The translations under genes were made by a program, and so were the position numbers. A model generated the notes under the pieces. That model worked only from the letters and a program-made list of their open reading frames with translations, was not told the origin of the DNA and did not search any database. From positions 1 through 60,348 of the forward strand of contig NZ_VUMI01000035.1 of the NCBI RefSeq assembly GCF_009696275.1: a DNA stretch of 60,348 nucleotides, given 5' to 3'. This stretch comes from Eisenbergiella porci. Its GTDB lineage: Bacteria > Bacillota > Clostridia > Lachnospirales > Lachnospiraceae. Of the stretch, positions 1 through 60,348 are shown piece after piece. Each line of letters begins with the position of its first letter. The first letter of the stretch is position 1.

Positions 1-13
1 ATGATAACACAAA

Positions 14-76
14 AGGCACGGCATAAAGCAATCTGATGAAAAATCCATCAGAATAATTTATGCTGTGCCTCTTTTT
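14..76 (+). terminator. Two-tier rho-independent terminator
   Basis: AGGCAC (14-19) pairs with GTGCCT (65-70), GCATAAA (21-27) with TTTATGC (57-63), and an inner CTGATG/CATCAG stem caps the structure. A CTTTTT tract follows. It should end the transcript of a gene to the left of the window. Confidence 0.75.
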
Positions 77-114
77 AATTTGGTGGAGTGTGGCATGGTT
101 TGGTGCCAGATAAA

Positions 115-1674
115 ATGCGGGATAACACTTTTACCATCTACCAGATTAAGCGTGGCGAGGAATATCATTTCCATCGTTTTGAACCGCTGGAACGCTTGGA
201 GCGATTTGGACTGTTCGTGGATTTCGATAATTATGAGAAAATCTATTCAGCTCCGCTGCCTGAGAACGGGACTACGGTTCAGAAGTTAAACCAGATTTAT
301 GATAAATTCAATTTCGATCATCCGGCAGACTTCCGTGGACACAGCCTTTCCGTATCGGACATCATTGTATTTCACGAAGCCGGGAAAGATACTGCCCATT
401 ATGTGGACAGCTTCGGGTTCAAAGAAGTCCCGGCCTTTTTCAAACAGGAGCCGGACAAATTCCGCTATTACATTACGCAGGAAGCCCTAAACATCGGCAC
501 TTATCCTTACATGGGGAGTTCTGATGTGAACCGACTTACCATTGCGCCACAGAAATTCGAGCAAGGTACAGTTACAGCCTTTGGCTATCTGGAATATCCA
601 AAGTCCCTGACACCGAAACAGGTTCGGGAGTATGGCTTGCTGCCTTCCGCAAATAACCCCAGCCACATCGAAACTGTCGAAAAGACCCAGGAACAGAATT
701 ATAACCACATTGATGGCATCCTGAACAACCTGCCTGACCAGGAACAGGTCGGACTTTCCCTTGACGGCGGTTCCCGCTATATGGCTATCCAGACCAGTGA
801 TAATGGCTATGATTACACATTCTATAACGCTGATTTTGCGGAACTGGACGGCGGACAGCTTGACGATCCGAAACTTTCCATGGCACAGGCTATCTATGAA
901 CTGCTTTCTGATGAAGGCTGGCAGGATGCCAATCTGGAAGCGCTTGACTACGAGTTCCTGATGGAAAAGGCGGATACTGCGGAAAAAGAACGGCTGGCGG
1001 CTCTGGCAGCATTGAAGACCCAGGAAGCGCCCCTTCTGCGTGTGGTGCCGGTTGGCAGGTTTGAACGCTACATCGAACCCAGTGAGATTACCCAAGACCA
1101 GTACATCGTCAAAGGCGGTATCCTGCTTTCGCCCTGTGCTTCCAATCCGGATTATTATGAGTCCTCCAACCGTGCCCTGGACAGTCGCTATATTGACCCC
1201 CACATTTATGAGGTGGCACAGCGAAGCAAAAGCGGCAATCCTACCGCTTTCCGTGTGGTGGAGGATGCCCCGGTGGAGAACCCCTTTGAACCGGTTGGAA
1301 AAGAAATCGGGATTGCCCAGGCGGGCCAGATTACCTGCGGCCTTGTCTTTAAGCACCAGATGGAGGGCTTTAAGTTGACCGACCAGACTGTGCTGCTTCA
1401 GAAAGAACGTGATGCCCACGGCAACTACTATGGCGGTATCAGTCTGGACGGTATGATGCTTAAAACCCCGAAGATGTATACCGCTGTCAAAGATGAGCAT
1501 GGACAGATTACCGCTTTCCGCCGTATGAGGGAGAAGGACTTTTCCAAACAGCAGCCCAAACAGGAAGCCCAGAAATCGGAAAAGAAACCCTCTATCCGGG
1601 AACAGCTTGCCAAAAAGCCGGAGCAGCCATCCTCCCCAAAACCACCGGCAAAGCGCAAGGATTTGCAGAGGTAA
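115..1674 (+). CDS. YodL-domain ICE protein
   Basis: A 519-residue soluble protein beginning MRDNTFTIYQ. Residues 1 to about 125 contain the pattern I associate with the YodL domain of Clostridia ICE proteins: FDNYEKIYSAPL, then HPADFRGHSLSVSDIIVFH and DTAHYVDSFGF. The middle (GSSDVNRLTIAP... EYPKSLTPKQVREYGLLPS) resembles the DUF4316-type segment that accompanies YodL. The C-terminus is a Lys/Pro/Gln-rich tail. No catalytic motif is visible, and its role in the element is unknown. A GTG at 88 would add nine residues, but neither start has a good Shine-Dalgarno sequence. It is followed after 5 bp by the next ICE gene, so the two are probably co-transcribed. Confidence 0.8.
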   Translation: MRDNTFTIYQIKRGEEYHFHRFEPLERLERFGLFVDFDNYEKIYSAPLPENGTTVQKLNQIYDKFNFDHPADFRGHSLSVSDIIVFHEAGKDTAHYVDSFGFKEVPAFFKQEPDKFRYYITQEALNIGTYPYMGSSDVNRLTIAPQKFEQGTVTAFGYLEYPKSLTPKQVREYGLLPSANNPSHIETVEKTQEQNYNHIDGILNNLPDQEQVGLSLDGGSRYMAIQTSDNGYDYTFYNADFAELDGGQLDDPKLSMAQAIYELLSDEGWQDANLEALDYEFLMEKADTAEKERLAALAALKTQEAPLLRVVPVGRFERYIEPSEITQDQYIVKGGILLSPCASNPDYYESSNRALDSRYIDPHIYEVAQRSKSGNPTAFRVVEDAPVENPFEPVGKEIGIAQAGQITCGLVFKHQMEGFKLTDQTVLLQKERDAHGNYYGGISLDGMMLKTPKMYTAVKDEHGQITAFRRMREKDFSKQQPKQEAQKSEKKPSIREQLAKKPEQPSSPKPPAKRKDLQR

Positions 1675-1679
1675 CGCCT

Positions 1680-1961
1680 ATGGGACTGACAAAATATGAA
1701 CAGGAAACCATTATTCTCTACAATGAGAAGGAAGCCACCGCTTCGGTCTATACCCATAACACCGGTTTGCAGAATACCCTGCGGGGATTGTGTGAAAGCC
1801 ATCCGGCGCAGGTCAGGCAGACAGATAACAACCGGCACGGCGGTCTTTCCTTTGAACTGCCCAAGAAGTGGATCAAGATCACGCCGCCCAGGGTGCTGTC
1901 CGAAGCACAGAAAAAGGTGCTGGAGGAAATGAACCGAAAGAACCAGCAACGTAGGCAATAA
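1680..1961 (+). CDS. Conserved small ICE protein, function unknown
   Basis: A 93-residue protein starting MGLTKYEQETIILYNE, with a basic C-terminus (MNRKNQQRRQ). Proteins of this size and N-terminus are a recurring part of Clostridia ICEs, usually just downstream of the YodL gene as here. It contains a KKWIKITPPRVLSEAQK segment but no enzyme motif, signal peptide or membrane segment. It starts 5 bp after the YodL stop and is closed by a terminator shared with the convergent XRE gene. Its function is unknown. Confidence 0.75.
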   Translation: MGLTKYEQETIILYNEKEATASVYTHNTGLQNTLRGLCESHPAQVRQTDNNRHGGLSFELPKKWIKITPPRVLSEAQKKVLEEMNRKNQQRRQ

Positions 1962-1965
1962 AAAA

Positions 1966-1998
1966 GCAGGCGGTATCTGCTTTTTTGATACCGTCTGC
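1966..1998. terminator. Bidirectional terminator between convergent genes
   Basis: GCAGGCGGTATC (1966-1977) pairs with GATACCGTCTGC (1987-1998) with one mismatch, around a T-rich loop. AAAAA before and TTTTTT inside also allow an alternative AAAAAGCAG/CTGCTTTTTT hairpin for rightward transcripts. It touches the stop codon of the XRE gene. Confidence 0.6.
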
Positions 1999-2315
1999 TA
2001 CTTATCCGCATTTTTCATTCTCTCGATGAAACCAATCATCAGGCTGATGTCCTCGTCTGACATCGTGTATATATAATCAATCGCTTTCTGCTGGGTCAGC
2101 GTGGTGGACTTCTCCTCGTTGAAAAACTCCATTGGCGTAACACCCAAGTATTCACAAATATAGAGGAACTCGCTCATAGATGGGAGTGCCCTGCCAGATG
2201 TGATGCTGCGGATATAACTGGTGCTGTGGCCTAAGTCCAGGCTCATTTTTCGTTCGGAAACCTGCTTGTCCTCCCTCAGCCTGGAAATCCGGTCACGGAT
2301 AAATTGTTCTTCCAT
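1998..2315 (-). CDS. XRE-family transcriptional regulator
   Basis: A 105-residue protein with an N-terminal helix-turn-helix (IRDRISRLREDKQVSERKMSLDLGHSTSYIRSITSG) of the Cro/C1/XRE type, about residues 8-60, followed by a short helical C-terminus ending FIERMKNADK. I prefer the ATG at 2315 over the one at 2321, because an AAGGAGGG Shine-Dalgarno abuts the upstream ATG but stands 7 nt from the second. It is divergent from the 2463 gene. The intervening 140 bp contain a strong rightward promoter overlapped by three spaced CGAGCG motifs. It is therefore the likely repressor of the ICE operon and of itself (inference). Confidence 0.85.
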   Translation of the reverse strand: MEEQFIRDRISRLREDKQVSERKMSLDLGHSTSYIRSITSGRALPSMSEFLYICEYLGVTPMEFFNEEKSTTLTQQKAIDYIYTMSDEDISLMIGFIERMKNADK

Positions 2316-2362
2316 GCTCATCCCTCCTTATGTGATAATCATAATTCATGCAACCGTCGAAA

Positions 2363-2438
2363 CCGAGCGATTATAGCGCCTATTTGTGTTGAAACGAGCG
2401 TTATTTTCGCTTATAATTGAAAAGTCCGAGCGATTATA
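2363..2438. promoter_or_regulatory. Three phased CGAGCG operator repeats
   Basis: CCGAGCGATTATA occurs at 2363-2375 and again identically at 2426-2438. A variant ACGAGCGTTAT lies between them at 2394-2404. The CGAGCG cores start at 2364, 2395 and 2427, so spacing is 31 and 32 bp, about three helical turns, and all face the same way. The middle copy lies inside the spacer of the promoter at 2389-2417. Binding by the XRE regulator encoded next door is an inference. Confidence 0.6.
2389..2417 (+). promoter_or_regulatory. SigA-type promoter for the ICE operon
   Basis: TTGAAA at 2389-2394, a 17-bp spacer, and a perfect TATAAT at 2412-2417. Transcription would start near 2424 and lead to the small gene at 2463, which has an AAAGGAGGG ribosome site. 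Confidence 0.75.
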
Positions 2439-2462
2439 TTTTTTACAAAGGAGGGATTTTTT

Positions 2463-2690
2463 ATGAGCATGAGGAGAATATACCGTAAGGTGGCAAAGAA
2501 ATACGGGGTAAGCGCCAAGGAGGTGCGCAAAGAGATACAGGCCACCATCACAGAAGCCTACACCAATCCTCTGAATCAAAATGAGATTACGAAAGCCTAC
2601 CAGAACCGGGTGCCGTGCAAAGGGGAAATCCCTACACCAGAAGAAATGATTCGGTATCTGGCGAAACAGGCTAAGAAAGAAAACCAATAA
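2463..2690 (+). CDS. Small basic ICE protein, possibly Spo0A-C-like
   Basis: A 75-residue basic protein (RRIYRKVAKKYGVSAKEVRKEIQATITEAY) with an excellent AAAGGAGGG ribosome site. Similar ICE proteins are often annotated as containing the DNA-binding C-terminal domain of Spo0A. The KKYGVSAKEVRKEI segment fits a helix-turn-helix, but I cannot verify the family from sequence alone. It is the first gene after the repressible ICE promoter and is separated from the giant helicase by a terminator-like hairpin. It may bind DNA to control or process the element; this is inference. Confidence 0.7.
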   Translation: MSMRRIYRKVAKKYGVSAKEVRKEIQATITEAYTNPLNQNEITKAYQNRVPCKGEIPTPEEMIRYLAKQAKKENQ

Positions 2691-2703
2691 TTGAACCATA
2701 ACC

Positions 2704-2741
2704 ACACCCGGAACTTCGTATTTGCAGGTTCCGGGTGTTTT
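2704..2741 (+). terminator. Terminator/attenuator before the helicase gene
   Basis: ACACCCGGAAC (2704-2714) pairs perfectly with GTTCCGGGTGT (2728-2738), followed by TTTT. It lies between the 75-residue gene and the 9.2-kb helicase gene, so helicase expression from the upstream promoter needs read-through. Confidence 0.65.
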
Positions 2742-2761
2742 GCGTCTGAAAGGAGGTCACA

Positions 2762-5700
2762 ATGGCAGACAGATGGTTCCTATATGTTTCAGATCTGGCC
2801 CAGAAAACCCAGCAGGAAGTCACAAGGTCGCCTGAAAACTGGCAGAAGTTCCTGACCACGGCTTCCCGCTTCTATAAAAGTTATGACTTTGACGACCAGC
2901 TCCTTATCTACGCCCAGCGCCCTAATGCTACCGCCTGTGCGGAAATCGGCGTCTGGAATAACAAGATGCACCGCTGGGTCAATGCCGGTTCCAATGCAAT
3001 CGGCCTGATCCGCAAAGGCACAGGCGGAAAACCCTATATCCAGAATGTCCACGATGTTGCGGATACCCACAAGGTACGGGGCGGCAAAGACCCCTGGCTG
3101 TGGCAGATGAACGAGAGCTACCATGCTCCAATCATCAAGCGGCTTTCAGAGATATTCCATATCTCTGAGGGAAACGACCTGGGCGACAGTCTGATGGAAG
3201 CCGCTGCCCGTGTGGTGGAAGAAAATTACGGTGAATATCTCCGTGACTTGCACTATGAAGTGGCAGACAGTTTTCTGGAGGAACTGGACGACCAGAATAT
3301 CGAAGTAATATTCCGGGACACCATTCGGGCCAGTGTCCAGTATGCGGTGCTGACCCGCTGCGGCTTTGACGCTTCCCGGTATATTGACGCTGACGATCTG
3401 CGTGGCATTACCAACTTCAATAATGTTGGCACCCTGGCCTGCCTGGGCACTGTTACTGCCGAAGCCAATTGCTCTATTTTGCTGGAGGTTGGCGAGGTTA
3501 TCCGCAATATCCAGTTGGAGCAGGTCAAACAGGCGAAAAAAACACTTGCCAAACAGCAGGAAGTGTCCTATAATGAAAATGAGCAGTTTAACACTTTAAA
3601 GTGCGAAAGGAGCGGCAGAGATGAGCAAATTGACATACACCAACCGGAACGGCTATCTGATTCCGAACCTGATGATGGACAGCAAGCCGGAGGAACCGGA
3701 AACCCTGACCCGGTTCGGCAGAGCGAGGGAAAAATACCTGATGGAACACCGGAAAGGAACCTACACGGCGATGCTTCTGAAAGGAACCCTGTGGACGCAC
3801 CTGACGGAGATCGACAGGACAGCCAACGAGCAGATAGACAGCCTGACCAGAGAACTGGCAGCCAGCGAGGGCGTGACGGAAGCCCTGAAAGCATCCAATC
3901 AGATGGAATGGGTGCAGAGAATGAACAACATCCGGCAGAGAGCCGAGGAAATCGTGACGGCAGACCTGATTTACAGCTAAATACAAGTGAAACGGCAGGC
4001 GGCGAGCCTGCCGTTCTTTCGTCTTTGGAGCTGGATGGGCCGTTTGCCGATACCAAAGCCACCTTTACCCAGCTATCTCTTTTCCCTACGGTAGAAGAAC
4101 AAATTGAACAGATCGCACAGTCTAAAGCGGAGGCCAAGGCTCCTGCTTTTTCTGTGGGCATGGTTCCAGAGCAGGCAGTAGACAGGATTTTGTCTGCCGG
4201 AACCAATGAACCAGCTGGGGCGCTGCGTATCTATGCACGGTATCAGGCAGGCTTATCTCCCAATGAGATGGCGGCTTATCTGCGGCAGGAATACGGCACC
4301 GGTGGCCGTGGTTTTCACGTCAACGGTACTTCTTATGCGGTTTGGTTTGATGAAAACGGACTTGCTATTAACAGCGGAAACAGTGTCCGATACGACAAGG
4401 AAAGCCTGCGTCTATCCTGGACAGAGGTTGAACAGCGCACCCGAAATCTTGTGGAAAGTGGTCACTATCTTTCTGCGGAACGTGCCCGACAGACCCGTGA
4501 TAACGAGATCTCCGAACTGGCTGCAAAACTCTGGTATTTGCGGCAGGACTTTAGCGATGCCGCCCATGAAGCAAACCTTCTTCCCCTTGTGAATGAGGTC
4601 TACAGGGAAAAAGACGGTTTTCCGGATGCCACCGCAAAACTGGCGCAGCTTCTGAACAACCCCGAAGAACGGGCCGTTATCCACAAGGAACTGCAAACCT
4701 TTTGTCAGGTCTATGACCAGAACCTGGGTGTGCTGCGGTTCCATTTCCATCGCCCCCACAACATTGAGAAGCGGCTGGAACAGCTTATGCTTCCTGCCAG
4801 AGAGTTCCCGCTTTCTGCGGATTTCAAAGAAGAACGCCCTTCCTTCATTACGGAGGACGAAATCAATGCTGTGCTGGCTCCTGGCGGCAGCTACTCCGAC
4901 AGCAAGCTGGCGACTTACGTTTTCTTTGAAAACCACCCTGACCGCAAACAGCGGCAGGATCACCTGAAGGAGTCTTTCGGCACAGGTGGCGGCGGCAGCT
5001 CCATCCGGGACACCTGGCACGACGCCAAGGGCATGAAAATCAAGCGCAGTTACGGCAAACAATATGCCGAAACCTTCTTGAACTGGAACCAGGCAGAACG
5101 TCGTATCAGCCAGATGATGGAATCAGACCGCTATCTGACATCGGAGGATAGAGCCCGGTTTCCTGAGTATGAGCGACATATCCTTTCCCGTAATGTGGAT
5201 ACCTTTTTCTACTATATAGCCAAGGAACAGCGTCCATACCAGTCAGATATGTTTGACGGTTGGAAGCAGGTTCGGAAGATGCTTGATGATCCTGCCCAGA
5301 TGGAAAAACTGCTTTCTCTTATGCGTGACGGCTTACAGTCCATGACTCCGGAAACCCGTGGTTATGATGCCTGTGTGAAAGCCTATGACCGCCTGAGTGC
5401 TTATAAAGACGGTACGTTCTCTTTGTTAGAAAAACAGACCCATACCGCCCAGCAGACAGCACCACCTAAAAAGACAGCAGAAAAACAGCCCAAAGATGCT
5501 GCGAAAGCTGCCTTGCAGAAACTGGTGCGAAACAGCAAAAAGCCTGCAAAGGCCAATGAGCCGGAACAGCTTTCCTTTGATTTTTCCGGCGGCACCGTGC
5601 AGACAGCACCAGAACCCCATCATTATTCCCGTGAAACTGGCAAGACCATTTATCTTGATGATGGGCACCCGTACCAGATCGAGCGTCAGACCGATTATGA

Positions 5701-8700
5701 CGTTTATCTGAAAGACCTGGAACGTCCTTGGATTGGTCGTGTCGTTTCACAAAAAGACTATGATGCCGAACTGGAAAAAGACAGCCGTAATCATGGGCTG
5801 CGTCTGGATGCGGTACCGGCCGCGGACAATGTAACGGAACAGGCACAGCAGCCTGCCATTCCCGAACCTGAAAAGCGTACCATCCGTGACATCTATCACG
5901 ATTTTCAGCCGGTCATCTTATCTCAGGTGTTGCAGAACGAAGCCTTTGTCAATGCACTCCGTAATGCTGACGAGCAGAATCTGAAGATTGAGGGCGATGC
6001 TGCCATCAAACGTGCGGTGTTGGCGGTCAATGTGCTGGAACTGACCAAAGCCTACTTTGATGTGCCGTCTTTCCATACCCGGCTCCATCAGGAAGTGCTG
6101 GCACAAGCCAAGGAACAGGTGCCCCTTACACCCCGGCAGCTCTATGAACAGGCATTGCCGGAACTGACGGAACTGGTGCGACAAAGCGAGATTTATCCAT
6201 TCCTGCGTGACAGGGATACGGATGTGCTGGACGCAACGGAAGAACTGGCCGTAAAGGTAGATGAACTTCTGGAGGAAGCAAAGGACGGCAACCAGGCTCT
6301 CTATGAAGCCTATATTGCACAACCGGATTTCCGGGAATATCTGATTGAGGACATTCTGGAGAGAACTTATCAGGACGTTCTGACAGATAGCCGCACAGCC
6401 CCGCAGCGGCACGAAGCGGAACCAGATGCACCTGCCTGGGTTACAGATACTACACAGCCAGAACAGCCTGAGAACGAAGCCCGTGCGGGCGCACCAGAGC
6501 AGGCAGAAAGCCCCGAACCGGAACCTAACCTTACCCCTCTGACAGAGGAATATTTACGGCTGAAAGCAGAGCATCCGGGCTATGTGGCAGGTGTCCGTGT
6601 GGATGATCTTTACCTGTTTTATGGAAAAGACGCCGAAGCTGCGGCAAAAGCTCTGGGCACGAAGGTCATTACCAGAGAAATCCCAGGGCTTGGCGAAACC
6701 ACTGTTACCGGCTCCGATGCAAGCTGGCAATATCTTGGCGAAAAACTGCGTCAGCATGGCAACAGTGCCTTGTTTGCCCACCCGGAAGGAGAAACCTACG
6801 AAGTCCTGACGGTACTTGATGTTGCCGATTATATCCCCATTGGGATGCAAATTGCGGATGACGGACGAACCTACACCATTGACAGCGTGGATTATGATTT
6901 CGGTTCTGTCAGCCTGCGGGACGATACCTTTTCCCAGGGCACTGGTTTCCCGATTTTCCGTAATGAGCCTGTTTCCTATGTGCGGGAACTGGTAAAGGAA
7001 GCGCAGGATCAGGAACTTGCTGACCTTGCGGCACAGGAAACCCCTCTTTCCATTCAGACAGAACTTACACCGGAACAGCCGCAGGAAACCAAACCACAGA
7101 ATTTCCGCATTACCGACCCTGACCTGGGCGTTGGCGGCCCGAAAGCCAAATATCAGGCCAATGTGACCGCAATCCGGCTATTAAAGCAGTTGGAAGCCGA
7201 TGGCCGCAGTGCCACCCCGGAAGAACAGGAAACCTTATCCCGTTACGTTGGCTGGGGCGGCATTCCCCAGGCGTTTGACAGTGCCAATGACAAGTGGGCA
7301 TCGGAATTTGCTGAGTTAAAAGAACTGCTGACCCCGGCAGAGTATGACGCCGCCAGAGGTTCCACCCTGAATGCCCATTACACCGCACCGGTCATCATTG
7401 AAAGCATCTATCAGGCTGTGGAACAGATGGGTATGGAACCGAAAAACGTGCTGGAGCCTGCCATGGGCACCGGCAATTTCTTTGGTATGCTGCCGGAGTC
7501 CATGCAAAACGCCGACCTTTACGGTGTGGAGCTGGATTCCATCACAGGCCGTATCGCAAAGCAGCTCTATCCCCAGGCGCATATCACGGTGGACGGTTTT
7601 GAACGGGTCAACTTTGCTGACAACCGGTTTGACCTTGCCGTTGGCAACGTGCCTTTTGGCAACTATCAGCTTGCCGATGCCCGGTATGATAAGGAACATT
7701 TCTTTGTCCACGATTATTTTTTTGGAAAATCACTGGATAAGGTACGCCCTGGCGGTATCGTGGCCTTTGTCACTTCCAAGGGAACCCTGGATAAGCCAAA
7801 CACGGCTGTCCGGGAGTATCTGGCACAGCGGGCTGACCTTTTGGGAGCCGTCCGACTTCCCAATAATGCGTTCCTAAAAAATGCCGGTACGGAAGTAACC
7901 AGCGACATCATCTTCCTGCAAAAACGGAAAAGTCCACCGGAGCAGATGTCCGACTGGGTACAGATTGGACAGACCGCAGACGGTGTACCCGTAAATAAAT
8001 ACTTTGAACAGCACCCGGAAATGGTCTTAGGTTCCATGGCATGGGAAACTGGCCCTTATGGGCAAGAAACCACCTGTAAACCTTTCGAGGGCGCTGACCT
8101 GAAGGAACAGCTTACCCAAGCAATCAGCCATCTGGACACTCCAGACCGCACCCTAATTACCCAGGCTGCGGATCAGCCAGAAATGGAAATGCCCGAAGTG
8201 CTGGACGCACCTGCTGAGATGCGTAATTTCAGCTATACCGAAGTGGGCGGCAAGTTGTTCTACAAGGAAAACGATAGCCTGAAACCTGTGGAAGTACCGG
8301 CAGCTACGGCAGAACGTATCCGTGGCATGATTGGCCTGCGTGACATTACCCGTAACCTGATCGAAGCCCAGTTAAATGGCTGTTCCGATGAACAGATTAG
8401 CCACCTGCAGGGGCAGCTTAATACCGCTTATGACCAGTTTATCGCCAAGAACGGACTGCTGAACAGTACCGGCAACAAGCGTGCCTTTGAACAGGACAGC
8501 TCTTATTGTCTGCTGTGTTCTCTGGAAGTTCTGGACGAGGACGGAAAGCTGGAGCACAAAGCGGATATGTTCACAAAGCGCACCATCAACCAGCAGAAAA
8601 GCGTTGACCATGTGGATACGCCTACGGAAGCACTGGCAGTTTCCATCGGAGAACGGGCCGGTATTGACCTGACCTTTATGGCCGGTCTGTTAGACCGGCC

Positions 8701-11700
8701 TGGGCAGGAAACCCAGATCGCAGAGGAACTTGCGGGCGTTATCTTCAAGAACCCGGAAAAGAGTTTTAATGACCCGCTGGCGGGCTGGGAAACCGCTGAC
8801 CAGTACCTTTCCGGCAACGTCAGAAAGAAGCTGGCGGCGGCCAGGGATGCGGCTGAACGTGACCCTGCTTATGCCGTCAACGTGACTGCACTGGAACAGT
8901 CCCAGCCCAAAGACCTGTCTGCGGCAGAGATTGATGTGCGGATTGGCGCTACCTGGATTGAACCGAAGTATTTTACCCAGTTCATCTATGAGCTGCTAAA
9001 GACGCCGGGATACTTAAAAGGCGATACCATCGCCGCCCACTATTCCGCAGCCACCGGCGAGTGGAATGTCAGCGGAAAAACCAGGGACAGCGCAAACAAT
9101 ACGCTGGCCTATGTGACCTACGGCACCAAGCGCAAGAACGCCTACGCCATCATCGAGGACAGCCTGAACCTGCGTGACTGCCGGGTATATGACACCGTGC
9201 AGGATGCGGACGGCACGGAAAAACGTGTCCTGAACACAAAGGAAACCATGCTGGCACAGCAGAAGCAGGAAATGGTGCGTGAAGCCTTCAAGTCCTGGAT
9301 TTGGAAAGACCCGGAGCGCCGTGAAGTCCTGTGCCAGAAATACAATGAGATCTTCAACAGCATCAAGCCCCGCGAGTATGACGGCAGCCATATCCGCTTT
9401 GCCGGTATGTCGCCGGAAATCAGCCTTAGACCCCACCAGAGAAATGCTGTTGCCCGTATGCTCTATGGCGGGAACAGCCTGCTTGCCCATTGTGTGGGCG
9501 CTGGCAAGACCTTTGAGATTGTGGCGGCTGCTATGGAAGGGCGACGGCTGGGGCTGTCCCGTAAAAACCTTGTGGTGGTGCCCAACCATCTGACAGAACA
9601 ATGGGGCGCAGACTTCCTGCGGCTCTATCCCGGTGCCAATGTTCTGGTTGCCACAAAGAAAGACTTTGAACCCCAGAACCGCAAAAAGTTCTGTTCCCGT
9701 ATCGCCACCGGTGACTATGATGCTATCGTGATCGGGCACTCCCAGTTTGAAAAAATCCCTCTTTCCCCGGAACGGCAGAAAGAATTTCTGCGGGAGCAGA
9801 TCGACCAGATCATCGACGGTATTGAAGAAGCCAAACGGGAAAACGGAGAACGCTACACCATCAAACAGCTTGAGAAATCCCGGAAATCACTGGAAGCCAA
9901 GCTGTCCAAACTCAATGACCAGAGCCGCAAGGACGATGTAATCACTTTTGAGGAATTGGGCGTTGATAAGCTGTTTGTGGATGAAGCCCACGGATTTAAG
10001 AACCTTTTTTTAACAACCAAGATGCGCAATGTGGCGGGCATCGGCCAGTCCGAAGCCCAGAAGTCCAGCGATATGTTTGCTAAGTGCCGGTATCTGGACG
10101 ACATTACGGGTGGCCGTGGCGTTGTTTTTGCGACTGGCACACCTGTCAGCAACAGCATGGTGGAACTCTACACCATGATGCGCTATCTCCAGTATGACCT
10201 GCTGAAAGAAACCGGCCTTGACCATTTTGATAGCTGGGCGGCTGCCTTTGGCGAAACTGTTACAGCGTTGGAGCTTGCCCCGGAGGGCGGCGGCTTCCGT
10301 GCCAAGACCAGATTTGCGAAGTTCTTTAACTTACCTGAATTGATGGCCATGTGGAAAGAGTCCGCAGACATTCAGACGGCAGAAATGCTCAATCTTCCCG
10401 TACCTCATGCGGAAAACATTACTGTGGTTACGAAGCCCAGCGAGTTCCAGAAAGAACTGGTCGCAGAGTTGGGAGAACGTGCGGAGGATGTGCGAAACCG
10501 GCTGGTAGAACCCAGAGAGGACAATATGCTCAAGATTACGTCGGATGGCCGTAAGCTGGCACTGGATCAGCGGCTGGCATTCCCGGAACTGCCCGACGAC
10601 CCGGAAAGCAAAGTCAATGCCTGTGTTGGCAACGTCCTTCAGGTATGGCGTGATACGGAACCCCAGAAAGGTGCCCAGCTTGTTTTCAGCGACTTGTCTA
10701 CGCCCCATGGGGACGGCTCCTTTAATGTGTACGATGACATCAAGCAGAAACTGATGGCCCAGGGCATCCCACCGGAGCAAATTGCTTTTATTCACGATGC
10801 TAAGACTGAAACCCAAAAGGCTGAACTGTTCTCCAAGGTTAGAAAAGGTCAGGTGCGTGTCCTCTTAGGCTCCACTTCTAAAATGGGAGCCGGTACGAAC
10901 GTACAGACCAGACTGGCGGCGCTTCATCATCTGGATTGCCCGTGGCGGCCTGCTGACATTGAACAGCGTGAAGGTCGTATCCTACGCCAAGGCAATATGT
11001 TTGAAAGCGTCAAAATCTTCAAGTATGTAACAGAAGGTACATTCGATGCCTACAACTGGGGCCTGATCGAGAATAAGCAGAAGTTCATCGGCCAGTTGAT
11101 GAGCGGAAAGAATCCTTCCCGTTCCTGTGAGGACGTGGATGAAGCAGCTCTTTCCTACGCAGAGGTCAAGGCTCTGGCATCTGGCGACCCTCGTATCATG
11201 GAAAAGACGGAACTGGATGGACAGGTGACGAAGCTGAAACTGCTGAAGGCCAACCACGAAAATCAGCGGTATTCTCTGGAAGATAAGCTGATTAAATTCT
11301 TTCCCCAGGCTATCAAACGGGAACAGGAATTGATTGCCGCCCTGGAAGCAGATATCAAGCATCTGGAAGCCCATACGCCGCCCGACAAGGAACACTTCTC
11401 CATGACGGTCATGGGTAAGACCTACACAGAGCGGAAAGAAGCTGGTCAGGCTATCATCAATGCCTTTGACAGCCTGAAGGATTTGAGTGACAAGGTGGAA
11501 CTGGGCGAATACCGTGGTTTTCCGATGACCTTATGGATATCGGATACTGGCTTTTCCCAGAAACTCCAGATTACTTTAAAGAATGAACTGTCCCACAGTG
11601 TAGAACCCGGCAGCGACCCTTCCGGCAATATTACCCGTCTGGATAACGCTCTGGAAGCTATGAAGGATAATCTAGAAAAGTACAAAGCATCTTTAGAAAA

Positions 11701-11962
11701 CCTGATCCAGCAGACAGAGGAAGCCAAGATTGAGGTCAAGCGTCCTTTCCCCCAGGAAGCGGAACTTGCCGAAAAGTCCGCACGATTGAATGCCCTGAAT
11801 GTGGCACTGAACATCGGCGGCAAAGATAAACCGAAAGACCGGGAGCGGCAGGCCCGTGACGGCAAGACTTCCATCAAGCGGCTCCTGCGTCGTATGGGTG
11901 TGGAGTCCGCTGCCAGTGCCGCCGCCCCGAAGAAAGACAAAGAATTGGAGGTGGCGATTTAA
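2762..11962 (+). CDS. Giant ICE methyltransferase-helicase fusion
   Basis: A 3066-residue cytoplasmic protein. Residues 1-110 resemble the ArdC-type single-strand-DNA-binding N-terminus ([32 protein letters not shown]). An N6-adenine methylase domain follows, with motif [13 protein letters not shown] near residue 1564 and motif IV NVPF near 1628. The last third is an SF2/SNF2-like helicase: Walker A HCVGAGKT near 2245, DEAH near 2407, ATGTPVSNS near 2457, and motif [12 protein letters not shown] near 2735. The methylase-plus-helicase layout recalls phage P1 DarB and other anti-restriction proteins, so protection or processing of transferred DNA is the likely role (inference). Residues about 287-407 are a charged low-complexity linker whose DNA also encodes tnpV in another frame. 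It has an AAAGGAGGT ribosome site, and its stop overlaps mobC (TAATG). Confidence 0.9.
3621..3980 (+). CDS. tnpV: TnpV, nested inside the helicase gene
   Basis: A 119-residue protein in the +1 frame relative to the helicase gene. The sequence [19 protein letters not shown], then [44 protein letters not shown] and [12 protein letters not shown] matches the transposon-encoded TnpV family of Clostridia elements from end to end. A canonical AAAGGAG (3606-3612) stands 8 nt before the ATG, so this is a translated gene and not a shadow frame. The function of TnpV is not established. The overlapping helicase residues are a Gly/Asp/Arg/Gln/Pro-rich linker, as expected when the nested frame carries the selected protein. 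Confidence 0.85.
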
Positions 11963-12300
11963 TGAACCCACGCAGCGGGCGCACCATACCCCTTTATTTC
12001 AAAGTATCGCCCGAAGAAAAAGCAATCATTGAGAAAAAAATGGAACAGCTTGGCACCCACAACCAGCGGGCATATCTCAGGAAAATGGCGGTGGACGGCT
12101 ATGTTGTCCGGGTAGATATGACGGATGTAAAAGAACTGGCCGCCCTGCTGCGCACCTGTTCCAACAACCTGAACCAGATCGCCAAACGTGTGAACAGCAC
12201 CAGTAATCTGTATGGCGAGGATATCGCAGACTTGAAAGCCCGCTATGGAGAGCTATGGGGAGCGTTCAGTTCCCTGCTCTCCAAGTTTGAGGATTTGTAA
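11962..12300 (+). CDS. mobC: MobC-like mobilisation accessory protein
   Basis: A 112-residue protein with the MobC/ribbon-helix-helix pattern: RTIPLYFKVSPEEKAIIEKKMEQLG, RAYLRKMAVDGYVV and a C-terminal LRTCSNNLNQIAKRVNST segment. MobC proteins bind oriT and help the relaxase nick it. The start overlaps the helicase stop by one base (TAATG), implying translational coupling. The relaxase it should serve is at 13654, separated by a membrane-protein gene and the AT-rich endonuclease gene. In simpler relatives mobC and the relaxase are close together. Confidence 0.85.
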   Translation: MNPRSGRTIPLYFKVSPEEKAIIEKKMEQLGTHNQRAYLRKMAVDGYVVRVDMTDVKELAALLRTCSNNLNQIAKRVNSTSNLYGEDIADLKARYGELWGAFSSLLSKFEDL

Positions 12301-12376
12301 CTTGTTCCACTTGACTTTATTGCTTTAAAGCAATATATTGAACTTGCGACAAGTATTATTCAAGGAGGTATCCGAT

Positions 12377-12661
12377 ATGCTGAAAATTTTGATAAAGCTG
12401 GCGCTGTTTCCCGTAACCCTGATCCTGACCCTGCTGGTGGCATTTGCCCAGTTCTTCTGCCTGTTTTCCGGTATGGTCTTGAATATCATTGCCGGAGCCG
12501 TCTTCCTGTTCGGTGTCCTGATGCTGTTCATCGGAGAGTGGCAGGGTTTCCTTGGTTTCAGTGTTCTGGCATGGGCAATCAGCCCTTACGGACTGCCGGG
12601 GGCGGCGGCTTGGCTGACCAATAAGGTAGACGATATAAACTGTATGCTGAAAGCAATTTAA
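12377..12661 (+). CDS. CD1845-family small membrane protein
   Basis: A 94-residue hydrophobic protein with about three membrane segments (LFPVTLILTLLVAFAQFFCL, MVLNIIAGAVFLFGVLMLFI and LGFSVLAWAISPYGLPGAAA). The LISPFGLP-type motif, here AISPYGLPGAAAWLTNKVDDIN, is typical of the CD1845 family found in Clostridia ICEs. I chose the ATG at 12377 because CAAGGAGG stands 8 nt upstream; an in-frame ATG at 12338 has no ribosome site. It sits between mobC and a terminator. Its function is unknown, and a role at the membrane in transfer is only a guess. Confidence 0.8.
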   Translation: MLKILIKLALFPVTLILTLLVAFAQFFCLFSGMVLNIIAGAVFLFGVLMLFIGEWQGFLGFSVLAWAISPYGLPGAAAWLTNKVDDINCMLKAI

Positions 12662-12677
12662 GAGTGTTTCCCACATC

Positions 12678-12713
12678 GGGCACGGCGGTCTAAAAAGGCT
12701 ACCGTGCCCTTTT
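12678..12713 (+). terminator. Terminator after the CD1845-family gene
   Basis: GGGCACGG (12678-12685) pairs with CCGTGCCC (12702-12709), followed by TTTT. It separates the mobC-CD1845 unit from the AT-rich endonuclease gene. Confidence 0.7.
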
Positions 12714-12818
12714 ATGACTGTACAAAAACGCAGATAATTAGTATAATTAAGTCAACGAGATACAATTTATAATGACTGCAATATGAAATCAACCCCACAT
12801 GCATAGAAGGTGAAAAAT

Positions 12819-13565
12819 ATGGAATTATGCTTAAGAAATGATTTGGTTATTCAATGTAATATCTGCGGAAAAGTACATGTAATTGATAAAGATTCTTTGG
12901 ATGTCAACACATATTCGTACGAAAGACAAATGGGCGCAGAAGTTGAATACGATTTCGATGGTGAATGCCAGTGCGATAATTGTAGAAACTGGTTAAGTTA
13001 TTCTGTCAGAGGATATGAATATCCAGTAGGATGTCTTAATTATGATTCTTACGAGTGCCGTGGCGGACAATTTGTACAACCTCCGACAGTGGAGGTCAGA
13101 TACTTTGAATTCGATTATGATGCGTATGAAGAAGATTATATCTATTCAGAAGTTTGTACTGCACGTTCCAATATTGAGAGAGTTTTAGATAATAATAAAA
13201 ATATATATAATTTAACCTCAAGAGAGTTTGAAGAATTAGTAGCGGAGGTGTTTAAAAAACAAGGTTTTAATGTGACAATTACTCCTGCAACACGAGACGG
13301 AGGCTGTGATATTATTGCAACTCATAGTGTCGGAGGTTTATCTTATATGATTTTGATAGAATGCAAAAAATATGGAAAGAAGCATAAGGTAGGTGTTGAA
13401 CTTGTGAGGAGTTTGTTAGGAGTGCAAACTGATCGAAAAGCAAATAAGGCTGTGCTGGTCACATCTTCAACATTTACACGAGATGCAAAAGAGTTTGCAG
13501 ATCGGCAAAATCAGTTGATTACTTTGATAGATATTAACGATTTGCTTCGAATGATGAGATGCTGA
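12819..13565 (+). CDS. Zinc-ribbon plus Mrr-like restriction endonuclease
   Basis: A 248-residue protein. The N-terminus has paired cysteines, CNICG near residue 12 and CQCDNC near residue 48, fitting a zinc ribbon. Residues about 130-245 form an Mrr_cat-type PD-(D/E)xK nuclease: FEELVAEVFKKQGFNV, the acidic residue in GGCDII, and the ECKKYGKK strand giving E-x-K, followed by VRSLLGV and an AVLVTSSTFT strand. Mrr enzymes cut modified or foreign DNA. The ATG at 12819 has AGAAGG 8 nt upstream; a GTG at 12810 overlaps that site. The gene is clearly more AT-rich than its neighbours, is bracketed by terminators, and interrupts the mobilisation genes. This suggests a separately acquired defence gene. 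The target is unknown. Confidence 0.8.
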   Translation: MELCLRNDLVIQCNICGKVHVIDKDSLDVNTYSYERQMGAEVEYDFDGECQCDNCRNWLSYSVRGYEYPVGCLNYDSYECRGGQFVQPPTVEVRYFEFDYDAYEEDYIYSEVCTARSNIERVLDNNKNIYNLTSREFEELVAEVFKKQGFNVTITPATRDGGCDIIATHSVGGLSYMILIECKKYGKKHKVGVELVRSLLGVQTDRKANKAVLVTSSTFTRDAKEFADRQNQLITLIDINDLLRMMRC

Positions 13566-13599
13566 TAACAAGTAACATCAAATTTAAAGATGTAAAATA

Positions 13600-13627
13600 A
13601 AGCGTAGGCTAATATGGCCTGCGCTTT
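13600..13627 (+). terminator. Terminator after the endonuclease gene
   Basis: AAGCGTAGGC pairs with GCCTGCGCTT (one T-G wobble) around a short AT loop, then TTTT. It closes the endonuclease unit just before the relaxase ribosome site. Confidence 0.65.
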
Positions 13628-13653
13628 TCAATTATACGGAAAGGAGCCGCCGT

Positions 13654-15066
13654 ATGGCAATCTCAAAAATCAAAACCCGTCATGCCAGCGAGGGACGCAG
13701 CATCGCTGCTGTGCTGAAAGACCGCCTTGACTACGACAAGAACCCAGAGAAAACAGACGGCGGCCTTCTTGTAACCGGCTACCAATGTGACCCGGAAACA
13801 GCATGGCAAGAATTTACCGTGTCCAAACAGATTTATACCGCCACCACTGGGCGCAGGCGTGCCCCTGATCAAGATGTGATTTCCTATCTGCTGATACAGT
13901 CCTTTGAGCCGGGAACCATTACACCAGAGAATGCCAACAAGCTGGGTTATAAGCTGGCGCTGGAGTTTACCGGTGGCCAACATCAATTCATTGTGGCCAC
14001 TCATATAGACCGGCACCACATCCATAATCACATCGAGTTTAACAGCACCACCTTGGACTGCTCCCACAAGTTTAATAACGTGCGGAACAGCTTTATTCCT
14101 TTGCGGAAAGCCAATGACCGGATATGTCAGGAATTTGGACTGAGCATTATCGAAGAACCCAAAGAAAAAGGCAAGCACTATGCGGAGTGGAAAGCTACAA
14201 AAATGGGAAAAAGCTGGAAAGCCCAACTCCGGCAGACCATTGACCGGGTATTGCCAAAGGTAAAGACATTCGATGAATTTCTGGACGCAATGCGACAGGA
14301 AGGATATGAGATCGTCCAGAGCAAGAAATTTCTGAAATTCCGTGCCCAGGGTCAGGAACGCTTTACCCGTTCCAAGACGCTGGGGGCTGATTATACACTG
14401 GAAGCTCTGTGTGATCGTATCAGAAAAACCCAGTTGCCCAAGAAAAAGAAGGTCAATCTTCAGAAAGATACCCGTATCAATTTGCTCATGGACATTCAGG
14501 CCCGCCTGCAGGGGCGTGGCCCCGGTCTGGAGCGGTGGATGAAGATACACAACCTGAAGGAAGCCGCCAAGACCCTAAACTATCTTACCGAGCATGGCAT
14601 TACAGAATACGATGTGCTGGCCGCCAGAGCGGAAGCTGCTGCGGCTGACTTTGATGCTGTTTCTACTTCCATCAAGCACATGGAGCATCGCATGGAACAG
14701 ATCGCCGCTCTAAAGACACACATCATCAACTATGCCAAGACAAGGGACACCTATGCAACCTATCGCAGAACAAAGGCCGCTGACAAACCAGCGTTCCGAA
14801 CTGCCCATGAAGCGGAGATCCTTTTGCACGAAGCCGCCAAACGAGCCTTTGATGCCCAGGGCGTAAAGAAATTGCCTACGGTCAAGATTTTACAAGCAGA
14901 GTACACAGAACTGCTGACAAAGAAAAAAGCCGCCTATGAAGATTACAAGCGGCTGCGCCAGGAGAACCAAGAGTTGCAGGCGGTCAAATCCAATGTAGAC
15001 AGCCTTCTGCAAATCCAGCAGGAGGAAAAGAAAGAACAGAAAAAAGAACAAGAGAAAAACCGTTAA
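13654..15066 (+). CDS. Relaxase/mobilisation nuclease (MobA-type)
   Basis: A 470-residue relaxase of the PF03432 type. The metal-binding histidine motif reads HIDRHHIHNHIEFN from residue 117. The N-terminus MAISKIKTRHASEGRSIAAVL and the GYQCDPETAWQEF segment are typical of Clostridia ICE relaxases. The C-terminal third is a coiled-coil-rich, Glu/Lys-heavy tail (EEKKEQKKEQEK). It nicks oriT through an active tyrosine and pilots the strand into the recipient. It has an AAAGGAG ribosome site, appears full length, and ends at a strong terminator. Confidence 0.92.
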   Translation: MAISKIKTRHASEGRSIAAVLKDRLDYDKNPEKTDGGLLVTGYQCDPETAWQEFTVSKQIYTATTGRRRAPDQDVISYLLIQSFEPGTITPENANKLGYKLALEFTGGQHQFIVATHIDRHHIHNHIEFNSTTLDCSHKFNNVRNSFIPLRKANDRICQEFGLSIIEEPKEKGKHYAEWKATKMGKSWKAQLRQTIDRVLPKVKTFDEFLDAMRQEGYEIVQSKKFLKFRAQGQERFTRSKTLGADYTLEALCDRIRKTQLPKKKKVNLQKDTRINLLMDIQARLQGRGPGLERWMKIHNLKEAAKTLNYLTEHGITEYDVLAARAEAAAADFDAVSTSIKHMEHRMEQIAALKTHIINYAKTRDTYATYRRTKAADKPAFRTAHEAEILLHEAAKRAFDAQGVKKLPTVKILQAEYTELLTKKKAAYEDYKRLRQENQELQAVKSNVDSLLQIQQEEKKEQKKEQEKNR

Positions 15067-15078
15067 GGCACAGAGAAA

Positions 15079-15117
15079 GCCGGAGGCTGTGGCGATTGCC
15101 CAGCTTCCGGCCTTTTG
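15079..15117. terminator. Terminator between relaxase and SDR genes
   Basis: GCCGGAGGCTG (15079-15089) pairs with CAGCTTCCGGC (15101-15111), then CTTTTGTT on the plus strand and TTTCTCT on the minus strand. It probably serves both convergent units. Confidence 0.7.
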
Positions 15118-15123
15118 TTATGC

Positions 15124-15831
15124 TCATTTTGAATACATACTTGAAGAAGATACACCACCGTCAACCGGGAACGCACCACCTGTAATATAGCATGCTTCAT
15201 CACTCACAAGAAATGCCACCATGTTTGCAATATCCTCTGGCTGTCCAATTCTTTTAATAGGGATACGATTTGCACATCGCTCAGCGGCGCCCTCATCCAA
15301 AAAACTCTTTTGCAGCAGAGGGGTATCTATCGGCCCTGGTAACACACAGTTTACTCTAACTCCGCAATCTGCGTACTGCTGTGCAAGGCATTTCGTAAAC
15401 ATGATTAGTCCTGCTTTTGTTGTGCAGTATAGCGGGGAGGTCAATTCTGGGACAAGGCCAAGACATGAAGCGATTATGACGATATTGCCTTTGCTTTCCT
15501 TGACCTTTTGAAAAGCATTTCTTGTTATTAAATAAGTTCCCTTAATATTAACATCCACCATTTTATCAATCTCATCATTTGTAGTATCTTCAAGATACTT
15601 TTCAAAATAGATACCAGCATTGTTCACTAAAATGTCTATTTTGGGTATTTGCGATATTGCTGCTTTGATCTGTTCATCATTCCGAATATCTACATGATAA
15701 AACGGAAAATCATCAGGTGGATTTTGAATGTCAAAAATGACTACTTCCATTCCCATCTGTTTTAATTTTTTTGAGATGGCAAGTCCCATTCCAGAACTGC
15801 CACCTGTTACAATAGCAATTTTTTTATCCAT
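15124..15831 (-). CDS. SDR-family NAD(P)-dependent oxidoreductase
   Basis: A 235-residue Rossmann enzyme of the classical short-chain dehydrogenase family. It has the TGGSSGMG nucleotide-binding motif near residue 9, the NNAG motif, the catalytic YCTTK (Y-x3-K) with a serine in the preceding IIASCLG strand, and a C-terminal GGAFPVDGG. The start is the ATG at 15831 because AAGGGAG lies 7 nt upstream; a TTG at 15837 is less likely. It follows asnS after 73 bp on the same strand with no intervening terminator that I can see, so the two genes probably share the T-box leader. The substrate is unknown, and nothing nearby identifies it. Confidence 0.85.
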   Translation of the reverse strand: MDKKIAIVTGGSSGMGLAISKKLKQMGMEVVIFDIQNPPDDFPFYHVDIRNDEQIKAAISQIPKIDILVNNAGIYFEKYLEDTTNDEIDKMVDVNIKGTYLITRNAFQKVKESKGNIVIIASCLGLVPELTSPLYCTTKAGLIMFTKCLAQQYADCGVRVNCVLPGPIDTPLLQKSFLDEGAAERCANRIPIKRIGQPEDIANMVAFLVSDEACYITGGAFPVDGGVSSSSMYSK

Positions 15832-15904
15832 AGTCAATCTCCCTTGAAAAATATACGCCAGTTACCGCAATGTCATCCTGAAAATTTCTACTGGCAGTTT
15901 CTTC

Positions 15905-17305
15905 CTAGTAGTCACAGCTTCCCGGCGTTCTGTGAAACGGAATCACGTCCCTGATGTTCTCCATGCCGGTCACATAAATCAACAGACGCTCGAAGCCCAT
16001 ACCGAATCCTGCATGGTCACAGCTACCGTATTTCCGCAGATTTAAATACCACCACATACTGTCTGCTGAAATACCAAGTTCATTCATTCTTGCCTTCAAA
16101 CGCTCATAGCGCACCTCTCTCTGACTGCCGCCCATGAGCTCTCCTGCGCCCGGCACAAGCAAATCTACTGCTGCCACAGTTTTGCCGTCCTCATTCTGAT
16201 ACATGTAGAAAGCCTTGATATCCTTGGGCCAATCATAGACAAACACAGGAGCCTTGAAATGTTTTTCAGTGAGATATTTCTCGTGCTCCTTAGCAATGTC
16301 TTCGCCATACTTGGGCTCAAACTCAAAATCCTCGCCAGACTCCCTCAGGATACGAATTGCTTCCTCATGGCGCACTCTGATAATCTTGGAATCAATTACT
16401 GCCTGCATGCGCTCTCTCAAGGATAATTTAGAAAAGCCCTCAAGAAATACCAGTTCATCGTCACATCTCTCCATTATATAACCCAAAATACTCTTTAAGA
16501 AATCTTCCTCTACATCCATCAGACGGTCCAAATCACAGAACGCCATCTCCGGCTCAATCATCCAGAACTCTGCCGCATGTGTCTTGGTGTTAGAATTTTC
16601 TGCGCGGAATGTGGGTCCAAAGGTATATACTTCACCAAAAGCCATAGCGAAAACTTCCGCCTCCAACTGACCAGTTACCGCCAGGGAAGTGGGCATACCA
16701 AAGAAATCCTCTTTGAAGGCTTCTTCGACGCTCATTTCAGTATTAGATTTCGTCCCACCTACATCAAGGGTTGTTACCGTAAAAGTATTTCCTGCTCCTT
16801 CCGCATCATTAGCGGTAATCAACGGAGTATGCACATACAGGAATCCTCTGTCTGTAAAGTAGCTGTGGATAGCCTGTGCTGCTACACTTCTGATACGGAA
16901 TACCGCCTGGAACAGTCGGGTTCTAGGACGTAGGTAAGCATTCTCACGCAAAAACTCAATGGAATGACGTTTGGGCTGCATGGGATAATCTTCCGGGCAA
17001 TCTCCCAACAAAGTTACCTCCGCCACATTCAGCTCAATCAATTCGTTCTGGAATCCCTGTCGCACGGTTCCAGTTGCCTCTATACAGGAACCATTGTGTA
17101 GACTCTTCAATGTACCATCCACATCTTTTTCTGTAGTGTACACCAACTGCAAAGACTTAAAACAGCTTCCATCGTACAATTCGATAAAGCCCATGTTCTT
17201 CTGTTTGCGGTGGTTACGAATCCACCCCCGGACAGTTACCTCCTGCCCCATCTGTGTTGCCTGCTCGGCGAACAATGTTTTGATTTTGATACTTGTCTTG
17301 CTCAT
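15905..17305 (-). CDS. asnS: Asparaginyl-tRNA synthetase
   Basis: A 466-residue full-length class IIb synthetase that charges tRNA-Asn. The N-terminal OB fold contains VRGWIRNHRKQKNMGFIEL. Motif 2 reads FRAENSNTKTHAAEFWMIEPE, and motif 3 GFGMGFERLLIYVTG. The protein ends in IPFHRTPGSCDY, as in bacterial AsnRS. The AsnRS-specific wording (TKTHAAEFWM) separates it from AspRS. It lies inside ICE cargo behind its own T-box leader with a candidate AAC specifier. A second asnS elsewhere in the chromosome is likely but not visible. As cargo it could give resistance to an AsnRS inhibitor or simply have been captured together with its regulation (inference). Confidence 0.95.
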   Translation of the reverse strand: MSKTSIKIKTLFAEQATQMGQEVTVRGWIRNHRKQKNMGFIELYDGSCFKSLQLVYTTEKDVDGTLKSLHNGSCIEATGTVRQGFQNELIELNVAEVTLLGDCPEDYPMQPKRHSIEFLRENAYLRPRTRLFQAVFRIRSVAAQAIHSYFTDRGFLYVHTPLITANDAEGAGNTFTVTTLDVGGTKSNTEMSVEEAFKEDFFGMPTSLAVTGQLEAEVFAMAFGEVYTFGPTFRAENSNTKTHAAEFWMIEPEMAFCDLDRLMDVEEDFLKSILGYIMERCDDELVFLEGFSKLSLRERMQAVIDSKIIRVRHEEAIRILRESGEDFEFEPKYGEDIAKEHEKYLTEKHFKAPVFVYDWPKDIKAFYMYQNEDGKTVAAVDLLVPGAGELMGGSQREVRYERLKARMNELGISADSMWWYLNLRKYGSCDHAGFGMGFERLLIYVTGMENIRDVIPFHRTPGSCDY

Positions 17306-17355
17306 GTTTCATCCTTCCTTTTGAAATATATTTTGCATGGGACAAAAATTTGAGC

Positions 17356-17702
17356 ACAAAAAAATCCGTCCCTGTTTCCAAGGACGGATTAAAAATCCGT
17401 GGTGCCACCTTAGTTCGCCTGTATCTCACAACATAGGCCTTGATAAGTACAGATACCTATGCGAACTCAAACAAAAAAGTACGGATAGCCATCGATACTC
17501 CTGCGCTGTAATGGGCGCTCCCATCATAGTCTCAGCACTGTCAAACAATGCAGTCGGTATGCAGCTCCGAGGCGTTATTCGATTCCTGTACGGGAACTTT
17601 GATTGCTCAAAATATCTTTCCTTGCATCCACTCTCAGCAAACGGGACTCTCTGTAACAATTCCGGATACCTACTGGTTCTCTTCATCGCTTTCTCTTATT
17701 GA
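17356..17702 (-). ncRNA. T-box riboswitch (Asn) upstream of asnS
   Basis: On the minus strand the leader contains the conserved T-box core AAGGTGGCACCACG (17411 down to 17398), which pairs with the NCCA end of uncharged tRNA. A strong terminator follows: AATCCGTCC/GGACGGATT (17390-17382 with 17371-17363), then seven or more Ts. Stem I carries the usual landmarks, an ACCAGTAGG segment near 17674 and GCTGAGAGTGGATGC near 17630. The specifier candidate is AAC at 17576-17574, in the context GAATAACGCC; it would read tRNA-Asn and so agrees with the gene. The leader should allow asnS-SDR transcription when asparagine is scarce. Confidence 0.92.
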
Positions 17703-17708
17703 TTTTGA

Positions 17709-17737
17709 AGTATAACATACTTCTTCTCCAAATACAA
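17709..17737 (-). promoter_or_regulatory. Promoter of the T-box-asnS-SDR operon
   Basis: On the minus strand, TTGTAT (17737-17732), a 17-bp spacer and TATACT (17714-17709). Transcription would start near 17702, at the 5' end of the T-box leader. Confidence 0.7.
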
Positions 17738-17941
17738 GCTCAAACCTGTTATCTTTTACATTTTACGGCTACCACACGCCTACGCCAACCAGTTGTCCTC
17801 ATGTTTCAATTAATCAACTGAAACGGGGCAGAAGTTTTAATATTTTGCCCCATTTCTTTTTCGTCAATATGCCATGCAATATCATGCTGATACTCGGTAA
17901 ATAAAGCCGACAAATGATTTTGCTTTTATGTTTCTTTCGTC

Positions 17942-18470
17942 ACGTCTTCCCAGTCGGACGGGTTCGGTATATCTTGCAATATCTTTCACACCAGCGATCT
18001 GTTTCCCAAAAAACTTTGGCGAAAATATACCCTTCAATGTATGGAGCGTTTAGAGAGCGAATCGAAGTTATCTGTGCATCTGGATAAGTAAGGAGAAAGG
18101 TATTTGCGCCATCATTTGCGCTTATATCTTGAACGAATTCGAGGTGTACGTTGTTGTGAGGAGCAAATTATAATAACCGCCGGCATTCAACAATCGTTAG
18201 ATTATATCTGCAAAATACTATGGAAAAATCAGCCCACTATCTTAATGGAAGAACCCGGATATAATAAAGCTGCTGCGATATTTATCAGTAACGATTTGAT
18301 TATTCAGACTGTGCCAGTAGATAAAAATGGCTTGATTGTTTCCAGGCTTCCAACAGTTCAAGGGATTGGTGCTGTATATTGTACTCCCTCACATCAATTT
18401 CCTACTGGAACCGTGCTTCCGATAGGCAGAAGATATGAGTTAACCTTAAATATCGACCACTTTATAAGTA
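17942..18470 (+). pseudogene. MocR/PdxR-type regulator remnant
   Basis: The frame reads ...DLFPKKLWRKYTLQCMERLE, then a TAA stop at 18092-18094, then LRHHLRLYLERIRGVRCCEEQIIITAGIQQ, ILMEEPGYNKAA and GAVYCTPSHQFPTGTVLP. This matches the aminotransferase-like domain of MocR regulators. The N-terminal winged-helix domain is missing, the in-frame stop breaks the middle, and homology ends near 18460 where a terminator and stem-loop cluster begin. The PLP lysine region is absent. It cannot encode a working regulator. The remnant probably marks an old recombination junction between asnS and the following element. Confidence 0.8.
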
Positions 18471-18479
18471 TTGAAAGAT

Positions 18480-18523
18480 CCGGTAGCAACATTTTGATGT
18501 ATTGCTACCGGTCTTTTCTTTTT
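18480..18523 (+). terminator. Perfect 10-bp terminator stem
   Basis: CCGGTAGCAA (18480-18489) pairs perfectly with TTGCTACCGG (18502-18511), followed by TCTTTTCTTTTTC. It directly follows the point where MocR homology stops. Confidence 0.7.
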
Positions 18524-18538
18524 CAAGCGCAGCGTAGC

Positions 18539-18652
18539 CACCACAAAACTTGTGGTGTTCGGCAGAGGTGTGTCAGCACTCTACTGGGGGGTTGGGGAAC
18601 TCCCCAACAAGCAGAAAGGGATAAACTTTCGCCAGCCAGCACGAAGGGCTGG
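18539..18652. other. Stem-loop cluster, possible oriT
   Basis: Three perfect inverted repeats lie in 114 bp: CACCACAA/TTGTGGTG (18539-18557, loop AAC), GTTGGGGA/TCCCCAAC (18591-18608, loop AC) and CCAGCC/GGCTGG (18632-18652). There is no credible reading frame. Transfer origins and single-strand initiation sites have this kind of layout. No intergenic space exists upstream of mobC for an oriT, so this is a candidate. The nick site cannot be identified from the sequence alone. Confidence 0.4.
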
Positions 18653-18760
18653 AGGGCAAAAGGATATCCCTTTCCATTGCTTGCAAAGATTATCCTGACT
18701 TCGGTTCTTTCCTTAGAAATTATGCTACTACTATATTTTTCATGGAATGAAATACTTTTG

Positions 18761-19147
18761 TTACTCTTGCAACAGTTTATTATCCCCATAAGGATTTATA
18801 TAATCAGGCGGACAGAGATTTGTTTCACTCCACAACATCATCTGATTTAAGATTGGAACAAAGCTCTGCCCCATTTCTGTCAAAGAATACTCTACTTTTG
18901 GCGGTATCTCTTTATAAATTTCACGGTGCAAAAAGCCATCCTGTTCCAATTCACGAAGCTGCTTTGTCAGCGAAGATTGAGTAATACCATCCAAACGACG
19001 CATTAACTCGTTGAATCTTTGGACTTTATAAAAAGCAATGTACCACAAAATCAATATTTTCCATTTTCCACCTAATACAGCTTGAAGGCTACTCATTGGT
19101 ACACATCTGGTCATCATATCAGGATTCATAAATTTATTTTCTGCCAT
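18761..19147 (-). CDS. HxlR-family transcriptional regulator
   Basis: A 128-residue winged-helix regulator. It has the HxlR hallmarks: VLGGKWKILILWYIAF, RFNELMRRLDGITQSSLTKQLRELEQDGFLHREIYKEIPPKVEYSLTEMGQSFVPIL. The ATG at 19147 is preceded by GGAGG; the upstream in-frame extension is hydrophobic and shares no family similarity. It is divergent from metK with 175 bp between them, so it is the obvious candidate regulator of metK and the radical SAM gene. HxlR proteins often respond to aldehydes, quinones or other reactive electrophiles. A partial second copy lies at 21662. Confidence 0.9.
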   Translation of the reverse strand: MAENKFMNPDMMTRCVPMSSLQAVLGGKWKILILWYIAFYKVQRFNELMRRLDGITQSSLTKQLRELEQDGFLHREIYKEIPPKVEYSLTEMGQSFVPILNQMMLWSETNLCPPDYINPYGDNKLLQE

Positions 19148-19251
19148 ATCGCTATACACCTCCATTAACAGTATAGCATATACAGAACAGAACTTCAATG
19201 TACACAATATTTTCACTATTAGTACAAAAAATGATACTACTACTAAAAAAA

Positions 19252-19280
19252 TTGCGTACTTGAAAAAATCATTGCATAAC
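19252..19280 (+). promoter_or_regulatory. Candidate metK promoter
   Basis: TTGCGT (19252-19257), a 17-bp spacer, then CATAAC (19275-19280). AGTAC words at 19221 and 19281, together with GTACT at 19256, surround it and could be HxlR contacts. The -10 matches the consensus at only four positions. Confidence 0.4.
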
Positions 19281-19322
19281 AGTACCATTAAAGCAAGCAA
19301 AAAGAAAAGGAGTTGATCGCTT

Positions 19323-20510
19323 ATGGAAAACAGACTTTTTACTTCGGAATCGGTTACAGAGGGACATCCTGATAAAGTATGCGACCAAGTTTCAGATGCT
19401 GTTCTTGATGCAATTTTAGCGATAGAACCTGAAGCACATGTGGCTTGTGAAGTATCTGCTACAACTGGAATGATTGTCCTGATGGGCGAGATTTCTGCGA
19501 ATGCTCTGAATCATGTTGATGTGGAGCAGGTTGTCCGGGATACCGTCAGAGATATTGGTTATTCCGGTAATGATTTTGGTTTTAATGCCGATGGAATTGC
19601 AGTAATTTCTGCGCTACATGCTCAATCGCCGGATATTGCACAGGGCGTAAATAATGCGTTGGAAACACGCTACGGAAAAGATGCGGATATTGGCGCAGGC
19701 GATCAGGGTATGGTCTTCGGTTATGCGACGGATGAAACAGAAACATTCATGCCAACCCCTATTTATCTGGCGCATCGGCTTACACGAAAACTGGCAGAAG
19801 TTCGCAAAAGTGGCACAATCCCTTATTTGGGGCCGGATGGAAAGGCCCAAGTTTCCGTCGAATATGCAGGACGTAAAGCTGTGAGGGTAGATAGCGTGGT
19901 TTTGTCTACGCAACATTTACCGAATGTGTCCCATGAAATGATTGAGAAAGATGTTATTAACAAAGTAATTGTTCCTGTCATTCCAAAAGAATTGTTAGAC
20001 AAGAATACTCGTTACCTTATCAACCCTACCGGACGTTTTGTTGTAGGTGGCCCGCAGGGAGATACTGGACTGACCGGACGAAAAATAATTGTAGATACCT
20101 ATGGAGGCTTTGCCCGCCACGGTGGCGGTGCTTTTTCAGGAAAAGACCCGACCAAAGTTGACCGCAGTGCTGCTTATGCGGCTCGCTATATTGCAAAGAA
20201 TCTGGTGGCCGCCGGTATCGCACACCAATGCGAGATTCAGATTGCCTATGCGATTGGGGTAGCAAAGCCTGTTTCTGTTTTCGTTGATACCTTTGGCACT
20301 GGCATTATACCGGACGAGCAAATATTAAAGTTGGTTATGGAACATTTCGATCTTCGCCCATCTGCCATTATGAAAGGGCTCAATCTTCGCAGACCGATTT
20401 ACAAACCAACTGCTGCCTATGGTCACTTCGGCAGAGACGATTTATCTCTCCCGTGGGAACAGATAAATAAAGCCGAAATTTTACGGCAGGAAATACTTAA
20501 AAACGCATGA
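19323..20510 (+). CDS. metK: S-adenosylmethionine synthetase
   Basis: A 395-residue full-length MetK. It has the ATP/methionine motif [21 protein letters not shown] at residue 8, the [16 protein letters not shown] loop, and the [23 protein letters not shown] phosphate-binding segment. It makes SAM from methionine and ATP in the cytosol. An AAAGGAG ribosome site lies upstream, and 21 bp separate it from the radical SAM gene, so they form an operon. An ICE-borne copy of an essential enzyme is unusual. Feeding SAM to the neighbouring radical SAM enzyme, or bypassing an inhibited host MetK, are possible reasons (inference). Confidence 0.95.
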
Positions 20511-20531
20511 CTTTGAAAGGAGATATAATTT

Positions 20532-21416
20532 ATGCATTACGATGGAACGATTTGGCGACCGCCATATGAAGCCTATTCTTTATTGATTCAGGTTACAGCA
20601 GGATGTACACACCATTCCTGCAAATTCTGTACCTTGTATGAGGACTTACCTTTCAAATTCCGAATGTCCCCACTGTCGGAAGTGAAAGAAGATCTCGCAG
20701 AAGCAAGCCATTATGTGAGGAACGTTCCCCGGATTTTCTTTACTGGCGCAAACCCGTTTGTCCTGAGCACAGATAAGCTGAAAACACTGGCAAAGATGGT
20801 AAAGGAATATTATCCGAATTACAAGTCGATTGGGTGCTTTGGACGCATAACTGATGTGAAAAATAAAACGGTGGAAGAATTGAAAGAGCTCCGTGCTCTT
20901 GGCTATGATGGCATTACTTTTGGTGTGGAAACCGGAGATGATGAAGCTCTTGCTTTTATGAATAAAGGGTATCGGCGGGAAGATATTATTGAACAATGTA
21001 AGAAGATGGAGGAAGCGGGAATCAGCTACAATTTCTTCTATCTGACCGGAATTTCTGGTGCAGGCCGTGGAGAAATTGGAGCTAAGGCGACCGCAGAGGT
21101 TTTTAACCAGTGTCATCCCCAAATCATTGACGCCTCCATGCTGACAATTTACAACACTTCTGAATTGTATAAAGAAATTCAGAAAGGGAACTGGAAGGAA
21201 GAAAGCGAAATTGAAAAACTTGCTGAACTGAAAACCCTGATTGAAAATCTTACTGTAGAAGCCAGATTTGCTACTGATGGCGCATCCAATCTGATTCAGG
21301 TTCGCGGGAATCTTCCTACGGATCAGAAAAAGCTGGTCAAATATTTGGAACGATTGATTGCAACTGCTGATGAAGCAGCTTTGCGGGAATACAGAGTCAA
21401 CTTGAAGCACTTATAA
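20532..21416 (+). CDS. Radical SAM protein, CX4CX2C type
   Basis: A 294-residue protein with a radical SAM core from residue 14 on. The [4Fe-4S] motif is CTHHSCKFC near residue 25, a CX4CX2C spacing rather than the textbook CX3CX2C; this spacing is shared by a COG1032/Elp3-like family in Clostridia. Further core elements are FTGANPFVL (GG-like SAM contact), YDGITFGVETGDDEAL and a GISGAGRG loop. There is no B12 domain and no extra Cys-rich SPASM domain. It has a GAAAGGAG ribosome site and is coupled to metK, so substrate supply and catalysis may be linked. The substrate is unknown. Confidence 0.85.
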   Translation: MHYDGTIWRPPYEAYSLLIQVTAGCTHHSCKFCTLYEDLPFKFRMSPLSEVKEDLAEASHYVRNVPRIFFTGANPFVLSTDKLKTLAKMVKEYYPNYKSIGCFGRITDVKNKTVEELKELRALGYDGITFGVETGDDEALAFMNKGYRREDIIEQCKKMEEAGISYNFFYLTGISGAGRGEIGAKATAEVFNQCHPQIIDASMLTIYNTSELYKEIQKGNWKEESEIEKLAELKTLIENLTVEARFATDGASNLIQVRGNLPTDQKKLVKYLERLIATADEAALREYRVNLKHL

Positions 21417-21456
21417 AGGACATAAGTATGATACAGGATAAATTGCTTTTCGTAAC

Positions 21457-21485
21457 GACATGGTATTACTTGTTAATACCATGTC
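21457..21485. repeat. 12-bp perfect inverted repeat
   Basis: GACATGGTATTA (21457-21468) and TAATACCATGTC (21474-21485) pair perfectly around CTTGT, 41 bp after the radical SAM stop. There is no T-run, so it is either a weak processing or termination site or a protein-binding palindrome. The rest of 21417-21661 holds no gene I can support; a Cys-containing reading frame ending at 21609 is too short and unfamiliar to call. Confidence 0.5.
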
Positions 21486-21661
21486 CGGAAAGCTCCAGAT
21501 TCCGCAATTTTTGATTTTTGCAAGTATGAGTTGAAAGGCGGCACCTGCAAGATATTCAAGGATAAAAGCTGTTCCGGCAAAAATACCGATTATTTGATGC
21601 GGGAGTGAAATCCTTCTTTTAAATTGAACTACTTCCAAAAAAATGCCGATGTATAACAGTG

Positions 21662-21877
21662 CTAGCAATAAGAATTTTGTTTCGTGTGCTTAAGTACCGG
21701 GATAAAACTCTGTACCAACTCAGTTAGAGAATATTCTACACGGGGCGGTACTTCATGATAATCATAACGAGAAATGAAATCATCACTATCAAGCTCACGA
21801 AGCTGCTTTGTCAAGCTGGATTTAGTAATATCCCCCATATAACTGCGAAGTTCTCCAAAACGACGTACATATTGAAA
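21662..21877 (-). pseudogene. HxlR-family regulator, C-terminal fragment
   Basis: About 71 codons read RFGELRSYMGDITKSSLTKQLRELDSDDFISRYDYHEVPPRVEYSLTELVQSFIPVLKHTK. This lines up with the second half of the HxlR protein at 18761 (RFNELMRRLDGITQSSLTKQLRELEQDGF...). The N-terminal helix with the GGKWK motif is missing, and the upstream frame is unrelated and runs into the XRE gene. It is a diverged paralog cut at its 5' side. Together with the intact copy it brackets metK and the radical SAM gene. Confidence 0.75.
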
Positions 21878-22013
21878 CGCTTCAGCGCCGATGTTTCCTA
21901 AAAAAGTCGGTTGTACTCGAAATGTACTAGTCAATATTGAAAGAAACTTCTGCAAAATAAACGTATTATAATGAGAAAACCAGTAGAAACAAGGAAATCT
22001 TGTTCCACTGGTT

Positions 22014-22382
22014 TTACTCGGAGTCTTGCGGCTGTGGCTGCGCCTGCCGGTATTTGATAATTTGCTCAACCATGCAATCCATGGTGCATAACAGGAACGC
22101 TCTTTCTTCCTCATTGCAGCTCATAAATTTGCCAAGGAAGTGTTTGATGTCCTCATCCTGTTTTGCCATATCGGGATTAAAGAGAATTTCGGCAGAGATG
22201 CCTAATCGTTTGATTAACGCATCCAGGACTTCAAAGGAAGGATTGATTCTCCCTTTTTCAATGTTTTGAATATGCCGAAGTCCTTTGCCAGTCTGATCCG
22301 CAAGCTCCTGCTGGGTTAGCCCGCATTCATTTCTCGCATTACGAATGCAGTTGCCCAGATGTTCAAGAGCATCTTTCGGCAT
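22014..22382 (-). CDS. XRE-family regulator of the ICE tail
   Basis: A 122-residue protein with an N-terminal Cro/C1 helix-turn-helix (IRNARNECGLTQQELADQTGKGLRHIQNIEKGRINPSFEVLDALIKRLG, about residues 13-62) and a helical C-terminus ending in a Gln/Pro tail. A GAGGTGA ribosome site lies upstream. It faces away from the 30-residue peptide and sigma-like genes. It presumably represses that unit and its own promoter through sites such as the dyad at 22438. This position is common for the control gene of Clostridia ICEs. Confidence 0.88.
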   Translation of the reverse strand: MPKDALEHLGNCIRNARNECGLTQQELADQTGKGLRHIQNIEKGRINPSFEVLDALIKRLGISAEILFNPDMAKQDEDIKHFLGKFMSCNEEERAFLLCTMDCMVEQIIKYRQAQPQPQDSE

Positions 22383-22437
22383 GATAGTTCACCTCAACTA
22401 TATTCTATCGTGCGCAAAGAAATTTTTACATTCCCCA

Positions 22438-22452
22438 ATCAAGCGCATTGAT
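22438..22452. promoter_or_regulatory. Candidate operator dyad
   Basis: ATCAA-GCGCA-TTGAT is a perfect 5-bp dyad between the XRE gene and the rightward unit. A related GTGCGTAATCAAT word lies at 22464, and GTGCGCAAAG lies at 22410. Binding by the XRE protein is an inference. Confidence 0.4.
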
Positions 22453-22585
22453 ATGTGTTTATAGTGCGTAATCAATAAACAACTATACATTTTTTGACCC
22501 TGTTGGGAAGCCAATAAAAAAAACGGCATCGCACGTCAGGGTCTATTTGCGTGACCGCTCGTGGCTGCCGTGAAAGGAGTAGCCA

Positions 22586-22678
22586 ATGAGCGGTTATTTG
22601 TTTATACAGAACTTAGGCTTTTGGGTTTGCGATTTCCTAAAAAAAGCGTTGACATTCCTGTGCCGATTCCTGGCATAG
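22586..22678 (+). CDS. 30-residue hydrophobic peptide
   Basis: The frame reads MSGYLFIQNLGFWVCDFLKK then ALTFLCRFLA and stop. A strong GAAAGGAG site stands 6 nt before the ATG. It is amphipathic to hydrophobic with two Cys and one Trp. It is followed by a strong terminator at 22741 and then by the sigma-like gene. It could be a leader peptide, a small membrane peptide or a toxin-like peptide; nothing in the sequence decides. The 5' region from 22495 contains complementary words (GACCCTG/CAGGGTC and ACGGCA/TGCCGT), so the transcript is probably structured. Confidence 0.5.
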   Translation: MSGYLFIQNLGFWVCDFLKKALTFLCRFLA

Positions 22679-22740
22679 TATACGCATTATCCAGCGTAAA
22701 AAGATGCTGTTTCGGAACCATTTATAGAACTGCGCAGAAA

Positions 22741-22780
22741 AGCGTCAGACAGTCATTTGAATTGTCTGGCGCTTTTTTTT
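22741..22780 (+). terminator. Strong rho-independent terminator
   Basis: AGCGTCAGACA (22741-22751) pairs with TGTCTGGCGCT (one G-T wobble), then T8. It lies between the small peptide and the sigma-like gene. Confidence 0.85.
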
Positions 22781-22830
22781 GTCGTTTTTTCGGGAAATTC
22801 CCCGATGCAATCAAGTGTCGTGGCCCGCCC

Positions 22831-22860
22831 TTCATCAGTTTTTGCCTAAAAACTGATGAA
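22831..22860 (+). other. 13-bp hairpin abutting a ribosome site
   Basis: TTCATCAGTTTTT (22831-22843) and AAAAACTGATGAA (22848-22860) pair perfectly around GCCT. The AGGAG ribosome site of the next gene begins at the very next base (22861). It could block ribosome access or act as a weak anti-SD switch. It is not a standard terminator, because no T-run follows. Confidence 0.55.
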
Positions 22861-22874
22861 AGGAGCAGACGACA

Positions 22875-23255
22875 ATGACCGAAGAATATTGGGTAGCGGT
22901 CTTACAAGAGGAAGATCGTATCATAAGCAATTCAGACAGAAAGTATCGCTATCATTGCAAATCCCTGGAGAGCATGAGCGAGGAGCTGGCCTTTCAGGAG
23001 CGATGCTTATACATAGAAAGCGACTCCACTTCCCAGTGTGAAGTGAAAGACTTTATTGATACAATCCAGGACGAGCGGTTAGCAGAAGCCCTGCGTGATC
23101 TGACTGACCGGCAGCGGCAGGCAATTATGCTGCGGTTCTGGGAGGGATACCAGTGCAAAGAAATTGCAGTGATCCTAAATTGTAGTCCGGCAGCGGTAAC
23201 ACTCTTAATGCAGAGAGCCTTTAACCGGCTCCGTATATACCTGCTGGGTAAATAA
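22875..23255 (+). CDS. Sigma-70 region 4-like ICE protein
   Basis: A 126-residue protein. The C-terminal 60 residues (LRDLTDRQRQAIMLRFWEGYQCKEIAVILNCSPAAVTLLMQRAFNRLRIYL) form a sigma-70 region 4 helix-turn-helix. No region 2 core-binding domain is visible, so it is a truncated sigma-like or accessory DNA-binding factor. Such proteins are standard in the excision/transfer control region of Clostridia ICEs. An AGGAG site lies 9 nt upstream, directly next to a stable hairpin. Regulation of the recombinase or transfer genes is likely but unproven. Confidence 0.85.
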   Translation: MTEEYWVAVLQEEDRIISNSDRKYRYHCKSLESMSEELAFQERCLYIESDSTSQCEVKDFIDTIQDERLAEALRDLTDRQRQAIMLRFWEGYQCKEIAVILNCSPAAVTLLMQRAFNRLRIYLLGK

Positions 23256-23298
23256 AAGCAGCGGCAGCATCTCACTATGAGATGCTGCCATTGCTTTT
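23254..23298 (+). terminator. Terminator after the first sigma-like gene
   Basis: GGCAGCATCTC (23263-23273) pairs perfectly with GAGATGCTGCC (23279-23289), with outer AAAGCA/TTGCTTTT pairing and a T-run. Confidence 0.75.
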
Positions 23299-23414
23299 GT
23301 CTATCCAATTTCAAAAAGTTTTTCAAAAAGTTTTCCGTACCCCTTAATTTTTGGCTGCTGCCATCTCCGATTGGTAGAGGGACAAGCCCTCAAAAAATTT
23401 CGGAGGTATAATAA

Positions 23415-23588
23415 ATGGAAAAATTAGTTCGAGTAATCAAACTGCGCCCCGGTGAAGTGGTGGTTATCATGGCAGAGGACAAGCCAACCCCAGGCCCATT
23501 CTGTTCCGCCTGCATGATGCCGGAAAAACACAAAAAAGATGTTCCGACTTTTGATGGCATTGTGATTTGCCTGGATGATGTCGCATAA
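23415..23588 (+). CDS. 57-residue CxxC protein
   Basis: The frame begins MEKLVRVIKLRPGEVVVIMA and contains FCSACMMPEKHKK and a further Cys in GIVICLDD. A CGGAGGT site lies 9 nt before the ATG. The stop at 23586 is 10 bp ahead of the next start, so the two are an operon. The CSAC motif and charged lysines suggest a small metal-binding or knuckle protein. It is a recurring ICE gene of unknown function. Confidence 0.65.
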   Translation: MEKLVRVIKLRPGEVVVIMAEDKPTPGPFCSACMMPEKHKKDVPTFDGIVICLDDVA

Positions 23589-23598
23589 GGAGGGCCAG

Positions 23599-23994
23599 AT
23601 GTGTAGTGTAACGATTATTGATGCAACTGGACTTCCAATTACGGTTGAAGTATCCCATGAAATCTATCAGGTATTCGTGGACTATGACAGAGAGATCGAG
23701 CGTCAGCGCAAGGCGGATTCCCGACACCGTGATGCACGCTCATGGGATACCTGCCTGATCTTTGAATTGTCCACAGAAACACTGGAACAAACTTATGAAC
23801 GTATCCGTGTGCTGAGAGAAATTGATGCAGCGCTTGAAGAATTTACACCCAAACAGCGCAGACGGTTCCTGCTCCATTTTGCTTATGGATACACCTATCT
23901 GGACATAGCAAAAATGGAGGGAAGCAATAAATCCACTGTGATGCGTTCTGCAAAAACGGCACTGAAAAAAATTCAAAAAAAGCTAGCGGCCTGA
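23599..23994 (+). CDS. Second sigma-70 region 4-like ICE protein
   Basis: A 131-residue protein starting MCSVTIIDATGLPITVEVSHEIYQVFVDYDREIERQRKADSRHRD. The C-terminal half (ALEEFTPKQRRRFLLHFAYGYTYLDIAKMEGSNKSTVMRSAKTALKKIQKKL) is a region 4-like helix-turn-helix. The ATG at 23599 has AAGGAGGG just upstream; an ATG at 23575 inside the preceding gene lacks one. As with the protein at 22875, no region 2 is present. The two proteins differ strongly, so they are not a recent duplication. A regulatory role in recombinase expression is inferred. Confidence 0.82.
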   Translation: MCSVTIIDATGLPITVEVSHEIYQVFVDYDREIERQRKADSRHRDARSWDTCLIFELSTETLEQTYERIRVLREIDAALEEFTPKQRRRFLLHFAYGYTYLDIAKMEGSNKSTVMRSAKTALKKIQKKLAA

Positions 23995-24506
23995 TAGCAA
24001 CTTTTGCCCGTGTTTTGTCCTATAAGGTGAAAGGGAAAAATTCTTTTTCATTTCTGTTCTTTGACAAACAGCGGGCCAATCCGTTCATATCAGTATTCAA
24101 GTTTCTGAATGCTGTGTCGAGCATCACATAGCACAAACGCCAAGACCCCCTGCGGATGGTCAGAGCATCCGTCAATACGATGACATCAAAGGGGCCGAGC
24201 GGTTATTTGGTGGCTGATAACCGGCCTGTGGTGGGCTGGAAAGTGCCAGGACGCACAGCACAAGGAACCGTGCCCTTCACCAAAACTTACTGCGAATATG
24301 GTGCCAACCACCTACCGGCGGTATGCGGCGGATCAGCAGCCTTCTGGCTGATAACCCTGACCCGGCTTGAATATTCCCAGTATCGGGGGTGTGCTGATGG
24401 GCAGTCCCGCTGTCCAGATAATACGATACAGCAAATCAGGAACAATGAGGTGCTGTGTCAGTTTGTTCCGGCACAGCTTTTCTCTTACTATAAGGATGTG
24501 ATTGCT

Positions 24507-24671
24507 ATGGCCGAAAAGAAGCCTGCAACGGTTACGATGAAGAAGGTAAAAGGCACTACCTATGTTGTGTCTGCTTTCTACAATGAAGCCGCCAAAGAAA
24601 CTATTTTTGATAAACTGCAACACATCGCAGAACGTGATGTGACTGCGGCAGTGCCTGTAACGAAAAATTAA
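24507..24671 (+). CDS. tnpW: TnpW-family transposon protein
   Basis: A 54-residue protein, MAEKKPATVTMKKVKGTTYV followed by VSAFYNEAAKETIFDKLQHIAERD, matching the TnpW family that precedes the recombinase in Clostridia elements. An AAGGATG site lies upstream. The frame stays open upstream to 24156 without a start that has a ribosome site, so I use the internal ATG. The 23995-24506 stretch before it holds no gene I can support. It repeats the words GGCTGATAACC and GAGCGGTTATTTG, and could be a structured leader. TnpW function is unknown. Confidence 0.7.
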   Translation: MAEKKPATVTMKKVKGTTYVVSAFYNEAAKETIFDKLQHIAERDVTAAVPVTKN

Positions 24672-24692
24672 CGTTTTAAAGTGCTAAAGCAC

Positions 24693-24721
24693 TTCCCAAG
24701 ACGGACGAGATGCGGTATAAT
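24693..24721 (+). promoter_or_regulatory. Recombinase promoter with overlapping hairpin
   Basis: TTCCCA (24693-24698), a 17-bp spacer and a perfect TATAAT (24716-24721). The dyad AAGTGCT-AA-AGCACTT at 24679-24694 touches the -35 element and may be an operator. Confidence 0.55.
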
Positions 24722-24766
24722 AAATCCATAAACCCGTGTCTTTTAAAGTTCGTCAGAACGGAGGTT

Positions 24767-24883
24767 ATGATGTTACAGACGACTGTAAAAGACACAAATA
24801 CAACTGAATATATTGCGATTTATTGCCGCACAGCTTGTGCTGACGAAAATGCCACCTTCTTGAAAGGGGGTGCAAAAGCATGA
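24767..24883 (+). CDS. 38-residue peptide coupled to the recombinase
   Basis: The frame reads MMLQTTVKDTNTTEYIAIYC then RTACADENATFLKGGAKA and stop. A CGGAGG site precedes the ATG. Its stop overlaps the recombinase start as ATGA (24880-24883), implying translational coupling. The segment EYIAIYCRTACADE resembles the first strand and catalytic loop of serine recombinases (compare MTALYCRLSVDD in the next protein), but a threonine stands where the catalytic serine would be. It may be a decayed recombinase start or a regulatory micro-protein. Confidence 0.55.
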   Translation: MMLQTTVKDTNTTEYIAIYCRTACADENATFLKGGAKA

Positions 24884-26559
24884 ACGCTATCAACTTTGAT
24901 GCTTTGTATTCCTGCCGGAATGTTCTTGCCTTAGACGCAATGACCGCTTTGTACTGCCGTTTGTCAGTTGACGATGCCAACGACGGCGACAGCAACAGTA
25001 TCCAGAACCAGAAGAAAATCCTGCTGAACTACGCCAAAGAAAACGGCTACACGAATTATCAGTTTTTCGTGGACGATGGTTACTCCGGTACAACTTTTGA
25101 ACGCCCTGACTTCAAAAAAATGATTGAGGGAATAAAAGCCGGAATTATCAAACGGGTAATCATCAAAGATATGTCCCGGTTCGGACGTGACTACCTTCAG
25201 GTAGGTATGTTCACCGAGATCATGTTTGCGGAATACGATATTCACTTTATTGCCGTAAATGATGGTGTTGACTCCCAGAAGGGCGAGAATGACTTAACCC
25301 CATTCCGTAATCTGTTCAATGAATGGTATGCCCGTGACTGCTCCAAGAAGCAGCGGGCAGTCAAGCGAATGAAGGGAATGGCTGGGGAACGAGTTGCTAC
25401 GCAGGTGCCGTATGGTTATCTCAAAGGCGAAGATGGCCGGTTAGTCGTAGATGAAGAAACCGCTTGGGTGGTTAAGCTGATTTTTGACCTTTGTGTTCAG
25501 GGGTTAGGTATTGGGAAAATCGCCAGCGAATTGACACGGAGAAACATTCCTACTCCGGGCACAGTTGCTTTCTACCGCTATGGACATAAGCGAAACTATC
25601 ATCCAGATAGTGAATGCCAATGGCACTCAAACTCTATTGCTAATATCCTTAGCCATAAAGAGTATCTGGGGCATACAGTCAATTTTAAAACGTTCTCCAA
25701 ATCGTATAAGTTCAAGAAACGCTACGATACACCTGAAGATCAGCAAATGGTATTTGAAAATACCCATCCTGCTATCATCACACAGGAAACATGGGACACC
25801 GTTCAACGGATAAGGCAGCACAGACGGAGAAATCAGAAACAGGACGAGCCTGGGCTGTTCTCTGGAATGCTTTACTGTGCAGACTGTGGATCTTTGATGT
25901 ATCTCGCAAGAGGTGTGACGGTTAGCCGGGAACAGGAACGGTATTGTTGCGGCAATTACAGGAAGCGCACCAATAGCTGCTCAATGCACTATATCCGGGC
26001 AGTGGTTTTGGAAGAATTGATACTTGAGAACCTTAGACAGACGGTTAAATTCGCTACGGAGCATGAAAACGAATTTGCCCAGCACATTATGAACCGAACC
26101 CTCGCCAAACAGCAGGAAGGAATTAAAATCCTCCAGAAGATGCTGTCAACCAAAGAACATCGGATTAAGGAATTAGATGGAATTATCAAAAAGCTGTATG
26201 AAGATAACTTCACTGGGAAGCTGTCAGATGAACGGTATATGATTTTCTCTAAAGACTATGAAGATGAACAGCATACCTTAAAAGCTGAGGTTGAGGATTT
26301 GAGAAGTCAGATTGAAGAACAAACTTCTAAGGTAGTCAATATCAACAGCTTCCTTACCGTGGCAAAGAAGTACACTTCCTTTGAAACGCTGACGCCAGGA
26401 ATGCTCCATGAACTCATTGAGAAAATTGTGGTGCATGAGGGCGATAAAAGCAGCGGCCATCGCATTCAAAAAATTGACATTTATTATTCTTTCGTTGGCG
26501 ACCTAGAGACCTCTCATGTGGTCGCCCAACGAAATCTCAAAACAAGAAAAGCAGCGTGA
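24880..26559 (+). CDS. Large serine recombinase (TnpX-like integrase)
   Basis: A 559-residue site-specific recombinase. The resolvase domain (residues about 20-170) has the catalytic serine at about residue 29 (YCRLS), with DDGYSGTTFERPDF and IIKDMSRFGRDYLQVGMF. A recombinase domain follows (VPYGYLKGEDGRLVVDEETAWVVKLIFDL), then a zinc ribbon (CADC near residue 330 and CCGNY...CSMHYI), a coiled coil from about 415 to 480, and a C-terminal DUF4368-like segment. It excises and integrates the ICE through short att sites. An AAAGGGGG site lies upstream. It looks intact. Confidence 0.93.
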   Translation: MNAINFDALYSCRNVLALDAMTALYCRLSVDDANDGDSNSIQNQKKILLNYAKENGYTNYQFFVDDGYSGTTFERPDFKKMIEGIKAGIIKRVIIKDMSRFGRDYLQVGMFTEIMFAEYDIHFIAVNDGVDSQKGENDLTPFRNLFNEWYARDCSKKQRAVKRMKGMAGERVATQVPYGYLKGEDGRLVVDEETAWVVKLIFDLCVQGLGIGKIASELTRRNIPTPGTVAFYRYGHKRNYHPDSECQWHSNSIANILSHKEYLGHTVNFKTFSKSYKFKKRYDTPEDQQMVFENTHPAIITQETWDTVQRIRQHRRRNQKQDEPGLFSGMLYCADCGSLMYLARGVTVSREQERYCCGNYRKRTNSCSMHYIRAVVLEELILENLRQTVKFATEHENEFAQHIMNRTLAKQQEGIKILQKMLSTKEHRIKELDGIIKKLYEDNFTGKLSDERYMIFSKDYEDEQHTLKAEVEDLRSQIEEQTSKVVNINSFLTVAKKYTSFETLTPGMLHELIEKIVVHEGDKSSGHRIQKIDIYYSFVGDLETSHVVAQRNLKTRKAA

Positions 26560-26712
26560 CATATTTGCATACATCACACTGCCATTCTTTCAGGTCAAAA
26601 AAGGTTCCCTAAGCACCTTCCGCTTTGGCCGCAGGACTTTTTTTCTGCCTGCGTTGTCACTTTTTAATAGAAAACAGATACAACATTCCGAATAAAAGGA
26701 AACCGCTTCCGG

Positions 26713-26741
26713 TTGCCAAAAGTAGTCTGTGAGGGTATAAT
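26713..26741 (+). promoter_or_regulatory. Promoter of the osmolyte transporter operon
   Basis: TTGCCA (26713-26718), a 17-bp spacer and a perfect TATAAT (26736-26741). The expected start near 26748 lies after an in-frame ATG at 26744, so the permease should start at 26771. Positions 26560-26712 hold no gene; the ICE right end must lie in this stretch. Confidence 0.75.
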
Positions 26742-26770
26742 AAATGAGATTGGATGGGAGAGAAAACGGT

Positions 26771-27433
26771 ATGATACAGGAAATATTCAGGCTGTATGCG
26801 GAACGCAGCTCATTTTTTGCGGAACTCATTTTACAGCATATCCGCATCGCGGGCATTTCGGTGACGGTATCCCTTGTTCTGGGGCTTGTCATCGGCGTCA
26901 TCATCAGTGAATACAGAAAACCGGCGCAGATTATCATGAATGTGATCAATGTGCTGTACACTATCCCTTCGATTTCCATGCTGGGCTTTCTGATTCCTTT
27001 TACGGGAATCGGGGATAAGACGGCGATCATTGCACTCAGTATCTACGGACTGCTTCCGATTGTGCGTAATACCTATACCGGGATCAGCACCATCCAGCCC
27101 TTCCTGACGGAGGTGGCGACGGGAATGGGAAGCACAAGGGGACAGGTTCTGTTCCGGGTAAAGCTGCCGCTGGCCCTGCCGGTGATATTGGCCGGGGTAC
27201 GGAGCATGGTGGTGATGACCATATCCTTAAGCGGTATTGCCTCCTATATCGGGGCCGGCGGCCTGGGAGTCGCCATATACCGGGGAATTACAACGAATAA
27301 TGCGGCAATGACCTATGCGGGCAGTATTCTGATCGCGCTGGTCGCCCTGATATCCGACAGGCTGATTTATCTGCTGGAGAAGAAGATACCCTGGGGCGAG
27401 ACGGCGAGGAAAAGAAGGGAGCAGGGCGCATGA
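26771..27433 (+). CDS. Glycine betaine/choline-type ABC permease
   Basis: A 220-residue inner-membrane permease with about five to six membrane segments (AGISVTVSLVLGLVIGVIIS, IIMNVINVLYTIPSISMLGF, TAIIALSIYGLLPIVRNTY and others). The EAA-like loop reads VATGMGSTRGQVLFRVKLPLALPVILAGVRSM, as in the OpuCB/OpuCD/YehW family. The ATG at 26771 has GGGAG upstream and lies inside the predicted transcript. Its stop overlaps the ATPase start (ATGA). Most Opu operons have two permeases or a fused one; here a single permease presumably forms a homodimer. Confidence 0.88.
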   Translation: MIQEIFRLYAERSSFFAELILQHIRIAGISVTVSLVLGLVIGVIISEYRKPAQIIMNVINVLYTIPSISMLGFLIPFTGIGDKTAIIALSIYGLLPIVRNTYTGISTIQPFLTEVATGMGSTRGQVLFRVKLPLALPVILAGVRSMVVMTISLSGIASYIGAGGLGVAIYRGITTNNAAMTYAGSILIALVALISDRLIYLLEKKIPWGETARKRREQGA

Positions 27434-28155
27434 GTGTGATATCGCTGAAGAACATTACGGCGGCTTACGGTAACAAGGATGTGCTGATGCATTTTAACCT
27501 GGAAATCGCCCGGGGGGAATTTGTCATGCTCATCGGCACCTCCGGCTGCGGCAAGACCACTGCGCTGAAGCTGATGAACGGCCTGCTCAGGCCAAAGGAA
27601 GGAAGCGTGGTGGTAAACGGAAACGATCTGTCGCGGATAGATTTGACAGCCCTGCGCAGGAATCTGGGATATGTGGTGCAGGAAACAGGAATGTTTCCCC
27701 ATTTGACGATAGAGAAAAATATTTCCTATGTGGCCGATTTGTCACGTAAAAAGGACAGTAAAGCCATACAGAACAGGGTCACGCAGCTTCTGCAGCTGGT
27801 GGAGCTGCCGGAGGAAATACGCAGGCGTTATCCGGACGAGCTTTCCGGAGGGCAGAAGCAGCGAGTGGGGATTGCCAGGGCGCTTATGAATTCGCCGGAA
27901 ATCCTGCTGATGGACGAACCCTTCGGCGCGGTGGATGAGATCACACGCCGCAGGCTTCAGGAGGAGATTGGGAAAATACACAGGCAGCAGGGGGAGACGA
28001 TTGTATTTGTCACCCATGATATAGATGAGGCGCTTCGCCTGGGAACACGGATTGTTGTAATGGATGCGGGAAGGATTATCCAGGACGGCACGCCGGAGGA
28101 AATCAGAGAGCATCCGGCAACGGACTTTGTGAAAAAGCTGATGTCGGAGCGGTAG
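27430..28155 (+). CDS. Glycine betaine/choline-type ABC ATPase
   Basis: A 241-residue ATPase. Walker A is GTSGCGKTT near residue 37, the signature is LSGGQKQRVGIARAL, Walker B is ILLMDEPFGAVDEITR, and the H-loop is FVTHDIDEAL. The wording is typical of the OpuCA/OpuBA/ProV class. The two CBS domains found at the C-terminus of many OpuCA proteins are missing; the protein stops after the nucleotide-binding domain, so it probably lacks ionic-strength sensing of the OpuCA kind. It overlaps the permease stop and is 15 bp from the lipoprotein gene. Confidence 0.92.
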   Translation: MSVISLKNITAAYGNKDVLMHFNLEIARGEFVMLIGTSGCGKTTALKLMNGLLRPKEGSVVVNGNDLSRIDLTALRRNLGYVVQETGMFPHLTIEKNISYVADLSRKKDSKAIQNRVTQLLQLVELPEEIRRRYPDELSGGQKQRVGIARALMNSPEILLMDEPFGAVDEITRRRLQEEIGKIHRQQGETIVFVTHDIDEALRLGTRIVVMDAGRIIQDGTPEEIREHPATDFVKKLMSER

Positions 28156-28170
28156 GAAGAGAGGAAGAAA

Positions 28171-29073
28171 ATGAATATTAAAAACAAGAGGAGAACCATC
28201 GCGGTCATGCTGGCTGCAGTTCTGGCAGCAGGCGTCTTTGCAGGCTGCGGCAAATCAAAGGAACCCATTAAGATCGCCTCCAAGCCCATGACGGAGCAGT
28301 ATATCCTGACAGAAATCCTGGGGCAGCTGATAGAGCACGATCTGGGAGTTAAGGTGGAAATCACCAAGGGAATCGGCGGCGGAACCACCAATATCCAGCC
28401 GGCCCTGCTGAAGGGTGATTTTGACCTGTATCCGGAATACACGGGAACCGCATGGCTGACGGTGCTGAAGCATGAAAAAGAGGATGATCCCGACGTTTTA
28501 TATGAAAACCTGCAGAAGGAATATCAGGAGATGGGACTTCACTGGAGCGGCCTGTACGGCTTCCAGAATTCCTATGTGCTTGCGGTGAGAAAGGAAGCGG
28601 CCGAAGTATACGGGCTGGAAACCTTCAGCGATCTGGCCGCGGCTTCCGGGAACCTGATTTTCGGCGGCAACCCGGATTATATGGAAAGAGAGGACGGCTA
28701 TCCCATGATCTGCGAAGCCTATGGCATGGAATTCAAGGGTACCGTGGATGTGGATATTGCCCTGAAATACCAGGCCATGGCCAATCAGGAAATCGACGTG
28801 ACCAATGCCTTTACTACGGACGCCCAGCTGGCGGCTGCGGATGTATTGCTGCTGCAGGATGATAAAAGCCTGTTTGCCACCTACTATGCGGGCACCGTTG
28901 TGAGAAACGATACGCTGGAGAAATATCCGGGGCTTGCGGATACGCTGGAGAAGCTCACGAGCCAGATTTCCGATGATGAAATGCGGGAAATGAATTACCA
29001 GGTGGAAGTGGAAGGAAAGGACGAGAAGGATATCGCCAGGGATTTCCTGACACAGAAGGGACTTCTAAATTAA
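28171..29073 (+). CDS. Osmolyte-binding lipoprotein
   Basis: A 300-residue substrate-binding protein. The N-terminus is a lipoprotein signal peptide with lipobox AGVFAGC (Cys at about residue 27). The mature part is an OpuAC/OsmX-type domain: IKIASKPMTEQYILTEILGQLIEHDLGVKVE, GGGTTNIQPALLKGDFDLYPEYTGTAW and TNAFTTDAQLAA. This family binds quaternary amines such as glycine betaine, choline or carnitine; the exact ligand is not predictable here. It is the last gene of the three-gene transporter operon and lies 18 bp before ispG. Confidence 0.9.
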   Translation: MNIKNKRRTIAVMLAAVLAAGVFAGCGKSKEPIKIASKPMTEQYILTEILGQLIEHDLGVKVEITKGIGGGTTNIQPALLKGDFDLYPEYTGTAWLTVLKHEKEDDPDVLYENLQKEYQEMGLHWSGLYGFQNSYVLAVRKEAAEVYGLETFSDLAAASGNLIFGGNPDYMEREDGYPMICEAYGMEFKGTVDVDIALKYQAMANQEIDVTNAFTTDAQLAAADVLLLQDDKSLFATYYAGTVVRNDTLEKYPGLADTLEKLTSQISDDEMREMNYQVEVEGKDEKDIARDFLTQKGLLN

Positions 29074-29091
29074 ACAGGAGGGGAAGGAAAC

Positions 29092-30150
29092 ATGTACAGA
29101 GAGCATACCAGAGAAGTGAAAATAGGGGACAGGGTTATCGGCGGCGGTAATCCGATCCTGATTCAGTCCATGACCAATACAAGAACGGAGGATGTGGAAG
29201 CCACCGTTGCCCAGATACTGCGCCTGGAGGCGGCAGGCTGCGATATTATCCGCAGTACGGTGCCCAATATGGAGGCGGCCAGGGCAATCGGCGAGATTAA
29301 AAAGAGGATTCATATCCCTCTTGTGGCGGACATTCATTTTGACTATAAGATGGCGATTGCCGCCATGGAAAACGGCGCGGATAAAATCCGCATCAATCCC
29401 GGAAACATCGGCGGCCCGGAAAATGTGGCGGCTGTTGTAAAGGTGGCAAAGGAAAGGAATATCCCCATCCGTGTCGGCGTCAACAGCGGTTCCCTGGAAA
29501 AACAGCTGGTGGAAAAGTACGGCGGCGTTACGGCCGAAGGGATTGTGGAAAGCGCCCTTGACAAGGTGAAAATGATTGAGGATCTGGATTATCATAACCT
29601 GGTAATCAGCATTAAATCCTCGGACGTGCTCATGTGCGTCCGCGCGCACGAGGTACTGGCAAGCAAAACCGATTATCCGCTGCACGTGGGAATCACGGAA
29701 GCCGGTACTCTCTGGAGCGGTAATATCAAATCCTCCATCGGCATGGGAATTATCCTTTATGAAGGCATCGGGGATACCATCCGCGTATCCCTCACCGGGG
29801 ACCCGGTGGAAGAGGTCCGCACCGCAAAGCTGCTGCTCCGCACGCTGGGGCTGAGAAAGGGCGGCATTGAGGTGGTGAGCTGCCCTACCTGCGGCAGGAC
29901 CAAAATAGATCTGATAGGCCTTGCCAACCAGGTGGAAGCCATGGTGGCGGATATCCCCTTAGACGGCGTTAAGGTAGCCGTCATGGGCTGTGCGGTGAAC
30001 GGCCCCGGAGAAGCAAAGGAAGCGGATATCGGAATCGCGGGCGGAATCGGGGAAGGCCTGCTGATTAAGAAGGGTGAAATTATACGTAAGGTACCGGAGG
30101 CGGAGCTTTTGAATGTTCTCCGTGAGGAGCTGCTGCATTGGGAGGAATAA
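29092..30150 (+). CDS. ispG: 4-hydroxy-3-methylbut-2-enyl diphosphate synthase
   Basis: A 352-residue [4Fe-4S] enzyme of the MEP isoprenoid pathway, converting MEcPP to HMBPP. It has a TIM-barrel N-terminus ([26 protein letters not shown]) and a C-terminal iron-sulfur half with CPTCGRT and [16 protein letters not shown] cysteines plus EVVSC. It has a GGAGG site and is complete. It abuts polC exactly (stop 30148-30150, next ATG 30151). The ispG-polC neighbourhood is typical of Clostridia, but the usual upstream ispC/rseP genes are replaced here by the osmolyte transporter and the ICE. Confidence 0.95.
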
Positions 30151-33100
30151 ATGGCTAAGGCTTTTTTTGATGTATTTCCCGGATTAAAACTGGATGGTAA
30201 GCTGAAAAGCCTGTTTGAGCAGACGCAGATTGAACGCGTCACAGCAACAAAACAGAAGGATTTTGTGCGCATTTATTTAAGCAGTGAGCGGCTGATACAG
30301 AAGGATGATATTTTTACGGTGGAAGGTGAAATTAAGAAGCAGCTGTTTGCCGGCTGCAATATCACCATAAAAATTCATGAAAAGTACCGCCTCTCTTCCC
30401 AGTATAACCCGGAAAAGCTCATGGAAATTTACCGGGACAGCATATTGCTTGAGCTGCAGGAATACAGCCATCTTCTTTACAGTATGTTTAAAAATGCGGA
30501 GCTTTCCTTCCCTGAGGAGGGCAGGCTCAACCTGCGTATAGAGGATACCGTGCTGGCGCGGACCAAAAGTGATGAGCTGACCCGCATCCTGGAGAAGGTT
30601 TTTTTCGAACGCTGCGGCCTGCCTGTCAATGTATTTGTGGAATACAGGGAGGCAAGAACCGGGAGGTTCAAGGAAGAGGACGATATTTTTATCGCCCGCA
30701 GGGTGGCGGAAATTACAGCCAGGTATACCGGAAATAAGGGCTATGAAAACGGCGGAGAGATGCCTGCGCCGCGGCAGGAAATGCAGGCCGGGCAAAGCGG
30801 GAATGCAGAGGGAGGAACACAGAAGCAGGCGGTTGATCCTGCATATGAAGCTTATCTTGCAGGCGCAGCAAAGGAAGCTGCAAAAGCGGAGTCAGGACAA
30901 AAGCCCAAAGATGGAGGCGCGCCCTTTGAAGGAGGGACAGTGCGTCCCGGCGCTGCGCTGGAGGGCAAAAAGTTTATGGGCAAAAAGTCCGGCGGCTTCG
31001 GCCGCGGGAAAGGCAAATTTAAGGGAGACGGCGATTTTTTCAAGTCCGCGAAGCGTTCCGATAATCCGGATGTGATCTATGGCCGGGATTTTGAAGACGA
31101 GGCCATGTCCATTGAGGATATTGTAGGTGAAATAGGAGAGGTGGCCATCCGCGGCAAAATCCTGAATCTGGACAAGCGGGAAATCAAGAATGAAAGAACC
31201 ATCCTCATTTTTGATGTCACGGACTTTTCCGATACCATGACGATTAAGATGTTTGCCAAAAACGAACAGGTGGAGGAAATCTGTGAGGGCATCAAGCCCG
31301 GTGTATTCGTGAAAATCAAGGGAATTACCATGATAGATAAGTTCGACGGGGAGCTGACCATCGGTTCCATCGTCGGCGTGAAGAAAATCAGTGATTTTAC
31401 CCACGGCCGTATGGATCACAGCGTCCGCAAGCGTGTGGAGCTGCACTGCCATACCAAAATGAGCGATATGGACGGGGTATCCGAAGCCAAGGATATCGTG
31501 AAACGGGCGTATCAGTGGGGCCATCCCGCCATTGCCATTACGGATCACGGCGTGGTGCAGTCCTTCCCGGACGCCAACCACTTAATTGATGATTTATGGA
31601 AGACGGAGAAGGGAAAAAGGAAGGACGCGGGGGATCCCAATCCGGACAAGAATGATTTCTTTAAGGTAATTTATGGCGTGGAGGCCTATCTGGTGGATGA
31701 TTTAAAAGAAATCGTCACCTACGGAAAGGGGCAGCCCCTGGAGGGCAGCTATGTGGTATTCGATATTGAGACCACGGGCTTTTCCCCCATCAAAAACCGG
31801 ATCATTGAAATCGGCGCGGTAAAGGTGATCAATGGAGAGATTACGGACCGTTTTTCCTCCTTTGTCAATCCCCAGGTGCCCATCCCCTTTGAAATAGAGA
31901 AGCTTACCAGAATCAATGATGAAATGGTGATGGATGCGCCGGTCATTGAAAAGGTGCTGCCGGAGTTTTTAAGCTTCTGCGAGGGCACCGTGCTGGTGGC
32001 GCACAATGCCAGCTTTGATATCAGCTTTATCAGGGAAAATGCCCAGAGGCAGCAGCTTCCCTTTGATTTCACTTATGTGGATACCGTGGGAATTGCCAGG
32101 GTGCTGCTGCCCCATCAGGCCAAGCATACGCTGGACGCGGTATCCAAAACGCTGGGGATTTCCCTGGAAAACCATCATCGCGCCGTAGATGACGCGGAGG
32201 CAACCGCCCAGATTTTTGTTAAGTTTACGGATATGCTGCTTAAGGACGGGAAGGATACCTTGGAAAAGGTGAATGCCCTGGGAGACTCCAACCCTGATAT
32301 CGTAAAAAGGCTGCCTACCTATCATGCGATCATCCTGGCCAAAAACAATACGGGGAGGGTGAACCTGTACAAACTGATTTCGGAATCCCATCTTACCTAT
32401 TATGCCAAAAGGCCCAGAATCCCAAAGAGCCTGCTGCTTGCACACAGAGAGGGGCTGATACTGGGAAGCGCCTGTGAAGCTGGCGAACTGTACCGTGCGC
32501 TTCTGGACGACAGGAGCGATGCGGATATTGCCAGGATCGTGAATTTCTATGATTATCTGGAAATCCAGCCCACCGGCAACAACAAGTTCATGATTAACGA
32601 GGAAAAGATACGGAATATCAATTCCATTGAGGACATCCAGGATGTGAACAAACGGATTGTGGCGCTGGGAGAGCAGTATAATAAGCCGGTGGTAGCTACC
32701 TGCGACGTGCATTTCCTGGATCCCGGAGATGAGGTCTACCGCCGGATTATCATGGCGGGTAAGGGCTTTAAGGATTCCGACGAACAGGCGCCGCTTTATC
32801 TGCGCACGACTGAGGAAATGCTGGAGGAGTTCCAGTATCTGGGAAGTGATAAGGCGGAGGAGGTGGTCATTACCAACACCAACCTGATTGCGGATCAGAT
32901 AGAGACCATATCTCCGGTGCGCCCGGATAAATGTCCTCCGGTCATTGCGGACAGTGATAAGACGCTGACGGAAATCTGTTATAACAAAGCGCATGAAATG
33001 TATGGGGAAAAGCTTCCTCCCATCGTAGAACAGAGGCTGGAAAAGGAGCTGAATTCCATTATCAAGAACGGCTTCGCGGTTATGTATATCATCGCCCAGA

Positions 33101-34830
33101 AGCTGGTATGGAAATCTGTGGAGGACGGCTATCTGGTAGGGTCGCGTGGTTCCGTAGGTTCCTCCTTTGTGGCGAACATGGCGGGAATTACGGAGGTAAA
33201 CGCCCTGAGTCCCCATTATTACTGCATGAAATGCCATTACAATGATTTTGACTCCCCGGATGTGAAGGCCTACACAGGCAAGGCGGGCTGCGATATGCCG
33301 GACAAATACTGTCCGGTATGCGGCGAACCCCTGAAAAAAGACGGATTCGACATCCCCTTTGAAACCTTCCTTGGCTTTAAGGGTGACAAGGAGCCGGATA
33401 TCGACCTGAACTTCTCCGGTGAGTACCAGAGTAAGGCGCATAAATATACCGAAGTTATTTTCGGCGCGGGCCAGACCTTCCGTGCGGGCACTATCGGCAC
33501 CCTGGCGGATAAGACGGCCTTTGGTTATGTAAAGAATTATTATGAAGAGAGAGGAAGCAAGAAGCGTACCTGTGAAATCAACCGTATTGTGGCAGGCTGT
33601 ACGGGAATCCGCAGAAGTACGGGACAGCATCCCGGCGGTATTATCGTGCTTCCTTTGGGGGAGGAGATCAACTCCTTCACGCCGGTGCAGCATCCGGCCA
33701 ATGATATGACGACGGATACGGTAACCACACATTTTGATTACCATTCCATTGACCATAACCTGCTGAAGCTGGATATTCTGGGACACGATGATCCTACCAT
33801 GATCCGTATGCTTCAGGATTTAACGGGCATCGATCCTACCAAGATCCCGCTGGACGATCCCCAGGTAATGAGCCTGTTCCAGAATACCAATGCACTGGGG
33901 GTGACCCCGGAAGAGATAGACGGCTGTCCGCTGGGCGCGCTGGGAATCCCTGAGTTCGGTACGGAATTCGCCATGCAGATGCTTCTGGATACACATCCCA
34001 CCTCCTTTTCGGATCTGGTGCGTATCGCAGGGCTGGCGCATGGTACGGACGTATGGCTGGGCAATGCCCAGACCCTTATCAAGGAGGGAAAGGCAACCAT
34101 TTCCACCGCTATCTGCACCCGTGACGATATCATGCTCTACCTCATTGAAATGGGCGTGGAAAGCAGTCTGGCGTTCACCATCATGGAGAGCGTCCGTAAG
34201 GGCAAGGGCCTGAAGCCGGAAATGGAAGAAGCCATGCTGGCGGCAAATGTGCCCGACTGGTACATATGGTCCTGTAAAAAAATCAAGTACATGTTCCCCA
34301 AGGCCCATGCGGCGGCCTACGTTATGATGGCATGGCGTATCGCCTATTGTAAGGTAAATTATCCGCTGGCTTATTATGCCGCCTTTTTCAGCATCCGCGC
34401 ATCCGCTTTTTCCTATGAGCTGATGTGCCAGGGGCAGAAGCATCTGGAATCAATGATGGCTGACTATAAGAGAAGGGCGGACACCCTTTCCAAGAAGGAG
34501 CAGGATGCGGCCAGGGATATGAAGGTGGTGCAGGAAATGTACGCAAGAGGCTTTGAATTCGTGCCGATTGATATTTTTTCCGCCCAGTCCCGCAGCTTCC
34601 AGGTGGTGGGGGATAAGATAATGCCCTCCTTAAGCAGCATTGACGGCCTGGGTGAAAAAGCCGCGGATGCCATTGTGGAAGCGGCCAAGGACGGCCCGTT
34701 CCTTTCCAAGGATGATTTCAGGCAGAGGACGAAGGTTTCCAAGACCGTGGTGGATTTGATGGATACCCTGAACCTACTGGGGAACCTGCCGGAGTCCAAC
34801 CAGATCAGCCTGTTTGATTTTGCCATATAG
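30151..34830 (+). CDS. polC: DNA polymerase III alpha subunit, PolC type
   Basis: A 1559-residue replicative polymerase of low-GC Gram-positives. Order: N-terminal domains to about 195; a low-complexity Gly/Ala/Gln/Lys linker (about 200-305); an OB fold near 330; PHP N-part with ELHCHTKMSDMDG at 430; DEDDh 3'-5' exonuclease with FDIETTG at about 538; PHP C-part; zinc finger CMKC...CPVC (about 1025-1057); polymerase active site PDIDLNF near 1082; HhH segment SIDGLGEKAADAIVEAA near 1495. It is about 120 residues longer than the Bacillus subtilis enzyme, mainly because of the linker. A GGGAGG site lies in the ispG 3' end. Confidence 0.97.
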   Translation: MAKAFFDVFPGLKLDGKLKSLFEQTQIERVTATKQKDFVRIYLSSERLIQKDDIFTVEGEIKKQLFAGCNITIKIHEKYRLSSQYNPEKLMEIYRDSILLELQEYSHLLYSMFKNAELSFPEEGRLNLRIEDTVLARTKSDELTRILEKVFFERCGLPVNVFVEYREARTGRFKEEDDIFIARRVAEITARYTGNKGYENGGEMPAPRQEMQAGQSGNAEGGTQKQAVDPAYEAYLAGAAKEAAKAESGQKPKDGGAPFEGGTVRPGAALEGKKFMGKKSGGFGRGKGKFKGDGDFFKSAKRSDNPDVIYGRDFEDEAMSIEDIVGEIGEVAIRGKILNLDKREIKNERTILIFDVTDFSDTMTIKMFAKNEQVEEICEGIKPGVFVKIKGITMIDKFDGELTIGSIVGVKKISDFTHGRMDHSVRKRVELHCHTKMSDMDGVSEAKDIVKRAYQWGHPAIAITDHGVVQSFPDANHLIDDLWKTEKGKRKDAGDPNPDKNDFFKVIYGVEAYLVDDLKEIVTYGKGQPLEGSYVVFDIETTGFSPIKNRIIEIGAVKVINGEITDRFSSFVNPQVPIPFEIEKLTRINDEMVMDAPVIEKVLPEFLSFCEGTVLVAHNASFDISFIRENAQRQQLPFDFTYVDTVGIARVLLPHQAKHTLDAVSKTLGISLENHHRAVDDAEATAQIFVKFTDMLLKDGKDTLEKVNALGDSNPDIVKRLPTYHAIILAKNNTGRVNLYKLISESHLTYYAKRPRIPKSLLLAHREGLILGSACEAGELYRALLDDRSDADIARIVNFYDYLEIQPTGNNKFMINEEKIRNINSIEDIQDVNKRIVALGEQYNKPVVATCDVHFLDPGDEVYRRIIMAGKGFKDSDEQAPLYLRTTEEMLEEFQYLGSDKAEEVVITNTNLIADQIETISPVRPDKCPPVIADSDKTLTEICYNKAHEMYGEKLPPIVEQRLEKELNSIIKNGFAVMYIIAQKLVWKSVEDGYLVGSRGSVGSSFVANMAGITEVNALSPHYYCMKCHYNDFDSPDVKAYTGKAGCDMPDKYCPVCGEPLKKDGFDIPFETFLGFKGDKEPDIDLNFSGEYQSKAHKYTEVIFGAGQTFRAGTIGTLADKTAFGYVKNYYEERGSKKRTCEINRIVAGCTGIRRSTGQHPGGIIVLPLGEEINSFTPVQHPANDMTTDTVTTHFDYHSIDHNLLKLDILGHDDPTMIRMLQDLTGIDPTKIPLDDPQVMSLFQNTNALGVTPEEIDGCPLGALGIPEFGTEFAMQMLLDTHPTSFSDLVRIAGLAHGTDVWLGNAQTLIKEGKATISTAICTRDDIMLYLIEMGVESSLAFTIMESVRKGKGLKPEMEEAMLAANVPDWYIWSCKKIKYMFPKAHAAAYVMMAWRIAYCKVNYPLAYYAAFFSIRASAFSYELMCQGQKHLESMMADYKRRADTLSKKEQDAARDMKVVQEMYARGFEFVPIDIFSAQSRSFQVVGDKIMPSLSSIDGLGEKAADAIVEAAKDGPFLSKDDFRQRTKVSKTVVDLMDTLNLLGNLPESNQISLFDFAI

Positions 34831-34838
34831 AGCTGTCA

Positions 34839-34866
34839 GGGATGCGTAATGCATCCCTTTTCTTTT
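34839..34866 (+). terminator. Terminator after polC
   Basis: GGGATGC (34839-34845) and GCATCCC (34851-34857) pair perfectly, followed by TTTTCTTTT. Confidence 0.85.
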
Positions 34867-34880
34867 ATGGAATTTATAAA

Positions 34881-34948
34881 AAAAGGTCAGGATCCTTAAA
34901 TAAAAGGTCAGGAAACAGAAGGAAATAACAGTACAAAATCAATATAAT
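34881..34948 (+). promoter_or_regulatory. Glycosidase promoter with phased repeats
   Basis: AAAAGGTCAGGA is repeated at 34881-34892 and 34902-34913, exactly 21 bp (two helical turns) apart. TATAAT follows at 34943-34948 without a good -35. Repeats centred about 48 and 69 bp before the likely start fit an activator-dependent promoter. No regulator gene is adjacent. A GC-rich hairpin (CCCGCC...GGCGGG) lies in the leader near 34960-35000. Confidence 0.5.
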
Positions 34949-35039
34949 GTATTTATATCCCGCCGGTGACCGCCTGCTGCTCAGGGCGGCGGGAAAGACG
35001 GAAATGCAGGAACCGGAAAACTGGTTAAAAGGAGGAGCT

Positions 35040-37043
35040 ATGATTAAGGTAATCGACAACAAAATATACCGCAGACAGGACAAGGAGCTTCTTGTCATAG
35101 AGCCGTGGGGGCCGGACAGTCTCCGTGTGCGCGCCACGCAGAACCATACCTTTAATAAGGACGAAGAAACCTCAGCCCTTCTTCCGGCGCTGGCCTCGGC
35201 GCCGGAAATTACAACGGACGGGAAAAGCGCAGTCATCACCAACGGTAAAATCCGCTGTGAGCTGATGGTGACGGGCAAGCTGAAGTTTTTCAACCAGAAG
35301 GGTGAGCTGCTTCTGGAGGAATATGACAGGAACCGTTTCCGTGAAAATGTGGAAGGGGAATTCAACAGCGCGCTGGAAATCAGCCCCCGTACCTTCACAC
35401 CCATTATGGGAACGGAAAACTTTAAATTAGCCGTTCGCTTTGAACCGAATGACGGAGAGAAAATATACGGTATGGGCCAGTATCAGCAGCCGTATATGGA
35501 TATGAAGGGCTGTGTGGTTGAGCTTGCCCACAGGAATTCCCAGGCCAGCGTTCCCTTTGCCCTTTCCAATAAAGGCTACGGCCTGCTCTGGAACAATCCT
35601 GCCATCGGAAGCGTGACCTTCGGAAAGAACCTGACGGAATGGACGGCGCTTTCCACAAGACAGATGGATTACTGGATTACAGCCGGGGATACGCCGGCAG
35701 AAATAGAAGAAGCCTATGCGGACGCCACGGGCAAGGTGCCCATGATGCCGGATTACGGCTGCGGCTTCTGGCAGTGCAAGCTGCGTTATCAGACGCAGGA
35801 GGAGCTGCTGGAGGTGGCAAGGGAATATAAGAGAAGAGGGCTGCCAATCTCTGTCATTGTAGCCGATTATTTCCACTGGCCTCATCAGGGGGACTGGAAA
35901 TTCGACAAGGATTACTGGCCGGATCTGAAGGCTATGGTGGACGAGCTGGAAGGCATGGGCATCAAGCTGATGGTTTCCATCTGGCCCACGGTGGAGGAAG
36001 GCAGCGAGAACTTTAAGGAAATGGAGGAGCTGGGCTATCTGAGCCGGAATGACTACGGAAAAAGGATGCACCAGCTGGGCAATGCGGCCATCATGGATCC
36101 CACCAATCCGGATGCCAGAAAATATGTGTGGAGCAAGATTAAAAAGAATTATTATGACGACGGCGTACGCATTTTCTGGCTGGATGAGGCGGAACCGGAA
36201 TTCACCAACTATGAATACGGCAACCATCGTTTTTACCTGGGCTCAGATCTGGAAATCGGCAATATTTTCCCCAGGGAATACGCGAGAATGGCCTATGAAG
36301 GCATGGAAGGGGAAGGCCAGGCCAACATTGTGAACCTTCTTCGCTGCGCATGGGCAGGCAGCCAGAAATACGGCGCCCTTGTATGGTCCGGAGATATTGA
36401 CTCAAGCTTTCGCTCCTTAAGAAGCCAGCTGGCTGCAGGGCTGAATATGGGCCTTGCGGGGATTCCCTGGTGGACGACGGATATCGGCGGCTTCCACGGC
36501 GGAAATATATATGATGAGGATTTCAAGGAGGTTCTGGTCAGATGGTTTGAGTTCGGGGCATTCTGCCCGGTATTCCGTCTGCACGGCTTCCGCGAGCCCT
36601 TCAAGGAGCCTCTGGGAACCACAGGCGGCGGAACGGCTATCAGCGGCGCGGAAAATGAAGTATGGAGCTACGGCGAAGAGGTATATGAAATCTGTAAAAA
36701 GTACCTGGAGCTGAGAGAAAGGATGCTGCCCTACGTAAAACGCCTGATGGCGCAGGCGCATGAAAAAGGGACGCCGGTAATGCGTCCGCTGTTCTATGAT
36801 TTCCCGGAGGACGGAAAATGCTGGGAGATCGAGGACGAGTATATGTTCGGGCCGGAAATTCTTGTGGCGCCCATCCTTTATGAAAAACAGAGGGAAAGAA
36901 AGCTGTATCTTCCTGCGGGAGAGTGGCGCAGCCTGAATGACGGAAAAGTATATGCGGGCGGGGCGGATATTGTATGTGAGGCTCCCATTGACGCCATTCC
37001 TGTTTTTGTGAAAAACGGGTGTCTGGAGGAACTGAAATTTTAA
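35040..37043 (+). CDS. Glycoside hydrolase family 31 enzyme
   Basis: A 667-residue enzyme with no signal peptide, so intracellular. It has an N-terminal beta-sandwich with GMGQYQQPYMDMKG, then the GH31 barrel: MPDYGCGFWQCKLRYQTQEEL, the catalytic IFWLDEAEPEF near residue 380, VWSGDIDSSFRSLRSQLAAGLNMGLAGIPWWTTDIGGF (acid/base Asp region), and C-terminal sheets with PVMRPLFYDFPED. Alpha-glucosidase and alpha-xylosidase are both possible; the WLDEAEP wording resembles alpha-xylosidase-like members. The ATG at 35040 has AAAGGAGG 5 nt upstream; a start at 34947 overlaps the promoter. Confidence 0.9.
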   Translation: MIKVIDNKIYRRQDKELLVIEPWGPDSLRVRATQNHTFNKDEETSALLPALASAPEITTDGKSAVITNGKIRCELMVTGKLKFFNQKGELLLEEYDRNRFRENVEGEFNSALEISPRTFTPIMGTENFKLAVRFEPNDGEKIYGMGQYQQPYMDMKGCVVELAHRNSQASVPFALSNKGYGLLWNNPAIGSVTFGKNLTEWTALSTRQMDYWITAGDTPAEIEEAYADATGKVPMMPDYGCGFWQCKLRYQTQEELLEVAREYKRRGLPISVIVADYFHWPHQGDWKFDKDYWPDLKAMVDELEGMGIKLMVSIWPTVEEGSENFKEMEELGYLSRNDYGKRMHQLGNAAIMDPTNPDARKYVWSKIKKNYYDDGVRIFWLDEAEPEFTNYEYGNHRFYLGSDLEIGNIFPREYARMAYEGMEGEGQANIVNLLRCAWAGSQKYGALVWSGDIDSSFRSLRSQLAAGLNMGLAGIPWWTTDIGGFHGGNIYDEDFKEVLVRWFEFGAFCPVFRLHGFREPFKEPLGTTGGGTAISGAENEVWSYGEEVYEICKKYLELRERMLPYVKRLMAQAHEKGTPVMRPLFYDFPEDGKCWEIEDEYMFGPEILVAPILYEKQRERKLYLPAGEWRSLNDGKVYAGGADIVCEAPIDAIPVFVKNGCLEELKF

Positions 37044-37082
37044 CGGCAGGCTGCCGTTTACTATGTAAACAGTATAGAAGAA

Positions 37083-37119
37083 AACAGTCCCGGGACGAGA
37101 AGGATGCCCCGGGACTGTT
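37083..37119 (+). terminator. Perfect 12-bp terminator stem
   Basis: AACAGTCCCGGG (37083-37094) and CCCGGGACTGTT (37108-37119), followed by a modest ATTGTTGG tail. Confidence 0.7.
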
Positions 37120-37210
37120 ATTGTTGGAAAAAATGCGGCAGTTCAGGACTGCCATCTTCTTGAATGACCCGCCGTTCTGAACTGTTACGAGGAAATAAGG
37201 AGCGCTGATT

Positions 37211-38551
37211 ATGGATTTTGTTAAGGTGAATGGAAAAGAATTTTATTACAGGGGAAAGCCCATCCTGTTTTCCGGGCTGGGCGTGGGCTCCTGGCTGAAT
37301 ATGGAGCATTTTATGCTGGGGCTTCCGGGAACGGACAAACAGGTCAGGGAAACCTTTGCCCGGGTGCTGGGGAAGGAGGACGCGGCCAGTTTTTTTGATT
37401 CCTTTATTTTGAATTTCCTTACGGAGGAGGATTTCCTTTTCCTGAAGGAATCCGGGGTGAATCTGCTTCGCGTGCCTTTCAGCTACAGGCTTTTTATTGA
37501 TGATGAGAATCCGGGGGTATATAAGGAAGAGGGCTTTGGCTACATGGACAGGCTGCTTGCCCTTTGCAGCAAGTATGAGATCTTCCTGATGCCGGATCTG
37601 CATACGGTGCCGGGGGGACAGAACCCGGACTGGCACTCGGATAACACCACGGGAATCCCGCAGTTCTGGCATTTCCGTATTTTCCAGGAACAGATTGTGA
37701 AGCTGTGGCAGGACATAGCACAACGATACCGGGACGAGCCTTTCCTGTTAGGCTACGATCTGCTCAATGAGCCTTTTCTTATGCCTAAAAAGGAGGGCGT
37801 GCTGAATGCCTTCTTTGAAGAAGTGACAAAGGCAGTGCGAAAGGTGGATAAGAATCATATTATTTTTATTGAGGGCGATTTTTTCTCCATGGATTTTTCG
37901 GATATCAAGCTGCCTGCGGATGAACAGACGGCGCTGACCTTCCATTTTTATCCTACTGTATGGGATAAGAATCTGTGTGATAAGGATTATGACGCCAGGG
38001 AGAGAGTGCGAAAGATGGATGAGCAGCTTGCCGGATTCGCGGCTCTGCGGGATAAATTCGGCCGTCCTGCCCTCTGTGGGGAAGCCGGGGTGGATATTAA
38101 GAAGGACGATCTTCCGTTTACGATGCAGCTTCTGGATGAAACACTGGGGCTGTTTCAAAAGCATGGCCTTTCCTGGACGCTTTGGAGCTATAAGGACGCG
38201 CAGTGGATGGGCCTGGCCTACCCGAAGGATGGCGCCGGCTGGATGAAGCTGGCCGGCAGGATCAGGGAACACTGGTCGCATTACGGGCAGATGGACGCTG
38301 CGGATGAAATCATGGAGGATATGGGAAAAAGATATACGGCGGATTTGGCAAAGGAACTTAAATACGAGCTGCAGTTCCAGCTGAGGGGCGTGCTGTACCG
38401 CCTGGAAGAGGAATATATCCTGAAGCCGGTCCTGGAGGAATTCCCCAAAGAGGAAATCATGTCCATGCCGGAATCCTTCCGGTTTGAAAACTGTGCCTTC
38501 TATGAAGATTACAGGGCGCTTCTGAAGAAGTATACCTGGCGGCAGGCATAA
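37211..38551 (+). CDS. Glycoside hydrolase family 5-like enzyme
   Basis: A 446-residue TIM-barrel enzyme without signal peptide. The start MDFVKVNGKEFYYRGKPILFSGLGVGSWLN is typical of GH5. The acid/base glutamate is E187 in LLNEPF, and the nucleophile is probably E291 in LCGEAGV. LRVPFSY and TFHFYPTVWD are further barrel strands. A helical C-terminal extension of about 90 residues follows the barrel. It probably cleaves small beta-glucans or glycosides inside the cell. It has an AAGGAG site. It follows the GH31 gene after a strong terminator, so the two are functional neighbours but may be transcribed separately. Confidence 0.85.
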   Translation: MDFVKVNGKEFYYRGKPILFSGLGVGSWLNMEHFMLGLPGTDKQVRETFARVLGKEDAASFFDSFILNFLTEEDFLFLKESGVNLLRVPFSYRLFIDDENPGVYKEEGFGYMDRLLALCSKYEIFLMPDLHTVPGGQNPDWHSDNTTGIPQFWHFRIFQEQIVKLWQDIAQRYRDEPFLLGYDLLNEPFLMPKKEGVLNAFFEEVTKAVRKVDKNHIIFIEGDFFSMDFSDIKLPADEQTALTFHFYPTVWDKNLCDKDYDARERVRKMDEQLAGFAALRDKFGRPALCGEAGVDIKKDDLPFTMQLLDETLGLFQKHGLSWTLWSYKDAQWMGLAYPKDGAGWMKLAGRIREHWSHYGQMDAADEIMEDMGKRYTADLAKELKYELQFQLRGVLYRLEEEYILKPVLEEFPKEEIMSMPESFRFENCAFYEDYRALLKKYTWRQA

Positions 38552-38766
38552 ACTGTGCCGGGCCGGCGGCTAAAATTAATTATGAGGAAAACTGCAAGGC
38601 GGCAGGAAAAAAGGAAACAGGAGGGAGACGCCCGACAGGCAGCAAAAATAATCCCTCCGAAGCTCTGCCGCCCCTTAAAAAGCAGCTTTTGCGCAGGCTT
38701 TTTGCGAAACAATATTGCGTTAAAATAAAAGCAAAATAAAAAATAGAAAAATTTCAAAAAAAGTAC

Positions 38767-38795
38767 TTGCATTTCCTGGCAACTTGTATTATTAT
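38767..38795 (+). promoter_or_regulatory. tRNA-Glu promoter
   Basis: TTGCAT (38767-38772), 17-bp spacer, TATTAT (38790-38795), about 42 bp before the tRNA. The rest of 38552-38766 holds no feature I can support. Confidence 0.6.
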
Positions 38796-38837
38796 ATACA
38801 AGTGTCACGCGGGAAGTTATCGCGGACAACACCAGAT

Positions 38838-38909
38838 GGCTCGTTGGTCAAGCGGTTAAGACGCCGCCCTCTCACGGCGGAATCAGGGGTTCGATTCCCC
38901 TACGAGCTG
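38838..38909 (+). tRNA. tRNA-Glu (anticodon CTC)
   Basis: The 72-nt cloverleaf is complete. The acceptor stem GGCTCGT pairs with ACGAGCT (one G-U). The D arm is GGTCAAGCGGTTAAGAC. The anticodon stem CCGCC/GGCGG holds loop CTCTCAC with anticodon CTC. The T arm is GGGGTTCGATTCCCC. The CCA end is not encoded. It reads GAG. Confidence 0.97.
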
Positions 38910-38987
38910 TTGACTATTTTGAAAAGAATAGCCCAACCCGAAAGAAGTGCTGCAGGCCTTGTGTCTACAGTTCTTTTTTATGTTTTT

Positions 38988-39248
38988 TTATTTGAGGTTC
39001 AGCTCTTCAAGCAGGCGCGCACAGTCTTTCATTCCCTGCTTATATGCCAGTTCTATCAGCTTCCCGCAGCAGCTGCTATGACATTCCATCAGCGACTCCA
39101 CCAGATCATGGTATTCTTCAGGCAGCTCGCGGTAACAGCTGACGGCAGCCTCCTTTTCCGTTTCGCTCAGCTTACGGTAATCCCCATCCTTCAGGAATAT
39201 TTCCTGAAGCCTTCCTGATACCGCACAGTCAGTGATTTCATCCAACAT
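38988..39248 (-). CDS. Small helical Cys-containing protein
   Basis: An 86-residue protein, MLDEITDCAVSGRLQEIFLK at the N-terminus, with all-helical character and five cysteines including an SSCCGK pair. A GGAGG site lies 8 nt upstream. The pattern (short Glu-rich N-terminus, LPEEYHDLVESLMECHSS, then YKQGMKDCARLLEE) resembles the DUF6809-type small proteins of Lachnospiraceae, but I am not sure of the family. It has no signal peptide or membrane segment. Its role is unknown. Confidence 0.65.
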   Translation of the reverse strand: MLDEITDCAVSGRLQEIFLKDGDYRKLSETEKEAAVSCYRELPEEYHDLVESLMECHSSCCGKLIELAYKQGMKDCARLLEELNLK

Positions 39249-39357
39249 TTTCTTATCCTCCGGGCCACTCCGATTTTTTCACCCAAAGAGCGGCTCCTTC
39301 CATATCAAAATTCCGACACATCACTATATACAGACTACCACAGAACGGTAATATAGT

Positions 39358-39371
39358 CTACATTAATGTAG
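39358..39371. promoter_or_regulatory. 14-bp perfect palindrome
   Basis: CTACATTAATGTAG lies in the 282-bp gap between the small Cys protein and the ABC exporter, about 90 bp upstream of the exporter promoter. It is likely a binding site for a dimeric regulator; which one is unknown. Confidence 0.4.
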
Positions 39372-39457
39372 TAATATTTGCAATAGTCCATAACAGACCG
39401 GATAGAGCGAATCCGTTGCATAATTCAGGGCATGAAAAATAAAAGAAGATGCAGGAG

Positions 39458-39500
39458 TTGACAAAATCAAATAATGCCCATAAAATAGTTGCATATGCAA
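39458..39500 (+). promoter_or_regulatory. Exporter promoter with MarR-type operator
   Basis: TTGACA (39458-39463), a 17-bp spacer and TAAAAT (39481-39486) form a strong promoter. The perfect palindrome TTGCATATGCAA (39489-39500) starts 3 bp downstream and covers the start of transcription. GTTGCATATGCAAC-type sites are typical of MarR regulators in this family, and a marR gene ends the operon. Confidence 0.75.
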
Positions 39501-39530
39501 TAATTGTAAATACTTGAATTTGGAGGCAGT

Positions 39531-41255
39531 ATGAGACGTTTACTTTCTTACATGAAGAAATACAGGACAGCAACGGTTCTGGCAGTGTTCTGTATTGTTT
39601 TGGAGACCTTTCTGGAGCTGATTATTCCCCTCATCATGGCGGATATGGTGGATGTGGGAATTGCCAACGCGGATAAGGCCTATATTTTTGAAAAAGGCCT
39701 GCTCATGGCGGGCTGTGCGGTTGTTTCCATGGTGCTGGGAGCGGGAAGCGCCAGATTTGCCGCCGTCTGCGGACAGGGCATCGGCGCGGAAATCCGAAAG
39801 GATGAATACCGGAAGCTCCAGCAGTTTTCCTTTGCCAATACGGATCATTTCCGGACCTCATCCCTTGTCACAAGGCTGACGGGAGATGTGACCAATATCC
39901 AGAATTCCATTTCCGGCGGCATGCGTCCGACCTGCCGCGCGCCGGTGATGATGATTACCGCCATTGCCGTTTCCTTTTATATCAACAAAGAGCTGGCAGT
40001 GGTTTTTCTGATAGCTGCGCCTGTTCTGGGCGTTCTTTTATTCCTCATTATTTCCCATGTCCGGCCGCTGTATTCCAAAATGCAGAAAGCAGTGGATCTG
40101 GTTAACCGCATTATCCAGGAAAACCTGACGGCAATCCGGGTGGTGAAGTCTTATGTCAGAGGCGATTATGAGCTGGCGAAATTCGAAGAGGTGAATACCG
40201 GGCTTTTGACCACCTCGGAGAGGGCTTTTAGGGTCGCTTCCCTGAATATGTCTGCCATGCAGCTTGTCATGTACACTACCATTCTGTGCATCCTCTGGTT
40301 TGGCGGCAGGCTGATTTTGGTGGGAGGCATGCAGGTGGGCGAGCTGACCGGTTTTTTAAGCTATGTGCTCCAGGTACTTAATTCCCTGATGATGATATCC
40401 AATGTATTTATGATGTTCACCCGATCCCTCACCTCCTGGAAGCGTATCACGGAAGTAATGGACGAGAAAATCGACATCACCGAGGAACGGTCAAAGGACA
40501 TTTTTGTTGAAAAAGGAGAAATTGATTTTGACCATGTATACTTTAAATACAGCAAAGATGCGCAGGAATATGTGCTTTCGGACATTACGCTTCATATGAA
40601 GGCCGGCCAGACAATCGGCATCATCGGAAGAACCGGCGCCGCCAAATCCACGCTGGTGCAGCTGATTCCCCGTCTGTATGATGTGACGGAGGGAGAGATC
40701 CGCATCGACGGGCATCCGGTGCAGGAATATCCGCTGAGGCATCTGCGGGATGCCATAGCCATGGTGCTTCAGAAAAACACGCTTTTTTCCGGAACCGTCA
40801 GGGATAACCTGCGGTGGGGGAAGGAGGACGCCACGGAGGAAGAGATAGAAGAGGCATGCAGAATCGCCTGCGTGGATGAATTTATCGAAAGGCTGGAAAA
40901 CGGCTATGACACCGACCTGGGCCAGGGCGGCGTAAATGTATCCGGCGGGCAAAAACAGAGGCTCTGCATTGCCAGGGCCTTGCTGAAGAAGCCCAGGGTG
41001 CTGATTCTGGACGATTCCACAAGCGCCGTGGACACGGCAACGGAAGCGAAGATACGGGAAGGGATGGAACGCAGCCTGCCGGGCACCACCAAAATCATCA
41101 TTGCCCAGCGGATCACCTCCGTCGTCCATGCGGATGAAATCATCATCCTTGAGGACGGCAGGGTCCATGCCGTGGGCACCCATGAGGAGCTTCTGAAGAA
41201 TAATGAAATTTATCAGGAAATCTATCAATCCCAGCAGGAAGGAGCTGATCTGTAA
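39531..41255 (+). CDS. ABC exporter subunit 1 (ABCB type)
   Basis: A 574-residue half transporter. Six membrane segments occupy about residues 15-310, then a nucleotide-binding domain. Walker A is unusual, GRTGAAKST instead of GxxGxGKST. The signature is VSGGQKQRLCIARALL and Walker B RVLILDDSTSAVDTAT, with Asp at the usual catalytic Glu. A heterodimeric exporter commonly has one degenerate ATP site, and the D-loop/Walker B change here fits that. It has a GGAGG site and overlaps the second subunit (TAATG). Drug or lipid export is likely; the substrate is unknown. Confidence 0.92.
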   Translation: MRRLLSYMKKYRTATVLAVFCIVLETFLELIIPLIMADMVDVGIANADKAYIFEKGLLMAGCAVVSMVLGAGSARFAAVCGQGIGAEIRKDEYRKLQQFSFANTDHFRTSSLVTRLTGDVTNIQNSISGGMRPTCRAPVMMITAIAVSFYINKELAVVFLIAAPVLGVLLFLIISHVRPLYSKMQKAVDLVNRIIQENLTAIRVVKSYVRGDYELAKFEEVNTGLLTTSERAFRVASLNMSAMQLVMYTTILCILWFGGRLILVGGMQVGELTGFLSYVLQVLNSLMMISNVFMMFTRSLTSWKRITEVMDEKIDITEERSKDIFVEKGEIDFDHVYFKYSKDAQEYVLSDITLHMKAGQTIGIIGRTGAAKSTLVQLIPRLYDVTEGEIRIDGHPVQEYPLRHLRDAIAMVLQKNTLFSGTVRDNLRWGKEDATEEEIEEACRIACVDEFIERLENGYDTDLGQGGVNVSGGQKQRLCIARALLKKPRVLILDDSTSAVDTATEAKIREGMERSLPGTTKIIIAQRITSVVHADEIIILEDGRVHAVGTHEELLKNNEIYQEIYQSQQEGADL

Positions 41256-43111
41256 TGGCGAAATATACCGGATATGCAAGACCGAAGGATAAAAAGAAAA
41301 CCATGAAAAAGATGCTCCACTATATGGGAATCTATAAATGGTCCATGGTGCTGGTGGGGATACTGGTGTGTATCAGCAGCCTTGCCAACATTCTGGGAAC
41401 CTATATGCTCAAGCCGGTTATCAACCGGTACATTCTGCCGGGAAATATCCCGGGGCTTATCCGTATCCTGATTCTGATGGCCGTCATGTACGGCTTCGGG
41501 GCGCTGGCCACGCTGGGCTACAATCAGCTGATGGTGCACACCTGCCAGAAAATCGTGGGACGCATCAGAAGGGATTTGTTTGAACATACCCAGGACCTTC
41601 CGCTTTCCTATTTCGACGCGCATACTCACGGCGAGCTGATGAGCAGGTTCACCAATGATGTGGATACCCTGACCGAGGCGCTGAACAACAGCTTTACCCT
41701 TCTGATACAGAGCTTTATCGTGGTAACGGGCACCATTACCATGCTGATTATCCTGAATTTCAGGCTTTCCCTGATTGTCATCGGCTTTTTGCTGCTGATG
41801 TTCCTCTTCATCCAGTTTAACGGAAAGCGGAGTAAAAAATATTATCTGGCCCAGCAGAAGCATCTGGGAAGCATCAACGGCTTTGTGGAAGAAATGGTGG
41901 GCGGCCAGAAGGTGGAAAAGGTTTTTAACCACGAGGATAAGGACTTCGAAGAGTTCTGCCGGAGAAATGAAGCGCTGCGGGAGGCATCTACAAAGGCGTT
42001 GTCCTATTCGGGCATGATGGTGCCGACAATCGTCAGCCTTTCCTATTTTAACTATGCGGTTTCCGCCTGCGTGGGCGGCATGTTTGTGCTGTCCGGGCTG
42101 ATGGATCTTGGAAGCCTGGCCTCTTATCTGGTCTATGTAAGACAGAGCGCCATGCCCATGAACCAGTTTACCCAGCAGATCAATTTCCTGCTGGCGGCGC
42201 TTTCCGGTGCGGAGCGTATCTTTGAGATGATGGAAGAGGAGCCGGAAACAGACGAAGGGAAAATCACGCTCTGCCATGTACGGGAAAAAGACGGACATCT
42301 GGAAGAAAACGGCAGCGAGGGCAGGGATTACGCCTGGAAGGTGCCGGGAGAGGACGGCGGCAGCCATCTGGTGCCTTTGAAGGGCGATGTGCGGTTTACC
42401 GATGTGGTGTTTGGCTATACTTCCGAAAAGAAGATATTAAACGGCATCAGCCTTTATGCAAAGCCCGGCCAGAAAATAGCCTTTGTAGGCTCCACAGGCG
42501 CGGGAAAGACGACGATCATCAACCTGGTCAACCGTTTTTATGAGATCCAGGGCGGCACCATCACCTACGACGGCCTGGACATCCGGGATATCCGCAAAAA
42601 GGATCTGCGCCGTTCCCTGTCCATGGTAATCCAGGATACCCACCTGTTTACCGGGACCATTGCCGATAATATCCGCTATGGCAGACTGAAGGCATCGGAT
42701 GAGGAAGTAAAGGAAGCGGCCCGCATCGCCAACGCGGATTCCTTTATCCGAAGGCTTCCCGAGGGTTATCAGACCATGCTTTACAGCGACGGCTCCAATC
42801 TTTCCCAGGGACAGAGACAGCTGCTTGCCATTGCCAGAGCGGCAATTTCCAACCCGCCCGTGTTGATTTTGGATGAAGCCACCAGCTCCATCGATACCCG
42901 GACGGAAAAGCTTATCGAAAAAGGCATGGATGCCCTGATGGAGGGACGGACCGTATTTGTCATAGCCCACAGACTTTCCACTGTGCGTAATTCCAAGGCG
43001 ATTATGGTGCTGGAAAAAGGAGAGATCATAGAACGGGGCGATCACGAGGAGCTTTTAGAGCAGAAAGGCCGCTATTATCAGCTGTATACTGGACAATTCG
43101 AACTGGAATGA
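41255..43111 (+). CDS. ABC exporter subunit 2 (ABCB type)
   Basis: A 618-residue half transporter with six membrane segments in the first 330 residues. It has an insert of about 45 residues before the ATPase (CHVREKDGHLEENGSEGRDYAWKVPGEDGGSH) and a nucleotide-binding domain with canonical Walker A GSTGAGKTT, signature LSQGQRQLLAIARA (Q replacing the second G) and Walker B VLILDEATSSID carrying the catalytic Glu. It pairs with subunit 1, supplying the competent Walker B. The start overlaps the previous stop by one base. Confidence 0.92.
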   Translation: MAKYTGYARPKDKKKTMKKMLHYMGIYKWSMVLVGILVCISSLANILGTYMLKPVINRYILPGNIPGLIRILILMAVMYGFGALATLGYNQLMVHTCQKIVGRIRRDLFEHTQDLPLSYFDAHTHGELMSRFTNDVDTLTEALNNSFTLLIQSFIVVTGTITMLIILNFRLSLIVIGFLLLMFLFIQFNGKRSKKYYLAQQKHLGSINGFVEEMVGGQKVEKVFNHEDKDFEEFCRRNEALREASTKALSYSGMMVPTIVSLSYFNYAVSACVGGMFVLSGLMDLGSLASYLVYVRQSAMPMNQFTQQINFLLAALSGAERIFEMMEEEPETDEGKITLCHVREKDGHLEENGSEGRDYAWKVPGEDGGSHLVPLKGDVRFTDVVFGYTSEKKILNGISLYAKPGQKIAFVGSTGAGKTTIINLVNRFYEIQGGTITYDGLDIRDIRKKDLRRSLSMVIQDTHLFTGTIADNIRYGRLKASDEEVKEAARIANADSFIRRLPEGYQTMLYSDGSNLSQGQRQLLAIARAAISNPPVLILDEATSSIDTRTEKLIEKGMDALMEGRTVFVIAHRLSTVRNSKAIMVLEKGEIIERGDHEELLEQKGRYYQLYTGQFELE

Positions 43112-43245
43112 CCCGTCAAACCATGCTACAATAAAAAGGAAGCCTGTACCCCGCAAAGGTTCCTCCCCGGCCTCATACCCGAAGCTGAGGAAGAACCCTG
43201 GCGGCAGGATGCCGCCGGAATGAAAGTCAGGAGAGTGATAACAGA

Positions 43246-43674
43246 ATGGAAAAATGGGAAATCAGAGATGCTATGGTGGAAATGGAAATTGCCAGGAAAA
43301 GAATCCTCCAGCCGTATTTTCAGAAGCTGGGACTGTCACCGGGACAGCCGAGGATTCTGAATAAATTATATGAAAAAGACCATGTGACCCAGCGGGAACT
43401 GGCCGACCGGTGCTGTATGGATGTGGCAACCATGTCCCGCACCCTCGACCGTCTGGAGGAAGCCGGATACCTGACCCGGGAAAAGCATCCCGACTGCCGC
43501 CGTTCCTTCCTTATAGTCCTCACTGAGGAAGGCCGCAGCAGGGCCGCCCAGGTGCATGAGGACTTCCGGAATATTGACGAACAAATCTGGCAGGGCTTCC
43601 ATGAACAGGAAATGGAAGAGTTCCTTGCCTGTGCGAAGAAGATCATTGCCAACCTGAAAAGCGGCGGAAAATAG
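43246..43674 (+). CDS. MarR-family regulator
   Basis: A 142-residue winged-helix protein: GLSPGQPRILNKLYEKDHVTQRELADRCCMDVATMSRTLDRLEEAGYLTREKHPDCRRSFLIVLTEEG. The helix-turn-helix and the DxRxxxxxLT wing are intact. It lies 134 bp after the exporter genes. The gap has two GC-rich hairpins (GGCGGC/GCCGCC near 43201 and GGTTCCTCC/GGAAGAACC) but no obvious promoter of its own. Repression of the exporter through the TTGCATATGCAA palindrome is the natural inference. Confidence 0.9.
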   Translation: MEKWEIRDAMVEMEIARKRILQPYFQKLGLSPGQPRILNKLYEKDHVTQRELADRCCMDVATMSRTLDRLEEAGYLTREKHPDCRRSFLIVLTEEGRSRAAQVHEDFRNIDEQIWQGFHEQEMEEFLACAKKIIANLKSGGK

Positions 43675-43793
43675 GACGGTAGAGGATGTCCTGGTTCCTG
43701 CCCTTCGCCTGTGAAAACAGCCTGCGGTTCCCAGCGCCCCATGCGCTGCCGCCCGCTGAATACGCTCTGAACGCTGGGATGAATTATCATAAA

Positions 43794-43846
43794 GCCGGAA
43801 AAAACGCAGTCCGTTGCTTTTTTGATATCATCTCCGGCGTTTTTAA
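43794..43846 (+). terminator. Probable terminator after marR
   Basis: GCCGGA (43794-43799) pairs with TCCGGC (43833-43838), with inner A6/T6 pairing, then GTTTTTAAG. The remaining parts of 43675-44014 hold no gene I can support. Confidence 0.5.
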
Positions 43847-44014
43847 GTTTACATTACCGCCCCCTTCTTTATCAACAGCTTCTGAAGCCGCCTTTATTAC
43901 CGCATCTGTCAAAATCTCCATTTTTTTCTCCAAAAAACTCCTTTCATACGCCAAACCGGCTTTCATATTACACAAACCTAATCACAGAATAATTATAAAA
44001 AGATTTTATAGGTA

Positions 44015-44045
44015 TTGACCCTCACGTATGGTGATAGCCTAAAGT
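44015..44045 (+). promoter_or_regulatory. MerR-type promoter with 19-bp spacer
   Basis: TTGACC (44015-44020), a 19-bp spacer, then TAAAGT (44040-44045). The spacer holds the partial dyad CTCAC-GTATG-GTGA. An overlong spacer with a central dyad is the signature of a MerR-activated promoter, here autoregulated by the gene at 44079. Confidence 0.7.
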
Positions 44046-44078
44046 AATACCTGAGGGAAGGAAAGAAGGTGAAAATAT

Positions 44079-44777
44079 ATGATGACAGTAAAACAGGTGG
44101 CAAACCTGACAGGAGTCAGCGTGCGCACCCTCCAGTTCTACGATGAAATCGGACTGCTCAAGCCGGCGGGACTGACGGAGGCCGGATACCGCCTCTACGA
44201 TGAAAATACGCTGGAAACTCTCCAGCAGATCCTTTTTTTCAAGGAACTGGACTTCACGCTGAAGGAAGTTAAAACCATTATGGAAAACCCGCAGTTTGAT
44301 AAAATGAACGCATTCATAAAACAGCGCGAACTTATACAGCTCAAACGCGACCGCCTGAATGTCCTGATCGAACTGCTGGACAAACTGATTAAAGGAGAAA
44401 AATGCATGGACTTCAAAAAATTTGATATGACGGATTACTTTAACGCACTGAATGAATACAGACAAAATAATTCCGAAGAAATTGTAAAACAATTTGGAAG
44501 CCTGGAAAGCTTTGATGAAATGCTTACAATGATGCGCTCCAGAGAAGATGAGATTGGCGAAATGGCAGTAAAACAATATGGCAGCATTGAAAATTACACA
44601 AAGGCAGCCAAAAAGAACCTGGCCCGGTTTCTTGCGGACGGCCCGGCATTTTCCCGGACGGAAGCCCTTTCCCTTGCCGCTTTCCACCCTCCGTTCCCCT
44701 CCGGCCTGCGGTCAGCAGTCAGCCGAACCATCCCGCAGAACACATCCTGCAAAACTAAAAAAGACAGCCGGAAATGA
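44079..44777 (+). CDS. MerR/TipA-like regulator, C-terminus lost
   Basis: A 232-residue frame. Residues 1-70 are a MerR winged helix (VKQVANLTGVSVRTLQFYDEIGLLKPAGLTEAGYRLYDE), followed by a coiled coil (about 75-105) and the start of a TipAS-type ligand domain (FDMTDYFNALNEYRQNNSEEIVKQFGSLESFDEML...KQYGSIENYTKAAKKNL) to about residue 190. From there on the frame is Pro/Ser/Arg-rich, lacks family similarity, and runs through the terminator of the opposite gene (44767-44806). The real C-terminal third of the TipAS domain seems to have been replaced, so ligand binding is probably impaired while DNA binding may remain. The GAAGG site and promoter are intact. Confidence 0.75.
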   Translation: MMTVKQVANLTGVSVRTLQFYDEIGLLKPAGLTEAGYRLYDENTLETLQQILFFKELDFTLKEVKTIMENPQFDKMNAFIKQRELIQLKRDRLNVLIELLDKLIKGEKCMDFKKFDMTDYFNALNEYRQNNSEEIVKQFGSLESFDEMLTMMRSREDEIGEMAVKQYGSIENYTKAAKKNLARFLADGPAFSRTEALSLAAFHPPFPSGLRSAVSRTIPQNTSCKTKKDSRK

Positions 44778-44806
44778 GAAACACATCCACGTTTCCCATT
44801 TCCGGC
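44767..44806 (-). terminator. Terminator of the NSS transporter gene
   Basis: GCCGGAAATGAGAAAC (44767-44782) pairs with GTTTCCCATTTCCGGC (44791-44806), one mismatch in 16. On the minus strand a TGTCTTTTTT tract follows. It overlaps the last codons of the MerR frame. Confidence 0.75.
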
Positions 44807-44848
44807 TGCCCTGCTCTGGCAAACCGCCTGAAACCGACCCAACTGCCC

Positions 44849-46204
44849 TTACAGGCTAATCCATCCAAACGTATTGGCGATAGAACTGATAAGAATCAAA
44901 AAGATCAGAATCGGAGCCACATATTTCACAAGAACCACATAAAGCTTTTCATCCTTAAACGGAGCGGAAAGCTTCACCTCATCCGTAACCACCTTCGGCT
45001 TCACGACAAAACCCACAAAAATACAGGTAAATATCGCCACCACGGGCATAAGCACACTGTTGCTCAGGAAATCAAAGAAATCCAGGATGGAAAGCCCCAG
45101 AGGAGCCACCCAGGAAAGTACGCCAAAGCCCAGAGAAGAAGGAATTCCCATCACCAGGGCAAAAACCATGACCTCAAGACACGCCGTCTTCCTTTTCATA
45201 TGGAATTTGTCCTGAACAATAGACACCACCGTTTCCATTAAAGAAATGGAAGAAGTCAGGGCCGCAAATAAAACAAGCAGGAAAAATACCAGCCCCAGAA
45301 TCGCACCGGCCCGCATGCTGGCGAAAACCTTGGGAAGCGTAATAAACATCAGGCTCGGCCCCGAAGAAAGAATATCCTTGTTCCCGCCGGAAAAAACGAA
45401 CACCGAAGGAATAATAATCATACCTGAAATAAAAGCAATTCCCGTATCAAAAAGCTCAATACTGCGCACCGACGACTCAATGTTTTCCGACTTCGGCATA
45501 TAAGAACCATACGTAATCATAATACCCATGGCAAGAGACATGGAATAAAAAAGCTGCCCCATCGCCGCAAGCACACAATTCACCGAAAACTCCGAGAAAT
45601 CAGGCTTGATATAATAAATCAGCCCGTCCACAGCCCCCGGCCGCGTCACCACATAAACCGCAATCCCCAGGGAAAGAAGGACAAGAATCGGCATCAATAT
45701 TTTGCTCGCCTTCTCAATCCCCTTTTCCACGCCAAGCATAACAATAAAAGCAGTAGCCGCAATAAAAAGGAAAAGCCAGAACAAAGGCTGCCCAACCTCA
45801 CCGATAAAACCCGTAAAAAAGCTGTCCTCCGTAGCCGCCAGCCCCTGCCCTGTCACATACACAAACAGATACTTGGCCACCCATCCCCCGATTACACAAT
45901 AATAAGGAAAGATAATAATGGGAACAATACTGGAAAGCACGCCCAGGAAAGAAAACTTCTTATTCAGGGACGTAAAAGCATACAACGTACTCTTTCCCGT
46001 TTTCCGCCCCAAAGCAATCTCCGTCAGCATCAGGGCGAAACCAAACGTCACCGCCAGTATCAGATAAATCAGCAGAAAAGTCCCTCCGCCGTACTTCGCC
46101 GCCAGATAAGGAAACCGCCAGATATTCCCCAGCCCCACAGCAGACCCTGCCGCCGCCAATATAAAACCGATCCGGCCGGAAAACGAATTCTTTTGTTCTT
46201 TCAT
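44849..46204 (-). CDS. Sodium-dependent NSS-family transporter
   Basis: A 451-residue membrane protein with about 11-12 membrane segments. The start MKEQKNSFSGRIGFILAAAGSAVGLGNIWRFPYLAAKYGGGTFLLIY carries the Na+ and substrate site typical of bacterial neurotransmitter:sodium symporters (LeuT/MhsT type). Other family segments are YSMSLAMGIMITYGSYMP and FFLLVLFAALTSSISLMETVVS. It probably imports an amino acid with sodium; the ligand is not predictable. The ATG at 46204 has an AGGGGG site; the upstream extension to 46276 is not family-like. It stands alone on the minus strand. Confidence 0.92.
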   Translation of the reverse strand: MKEQKNSFSGRIGFILAAAGSAVGLGNIWRFPYLAAKYGGGTFLLIYLILAVTFGFALMLTEIALGRKTGKSTLYAFTSLNKKFSFLGVLSSIVPIIIFPYYCVIGGWVAKYLFVYVTGQGLAATEDSFFTGFIGEVGQPLFWLFLFIAATAFIVMLGVEKGIEKASKILMPILVLLSLGIAVYVVTRPGAVDGLIYYIKPDFSEFSVNCVLAAMGQLFYSMSLAMGIMITYGSYMPKSENIESSVRSIELFDTGIAFISGMIIIPSVFVFSGGNKDILSSGPSLMFITLPKVFASMRAGAILGLVFFLLVLFAALTSSISLMETVVSIVQDKFHMKRKTACLEVMVFALVMGIPSSLGFGVLSWVAPLGLSILDFFDFLSNSVLMPVVAIFTCIFVGFVVKPKVVTDEVKLSAPFKDEKLYVVLVKYVAPILIFLILISSIANTFGWISL

Positions 46205-46325
46205 AAGGAAAAACCCCCTAAAATAATATGAATTACAGCACTGCACTGCCGCTTCAAAACAATGCCGCTGTGACAATATATTCTATCACACTAAAAACCA
46301 AGAGAAAAGTCCCAAATACAAAAAG

Positions 46326-46566
46326 AGTGGGGGAGGGGCGGCCCCAGTCTCAAAAACGGGGTGTTTCTAACTGCGCCGGAAGGCCGGGATTGTGCCAAAG
46401 CGGCTGAAACTCCTCCGCAGCGACCCCTGTGTGCGGTGGCTGTATCTTAGTTGCTGTGGTCGTCTGCGTTCGTCAGACAAGCCGCAAAGGACGGCAAAAT
46501 CCCGGCCTTCCGGCGCAGTAAGAAACATCACCGTTTTTTCCAATGGAGCCGCTCCCTTCCCCCCAC
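46326..46566. repeat. Long inverted-repeat element A
   Basis: Arms 46364-46396 and 46493-46525 (33 nt each) are reverse complements with only two mismatches; the shared core contains CTGCGCCGGAAGGCCGGGAT. Weaker pairing extends outward through AAAACGG to a G-rich left arm (GTGGGGGAGGGG) and a C-rich right arm (CCTTCCCCCCACC). The centre has additional complementary words (GCGGCT/AGCCGC and CCGCA/TGCGG). Short reading frames exist in both directions, but they only reflect the palindrome. It is probably a dispersed non-coding repeat or a structured RNA; the family is unknown to me. Confidence 0.7.
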
Positions 46567-46788
46567 CTCCCCGCCCTGCCGCAGCCCTCCCAACCTCCCG
46601 CCGCCCCGTGAAACAGAAGAAAGGAACCGGGCCGGATGCGCTTATCCCTGAATACAGCGGCATTTGTTGAAAAAAGAATAATGAAACAAGTTAAAACTCC
46701 ATAAAATAAAATTACCTCCCTCCAGTCCTTTTTCTTTTTCTTCTATATAAAATACGGAAGCGTGCGGCGTCCTTTTCGTTACCTGCCG

Positions 46789-47081
46789 GCCCGGAGTATT
46801 TCCGGCGGTGTCTGGGGGAGGGGTTCCGGGGTGCGGGGCGGGCTGTGTTACAGGTGAGTCCCGAAAAAATGGAGATATTTCTTATCGCCCCGTTTTTTCA
46901 TGCTTCGCTCCGTTCCTAATGGCGCTGTTTGACGAACGAAGTGAGGAGTTTGCGCCATGTTGGAAGAAGCATGGAAAAACGGGACGATTAGAAATATCCC
47001 ATTTTTGAGGCCGAACCAGTAACACAGCCCGCCCCGCACCCCGGAACCCCTCCCCCAGACACCGCCGGAAATGCTCCGGGC
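46789..47081. repeat. Long inverted-repeat element B (giant hairpin)
   Basis: The outer arms 46789-46851 and 47019-47081 are reverse complements over 63 nt, with a single difference at 46797 that is a G-T wobble. After an irregular stretch an inner stem of about 34 bp continues (GATATTTC... to ...CATGCTTC, about 46874-46907 with 46966-46998), with few mismatches. A short ATGGCGC/GCGCCAT stem closes the loop. The whole 293 bp can fold as one hairpin with about 115 paired positions. No protein is credible in it. It ends 46 bp before the rimP promoter. Confidence 0.85.
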
Positions 47082-47126
47082 TTATCCACCCTCCCGAGAG
47101 GCCACCATACCCTCCGCATTTTGCAC

Positions 47127-47155
47127 TTGCGTTTTGTATACAATGGTGTTATACT
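47127..47155 (+). promoter_or_regulatory. Promoter of the rimP-nusA-infB operon
   Basis: TTGCGT (47127-47132), a 17-bp spacer, TATACT (47150-47155). Transcription should start near 47162, giving a leader of about 98 nt. Confidence 0.7.
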
Positions 47156-47183
47156 ACTGTAAGGTTAATAAGATTACTAGAGT

Positions 47184-47214
47184 AGAGTGGACTTCCGGTC
47201 CACTCTTCTTTATT
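47184..47214 (+). terminator. Attenuator-like hairpin in the rimP leader
   Basis: AGAGTGGAC (47184-47192) and GTCCACTCT (47198-47206) pair perfectly around TTCCG, then TCTTTATT. It lies about 22 nt after the predicted start, so it is a leader terminator. Regulation by NusA level would fit the operon but is inferred. Confidence 0.65.
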
Positions 47215-47259
47215 GATTAGGCAACTTACAACTGAATAAAGAAAGGAACTGGTGAACGA

Positions 47260-47724
47260 ATGTCAAAAGGCAGAACGATTGAAACCCGTACCGAAGAAGT
47301 GCTTGCACCCATTGCAGAAGCAAACGGCGTGGAGATTTACGACGTTGAGTACGCGAAGGAAGGCAGCGACTGGTATTTGAGGGCTTATATCGACAAGCCG
47401 GAGGGTGTGAATATTCTCGACTGTGAGAATGTGAGCAGAGCGCTTTCCGACAAGTTGGATGAAGAGGATTTTATTGATGATGCTTATATTCTGGAGGTCA
47501 GCAGCCCGGGACTGGGCAGGACGCTGAAGAAGGATAAGCATTTGGAAAAGAGCCTTGGAGAGGAAGTGGAGCTGCGGCTCTACAAGCCTAAGGATAAACA
47601 GAAGGAATTTGCGGGCATTCTGAAAGCATTTGATGAAAACAGCGTCACAATTGAAACACAAGAGGAAGAAAAAGTTTTTGCAAGGTCTGAAATCGCCCTG
47701 ATAAGGCTTACATTTGATTTTTAA
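47260..47724 (+). CDS. rimP: Ribosome maturation factor RimP
   Basis: A 154-residue protein that helps mature the 30S subunit. The N-terminal domain has APIAEANGVEIYDVEYAKEGSDWYLRAYIDKPEGVNILDCENVSRALSDKLDEED, followed by YILEVSSPGLGRTLKKDKHLEKSLGEEVELRLY, the RimP signature, and an SH3-like C-terminal domain. Length is normal for the family. It is the first gene of the translation operon, and nusA follows after 21 bp. It has an AAAGGAAC ribosome site. Confidence 0.97.
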   Translation: MSKGRTIETRTEEVLAPIAEANGVEIYDVEYAKEGSDWYLRAYIDKPEGVNILDCENVSRALSDKLDEEDFIDDAYILEVSSPGLGRTLKKDKHLEKSLGEEVELRLYKPKDKQKEFAGILKAFDENSVTIETQEEEKVFARSEIALIRLTFDF

Positions 47725-47745
47725 ATATTTTTGGAGGTTAAAGCA

Positions 47746-49014
47746 ATGAATAAGGAATTAATGGAAGCGCTGGATATTCTGGAAAAAGAAAAAGAAATCA
47801 GCAAGGAGACACTTTTTGAGGCGATTGAGAATTCCCTGCTTACGGCGTGCAAAAACCATTTCGGCAAAGCGGATAACGTGAAGGTGGAAATTGACCGGAA
47901 AACCTGCGATTTTCTCGTGTATGCGGAAAAGGAAGTGGTGGAGACAGAGGATGACGTGGAGGATGACTGCCTGCAGATCGCCCTGGAGGATGCCCAGGAG
48001 ATTTCCAAGAGAGCCAAGGTGGGAGATGTCATTCATGTGGAAATCAAGTCCAAGGAATTCGGGCGTATTGCCACACAGAATGCCAAGAACGTGATACTGC
48101 AGAAGATCAGGGAAGAAGAAAGAAGCGTAATTTACAATCAGTATTTTGAAAAAGAAAAAGATGTGGTTACCGGCGTTGTCCAGAGATATGTGGGTAAGAA
48201 CATAAGCATTAATTTAGGAAAGGCCGATGCCCTCCTGAATGAAAGCGAGCAGGTAAAGGGCGAGGTATTCAAGCCCACCGAGAGAATCAAGGTCTATATC
48301 CTGGAGGTGAAGAACACACCCAAGGGACCGCGTATCCTTGTGAGCCGCACCCATCCGGAGCTGGTTAAGAGGCTGTTTGAATCCGAGGTTACCGAAATAA
48401 AGGACGGAACGGTAGAAATCAAAAGCATCGCCAGAGAAGCGGGAAGCCGTACAAAAATGGCTGTCTGGTCCAACAATCCCAACGTTGACGCGGTGGGCGC
48501 CTGCGTAGGTATGAACGGCGCCAGGGTAAACGCCATTGTGGATGAGCTGCGCGGCGAGAAGATCGATATCGTCAACTGGGATGAGAACCCCGGAAACCTG
48601 ATTCAGAATGCACTTTCCCCTGCCAAGATTGTTGCCGTATTTGCGGATCCTGATGAAAAAACCGCAAAGGTTGTTGTTCCTGATTACCAGCTTTCCCTGG
48701 CAATCGGCAAGGAAGGACAGAACGCCAGACTGGCGGCAAGGCTGACAGGTTACAAGATAGATATCAAGAGCGAGACACAGGCCAAGGATGCACCCGGCTT
48801 CCGTTATGAGGATTATCTGGATGATGATTACGATGAGGAAGACGGCGAATACGAGGAAGAGTACGACGGCGATTATGAGGAGTCTGAGGATTCCGGGGAA
48901 TATGCCGGAGAGGAAGCCTATGAGGAAGCTCCTCTTGAAGAAACCTTCGACGAGAACCTGGATGAAGCTTCACAGGAAGAACTGACAGAGGATGACGGAG
49001 AGAACTATGAATAA
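47746..49014 (+). CDS. nusA: Transcription termination/antitermination factor NusA
   Basis: A 422-residue protein. Residues 1-125 are the RNA-polymerase-binding domain (MNKELMEALDILEKEKEISKETLFEAIENSLLTA). An S1 domain follows near 130-200, then KH1/KH2 with SRTHPELVKRLFE, GSRTKMAVWSNNPNVDAVGACVGMNGARV and AIGKEGQNARLAARLTGYKIDIKSE. The last 60 residues are a highly acidic Asp/Glu/Tyr tail in place of the AR repeats of Proteobacteria. The ATG at 47746 has TTGGAGGT 8 nt upstream. Its stop overlaps rnpM. Confidence 0.97.
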   Translation: MNKELMEALDILEKEKEISKETLFEAIENSLLTACKNHFGKADNVKVEIDRKTCDFLVYAEKEVVETEDDVEDDCLQIALEDAQEISKRAKVGDVIHVEIKSKEFGRIATQNAKNVILQKIREEERSVIYNQYFEKEKDVVTGVVQRYVGKNISINLGKADALLNESEQVKGEVFKPTERIKVYILEVKNTPKGPRILVSRTHPELVKRLFESEVTEIKDGTVEIKSIAREAGSRTKMAVWSNNPNVDAVGACVGMNGARVNAIVDELRGEKIDIVNWDENPGNLIQNALSPAKIVAVFADPDEKTAKVVVPDYQLSLAIGKEGQNARLAARLTGYKIDIKSETQAKDAPGFRYEDYLDDDYDEEDGEYEEEYDGDYEESEDSGEYAGEEAYEEAPLEETFDENLDEASQEELTEDDGENYE

Positions 49015-49279
49015 GAAAGTTCCCATGAGACAATGCGTAGGCTGCGGCGAAATGAAGGGCAAAAAAGAAATGATGCGCGTCCTGAAGACTGCAGAAGGAG
49101 ACATTGTACTGGATGTGACCGGTAAAAAAAATGGAAGAGGCGCTTATCTTTGCAAATCCATGGAATGCCTGAAAAAGGCAAGGAAAGGCAAAGGCCTGGA
49201 GCGCTCCTTCAAGATGAATATTCCAAATGAAGTATATGACAGTCTGGAGAGGGAGTTTGAGGAGTTTGAAGCAGAATAA
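49007..49279 (+). CDS. rnpM: RnpM/YlxR RNA-binding protein
   Basis: A 90-residue protein of the YlxR (DUF448) family, reported to bind and modulate RNase P RNA. Hallmarks: PMRQCVGCGEMKGKKEMMRVL, then GRGAYLCKSMECLKKARKGKGLERSF. The CxxC (CVGC) is present. The ATG at 49007 overlaps the nusA stop and is preceded by CGGAGAGAA; an ATG at 48992 would extend further into nusA. The position between nusA and ylxQ is the standard one. Confidence 0.93.
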   Translation: MNKKVPMRQCVGCGEMKGKKEMMRVLKTAEGDIVLDVTGKKNGRGAYLCKSMECLKKARKGKGLERSFKMNIPNEVYDSLEREFEEFEAE

Positions 49280-49577
49280 GATTTTATCCCTGCTGGGTCT
49301 TGCCACCAGGGCTTCATCAGTGGTCAGCGGTGAGTTCATGACGGAAAAGTGTGTGAAGTCCGGTGCTGCAAGGCTGGTGATCGTAGGAAATGATGCCTCT
49401 GACAATACAAAGAAAAACTTCCGGAACATGTGCGAGTACTACCGCGTACCCTTTTACCTCTATGATACCAAGGAGGGGCTGGGACACGCGATGGGAAAGG
49501 AAATGAGGGCATCCCTGGCGGTAACAGATGACGGGTTTGCCAAAAGCCTGATCGGACATTTGGAAGAAGCCAAGTAG
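49266..49577 (+). CDS. ylxQ: YlxQ, L7Ae-family RNA-binding protein
   Basis: A 103-residue L7Ae/L30e/Gadd45-type protein: [78 protein letters not shown]. It probably binds kink-turn RNA. I use the TTG at 49266, because the family begins a few residues before LLGLA and GAGAGGGAG lies upstream. The in-frame ATG at 49227 would add 13 non-homologous residues overlapping rnpM. The preferred start still overlaps the rnpM end by 14 nt, so coupling is likely. Confidence 0.9.
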
Positions 49578-49591
49578 ACGGAGGTAGCAGC

Positions 49592-52500
49592 ATGGCTAAA
49601 ACGAAAGTATTTGAACTTGCAAAAGAGTTAGGTATACACAGTAAAGACGTAATCACATTTCTTCAGGGAAAAGGGGTGGAGGCGAAAGCCGCCCAAAGCT
49701 CCATTGAAGACGATGCGACAGCGATGGTAAAGAAACATTTTGGTAAAAGCGAAGGAGAAAAACGCGTAGTGGAAGAAGCATCCATGAAGACGACGGGCGT
49801 TACGCCGGAAAAGAAAACAGAGAATACGCAGAATGAAAATCACGGAAAGCAGGAACAGGTCCAGACTGCGGCAGCGCAGCCTTCTGCAGCGGCACAGCCT
49901 GCCGCTGAGCACCGTGAAGGCGGCGCAGCCGATGCGCCGGTGAAAAAGAAGAAAAACATTATTTTTGTGAGCAATCCGCACAACAGCAAAATGCAGTCCG
50001 GCGGACAGCGTCAGTCCTCAGCCGGGAATAAACCCGGTGTGTCTGGAAATAATGGAGACAGAAGGGGCAGCAACAACGGAAATAATGGAAACAACGGCGG
50101 CAGAAATAATTCCGGCCGCGGTAACAATTCCGGCGGGCAGGGAAGAAACGGCCAGAACCGTCAGAATAATAACCAGAACCGTTCTTCAGGAAGAATCGGT
50201 TTTGAACAGCCCAAGCTGATCAAGCCCCTTACCAAGCCTTCACAGCCCCAGATGCCCGATGAGAGGCTGGAAGAACAGCGCAGGCGTGCGGAAGCTGCGG
50301 AAAGAGCAGCCAGAGAACAGAAAGCAAGAGAAGAAAAAGCTGCCGCGGAGAAAGCGGCAAGGGCCGAGAGAAGTGATAACAGGAATGAAGGAAGAACGGA
50401 TAACAGAAGCGACAGGCCGCAGAACAGCCGCCCGGAGGGCAGCAGACCGCAGGGCAGCCGTCCGGACAGCGGCAGGACAGACAGGCCGCAGTCCAGAAAT
50501 CCGAGAAACGACAGGCCGCAGGGCGGACGCACGGACACAAGGGCACCCAGAAGCGACAGGCCGCAGGGCAGACCTGGTGAAGGCCAGAGCCGTCCGGGCT
50601 TTGGCGGCGGCCAGAGGCCTGGCCAGGGCTTTAACCGTAATACAAATGGCGGCAGACCTGGCGGCAATAGTGACCGTCCTCAGGGAGACCGTACACAGGG
50701 CGCAGGCGGAAGGCCGGACGCTAAACGTGCCGCGGACAATAAATTCAGGAAGCCTGCGCCGGGCGGCAAGAGTTTTGTCCCCGAAAGCCCGATTAAAGAA
50801 GGCGAGAAGCACAGGGACGAAGAGAAGCGCCGCAGCAGCCAGGAGAGGGATAGACGCTCCAGGAAAGACCTCATTTACGAAGAGGACAATGCGGCAAAGA
50901 ACAAACTGAAAAACAAGGCCGGCAGATTTATCAAGCCGGAGCCTAAGAAGGAAGAGACTCAGGAGGAGCAGATCAAGGTTATTACCGTAGGTGATACCAT
51001 CACCATTAAGGAACTGGCCGATAAAATGAAGCTGCTGCCTGCCGCAATCATCAAGAAGCTGTTCCTGGAGGGCAAGGTTGTTACCCTGAATCAGGAAATT
51101 TCCTATGAAGATGCGGAAAATATCGCCATTGATTATGACATTATCTGCGAAAAAGAAATCAAGGTGGATGTCATTGAAGAACTGCTGAAGGAAGACGAAG
51201 AGAACGAAGAGGATATGATTTCCAGGCCTCCTGTTATCTGTGTTATGGGTCATGTTGATCATGGTAAAACCTCCCTTCTGGATGCTATCAGAAAGACAAA
51301 TGTAACAGACCGTGAAGCGGGCGGAATCACCCAGCACATCGGCGCTTATACTGTACAGATTAACGGACAGAAAATCACCTTCCTGGATACTCCCGGACAT
51401 GAGGCGTTTACAGCCATGCGTATGCGCGGCGCCAACTCCACGGATATCGCGGTCCTGGTGGTTGCGGCGGACGACGGCGTTATGCCCCAGACCGTGGAAG
51501 CGATCAACCATGCAAAGGCTGCAGGCATTGAAATCATCGTTGCCGTAAATAAGATGGATAAACCCAATGCCAATATCGACAGGGTGAAGCAGGAACTGGC
51601 AGAATATGAGCTTATTCCCGAAGAATGGGGCGGAAGCACCGTATTCGCACCGGTATCCGCAAAGACCGGCGATGGCATCAACCAGCTGCTGGAGATGATC
51701 CTGCTTACTTCGGAAATCCTGGAGCTGAAGGCCAACCCTAACAGACAGGCAAGAGGCCTTGTCATCGAAGCGGAGCTGGATAAGGGACGCGGACCCGTGG
51801 CAACCGTGCTGGTACAGAAGGGCACCCTTCACGTGGGCGACTTTATTTCTGCCGGTGCATGCCATGGCAAGGTTAGGGCAATGATAGACGATAAGGGCAG
51901 ACGCGCCAAAGAAGCAGGACCTTCCACACCTGTGGAAATCCTGGGCCTTTCCGATGTTCCCAATGCCGGAGAGGTATTCCTGGCACATGAGAACGACAAA
52001 GAGGCGAGAGCCTATGCGGAAACCTTTATCGCACAGAATAAAGAGAAGAAGCTGGAAGAGACAAAGGCTAAAATGTCTCTGGATGATCTGTTCAGCCAGA
52101 TTCAGGAAGGCAATCTGAAGGAACTGAACCTGATTATCAAGGCCGACGTACAGGGCAGCGTGGAAGCGGTAAAACAGAGCCTGCTTAAGCTGACCAATGA
52201 AGAAGTGGTTGTAAAATGCATCCACGGCGGCGTAGGCGCCATCAACGAATCCGATGTCACCCTGGCCGCAACCTCTAATGCCATCATTATCGGCTTCAAT
52301 GTCCGTCCGGATGCAACGGCGAAGGCAACGGCCGAAAGAGAGGGCGTGGATATCCGTCTGTACAGAGTTATTTACCAGGCTATCGAGGATATCGAAGCCG
52401 CAATGAAGGGTATGCTGGATCCTGTATTTGAGGAGAAGGTTATCGGCCATGCGGAAGTGCGTCAGATTTTCAAAGCATCCGCAGTGGGCAACATTGCAGG

Positions 52501-52723
52501 TTCCTATGTGCTTGACGGTGAGTTCAAGAGAGACTGCAAGGTGAGAATTACCAGAGACAAGGATCAGATTTATGAAGGCACTCTGGCAAGTCTCAAGCGT
52601 TTTAAAGATGATGTGAAGGAAGTACGTTCCGGATATGAATGTGGTCTTGTCTTTGACGGCTTTGACCAGATTCAGGAGGGTGATATCGTGGAAGCCTACA
52701 TTATGGTAGAGGTTCCAAGATAA
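49592..52723 (+). CDS. infB: Translation initiation factor IF-2
   Basis: A 1043-residue GTPase that brings initiator tRNA to the 30S subunit. The N-terminal IF2N domain ([23 protein letters not shown]) is followed by about 380 residues of low complexity: Gly/Asn-rich, then Arg/Glu/Ala coiled, then Arg/Pro/Gln/Gly-rich repeats such as [13 protein letters not shown] second IF2N lies near 465. The G domain has [12 protein letters not shown] at about 553, DTPGHEAF and NKMDKPNA. Domains II, III and IV follow ([38 protein letters not shown]). The linker is unusually long. A CGGAGG site lies 6-9 nt upstream. Confidence 0.97.
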
Positions 52724-52759
52724 GCTGCGGAAGTTTGCTGCCTCACAGGTAGGAGTAAT

Positions 52760-53155
52760 ATGAGAAAAAACAGTGTTAAAAATACCCGGATCAATACGGA
52801 GGTGCAGAAGGTGCTTGCCGAAACCATCCGGGGGGAAATAAAGGATCCCAGAATCGCTCCCCTTACTTCAGTGGTAGCGGTGGAGGTTTCTCCGGATCTG
52901 AAGACCTGCAAGGCATGGATCAGCGTGCTTGGGGATGAAAAAGCCCAGGCGGATACGCTGGCCGGCTTAAGAAGCGCCGCCGGCTTTATCAAAAGCAGGC
53001 TGGCGAAGGAAATCAATCTTCGTATTACGCCGGAGGTATGTTTTATCATGGATCAGTCCATTGCCTACGGAGTAAACATGTCACATAAGATTGATGAAGT
53101 TATGGGCAGCGCAGGGACGCAGGCGGAGACGGATGAGGAAGCCGGAGAAGAATAA
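52760..53155 (+). CDS. rbfA: Ribosome-binding factor A
   Basis: A 131-residue KH-like protein needed for late 16S rRNA maturation. Family pattern: NTRINTEVQKVLAETIRGEIKDPRIAPLTSVVAVEVSPDLKTCKAWISVLGDEK, then RITPEVCFIMDQSIAYGVNMSHKIDEVM. The C-terminal Glu-rich tail is normal. It has a TAGGAG site and lies 36 bp after infB and 50 bp before nrnA. Confidence 0.96.
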   Translation: MRKNSVKNTRINTEVQKVLAETIRGEIKDPRIAPLTSVVAVEVSPDLKTCKAWISVLGDEKAQADTLAGLRSAAGFIKSRLAKEINLRITPEVCFIMDQSIAYGVNMSHKIDEVMGSAGTQAETDEEAGEE

Positions 53156-53205
53156 GCCGGCAGATGCTTCCGCCTGGCGCATGTTTGACAGCAGGGAGGT
53201 CTGAT

Positions 53206-54147
53206 ATGAAGCTTTTGGAAGAATGTAAACAGGCAAAAAGGATAGGGATCAGCGGACATATCCGTCCGGACGGAGACTGTGTCGGTTCCTGTATGGGCCT
53301 TTACCTTTATTTGAAAAAGGTAAGGCCCGATGCGGACCTTCATATTTTCCTGGAAAAACCGGCTGATATTTTCAGCTGCATCAGCAGTGTGGAAGAAATT
53401 AACAGCGAATACGGCGAGCAGGAACGCTTTGATGTGTTTTTCGCCCTGGATACTGCGTCCGACCGCCTGGGAGGAGCAGAAGCGTATTTCAACAGCGCTG
53501 TGAAAAAGATAAATATTGACCACCATATCAGCAATAAGGGCTGCGGGGATGTGAATTATGTGGTTCCCACAGCCAGCTCTACGAGCGAGCTTATTTATGA
53601 TCTGACGGAAAAGGAACAGCTGGACGAAGAGATTGCCAAAGCGCTTTATATCGGCATTATCCATGATACGGGCGTGTTCCAGTATTCCAATACGTCGCCG
53701 GAAACCCTTCGGGCGGCGGCAAAGCTGATTTCCTATGGCTTTGATTTCAGCCGTCTCATAGAAGAGACATTTTATGAAAAAACCTATCTGCAAACGCAGA
53801 TACTCGGCCGCGCACTGCTGGAAAGCATCCTTTTCATGGACGGAAAATGCGTGGTCAGCGTCATTGACAGGAAAACCATGGATTTTTACGGCGCCTCGCC
53901 CCAGGATCTGGAGGGCATTGTAAGCCAGCTTCGCAGTATCAAGGGCGTGGAATGCGCCATATTCATGTATGAAACAGGCGTGCTGGAGTATAAGGTGAGC
54001 ATGAGATCCGGCGGTCTCGTCAATGTATCGCAGATCGCTTCCTATTTCGGAGGAGGCGGGCATGTGCGCGCGGCGGGCTGTACCATGAACGGCACCTGCC
54101 ATGATGTAATCAATAACCTTTCGTTACATATTGAAAAGCAGCTGTAA
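53206..54147 (+). CDS. nrnA: DHH/DHHA1 phosphodiesterase (NrnA-type)
   Basis: A 313-residue bifunctional oligoribonuclease and pAp phosphatase. DHH motifs: GHIRPDGDCVGSCMGL near residue 18, DTASDRLG near 85, NIDHHISN near 105, and a C-terminal DHHA1 GGGGHVRAAGC. It degrades nano-RNA and 3'-phosphoadenosine 5'-phosphate. The ATG at 53206 has a GGGAGGT site; the longer frame from 53164 starts with non-family residues. A stable AGCGGGCA/TGCCCGCT hairpin (54158-54179) without a T-tract follows, before truB. Confidence 0.93.
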   Translation: MKLLEECKQAKRIGISGHIRPDGDCVGSCMGLYLYLKKVRPDADLHIFLEKPADIFSCISSVEEINSEYGEQERFDVFFALDTASDRLGGAEAYFNSAVKKINIDHHISNKGCGDVNYVVPTASSTSELIYDLTEKEQLDEEIAKALYIGIIHDTGVFQYSNTSPETLRAAAKLISYGFDFSRLIEETFYEKTYLQTQILGRALLESILFMDGKCVVSVIDRKTMDFYGASPQDLEGIVSQLRSIKGVECAIFMYETGVLEYKVSMRSGGLVNVSQIASYFGGGGHVRAAGCTMNGTCHDVINNLSLHIEKQL

Positions 54148-54157
54148 CCACCCGGCC

Positions 54158-54179
54158 AGCGGGCATTTTTCTGCCCGCT
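54158..54179 (+). other. Intercistronic hairpin nrnA-truB
   Basis: AGCGGGCA (54158-54165) and TGCCCGCT (54172-54179) pair perfectly around TTTTTC. No T-run follows, so it is more likely an RNA stability or processing element than a terminator. Confidence 0.5.
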
Positions 54180-54225
54180 AAGCCTGACCGGACGGCTGGA
54201 AACAGTTTATCAAGGAGCGGAATAC

Positions 54226-55122
54226 ATGATAAACGGCATTCTGAATGTCTATAAAGAAGCGGGCTTTACCTCCCATGATGTGGTGGCAAAGCTGCGCGGC
54301 ATATGCAGGCAGAAAAAAATCGGCCATACAGGTACCCTGGATCCGGAAGCGGTCGGGGTACTTCCTGTTTGCCTGGGCAGCGGCACGAAGCTGTGTGATA
54401 TGCTTACTGATAAAAGCAAGGAATATGAGGCTGTGCTTCTTCTGGGACAGGTGACGGATACCCAGGACGTGACCGGAACGGTATTGGAGGAGCATGAGGT
54501 GACGGCGGATGAAGAGCAGGCTGTGGAGGCCATCCGCTCCTTTGTGGGGGCTTATGAACAGATCCCGCCCATGTACTCTGCGCTGAAGGTGAACGGCAAA
54601 AGGCTGTATGAGCTGGCCAGGGCGGGGAAGGAAGTGGAGAGGAAGGGCAGGAGGGTGGAAATCCACAGCATCGAAATCCTTTCCGTCAGCCTGCCGGAAA
54701 TCACCTTCCGCGTTGCCTGCTCCAAAGGAACCTATATCAGGACCTTATGCCATGATATCGGACAGAAGCTTGGCTGCGGCGGCACCATGAAAAGCCTGAA
54801 GCGCACAAGAGTGGGCATTTTTACCATTGACGGCACGCTGAAGCTTTCCCAGCTGGAAGAACTGGCGGCGCAGGGCAGGCTGGAAGAAAAGGTGATACCT
54901 GTGGAAGCGATGTTTACAGAGCTTCCTGTCCTTACGGTGAAGGACGCTTTTGTCAGGCTGATAGAAAATGGGAATGCCTTTTATCCCGGCCAGGCGGAGG
55001 AAAGCGTAAGGACTCCGGACGGCAGACAGGTGAGAGTGTATGATAGAAAAGGACGTTTTTACGGCATTTATGCCTTCTCGGAGGAGAAGGAAAGGTATCA
55101 GCCCGTAAAAATGTTCCTGTAA
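54226..55122 (+). CDS. truB: tRNA pseudouridine-55 synthase
   Basis: A 298-residue enzyme making psi55 in the tRNA T arm. Hallmarks: GILNVYKEAGFTSHDVVAKLRGICRQKKIGHTGTLDPEAVGVLPVCLG with the catalytic Asp in TGTLDPEA, then PPMYSALKVNGKRLYELARAG and CSKGTYIRTLCHDIG. The C-terminal PUA-like part is present. It has an AAGGAG site and is complete. It is the standard gene between nrnA and ribF. Confidence 0.96.
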   Translation: MINGILNVYKEAGFTSHDVVAKLRGICRQKKIGHTGTLDPEAVGVLPVCLGSGTKLCDMLTDKSKEYEAVLLLGQVTDTQDVTGTVLEEHEVTADEEQAVEAIRSFVGAYEQIPPMYSALKVNGKRLYELARAGKEVERKGRRVEIHSIEILSVSLPEITFRVACSKGTYIRTLCHDIGQKLGCGGTMKSLKRTRVGIFTIDGTLKLSQLEELAAQGRLEEKVIPVEAMFTELPVLTVKDAFVRLIENGNAFYPGQAEESVRTPDGRQVRVYDRKGRFYGIYAFSEEKERYQPVKMFL

Positions 55123-55200
55123 TGTGACTGTGAAGGAACCAAACCCTTTAGATAAATATCCCGCAGAAATAACGGAAAGTACGGATACTGGAGTGATTCA

Positions 55201-56130
55201 ATGCAGATAATTTCGGGTACGACAGAATTTGAATGTAAACACCATACGGCGGTGGCCATCGGAAAATTTGACGGCATTCATCAGGGCCACAGAATGCTTC
55301 TTTCCCAGATTCTGAAGGCAAAGGAGGATGGGCTGCAGTCGGCGGTTTTCACCTTTGATCCCCCTCCAGGGGTGTTTTTCTCAGGAAAGCCGCAGGCGGA
55401 GCTGACAACCAAGGAAGAAAAAAGACGGGTTTTTGACCGGATGGGAATCGATCTTCTGATTGAATTCCCCATGAATGCGGAAACCGCGGCCATGCCGCCG
55501 GAGACCTTTGTCCGGGAAGTGCTGCATGACAGGCTGCAGACAAGGTTTATTGCGGCAGGGACGGATCTTTCCTATGGAGACAAAGGAAAGGGGGACTGGC
55601 ATCTTATGCAGGCCATGTCCGAACAGATGGGTTATCAGGTACAGGTTATCGACAAAATCATGTATAACGGCCGGGAGATCAGCTCCACCTTTGTGCGGGA
55701 AGAGGTGCAGAAGGGGAATATGGAGCTGGCGGAACGGCTTTTGGGCGCTCCCTACTGTGTGGCGGGGTCTGTCATGCATGGGAAAAGGCTGGGAAGGACA
55801 CTGGGGATGCCCACGGTGAACCTTTTTCCTCCCAGGGACAAGCTCCTGCCCCCAAACGGCGTGTATCTTTCCCGGGTATCTGCCGGAAACAGACAGCTGA
55901 ACGGCATTACAAATATCGGCTGCCGGCCTACGGTGAGCAACAGCGGCCAGATGAGCGTGGAAACATATCTTTATGATTTTAATGAGGAAATCTACGGGGA
56001 ATATGTGGAGGTGAGCCTGTACTCCTTCTGCCGCCCGGAGATGAAGTTTTCAAGTGTGGAAGAATTAAAGCAGAATATGGCCCGGGACATAGAAGCGGGC
56101 AGGGAATATTGGAAAAACCGGAGGCTGTGA
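55201..56130 (+). CDS. ribF: Bifunctional riboflavin kinase/FAD synthetase
   Basis: A 309-residue enzyme converting riboflavin to FMN and FAD. The FAD synthetase part has AIGKFDGIHQGHRMLL (HxGH-like nucleotidyl transferase motif) and ISSTFVREEVQKGNME. The kinase part has GSVMHGKRLGRTLGMPTVNLFP and GITNIGCRPTV...VETYLYDFNEEIYGE. It has a TGGAG site. It closes the translation operon, and a terminator overlaps its stop codon. Confidence 0.95.
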   Translation: MQIISGTTEFECKHHTAVAIGKFDGIHQGHRMLLSQILKAKEDGLQSAVFTFDPPPGVFFSGKPQAELTTKEEKRRVFDRMGIDLLIEFPMNAETAAMPPETFVREVLHDRLQTRFIAAGTDLSYGDKGKGDWHLMQAMSEQMGYQVQVIDKIMYNGREISSTFVREEVQKGNMELAERLLGAPYCVAGSVMHGKRLGRTLGMPTVNLFPPRDKLLPPNGVYLSRVSAGNRQLNGITNIGCRPTVSNSGQMSVETYLYDFNEEIYGEYVEVSLYSFCRPEMKFSSVEELKQNMARDIEAGREYWKNRRL

Positions 56131-56144
56131 CGTCTCCGGTTTTT
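56113..56144 (+). terminator. Terminator overlapping the ribF stop
   Basis: AAAAACCGGAG (56113-56123) pairs with CTCCGGTTTTT (56134-56144), with the ribF TGA in the loop region. Confidence 0.8.
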
Positions 56145-56188
56145 CTGTGACCTGCAGATATACTGTTTCAGGTATTTGCTGATGCGGC

Positions 56189-56923
56189 TCAGGGCCTGCA
56201 GACCTTGCAGGCGCCATAACCGGCGGCGAGGGCGTCGGACAGGTCGATGGAAATTTTGCTTTTCTCCAGATAACGGCAGCTTGCTCTGTGATATTTATTG
56301 CCGGTAGCCGTGATGTAAACGGTTTTCTCCTGAGGCTTGTCCGCGGTTACCTGCGGCGCTTCCTGTTGCTGCGGCGCAGGAACAGTCTGTCCTGCCAGGG
56401 CTGCCGTAAATACAGGTGACGCCCAGTAGCGTGCACCGTCAAAGCCTATCAGCCCGGCGGCAATGCCATTCTGCAGCAGTGTCGCATCAGTGGGCGCATA
56501 CAGCGTCCAGCCCGCGGCTTCAAAAACAGCGGCGATGGCGGCATCCGGTGCGGGAGCCGTCTGGGCGGGAGCGGGGACCGCCTGGGCCGGAGCTGTTTGG
56601 GAAGGCGCTGCAGGTGCAGGGTTGGCGGCTTCGGCATTGGGACCAACCGGGCTTCCCTCAGGGGTGGTGCATACGCCTGTTTCATCCAGGTAATACCAGA
56701 GCTCACCTACCTGAATCCAGCCTGTCTGCACGAAACCGGCGGCATCCAGATGATAGATGCCCGTCCCGGCCTGCACCCAGGTGTTGGCTGCAAAGCTTCC
56801 GTCATCGTTCTGGAACTTTACCCCTGACGTATCCTGGACAAAGCCTGCGGCCGAAACCGTGGACGAGAAGGCGAAGCTCAAAAGCAGGGCTGTGGTTAAC
56901 AGAGTCACTATCCTTTTTTTCAT
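56189..56923 (-). CDS. Secreted cell-wall-binding-repeat protein
   Basis: A 244-residue exported protein. Residues 1-26 are a signal peptide (MKKRIVTLLTTALLLSFAFS then STVSAA). Residues about 27-85 hold choline/cell-wall-binding-like repeats (NTWVQAGTGIYHLDAAGFVQTGWIQVGELWYYLDETG). An Ala/Pro linker follows, then an AAIAAVFEAAGWTLYAP segment, another linker, and a C-terminal module VYITATGNKYHRASCRYLEKSKISIDLSDALAAGYGACKVCRP. That module has the Cys/His pattern (C-x3-L near a CxxC) seen at the ends of secreted nucleases and Ada-like metal sites. It has a GGAGG site. The whole is probably surface-attached, and its activity is unknown. Confidence 0.8.
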   Translation of the reverse strand: MKKRIVTLLTTALLLSFAFSSTVSAAGFVQDTSGVKFQNDDGSFAANTWVQAGTGIYHLDAAGFVQTGWIQVGELWYYLDETGVCTTPEGSPVGPNAEAANPAPAAPSQTAPAQAVPAPAQTAPAPDAAIAAVFEAAGWTLYAPTDATLLQNGIAAGLIGFDGARYWASPVFTAALAGQTVPAPQQQEAPQVTADKPQEKTVYITATGNKYHRASCRYLEKSKISIDLSDALAAGYGACKVCRP

Positions 56924-57118
56924 TGCATATCCTCCTTATTCCCCAATAAAATCTTTTCCTTAGTATACCATTTTCTGGTTAAACAGCCAACAAAATTTAT
57001 CTGTATATTGTAAGCGTCTGATACAAAAATCAACATTTTCCCCATTTCCTCTTGTAACTTTCTTAAGAATCCCTTAAAATATATGTAAAGTGTGCGTAAA
57101 TAAAAAGTAAAATCGATG

Positions 57119-57158
57119 TATAATGCAAACCCTGGAGAAAAGGCCGAAAGGCCTTTTT
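57119..57158 (+). promoter_or_regulatory. Promoter -10 and leader hairpin of the Na/Pi gene
   Basis: TATAAT at 57119-57124 has only a weak -35. About 10 nt after the expected start, AAAAGGCC (57138-57145) and GGCCTTTT (57150-57157) pair around a GAAA tetraloop, ending in T5. This is a terminator-like leader hairpin. The ATG at 57123 lies inside the -10 and cannot be a translation start from this promoter. Confidence 0.6.
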
Positions 57159-57185
57159 CGCAGGTGGGAAGGAAAAAGACAAAAG

Positions 57186-58838
57186 ATGAGTATAGGTGCG
57201 ATGCTGTTGTCAATGGCCGGGGGCCTTGGATTGTTCCTGTTTGGCATGCGGCTGATGAGCGAGAGTATTGAGAAGGCGGCGGGTGCCAAGCTGAGGGGCA
57301 TCCTGGAGATGTTTACCAAGAACCGCTTTGTTGGAATGCTGGTCGGTATTATTTTTACAGCGGTTATACAGTCCTCCTCGGCGTGTACGGTAATGGTGGT
57401 CAGCTTCGTCAACTCGGGGCTGATGAATCTGTATCAGGCGGCGGGTGTAATCTTTGGTGCCAATATCGGTACTACGGTGACCTCCCAGCTTGTTTCCTTT
57501 AACCTTTCTGAGATAGCCCCGATATTCCTTCTGGCAGGAATCCTGGGCATCATGTTCTGCAAGCGGCAGAACATTGTTAAAATCTGTCATATTATCCTTG
57601 GCTTCGGCGTTCTTTTCATGGGCCTGTCCGGGATGTCCAGCGCCATGTCGGGGATGCGGGACATGCCGGAGATAGTGCATATTCTTTCTTCCCTGACAAG
57701 CCCGATGCTTGCCATTCTTGTAGGGACGCTGCTGACAGCGGTAATCCAGAGCTCCTCTGTAACGGTAAGTATTGTGCTGCTGATGGCAAATCAGGGGCTG
57801 CTGGAGCTTCCCATCTGTCTGTTTATCATACTCGGCTGTAATATCGGCGCGTGTACCTCCGCGCTGCTGGCATCCCTGAGCGGGAAGAAGGATGCCAAGA
57901 GGGCTGCCATGATCCATTTCCTGTTCAATGTGATAGGAACGGTATTGATGTATATCATACTTAAGCTTGCCATGGGTCCGATTATCGATCTGCTTCATAT
58001 TGTTTCCGGCTCCAACCCGGGACGTTTCGTGGCCAACGCCCATACTATTTTCAAGGTGTTCCAGGTACTGGCGCTTTTCCCGTTTGCCGGCCTGATCGTC
58101 AAAATGACCTATTTCTTCGTGCCTGGCGAAGACATGAAGATGGACGACCGCGACAATTTCACGCTGAAATATATCGGGGACAGGACCGTTTTCAATCCGG
58201 CTACGGCGGTGGTAGAGGTGGACAAGGAGCTGAAGCGTATGGCTGATCTTGCCTCCGACAACCTGAACCGCGCCATGAATGCGCTGATAACCCTGGATGA
58301 GGAAGATATTGAAACCGTTTATTCGGTGGAGAAGAATATCAACTTCCTCAATCATTCCATTACCAACTATCTGGTTAAAATCAACCAGACCACACTGCCC
58401 ATTGAGGATCAGAAGAGCATCGGCGCCCTGTTCCATATTGTAAATGATATTGAAAGAATCGGCGATCATGCGGAAAATGTGGCTGATGCGGCAAGACAGA
58501 GAAAGGCCACCGGCGTAGGCTTCAGCAAGGAGGCGCAGCATGAACTGGGACAGATGCTGGATATGGTCAATACGATCATCCGTTTTTCGGTGGAAATGTT
58601 CTCCACAGGCTCTGATGAGCGTGCCGAGGATGTGGCGAATCTGGAGGATGCCATTGACGATAAGGAACGGGAAATCCAGAAATCCCACATAGAACGTATG
58701 ACCAAGAACCTGTGTACGCCGGAGGCCAGTATGATTTTCTCCGATGTGGTGAGCGGACTGGAAAGAGTGGCGGATCATGCCACCAATATCGCATTTGCCA
58801 TGAACAATACGGAATATGAAGTAAGTAAAGCCATGTAA
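57186..58838 (+). CDS. Na/Pi cotransporter family protein with PhoU-like domain
   Basis: A 550-residue membrane protein. The N-terminal 330 residues hold two Na/Pi-cotransporter repeats, each with the QSSS motif: GIIFTAVIQSSSACTVMVV and GTLLTAVIQSSSVTVSIVL, plus GANIGTTVTS and GCNIGACTSA. The C-terminal 200 residues are a helical PhoU-like domain (ERIGDHAENVADAARQRK, ERVADHATNIAFAMNN). It probably moves phosphate with sodium, or regulates phosphate flux. I use the ATG at 57186 (MSIGAMLLSMAGGLGLFLFG) because the longer frame overlaps the promoter. Its ribosome site GGAAGGAA is rather distant. Confidence 0.9.
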   Translation: MSIGAMLLSMAGGLGLFLFGMRLMSESIEKAAGAKLRGILEMFTKNRFVGMLVGIIFTAVIQSSSACTVMVVSFVNSGLMNLYQAAGVIFGANIGTTVTSQLVSFNLSEIAPIFLLAGILGIMFCKRQNIVKICHIILGFGVLFMGLSGMSSAMSGMRDMPEIVHILSSLTSPMLAILVGTLLTAVIQSSSVTVSIVLLMANQGLLELPICLFIILGCNIGACTSALLASLSGKKDAKRAAMIHFLFNVIGTVLMYIILKLAMGPIIDLLHIVSGSNPGRFVANAHTIFKVFQVLALFPFAGLIVKMTYFFVPGEDMKMDDRDNFTLKYIGDRTVFNPATAVVEVDKELKRMADLASDNLNRAMNALITLDEEDIETVYSVEKNINFLNHSITNYLVKINQTTLPIEDQKSIGALFHIVNDIERIGDHAENVADAARQRKATGVGFSKEAQHELGQMLDMVNTIIRFSVEMFSTGSDERAEDVANLEDAIDDKEREIQKSHIERMTKNLCTPEASMIFSDVVSGLERVADHATNIAFAMNNTEYEVSKAM

Positions 58839-58883
58839 TAATAATGAAAATGCTCCCGCCGCCGTCTTTGGCCGGCAGGAGGC

Positions 58884-58942
58884 AGAAAAAGGTCCTTCCA
58901 TCCAACGCTTCCTTTCTGAAACGGATGAAAGGACTTTTTCTT
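58884..58942. terminator. Long terminator hairpin after the Na/Pi gene
   Basis: AGAAAAAGGTCCTTCCATCC (58884-58903) pairs with GGATGAAAGGACTTTTTCT (58923-58941) with minor mismatches, and T-rich ends serve both strands. The remaining 58943-59019 holds nothing I can identify. Confidence 0.75.
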
Positions 58943-59019
58943 TGCGGCGGAAGGGTAACTGTGAAGTGACACAACGGTTATATTAGAAATAAATTCCAGG
59001 AAATAAGGGGAAATATGGA

Positions 59020-59048
59020 TTGACAGGGAATTAAAATTTGAATATAAT
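59020..59048 (+). promoter_or_regulatory. Consensus SigA promoter of the NlpC/P60 gene
   Basis: TTGACA (59020-59025), 17-bp spacer, TATAAT (59043-59048): a perfect consensus. Just downstream TTGTAACA is repeated at 59053 and 59065 (12 bp apart) around the start of transcription, a possible operator. Confidence 0.85.
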
Positions 59049-59144
59049 ACGGTTGTAACAATATTGTAACATTTTGAAAGGAATCTGTAAAAATTCCCTC
59101 AGGAATGAAGCAGATGCAGGATAATTAACAGGAGAAATATTTTT

Positions 59145-60176
59145 ATGTTAAAAGGAACAAAAGCAATTGGCGTGTTGGCGGCTGGATTTGTATTATATAC
59201 CGGAATGACTGTAATGGCGGCCGGAAACGGCAGCGTTGTTGTGCCCTCGGCAGGCGTTGGAGAGATTCTGGAAGCGAACGTGGAGGAAGAAGAATACCTT
59301 GCGGCGGCGGAAGAAGCTAAAATAGAAAGAAAAGCGATCTACGGCTTCAGTAATCTGGGAATAGCCAATGTATCCAATTATCTGAACGTGCGTGAGAAAC
59401 CCAGTGAGGACGGCAAGCTTGTTGGCAAGATGAGCAAGAACAGCGGCTGTGACGTGCTTGAAATCAAGGACGGCTGGGCGCATATCAAATCCGGCAAGGT
59501 TAACGGATACGTAAAAGCTGAGTTCCTGTTAACAGGTCAGGAAGCCAGGGACAGGGCGGACAAGGTTGCAACCGATATGGCGGTGTGCAATTCCGGCGGA
59601 CTGTTTGTGCGGCAGGGCCCGGGAACGGACAACCCGGTAATCACACAGGTGGCGGAAGGCGAAGAGCTGGAAGTCGTGGAGAAGCTGGACGGATGGGTTA
59701 AGATCATGCTGGATGACGAGGAGGCTTATGTATCCGCCGATTATGTGGATATAGCCAAGAAGCTCGACAGAGCGGTGACCCAGACGGAACTGATCTATGG
59801 CAAGGGAGTTTCCAACGTCAGGGTGGATTTGGTCAACTATGCGAAGCAGTATCTGGGCAATCCTTATGTATGGGGAGGCACCAGCCTGACAAGTGGCGCG
59901 GACTGCTCCGGTTTCGTCCTGAGCGTATTTAAGAAGTACGGCGTATCCCTGCCCCATTCCTCAGCGGCACAGAGTACCATGGGATCGAAGGTGAGCCTTT
60001 CTGAGGCGCAGCCCGGCGATCTGATCTTCTATGCACAGAACGGAAGAGTCAACCACGTGGCTATTTATATCGGAAACGGCCAGGTTATCCATGCCAGCAA
60101 TCCCAGAAGCGGCATTAAGATTTCAAATGCCACTTACCGTACGCCTTATGCCGTGAAGCGTGTGCTGAACCAGTAA
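59145..60176 (+). CDS. Secreted SH3-NlpC/P60 peptidoglycan hydrolase
   Basis: A 343-residue exported protein. A signal peptide covers about residues 1-26 (LKGTKAIGVLAAGFVLYTGM). Two bacterial SH3 domains follow (NVSNYLNVREKPSEDGKLVGKMSKNSGCDVLEIKDGWAHIKS near 75-125, and GGLFVRQGPGTDNPVITQVAEGEELEV near 150-200). The NlpC/P60 domain from about 225 has catalytic C254 in ADCSGF, H304 in NHVAIYIG and H316 in VIHA, so it should be active. It cleaves peptide stems of peptidoglycan, probably in cell separation or turnover. An AGGAG site lies 10 nt upstream. It has its own consensus promoter. Confidence 0.93.
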   Translation: MLKGTKAIGVLAAGFVLYTGMTVMAAGNGSVVVPSAGVGEILEANVEEEEYLAAAEEAKIERKAIYGFSNLGIANVSNYLNVREKPSEDGKLVGKMSKNSGCDVLEIKDGWAHIKSGKVNGYVKAEFLLTGQEARDRADKVATDMAVCNSGGLFVRQGPGTDNPVITQVAEGEELEVVEKLDGWVKIMLDDEEAYVSADYVDIAKKLDRAVTQTELIYGKGVSNVRVDLVNYAKQYLGNPYVWGGTSLTSGADCSGFVLSVFKKYGVSLPHSSAAQSTMGSKVSLSEAQPGDLIFYAQNGRVNHVAIYIGNGQVIHASNPRSGIKISNATYRTPYAVKRVLNQ

Positions 60177-60331
60177 CGTTTAGTGCTTCATACGACATTT
60201 TCATACGATTGTATATTATTACAGCTCTGAAAGGCGAAAATTTCTCGCACAAAAATTACTGATAAGCACTGAAGATTTAGCCGATGCATGATAAAATAAA
60301 AAAAAGTTTTTCGCAAAGGAGAAAATTTATC

Positions 60332-60348
60332 GTGACAAGGGCTGAACA
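60332..60348 (+). CDS. Start of next gene (partial)
   Basis: A GTG at 60332 follows AAAGGAG (60315-60321) and opens the frame GTG ACA AGG GCT GAA, cut by the window end. The 60177-60331 gap has an A-rich stretch and TCATACGA twice, at 60188 and 60203. There is too little sequence to name the product. Confidence 0.35.

Follow-up and report, generated by a model that had tools for sequence, protein, structure and literature searches.

A giant palindrome upstream of rimP in Eisenbergiella porci is probably a copy of a dispersed, REP-like hairpin element with conserved internal loops

Our results show that the giant palindrome at positions 46789-47081 of the window, the stretch of 60,348 nucleotides of Eisenbergiella porci DNA analyzed here, belongs to a real, multi-copy and patchily distributed family of hairpin elements that combine conserved internal loops with matched, fast-changing stems. 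On balance, the palindrome is probably a copy of a dispersed, non-autonomous, REP-like element that would be recognized as a folded strand and moved in trans, and whose arms would be matched to each other by template switching together with selection.

The palindrome, element A, lies on the minus strand if its sense strand is taken as the one that reads ACTCCTC...TCGTCAAACA. Repeat search and folding identified the two arms of its outer stem at 46789-46851 (3' arm on the sense strand) and 47019-47081 (5' arm). All 63 positions of these arms pair, with one T.G on the plus strand, as the earlier note had read from the letters. The repeat search gave somewhat longer arms at 46789-46876 and 46994-47081 (88 nt with 89% complementarity) as well as a distinct inner stem at 46866-46906 and 46966-47006 (41 nt with 85% complementarity), which corresponds to the inner stem of about 34 bp in that note. 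The core with its three loops and inner stems spans 46856-47010 on the minus strand, and scores 140 bits with a covariance model of which it is itself a training row. Its innermost module at 46926-46949, also on the minus strand, reads ACTCCTC - ACTTCGT - TCGTCAAACA and differs by one base from the consensus of the family, TCGTCAGACA. Folded as RNA, this region (311 nt) reached -238.3 kcal/mol, compared with -111.4 +/- 6.1 kcal/mol for shuffled sequences (z = -20.8), and 0 of 100 dinucleotide shuffles folded equally well. It is unlikely that the palindrome is an assembly artifact, as had been considered earlier, because similar palindromes are present in many records, including the complete chromosome of Anaerocolumna sp. 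AGMB13025, which has 28 exact motif copies.

Each copy of the family is an irregular hairpin of about 200-500 bp (199-506 bp among 91 elements), in which three conserved asymmetric internal loops are separated by stems. From the outside inwards, a locus-specific outer stem is followed by loop M1 (CTAA//TAAG, within the motif pair AAAAAcGGGGTaTTTCTAAC // GTAAGAAAtATCtCCgTTTTTT), a variable inner stem, loop M2 (CCAACG // CTAAGGGC), a short stem, loop M3 (AACTCCTC // TCGTCAGACA, so that the sense strand reads ACTCCTC...TCGTCAGACA) and a terminal stem-loop that varies in both sequence and length. Conservation of the loops is not absolute: the copy at L010 departs from the M3 letters and the copy at L012 from the M2 letters. 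The outer ends differ among subfamilies and even among orthologous copies, and there is no shared terminal inverted repeat. The 5' foot of the hairpin is often G-rich, with GTGG or GTAGGGG in some copies; GTGG occurs at the foot of some copies from Anaerocolumna and from the congener G001, while the foot is G-rich and variable in copies from the window's own genome (G000). By eye, the hairpins at L023, L087 and L112 have an extra outer motif of approximately ACATCTAMTCAGG in common, which we did not notice in other lineages. Several Anaerocolumna copies (L347, L354, L358, L360) are enclosed by a further outer stem near AACTTCGCAG//CTGCGAAGTT, which may belong to the element itself or be a hairpin that it prefers as a target.

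Tandem arrays crowd at the feet of the hairpins, with 50 calls within 200 bp, or 1.87 per kb compared to 0.55 per kb farther away, figures that count overlapping TRF calls and retain a raw intergenic bias. This would fit with replication trouble at these sites. At L007, L185, L188, L353, L357, L361 and L362 the arrays begin at most tens of bases from the foot of the hairpin; the array at L007 consists of 13 copies of a 13-bp unit.

Element A is located between a leftward gene for an SNF-family symporter and rimP, with both genes pointing away from it. About 250 bp to its left lies a second, related palindrome in the opposite orientation (46352-46537; fold z = -10.5). The core of this element B occupies 46348-46547 on the plus strand (161 bits, likewise a training row), and its M3 with a long variable terminal stem-loop lies at 46409-46479 (plus strand). 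An unscored comparison by eye with the copy at L013 places a probable remnant of its 3' outer arm at 46548-46650 (plus strand). Judged from its letters, element B looks decayed, because the partner of this arm is missing. Pairs in opposite orientation (+ then -), about 200-550 bp apart, are frequent among the copies, for example in the window (46348-46547 and 46856-47010) and elsewhere in G000 at C95:116868/117390, C106:58399/58937 and C73:31914/32133. At 47184-47206, 5' of rimP, the sequence GAGTGGACTTCCGGTCCACTC forms a short, perfect hairpin that is followed by a T-rich tail and is presumably the rimP leader; it is identical in G001 and the congener G012, while its letters are changed in G007. 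A simple scan found no sigma-70-like site adjoining rimP.

The palindrome is not a singleton. Window positions 46770-47100, used as a DNA query against the own genome, yielded 16 matches, of which two were element A itself on both strands. The other 14 lay in the core and reached into the outer arms by 28 bases at most; apart from each other, the arms had no longer match in the genome. When folded, most matching regions formed giant hairpins of the common plan, and two, L004 and L143, appear to be truncated. An exact M3 search found 25 places in this genome and none with the reversed control; both window elements escape this search, A by its one changed base and B by an over-long spacer.

Across the genus, the covariance model matched four of 13 genomes: G000 (77 matches), G001 (85) and the congeners G002 (23) and G011 (7), counts that take in both strands of one palindrome. 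The training rows came from G000 and G001; G002 and G011 supplied none. Among the matches listed, at least about 41 separate places can be told apart in G000 at a score of 80 bits or more, and at least about 43 in G001 at 108 bits or more. The model had no match in the other nine genomes, which include the one-contig genome G012. The copies in G002 appear as a divergent subtype, with 23 model matches and no exact M3 match. Crude gene calls around 146 places gave convergent neighbors in 33, divergent in 18, tandem in the same direction in 18 and tandem in the opposite direction in 33 cases, the rest being at record ends or within reading frames; the 17 places inside reading frames comprise some chance matches and some genuine copies of the own genome. 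Copies occur on both strands of the chromosome.

Comparison with relatives, for which five of the 12 prepared flank sets were searched with one genome per species, points to empty sites. In G012, the symporter gene and rimP are neighbors and both palindromes are absent, with a flank gap of about 125 bp compared to 900 bp here; G001 has a different gene upstream of rimP. At L009, both G012 and G001 carry a short, uninterrupted gene-to-gene sequence without a copy, where the own genome has, by eye, a 366-bp hairpin plus about 20 nt before and about 50 nt after it. Likewise, no hairpin of the family was seen by eye at the neighboring genes of L003 and L006 in either relative, and the copy at L007 is present in G001 and absent from G012. 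The flanks of L138 had a single weak match in the relatives.

Among the three ideas in the earlier note, a non-autonomous mobile repeat is thus the best supported, given the dispersed copies, patchiness and empty sites, but the element is not an ordinary MITE. The element resembles MITEs and other foldback elements in being non-autonomous, palindromic, present in many copies and absent from empty sites in relatives. Unlike MITEs, it is conserved in its middle and not at its ends, and has no subfamily-wide terminal inverted repeat, no established target duplication and no cognate transposase among the genes searched. Direct repeats of at least 7 bp flank five of 91 elements, compared with about 1.9 expected, which as a class is not clearly above chance. 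L134, L137 and L138 are suggestive of target duplication; at L138, an exact 10-bp direct repeat abuts both ends.

The genes next to the copies offered no candidate for a common mobilizing enzyme. When 397 neighboring reading frames were clustered, no shared transposase was recognized by eye in the 15 largest clusters, which consisted of hairpin-internal frames and ordinary genes. At 11 loci outside Lachnospiraceae, 12 of 20 neighbor proteins matched Pfam families without a common theme, mostly housekeeping ones, and 8 matched none. At L122 (G000 C122:20639-20995), an interrupted IS200-type transposase gene adjoins, by eye, a reverse transcriptase frame of the group II intron type. We also considered whether the palindromes survive by loss of SbcCD. 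SbcD is part of the nuclease that attacks long palindromes in E. coli. Tolerance does not stem from loss of this subunit, because all 20 genomes tested, whether they carry the element or not, have SbcD.

The pairing of the stems, which the earlier note had thought to be maintained, turned out to be even more strongly so. The core alignment comprised 34 sequences, of which the own genome supplied 24 and G001 the other 10; both window elements are among its rows. Rows were selected for the M1 letters and for at most one change per half of M3, so that the letter conservation of M1 and M3 is partly by construction, while the stems were unfiltered. In 36 of 47 consensus core pairs, at least one sequence had both sides changed, and 96.1% of the cells paired compared with 74.7% in shuffles. 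The covariation score was 0.586, compared to 0.164 +/- 0.010 in shuffled alignments and 0.10-0.17 when the partner was slid by 1-3 columns.

The mispairs that do occur are asymmetric. Read on the strand with M3, they were G.T in 73 and A.C in 29 cases in the outer stems (nominal binomial p 1.6e-5), and G.T in 48 and A.C in 19 cases in the inner stems (nominal p 5e-4), counted in 49 elements (47 with an outer stem) that are not independent copies and whose arms were aligned without an energy model. In a previous count, with the conserved motifs included, 84 elements had 255 G.T and 119 A.C mispairs. In addition, T and G are enriched in the 5' outer arm (TA 1004 vs AT 445; GC 1360 vs CG 1007). 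A replication-strand mutation bias is unlikely to have caused the G.T skew, because copies lie on both chromosome strands. Skew and arm asymmetry would fit with one strand that folds, as RNA or as single-stranded DNA, two options that the skew does not separate. A double-stranded RNA and a cruciform site, both raised in the earlier note, are possible.

Recent and orthologous copies indicate how the stems change. The own-genome copies at L133, L137 and L138 are 85.5-89.2% identical across 369-381 bp, outer stem included; the right arm of a fourth relative, L143, is missing. Each comparison of the three had 19-28 changed pairs, of which 12-19 were double changes that kept the pair, 2-9 were single breaks and none was a double break. 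Double changes outnumbered single ones in 6 of 6 comparisons of recent copies. Three orthologous places in the own genome and G001 carry copies in like orientation (L007/L185, L010/L186 and L012-/L084). Here, the cores are 68-83% identical in aligned columns and the 5' flanks 79-83% over 360-390 columns, with 85% and 77% for two of the 3' flanks and only 17 columns for the third. In contrast, the outer 5' arms of the orthologs align no better than shuffled arms (mean identity 0.71) or non-orthologous arms (0.72): 35 of 49 and 29 of 40 aligned columns were alike, and the third pair had only 5 aligned columns. These identities cover aligned columns alone (5 to 49 of 84-102), and were hence set against shuffled arms. 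Yet, each arm matches its own partner, with 0-5 mismatches in 83-101 columns for five of the six orthologous copies and 11 in 98 for L012-. Either the arms were rewritten as matched pairs, or a fresh copy entered the same place. The same place and orientation in all three pairs could reflect repeated insertion at a preferred site.

Beyond the genus, the innermost loop recurs patchily in other phyla, together with a terminal stem that covaries. A contig scan with the M3 pattern AACTCCTCNN{5,33}TTCGTCAGACA gave at least 105 stretches, many of which fold as hairpins while others are chance; by our own arithmetic about 50-60 chance matches were expected, and several of the listed loci are such. 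All 31 genomes picked as carriers matched, with 1 to 28 copies each and none for the reversed control, and some of the single matches (for example G090, G091 and G092) look like chance. The M3 letters are imposed by the exact pattern; the zero reversed controls and the complementary, changing spacer are support that is not imposed. In many of the 31 carriers, the spacer between the M3 halves forms a complementary stem of lineage-specific sequence. Genuine-looking sets were found in Lachnospiraceae (C. fimetarium, Anaerocolumna), Bacteroidales, Saccharibacteria and other Patescibacteria, and an Ignavibacteria MAG. The word TTAACG, also not imposed by the search, occurs in the flank to the right of M3 in 7 of 29 lineages compared to 0.4 in shuffles; five of these seven are Bacteroidales-type records. 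Most other short flank words were not clearly enriched (for example TAAC, 7 and 10 vs 6.9 and 7.4). Within Lachnospiraceae, the exact motif occurs in 7 of 397 genomes, of which we judged four genuine and three, with single matches, chance-like. In the family of the Bacteroidales-type genome G071, it occurs in 6 of 151 genomes, with three judged genuine and three chance-like.

The copy in the Ignavibacteria MAG (L090) is flanked by genes that match Phage_portal and Peptidase_S78 (prohead protease), the only sign of phage carriage seen. It probably lies within a prophage or phage contig, because the portal and prohead protease genes are on either side. A viral origin of the family was considered and rejected: the 83 exact-pattern stretches in viral contigs are the number expected by chance, and among the 15 that passed a loose folding filter none was convincing by eye. 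Searches with Eisenbergiella-type cores gave no match in plasmids (two queries) or phages (one query). In line with the earlier note, which recognized no described family, Rfam gave no match at the gathering score, and literature searches with the motif letters and the phenomenon found no description of the element; among the publications listed as matching the motif strings, none is, by title, about a bacterial repeat. The best Rfam hits at a relaxed threshold were the microRNA models MIR8670 (43.5 bits, cut-off 150) and MIR1437 (46.1 bits, cut-off 168), which we take as generic hairpin matches.

How might such an element work? We suggest that it is recognized as a folded single strand with the unpaired loops as marks, similar to the recognition of REPs by TnpA-REP and of attC sites by the integron integrase, and that a putative enzyme copies or moves it in trans. 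Integron attC sites are folded single strands recognized through unpaired features, and have a variable terminal structure. The element is like attC in being a hairpin with unpaired features; unlike attC, it lies outside gene-cassette arrays, and the attC boxes RYYYAAC/GTTRRRY were not seen in it by eye. The near-perfect, fast-changing stems would arise mainly from template switching during replication at the hairpin, which would copy one arm onto the other in a single event, while selection would weed out those events that destroy the loops or the ability of the stem to fold. Homogenization of arms by replication template switching has been described for other sequences in excerpts of PMC8794818, PMC8604942 and PMC7202029. 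According to the excerpt of PMC8794818 (Monttinen and Loytynoja 2022), copying of arm onto arm leaves multi-base compensatory changes and asymmetric base-pair frequencies, and an excerpt of PMC6649704 describes perfect coding palindromes in mitochondria of Nematomorpha. As far as these excerpts go, the element shares the long or perfect stems of those cases; they lie in genes, whereas ours is a dispersed intergenic repeat around conserved loops.

An alternative explanation is that selection alone keeps the stems paired, through fast ordinary mutation and compensation without any copying from arm to arm. Covariation is the expected outcome of selection on structure, G.U-type intermediates are over-represented, and one-sided changes do exist among recent copies. 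However, the outer arms of orthologs are randomized while their own mismatches amount to only 0-6% in five of six copies and 11% in the sixth, and double changes exceed single ones in every comparison of recent copies. We therefore consider selection alone unlikely, though with a real chance of being right. It is rather unlikely that the family is a multi-copy structured RNA, with a sense-strand transcript that binds a protein or small molecule through its loops and spreads by reverse transcription like a SINE. The excess of G.T (G.U) over A.C on one strand and the conserved loops inside covarying stems would agree with such an RNA, and so would the A-tract of M1, which faces a T-tract as in a terminator stem. 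Furthermore, the 80 nt that follow the hairpin in Eisenbergiella-type copies contain more purines than the 80 nt that precede it (0.63 vs 0.53), and tandem arrays are commoner 3' than 5' of the hairpin. Yet, copies are found on either strand and in all kinds of gene context, a promoter is not in evidence, and Rfam had no match at the gathering score. Near-perfect stems of about 100 bp would also be expected to be RNase III substrates.

Mobilization as a REP or REPIN by a RAYT, a Y1 tyrosine transposase of the TnpA-REP kind, is very unlikely in our view, and largely refuted already for the hosts tested. REP, BIME and REPIN sequences with their RAYT are likewise dispersed, intergenic, strand-specific imperfect hairpins, as far as excerpts of PMC8266576, PMC3733652 and PMC6006769 describe them, and the first of these indicates that stem irregularities matter to recognition by TnpA-REP, an equivalent of the recognition suggested here. 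Conserved stem irregularities and the G-rich 5' foot with GTGG/GTAGGGG in some copies add to this likeness. But the REPs in excerpts of PMC3733652 and PMC6006769 measure 20-65 nt, whereas our elements measure 199-506 bp, have three conserved internal loops and locus-specific stems, carry a weakly conserved foot tag and are not linked to a RAYT. The own genome has only three Y1_Tnp matches, all short or interrupted and none near a copy. No Y1_Tnp match was found in 11 of 28 carrier genomes, two of which (G001 and G079) look like one assembly, and the motif was near none of the 30 Y1 loci fetched out of 36 listed. G001 and G079, the record of Eisenbergiella tayi DSM 26961, have copies at identical positions. 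The element is most REP-like in its probable mode of action and yet, according to these tests, not a member of the REP family. An extremely unlikely possibility is that the palindromes are immobile sites for chromosomal folding or replication control (cruciforms) under host selection. They are intergenic, lie on both strands and have a strong structure. However, the element is not generally needed by its host, because 9 of 13 genus genomes have no model match and 390 of 397 family genomes lack the exact motif. Moreover, the halves of the Anaerocolumna chromosome showed no strand bias (6+/6- and 9+/7- by eye for the 28 positions, if the origin is taken to lie close to the beginning of the record).

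If the reading as a hairpin recognized while folded and matched by template switching is true, the family would offer a natural multi-copy test bed for the debated roles of selection and of copying from arm to arm in long matched stems, since conserved loops, randomized stems and alignable flanks lie side by side at many loci. It would also imply that some enzyme acts on folded hairpins in different phyla, and would show that giant palindromes persist in hosts having SbcD. More tentatively, the family may be a new class of mobile element spread over several phyla: a gene-free hairpin recognized by its loops, whose arms are rewritten pairwise, so that the memory of the stem is lost between sister species. 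In that case, the turnover of the stems would also conceal the element from similarity searches.
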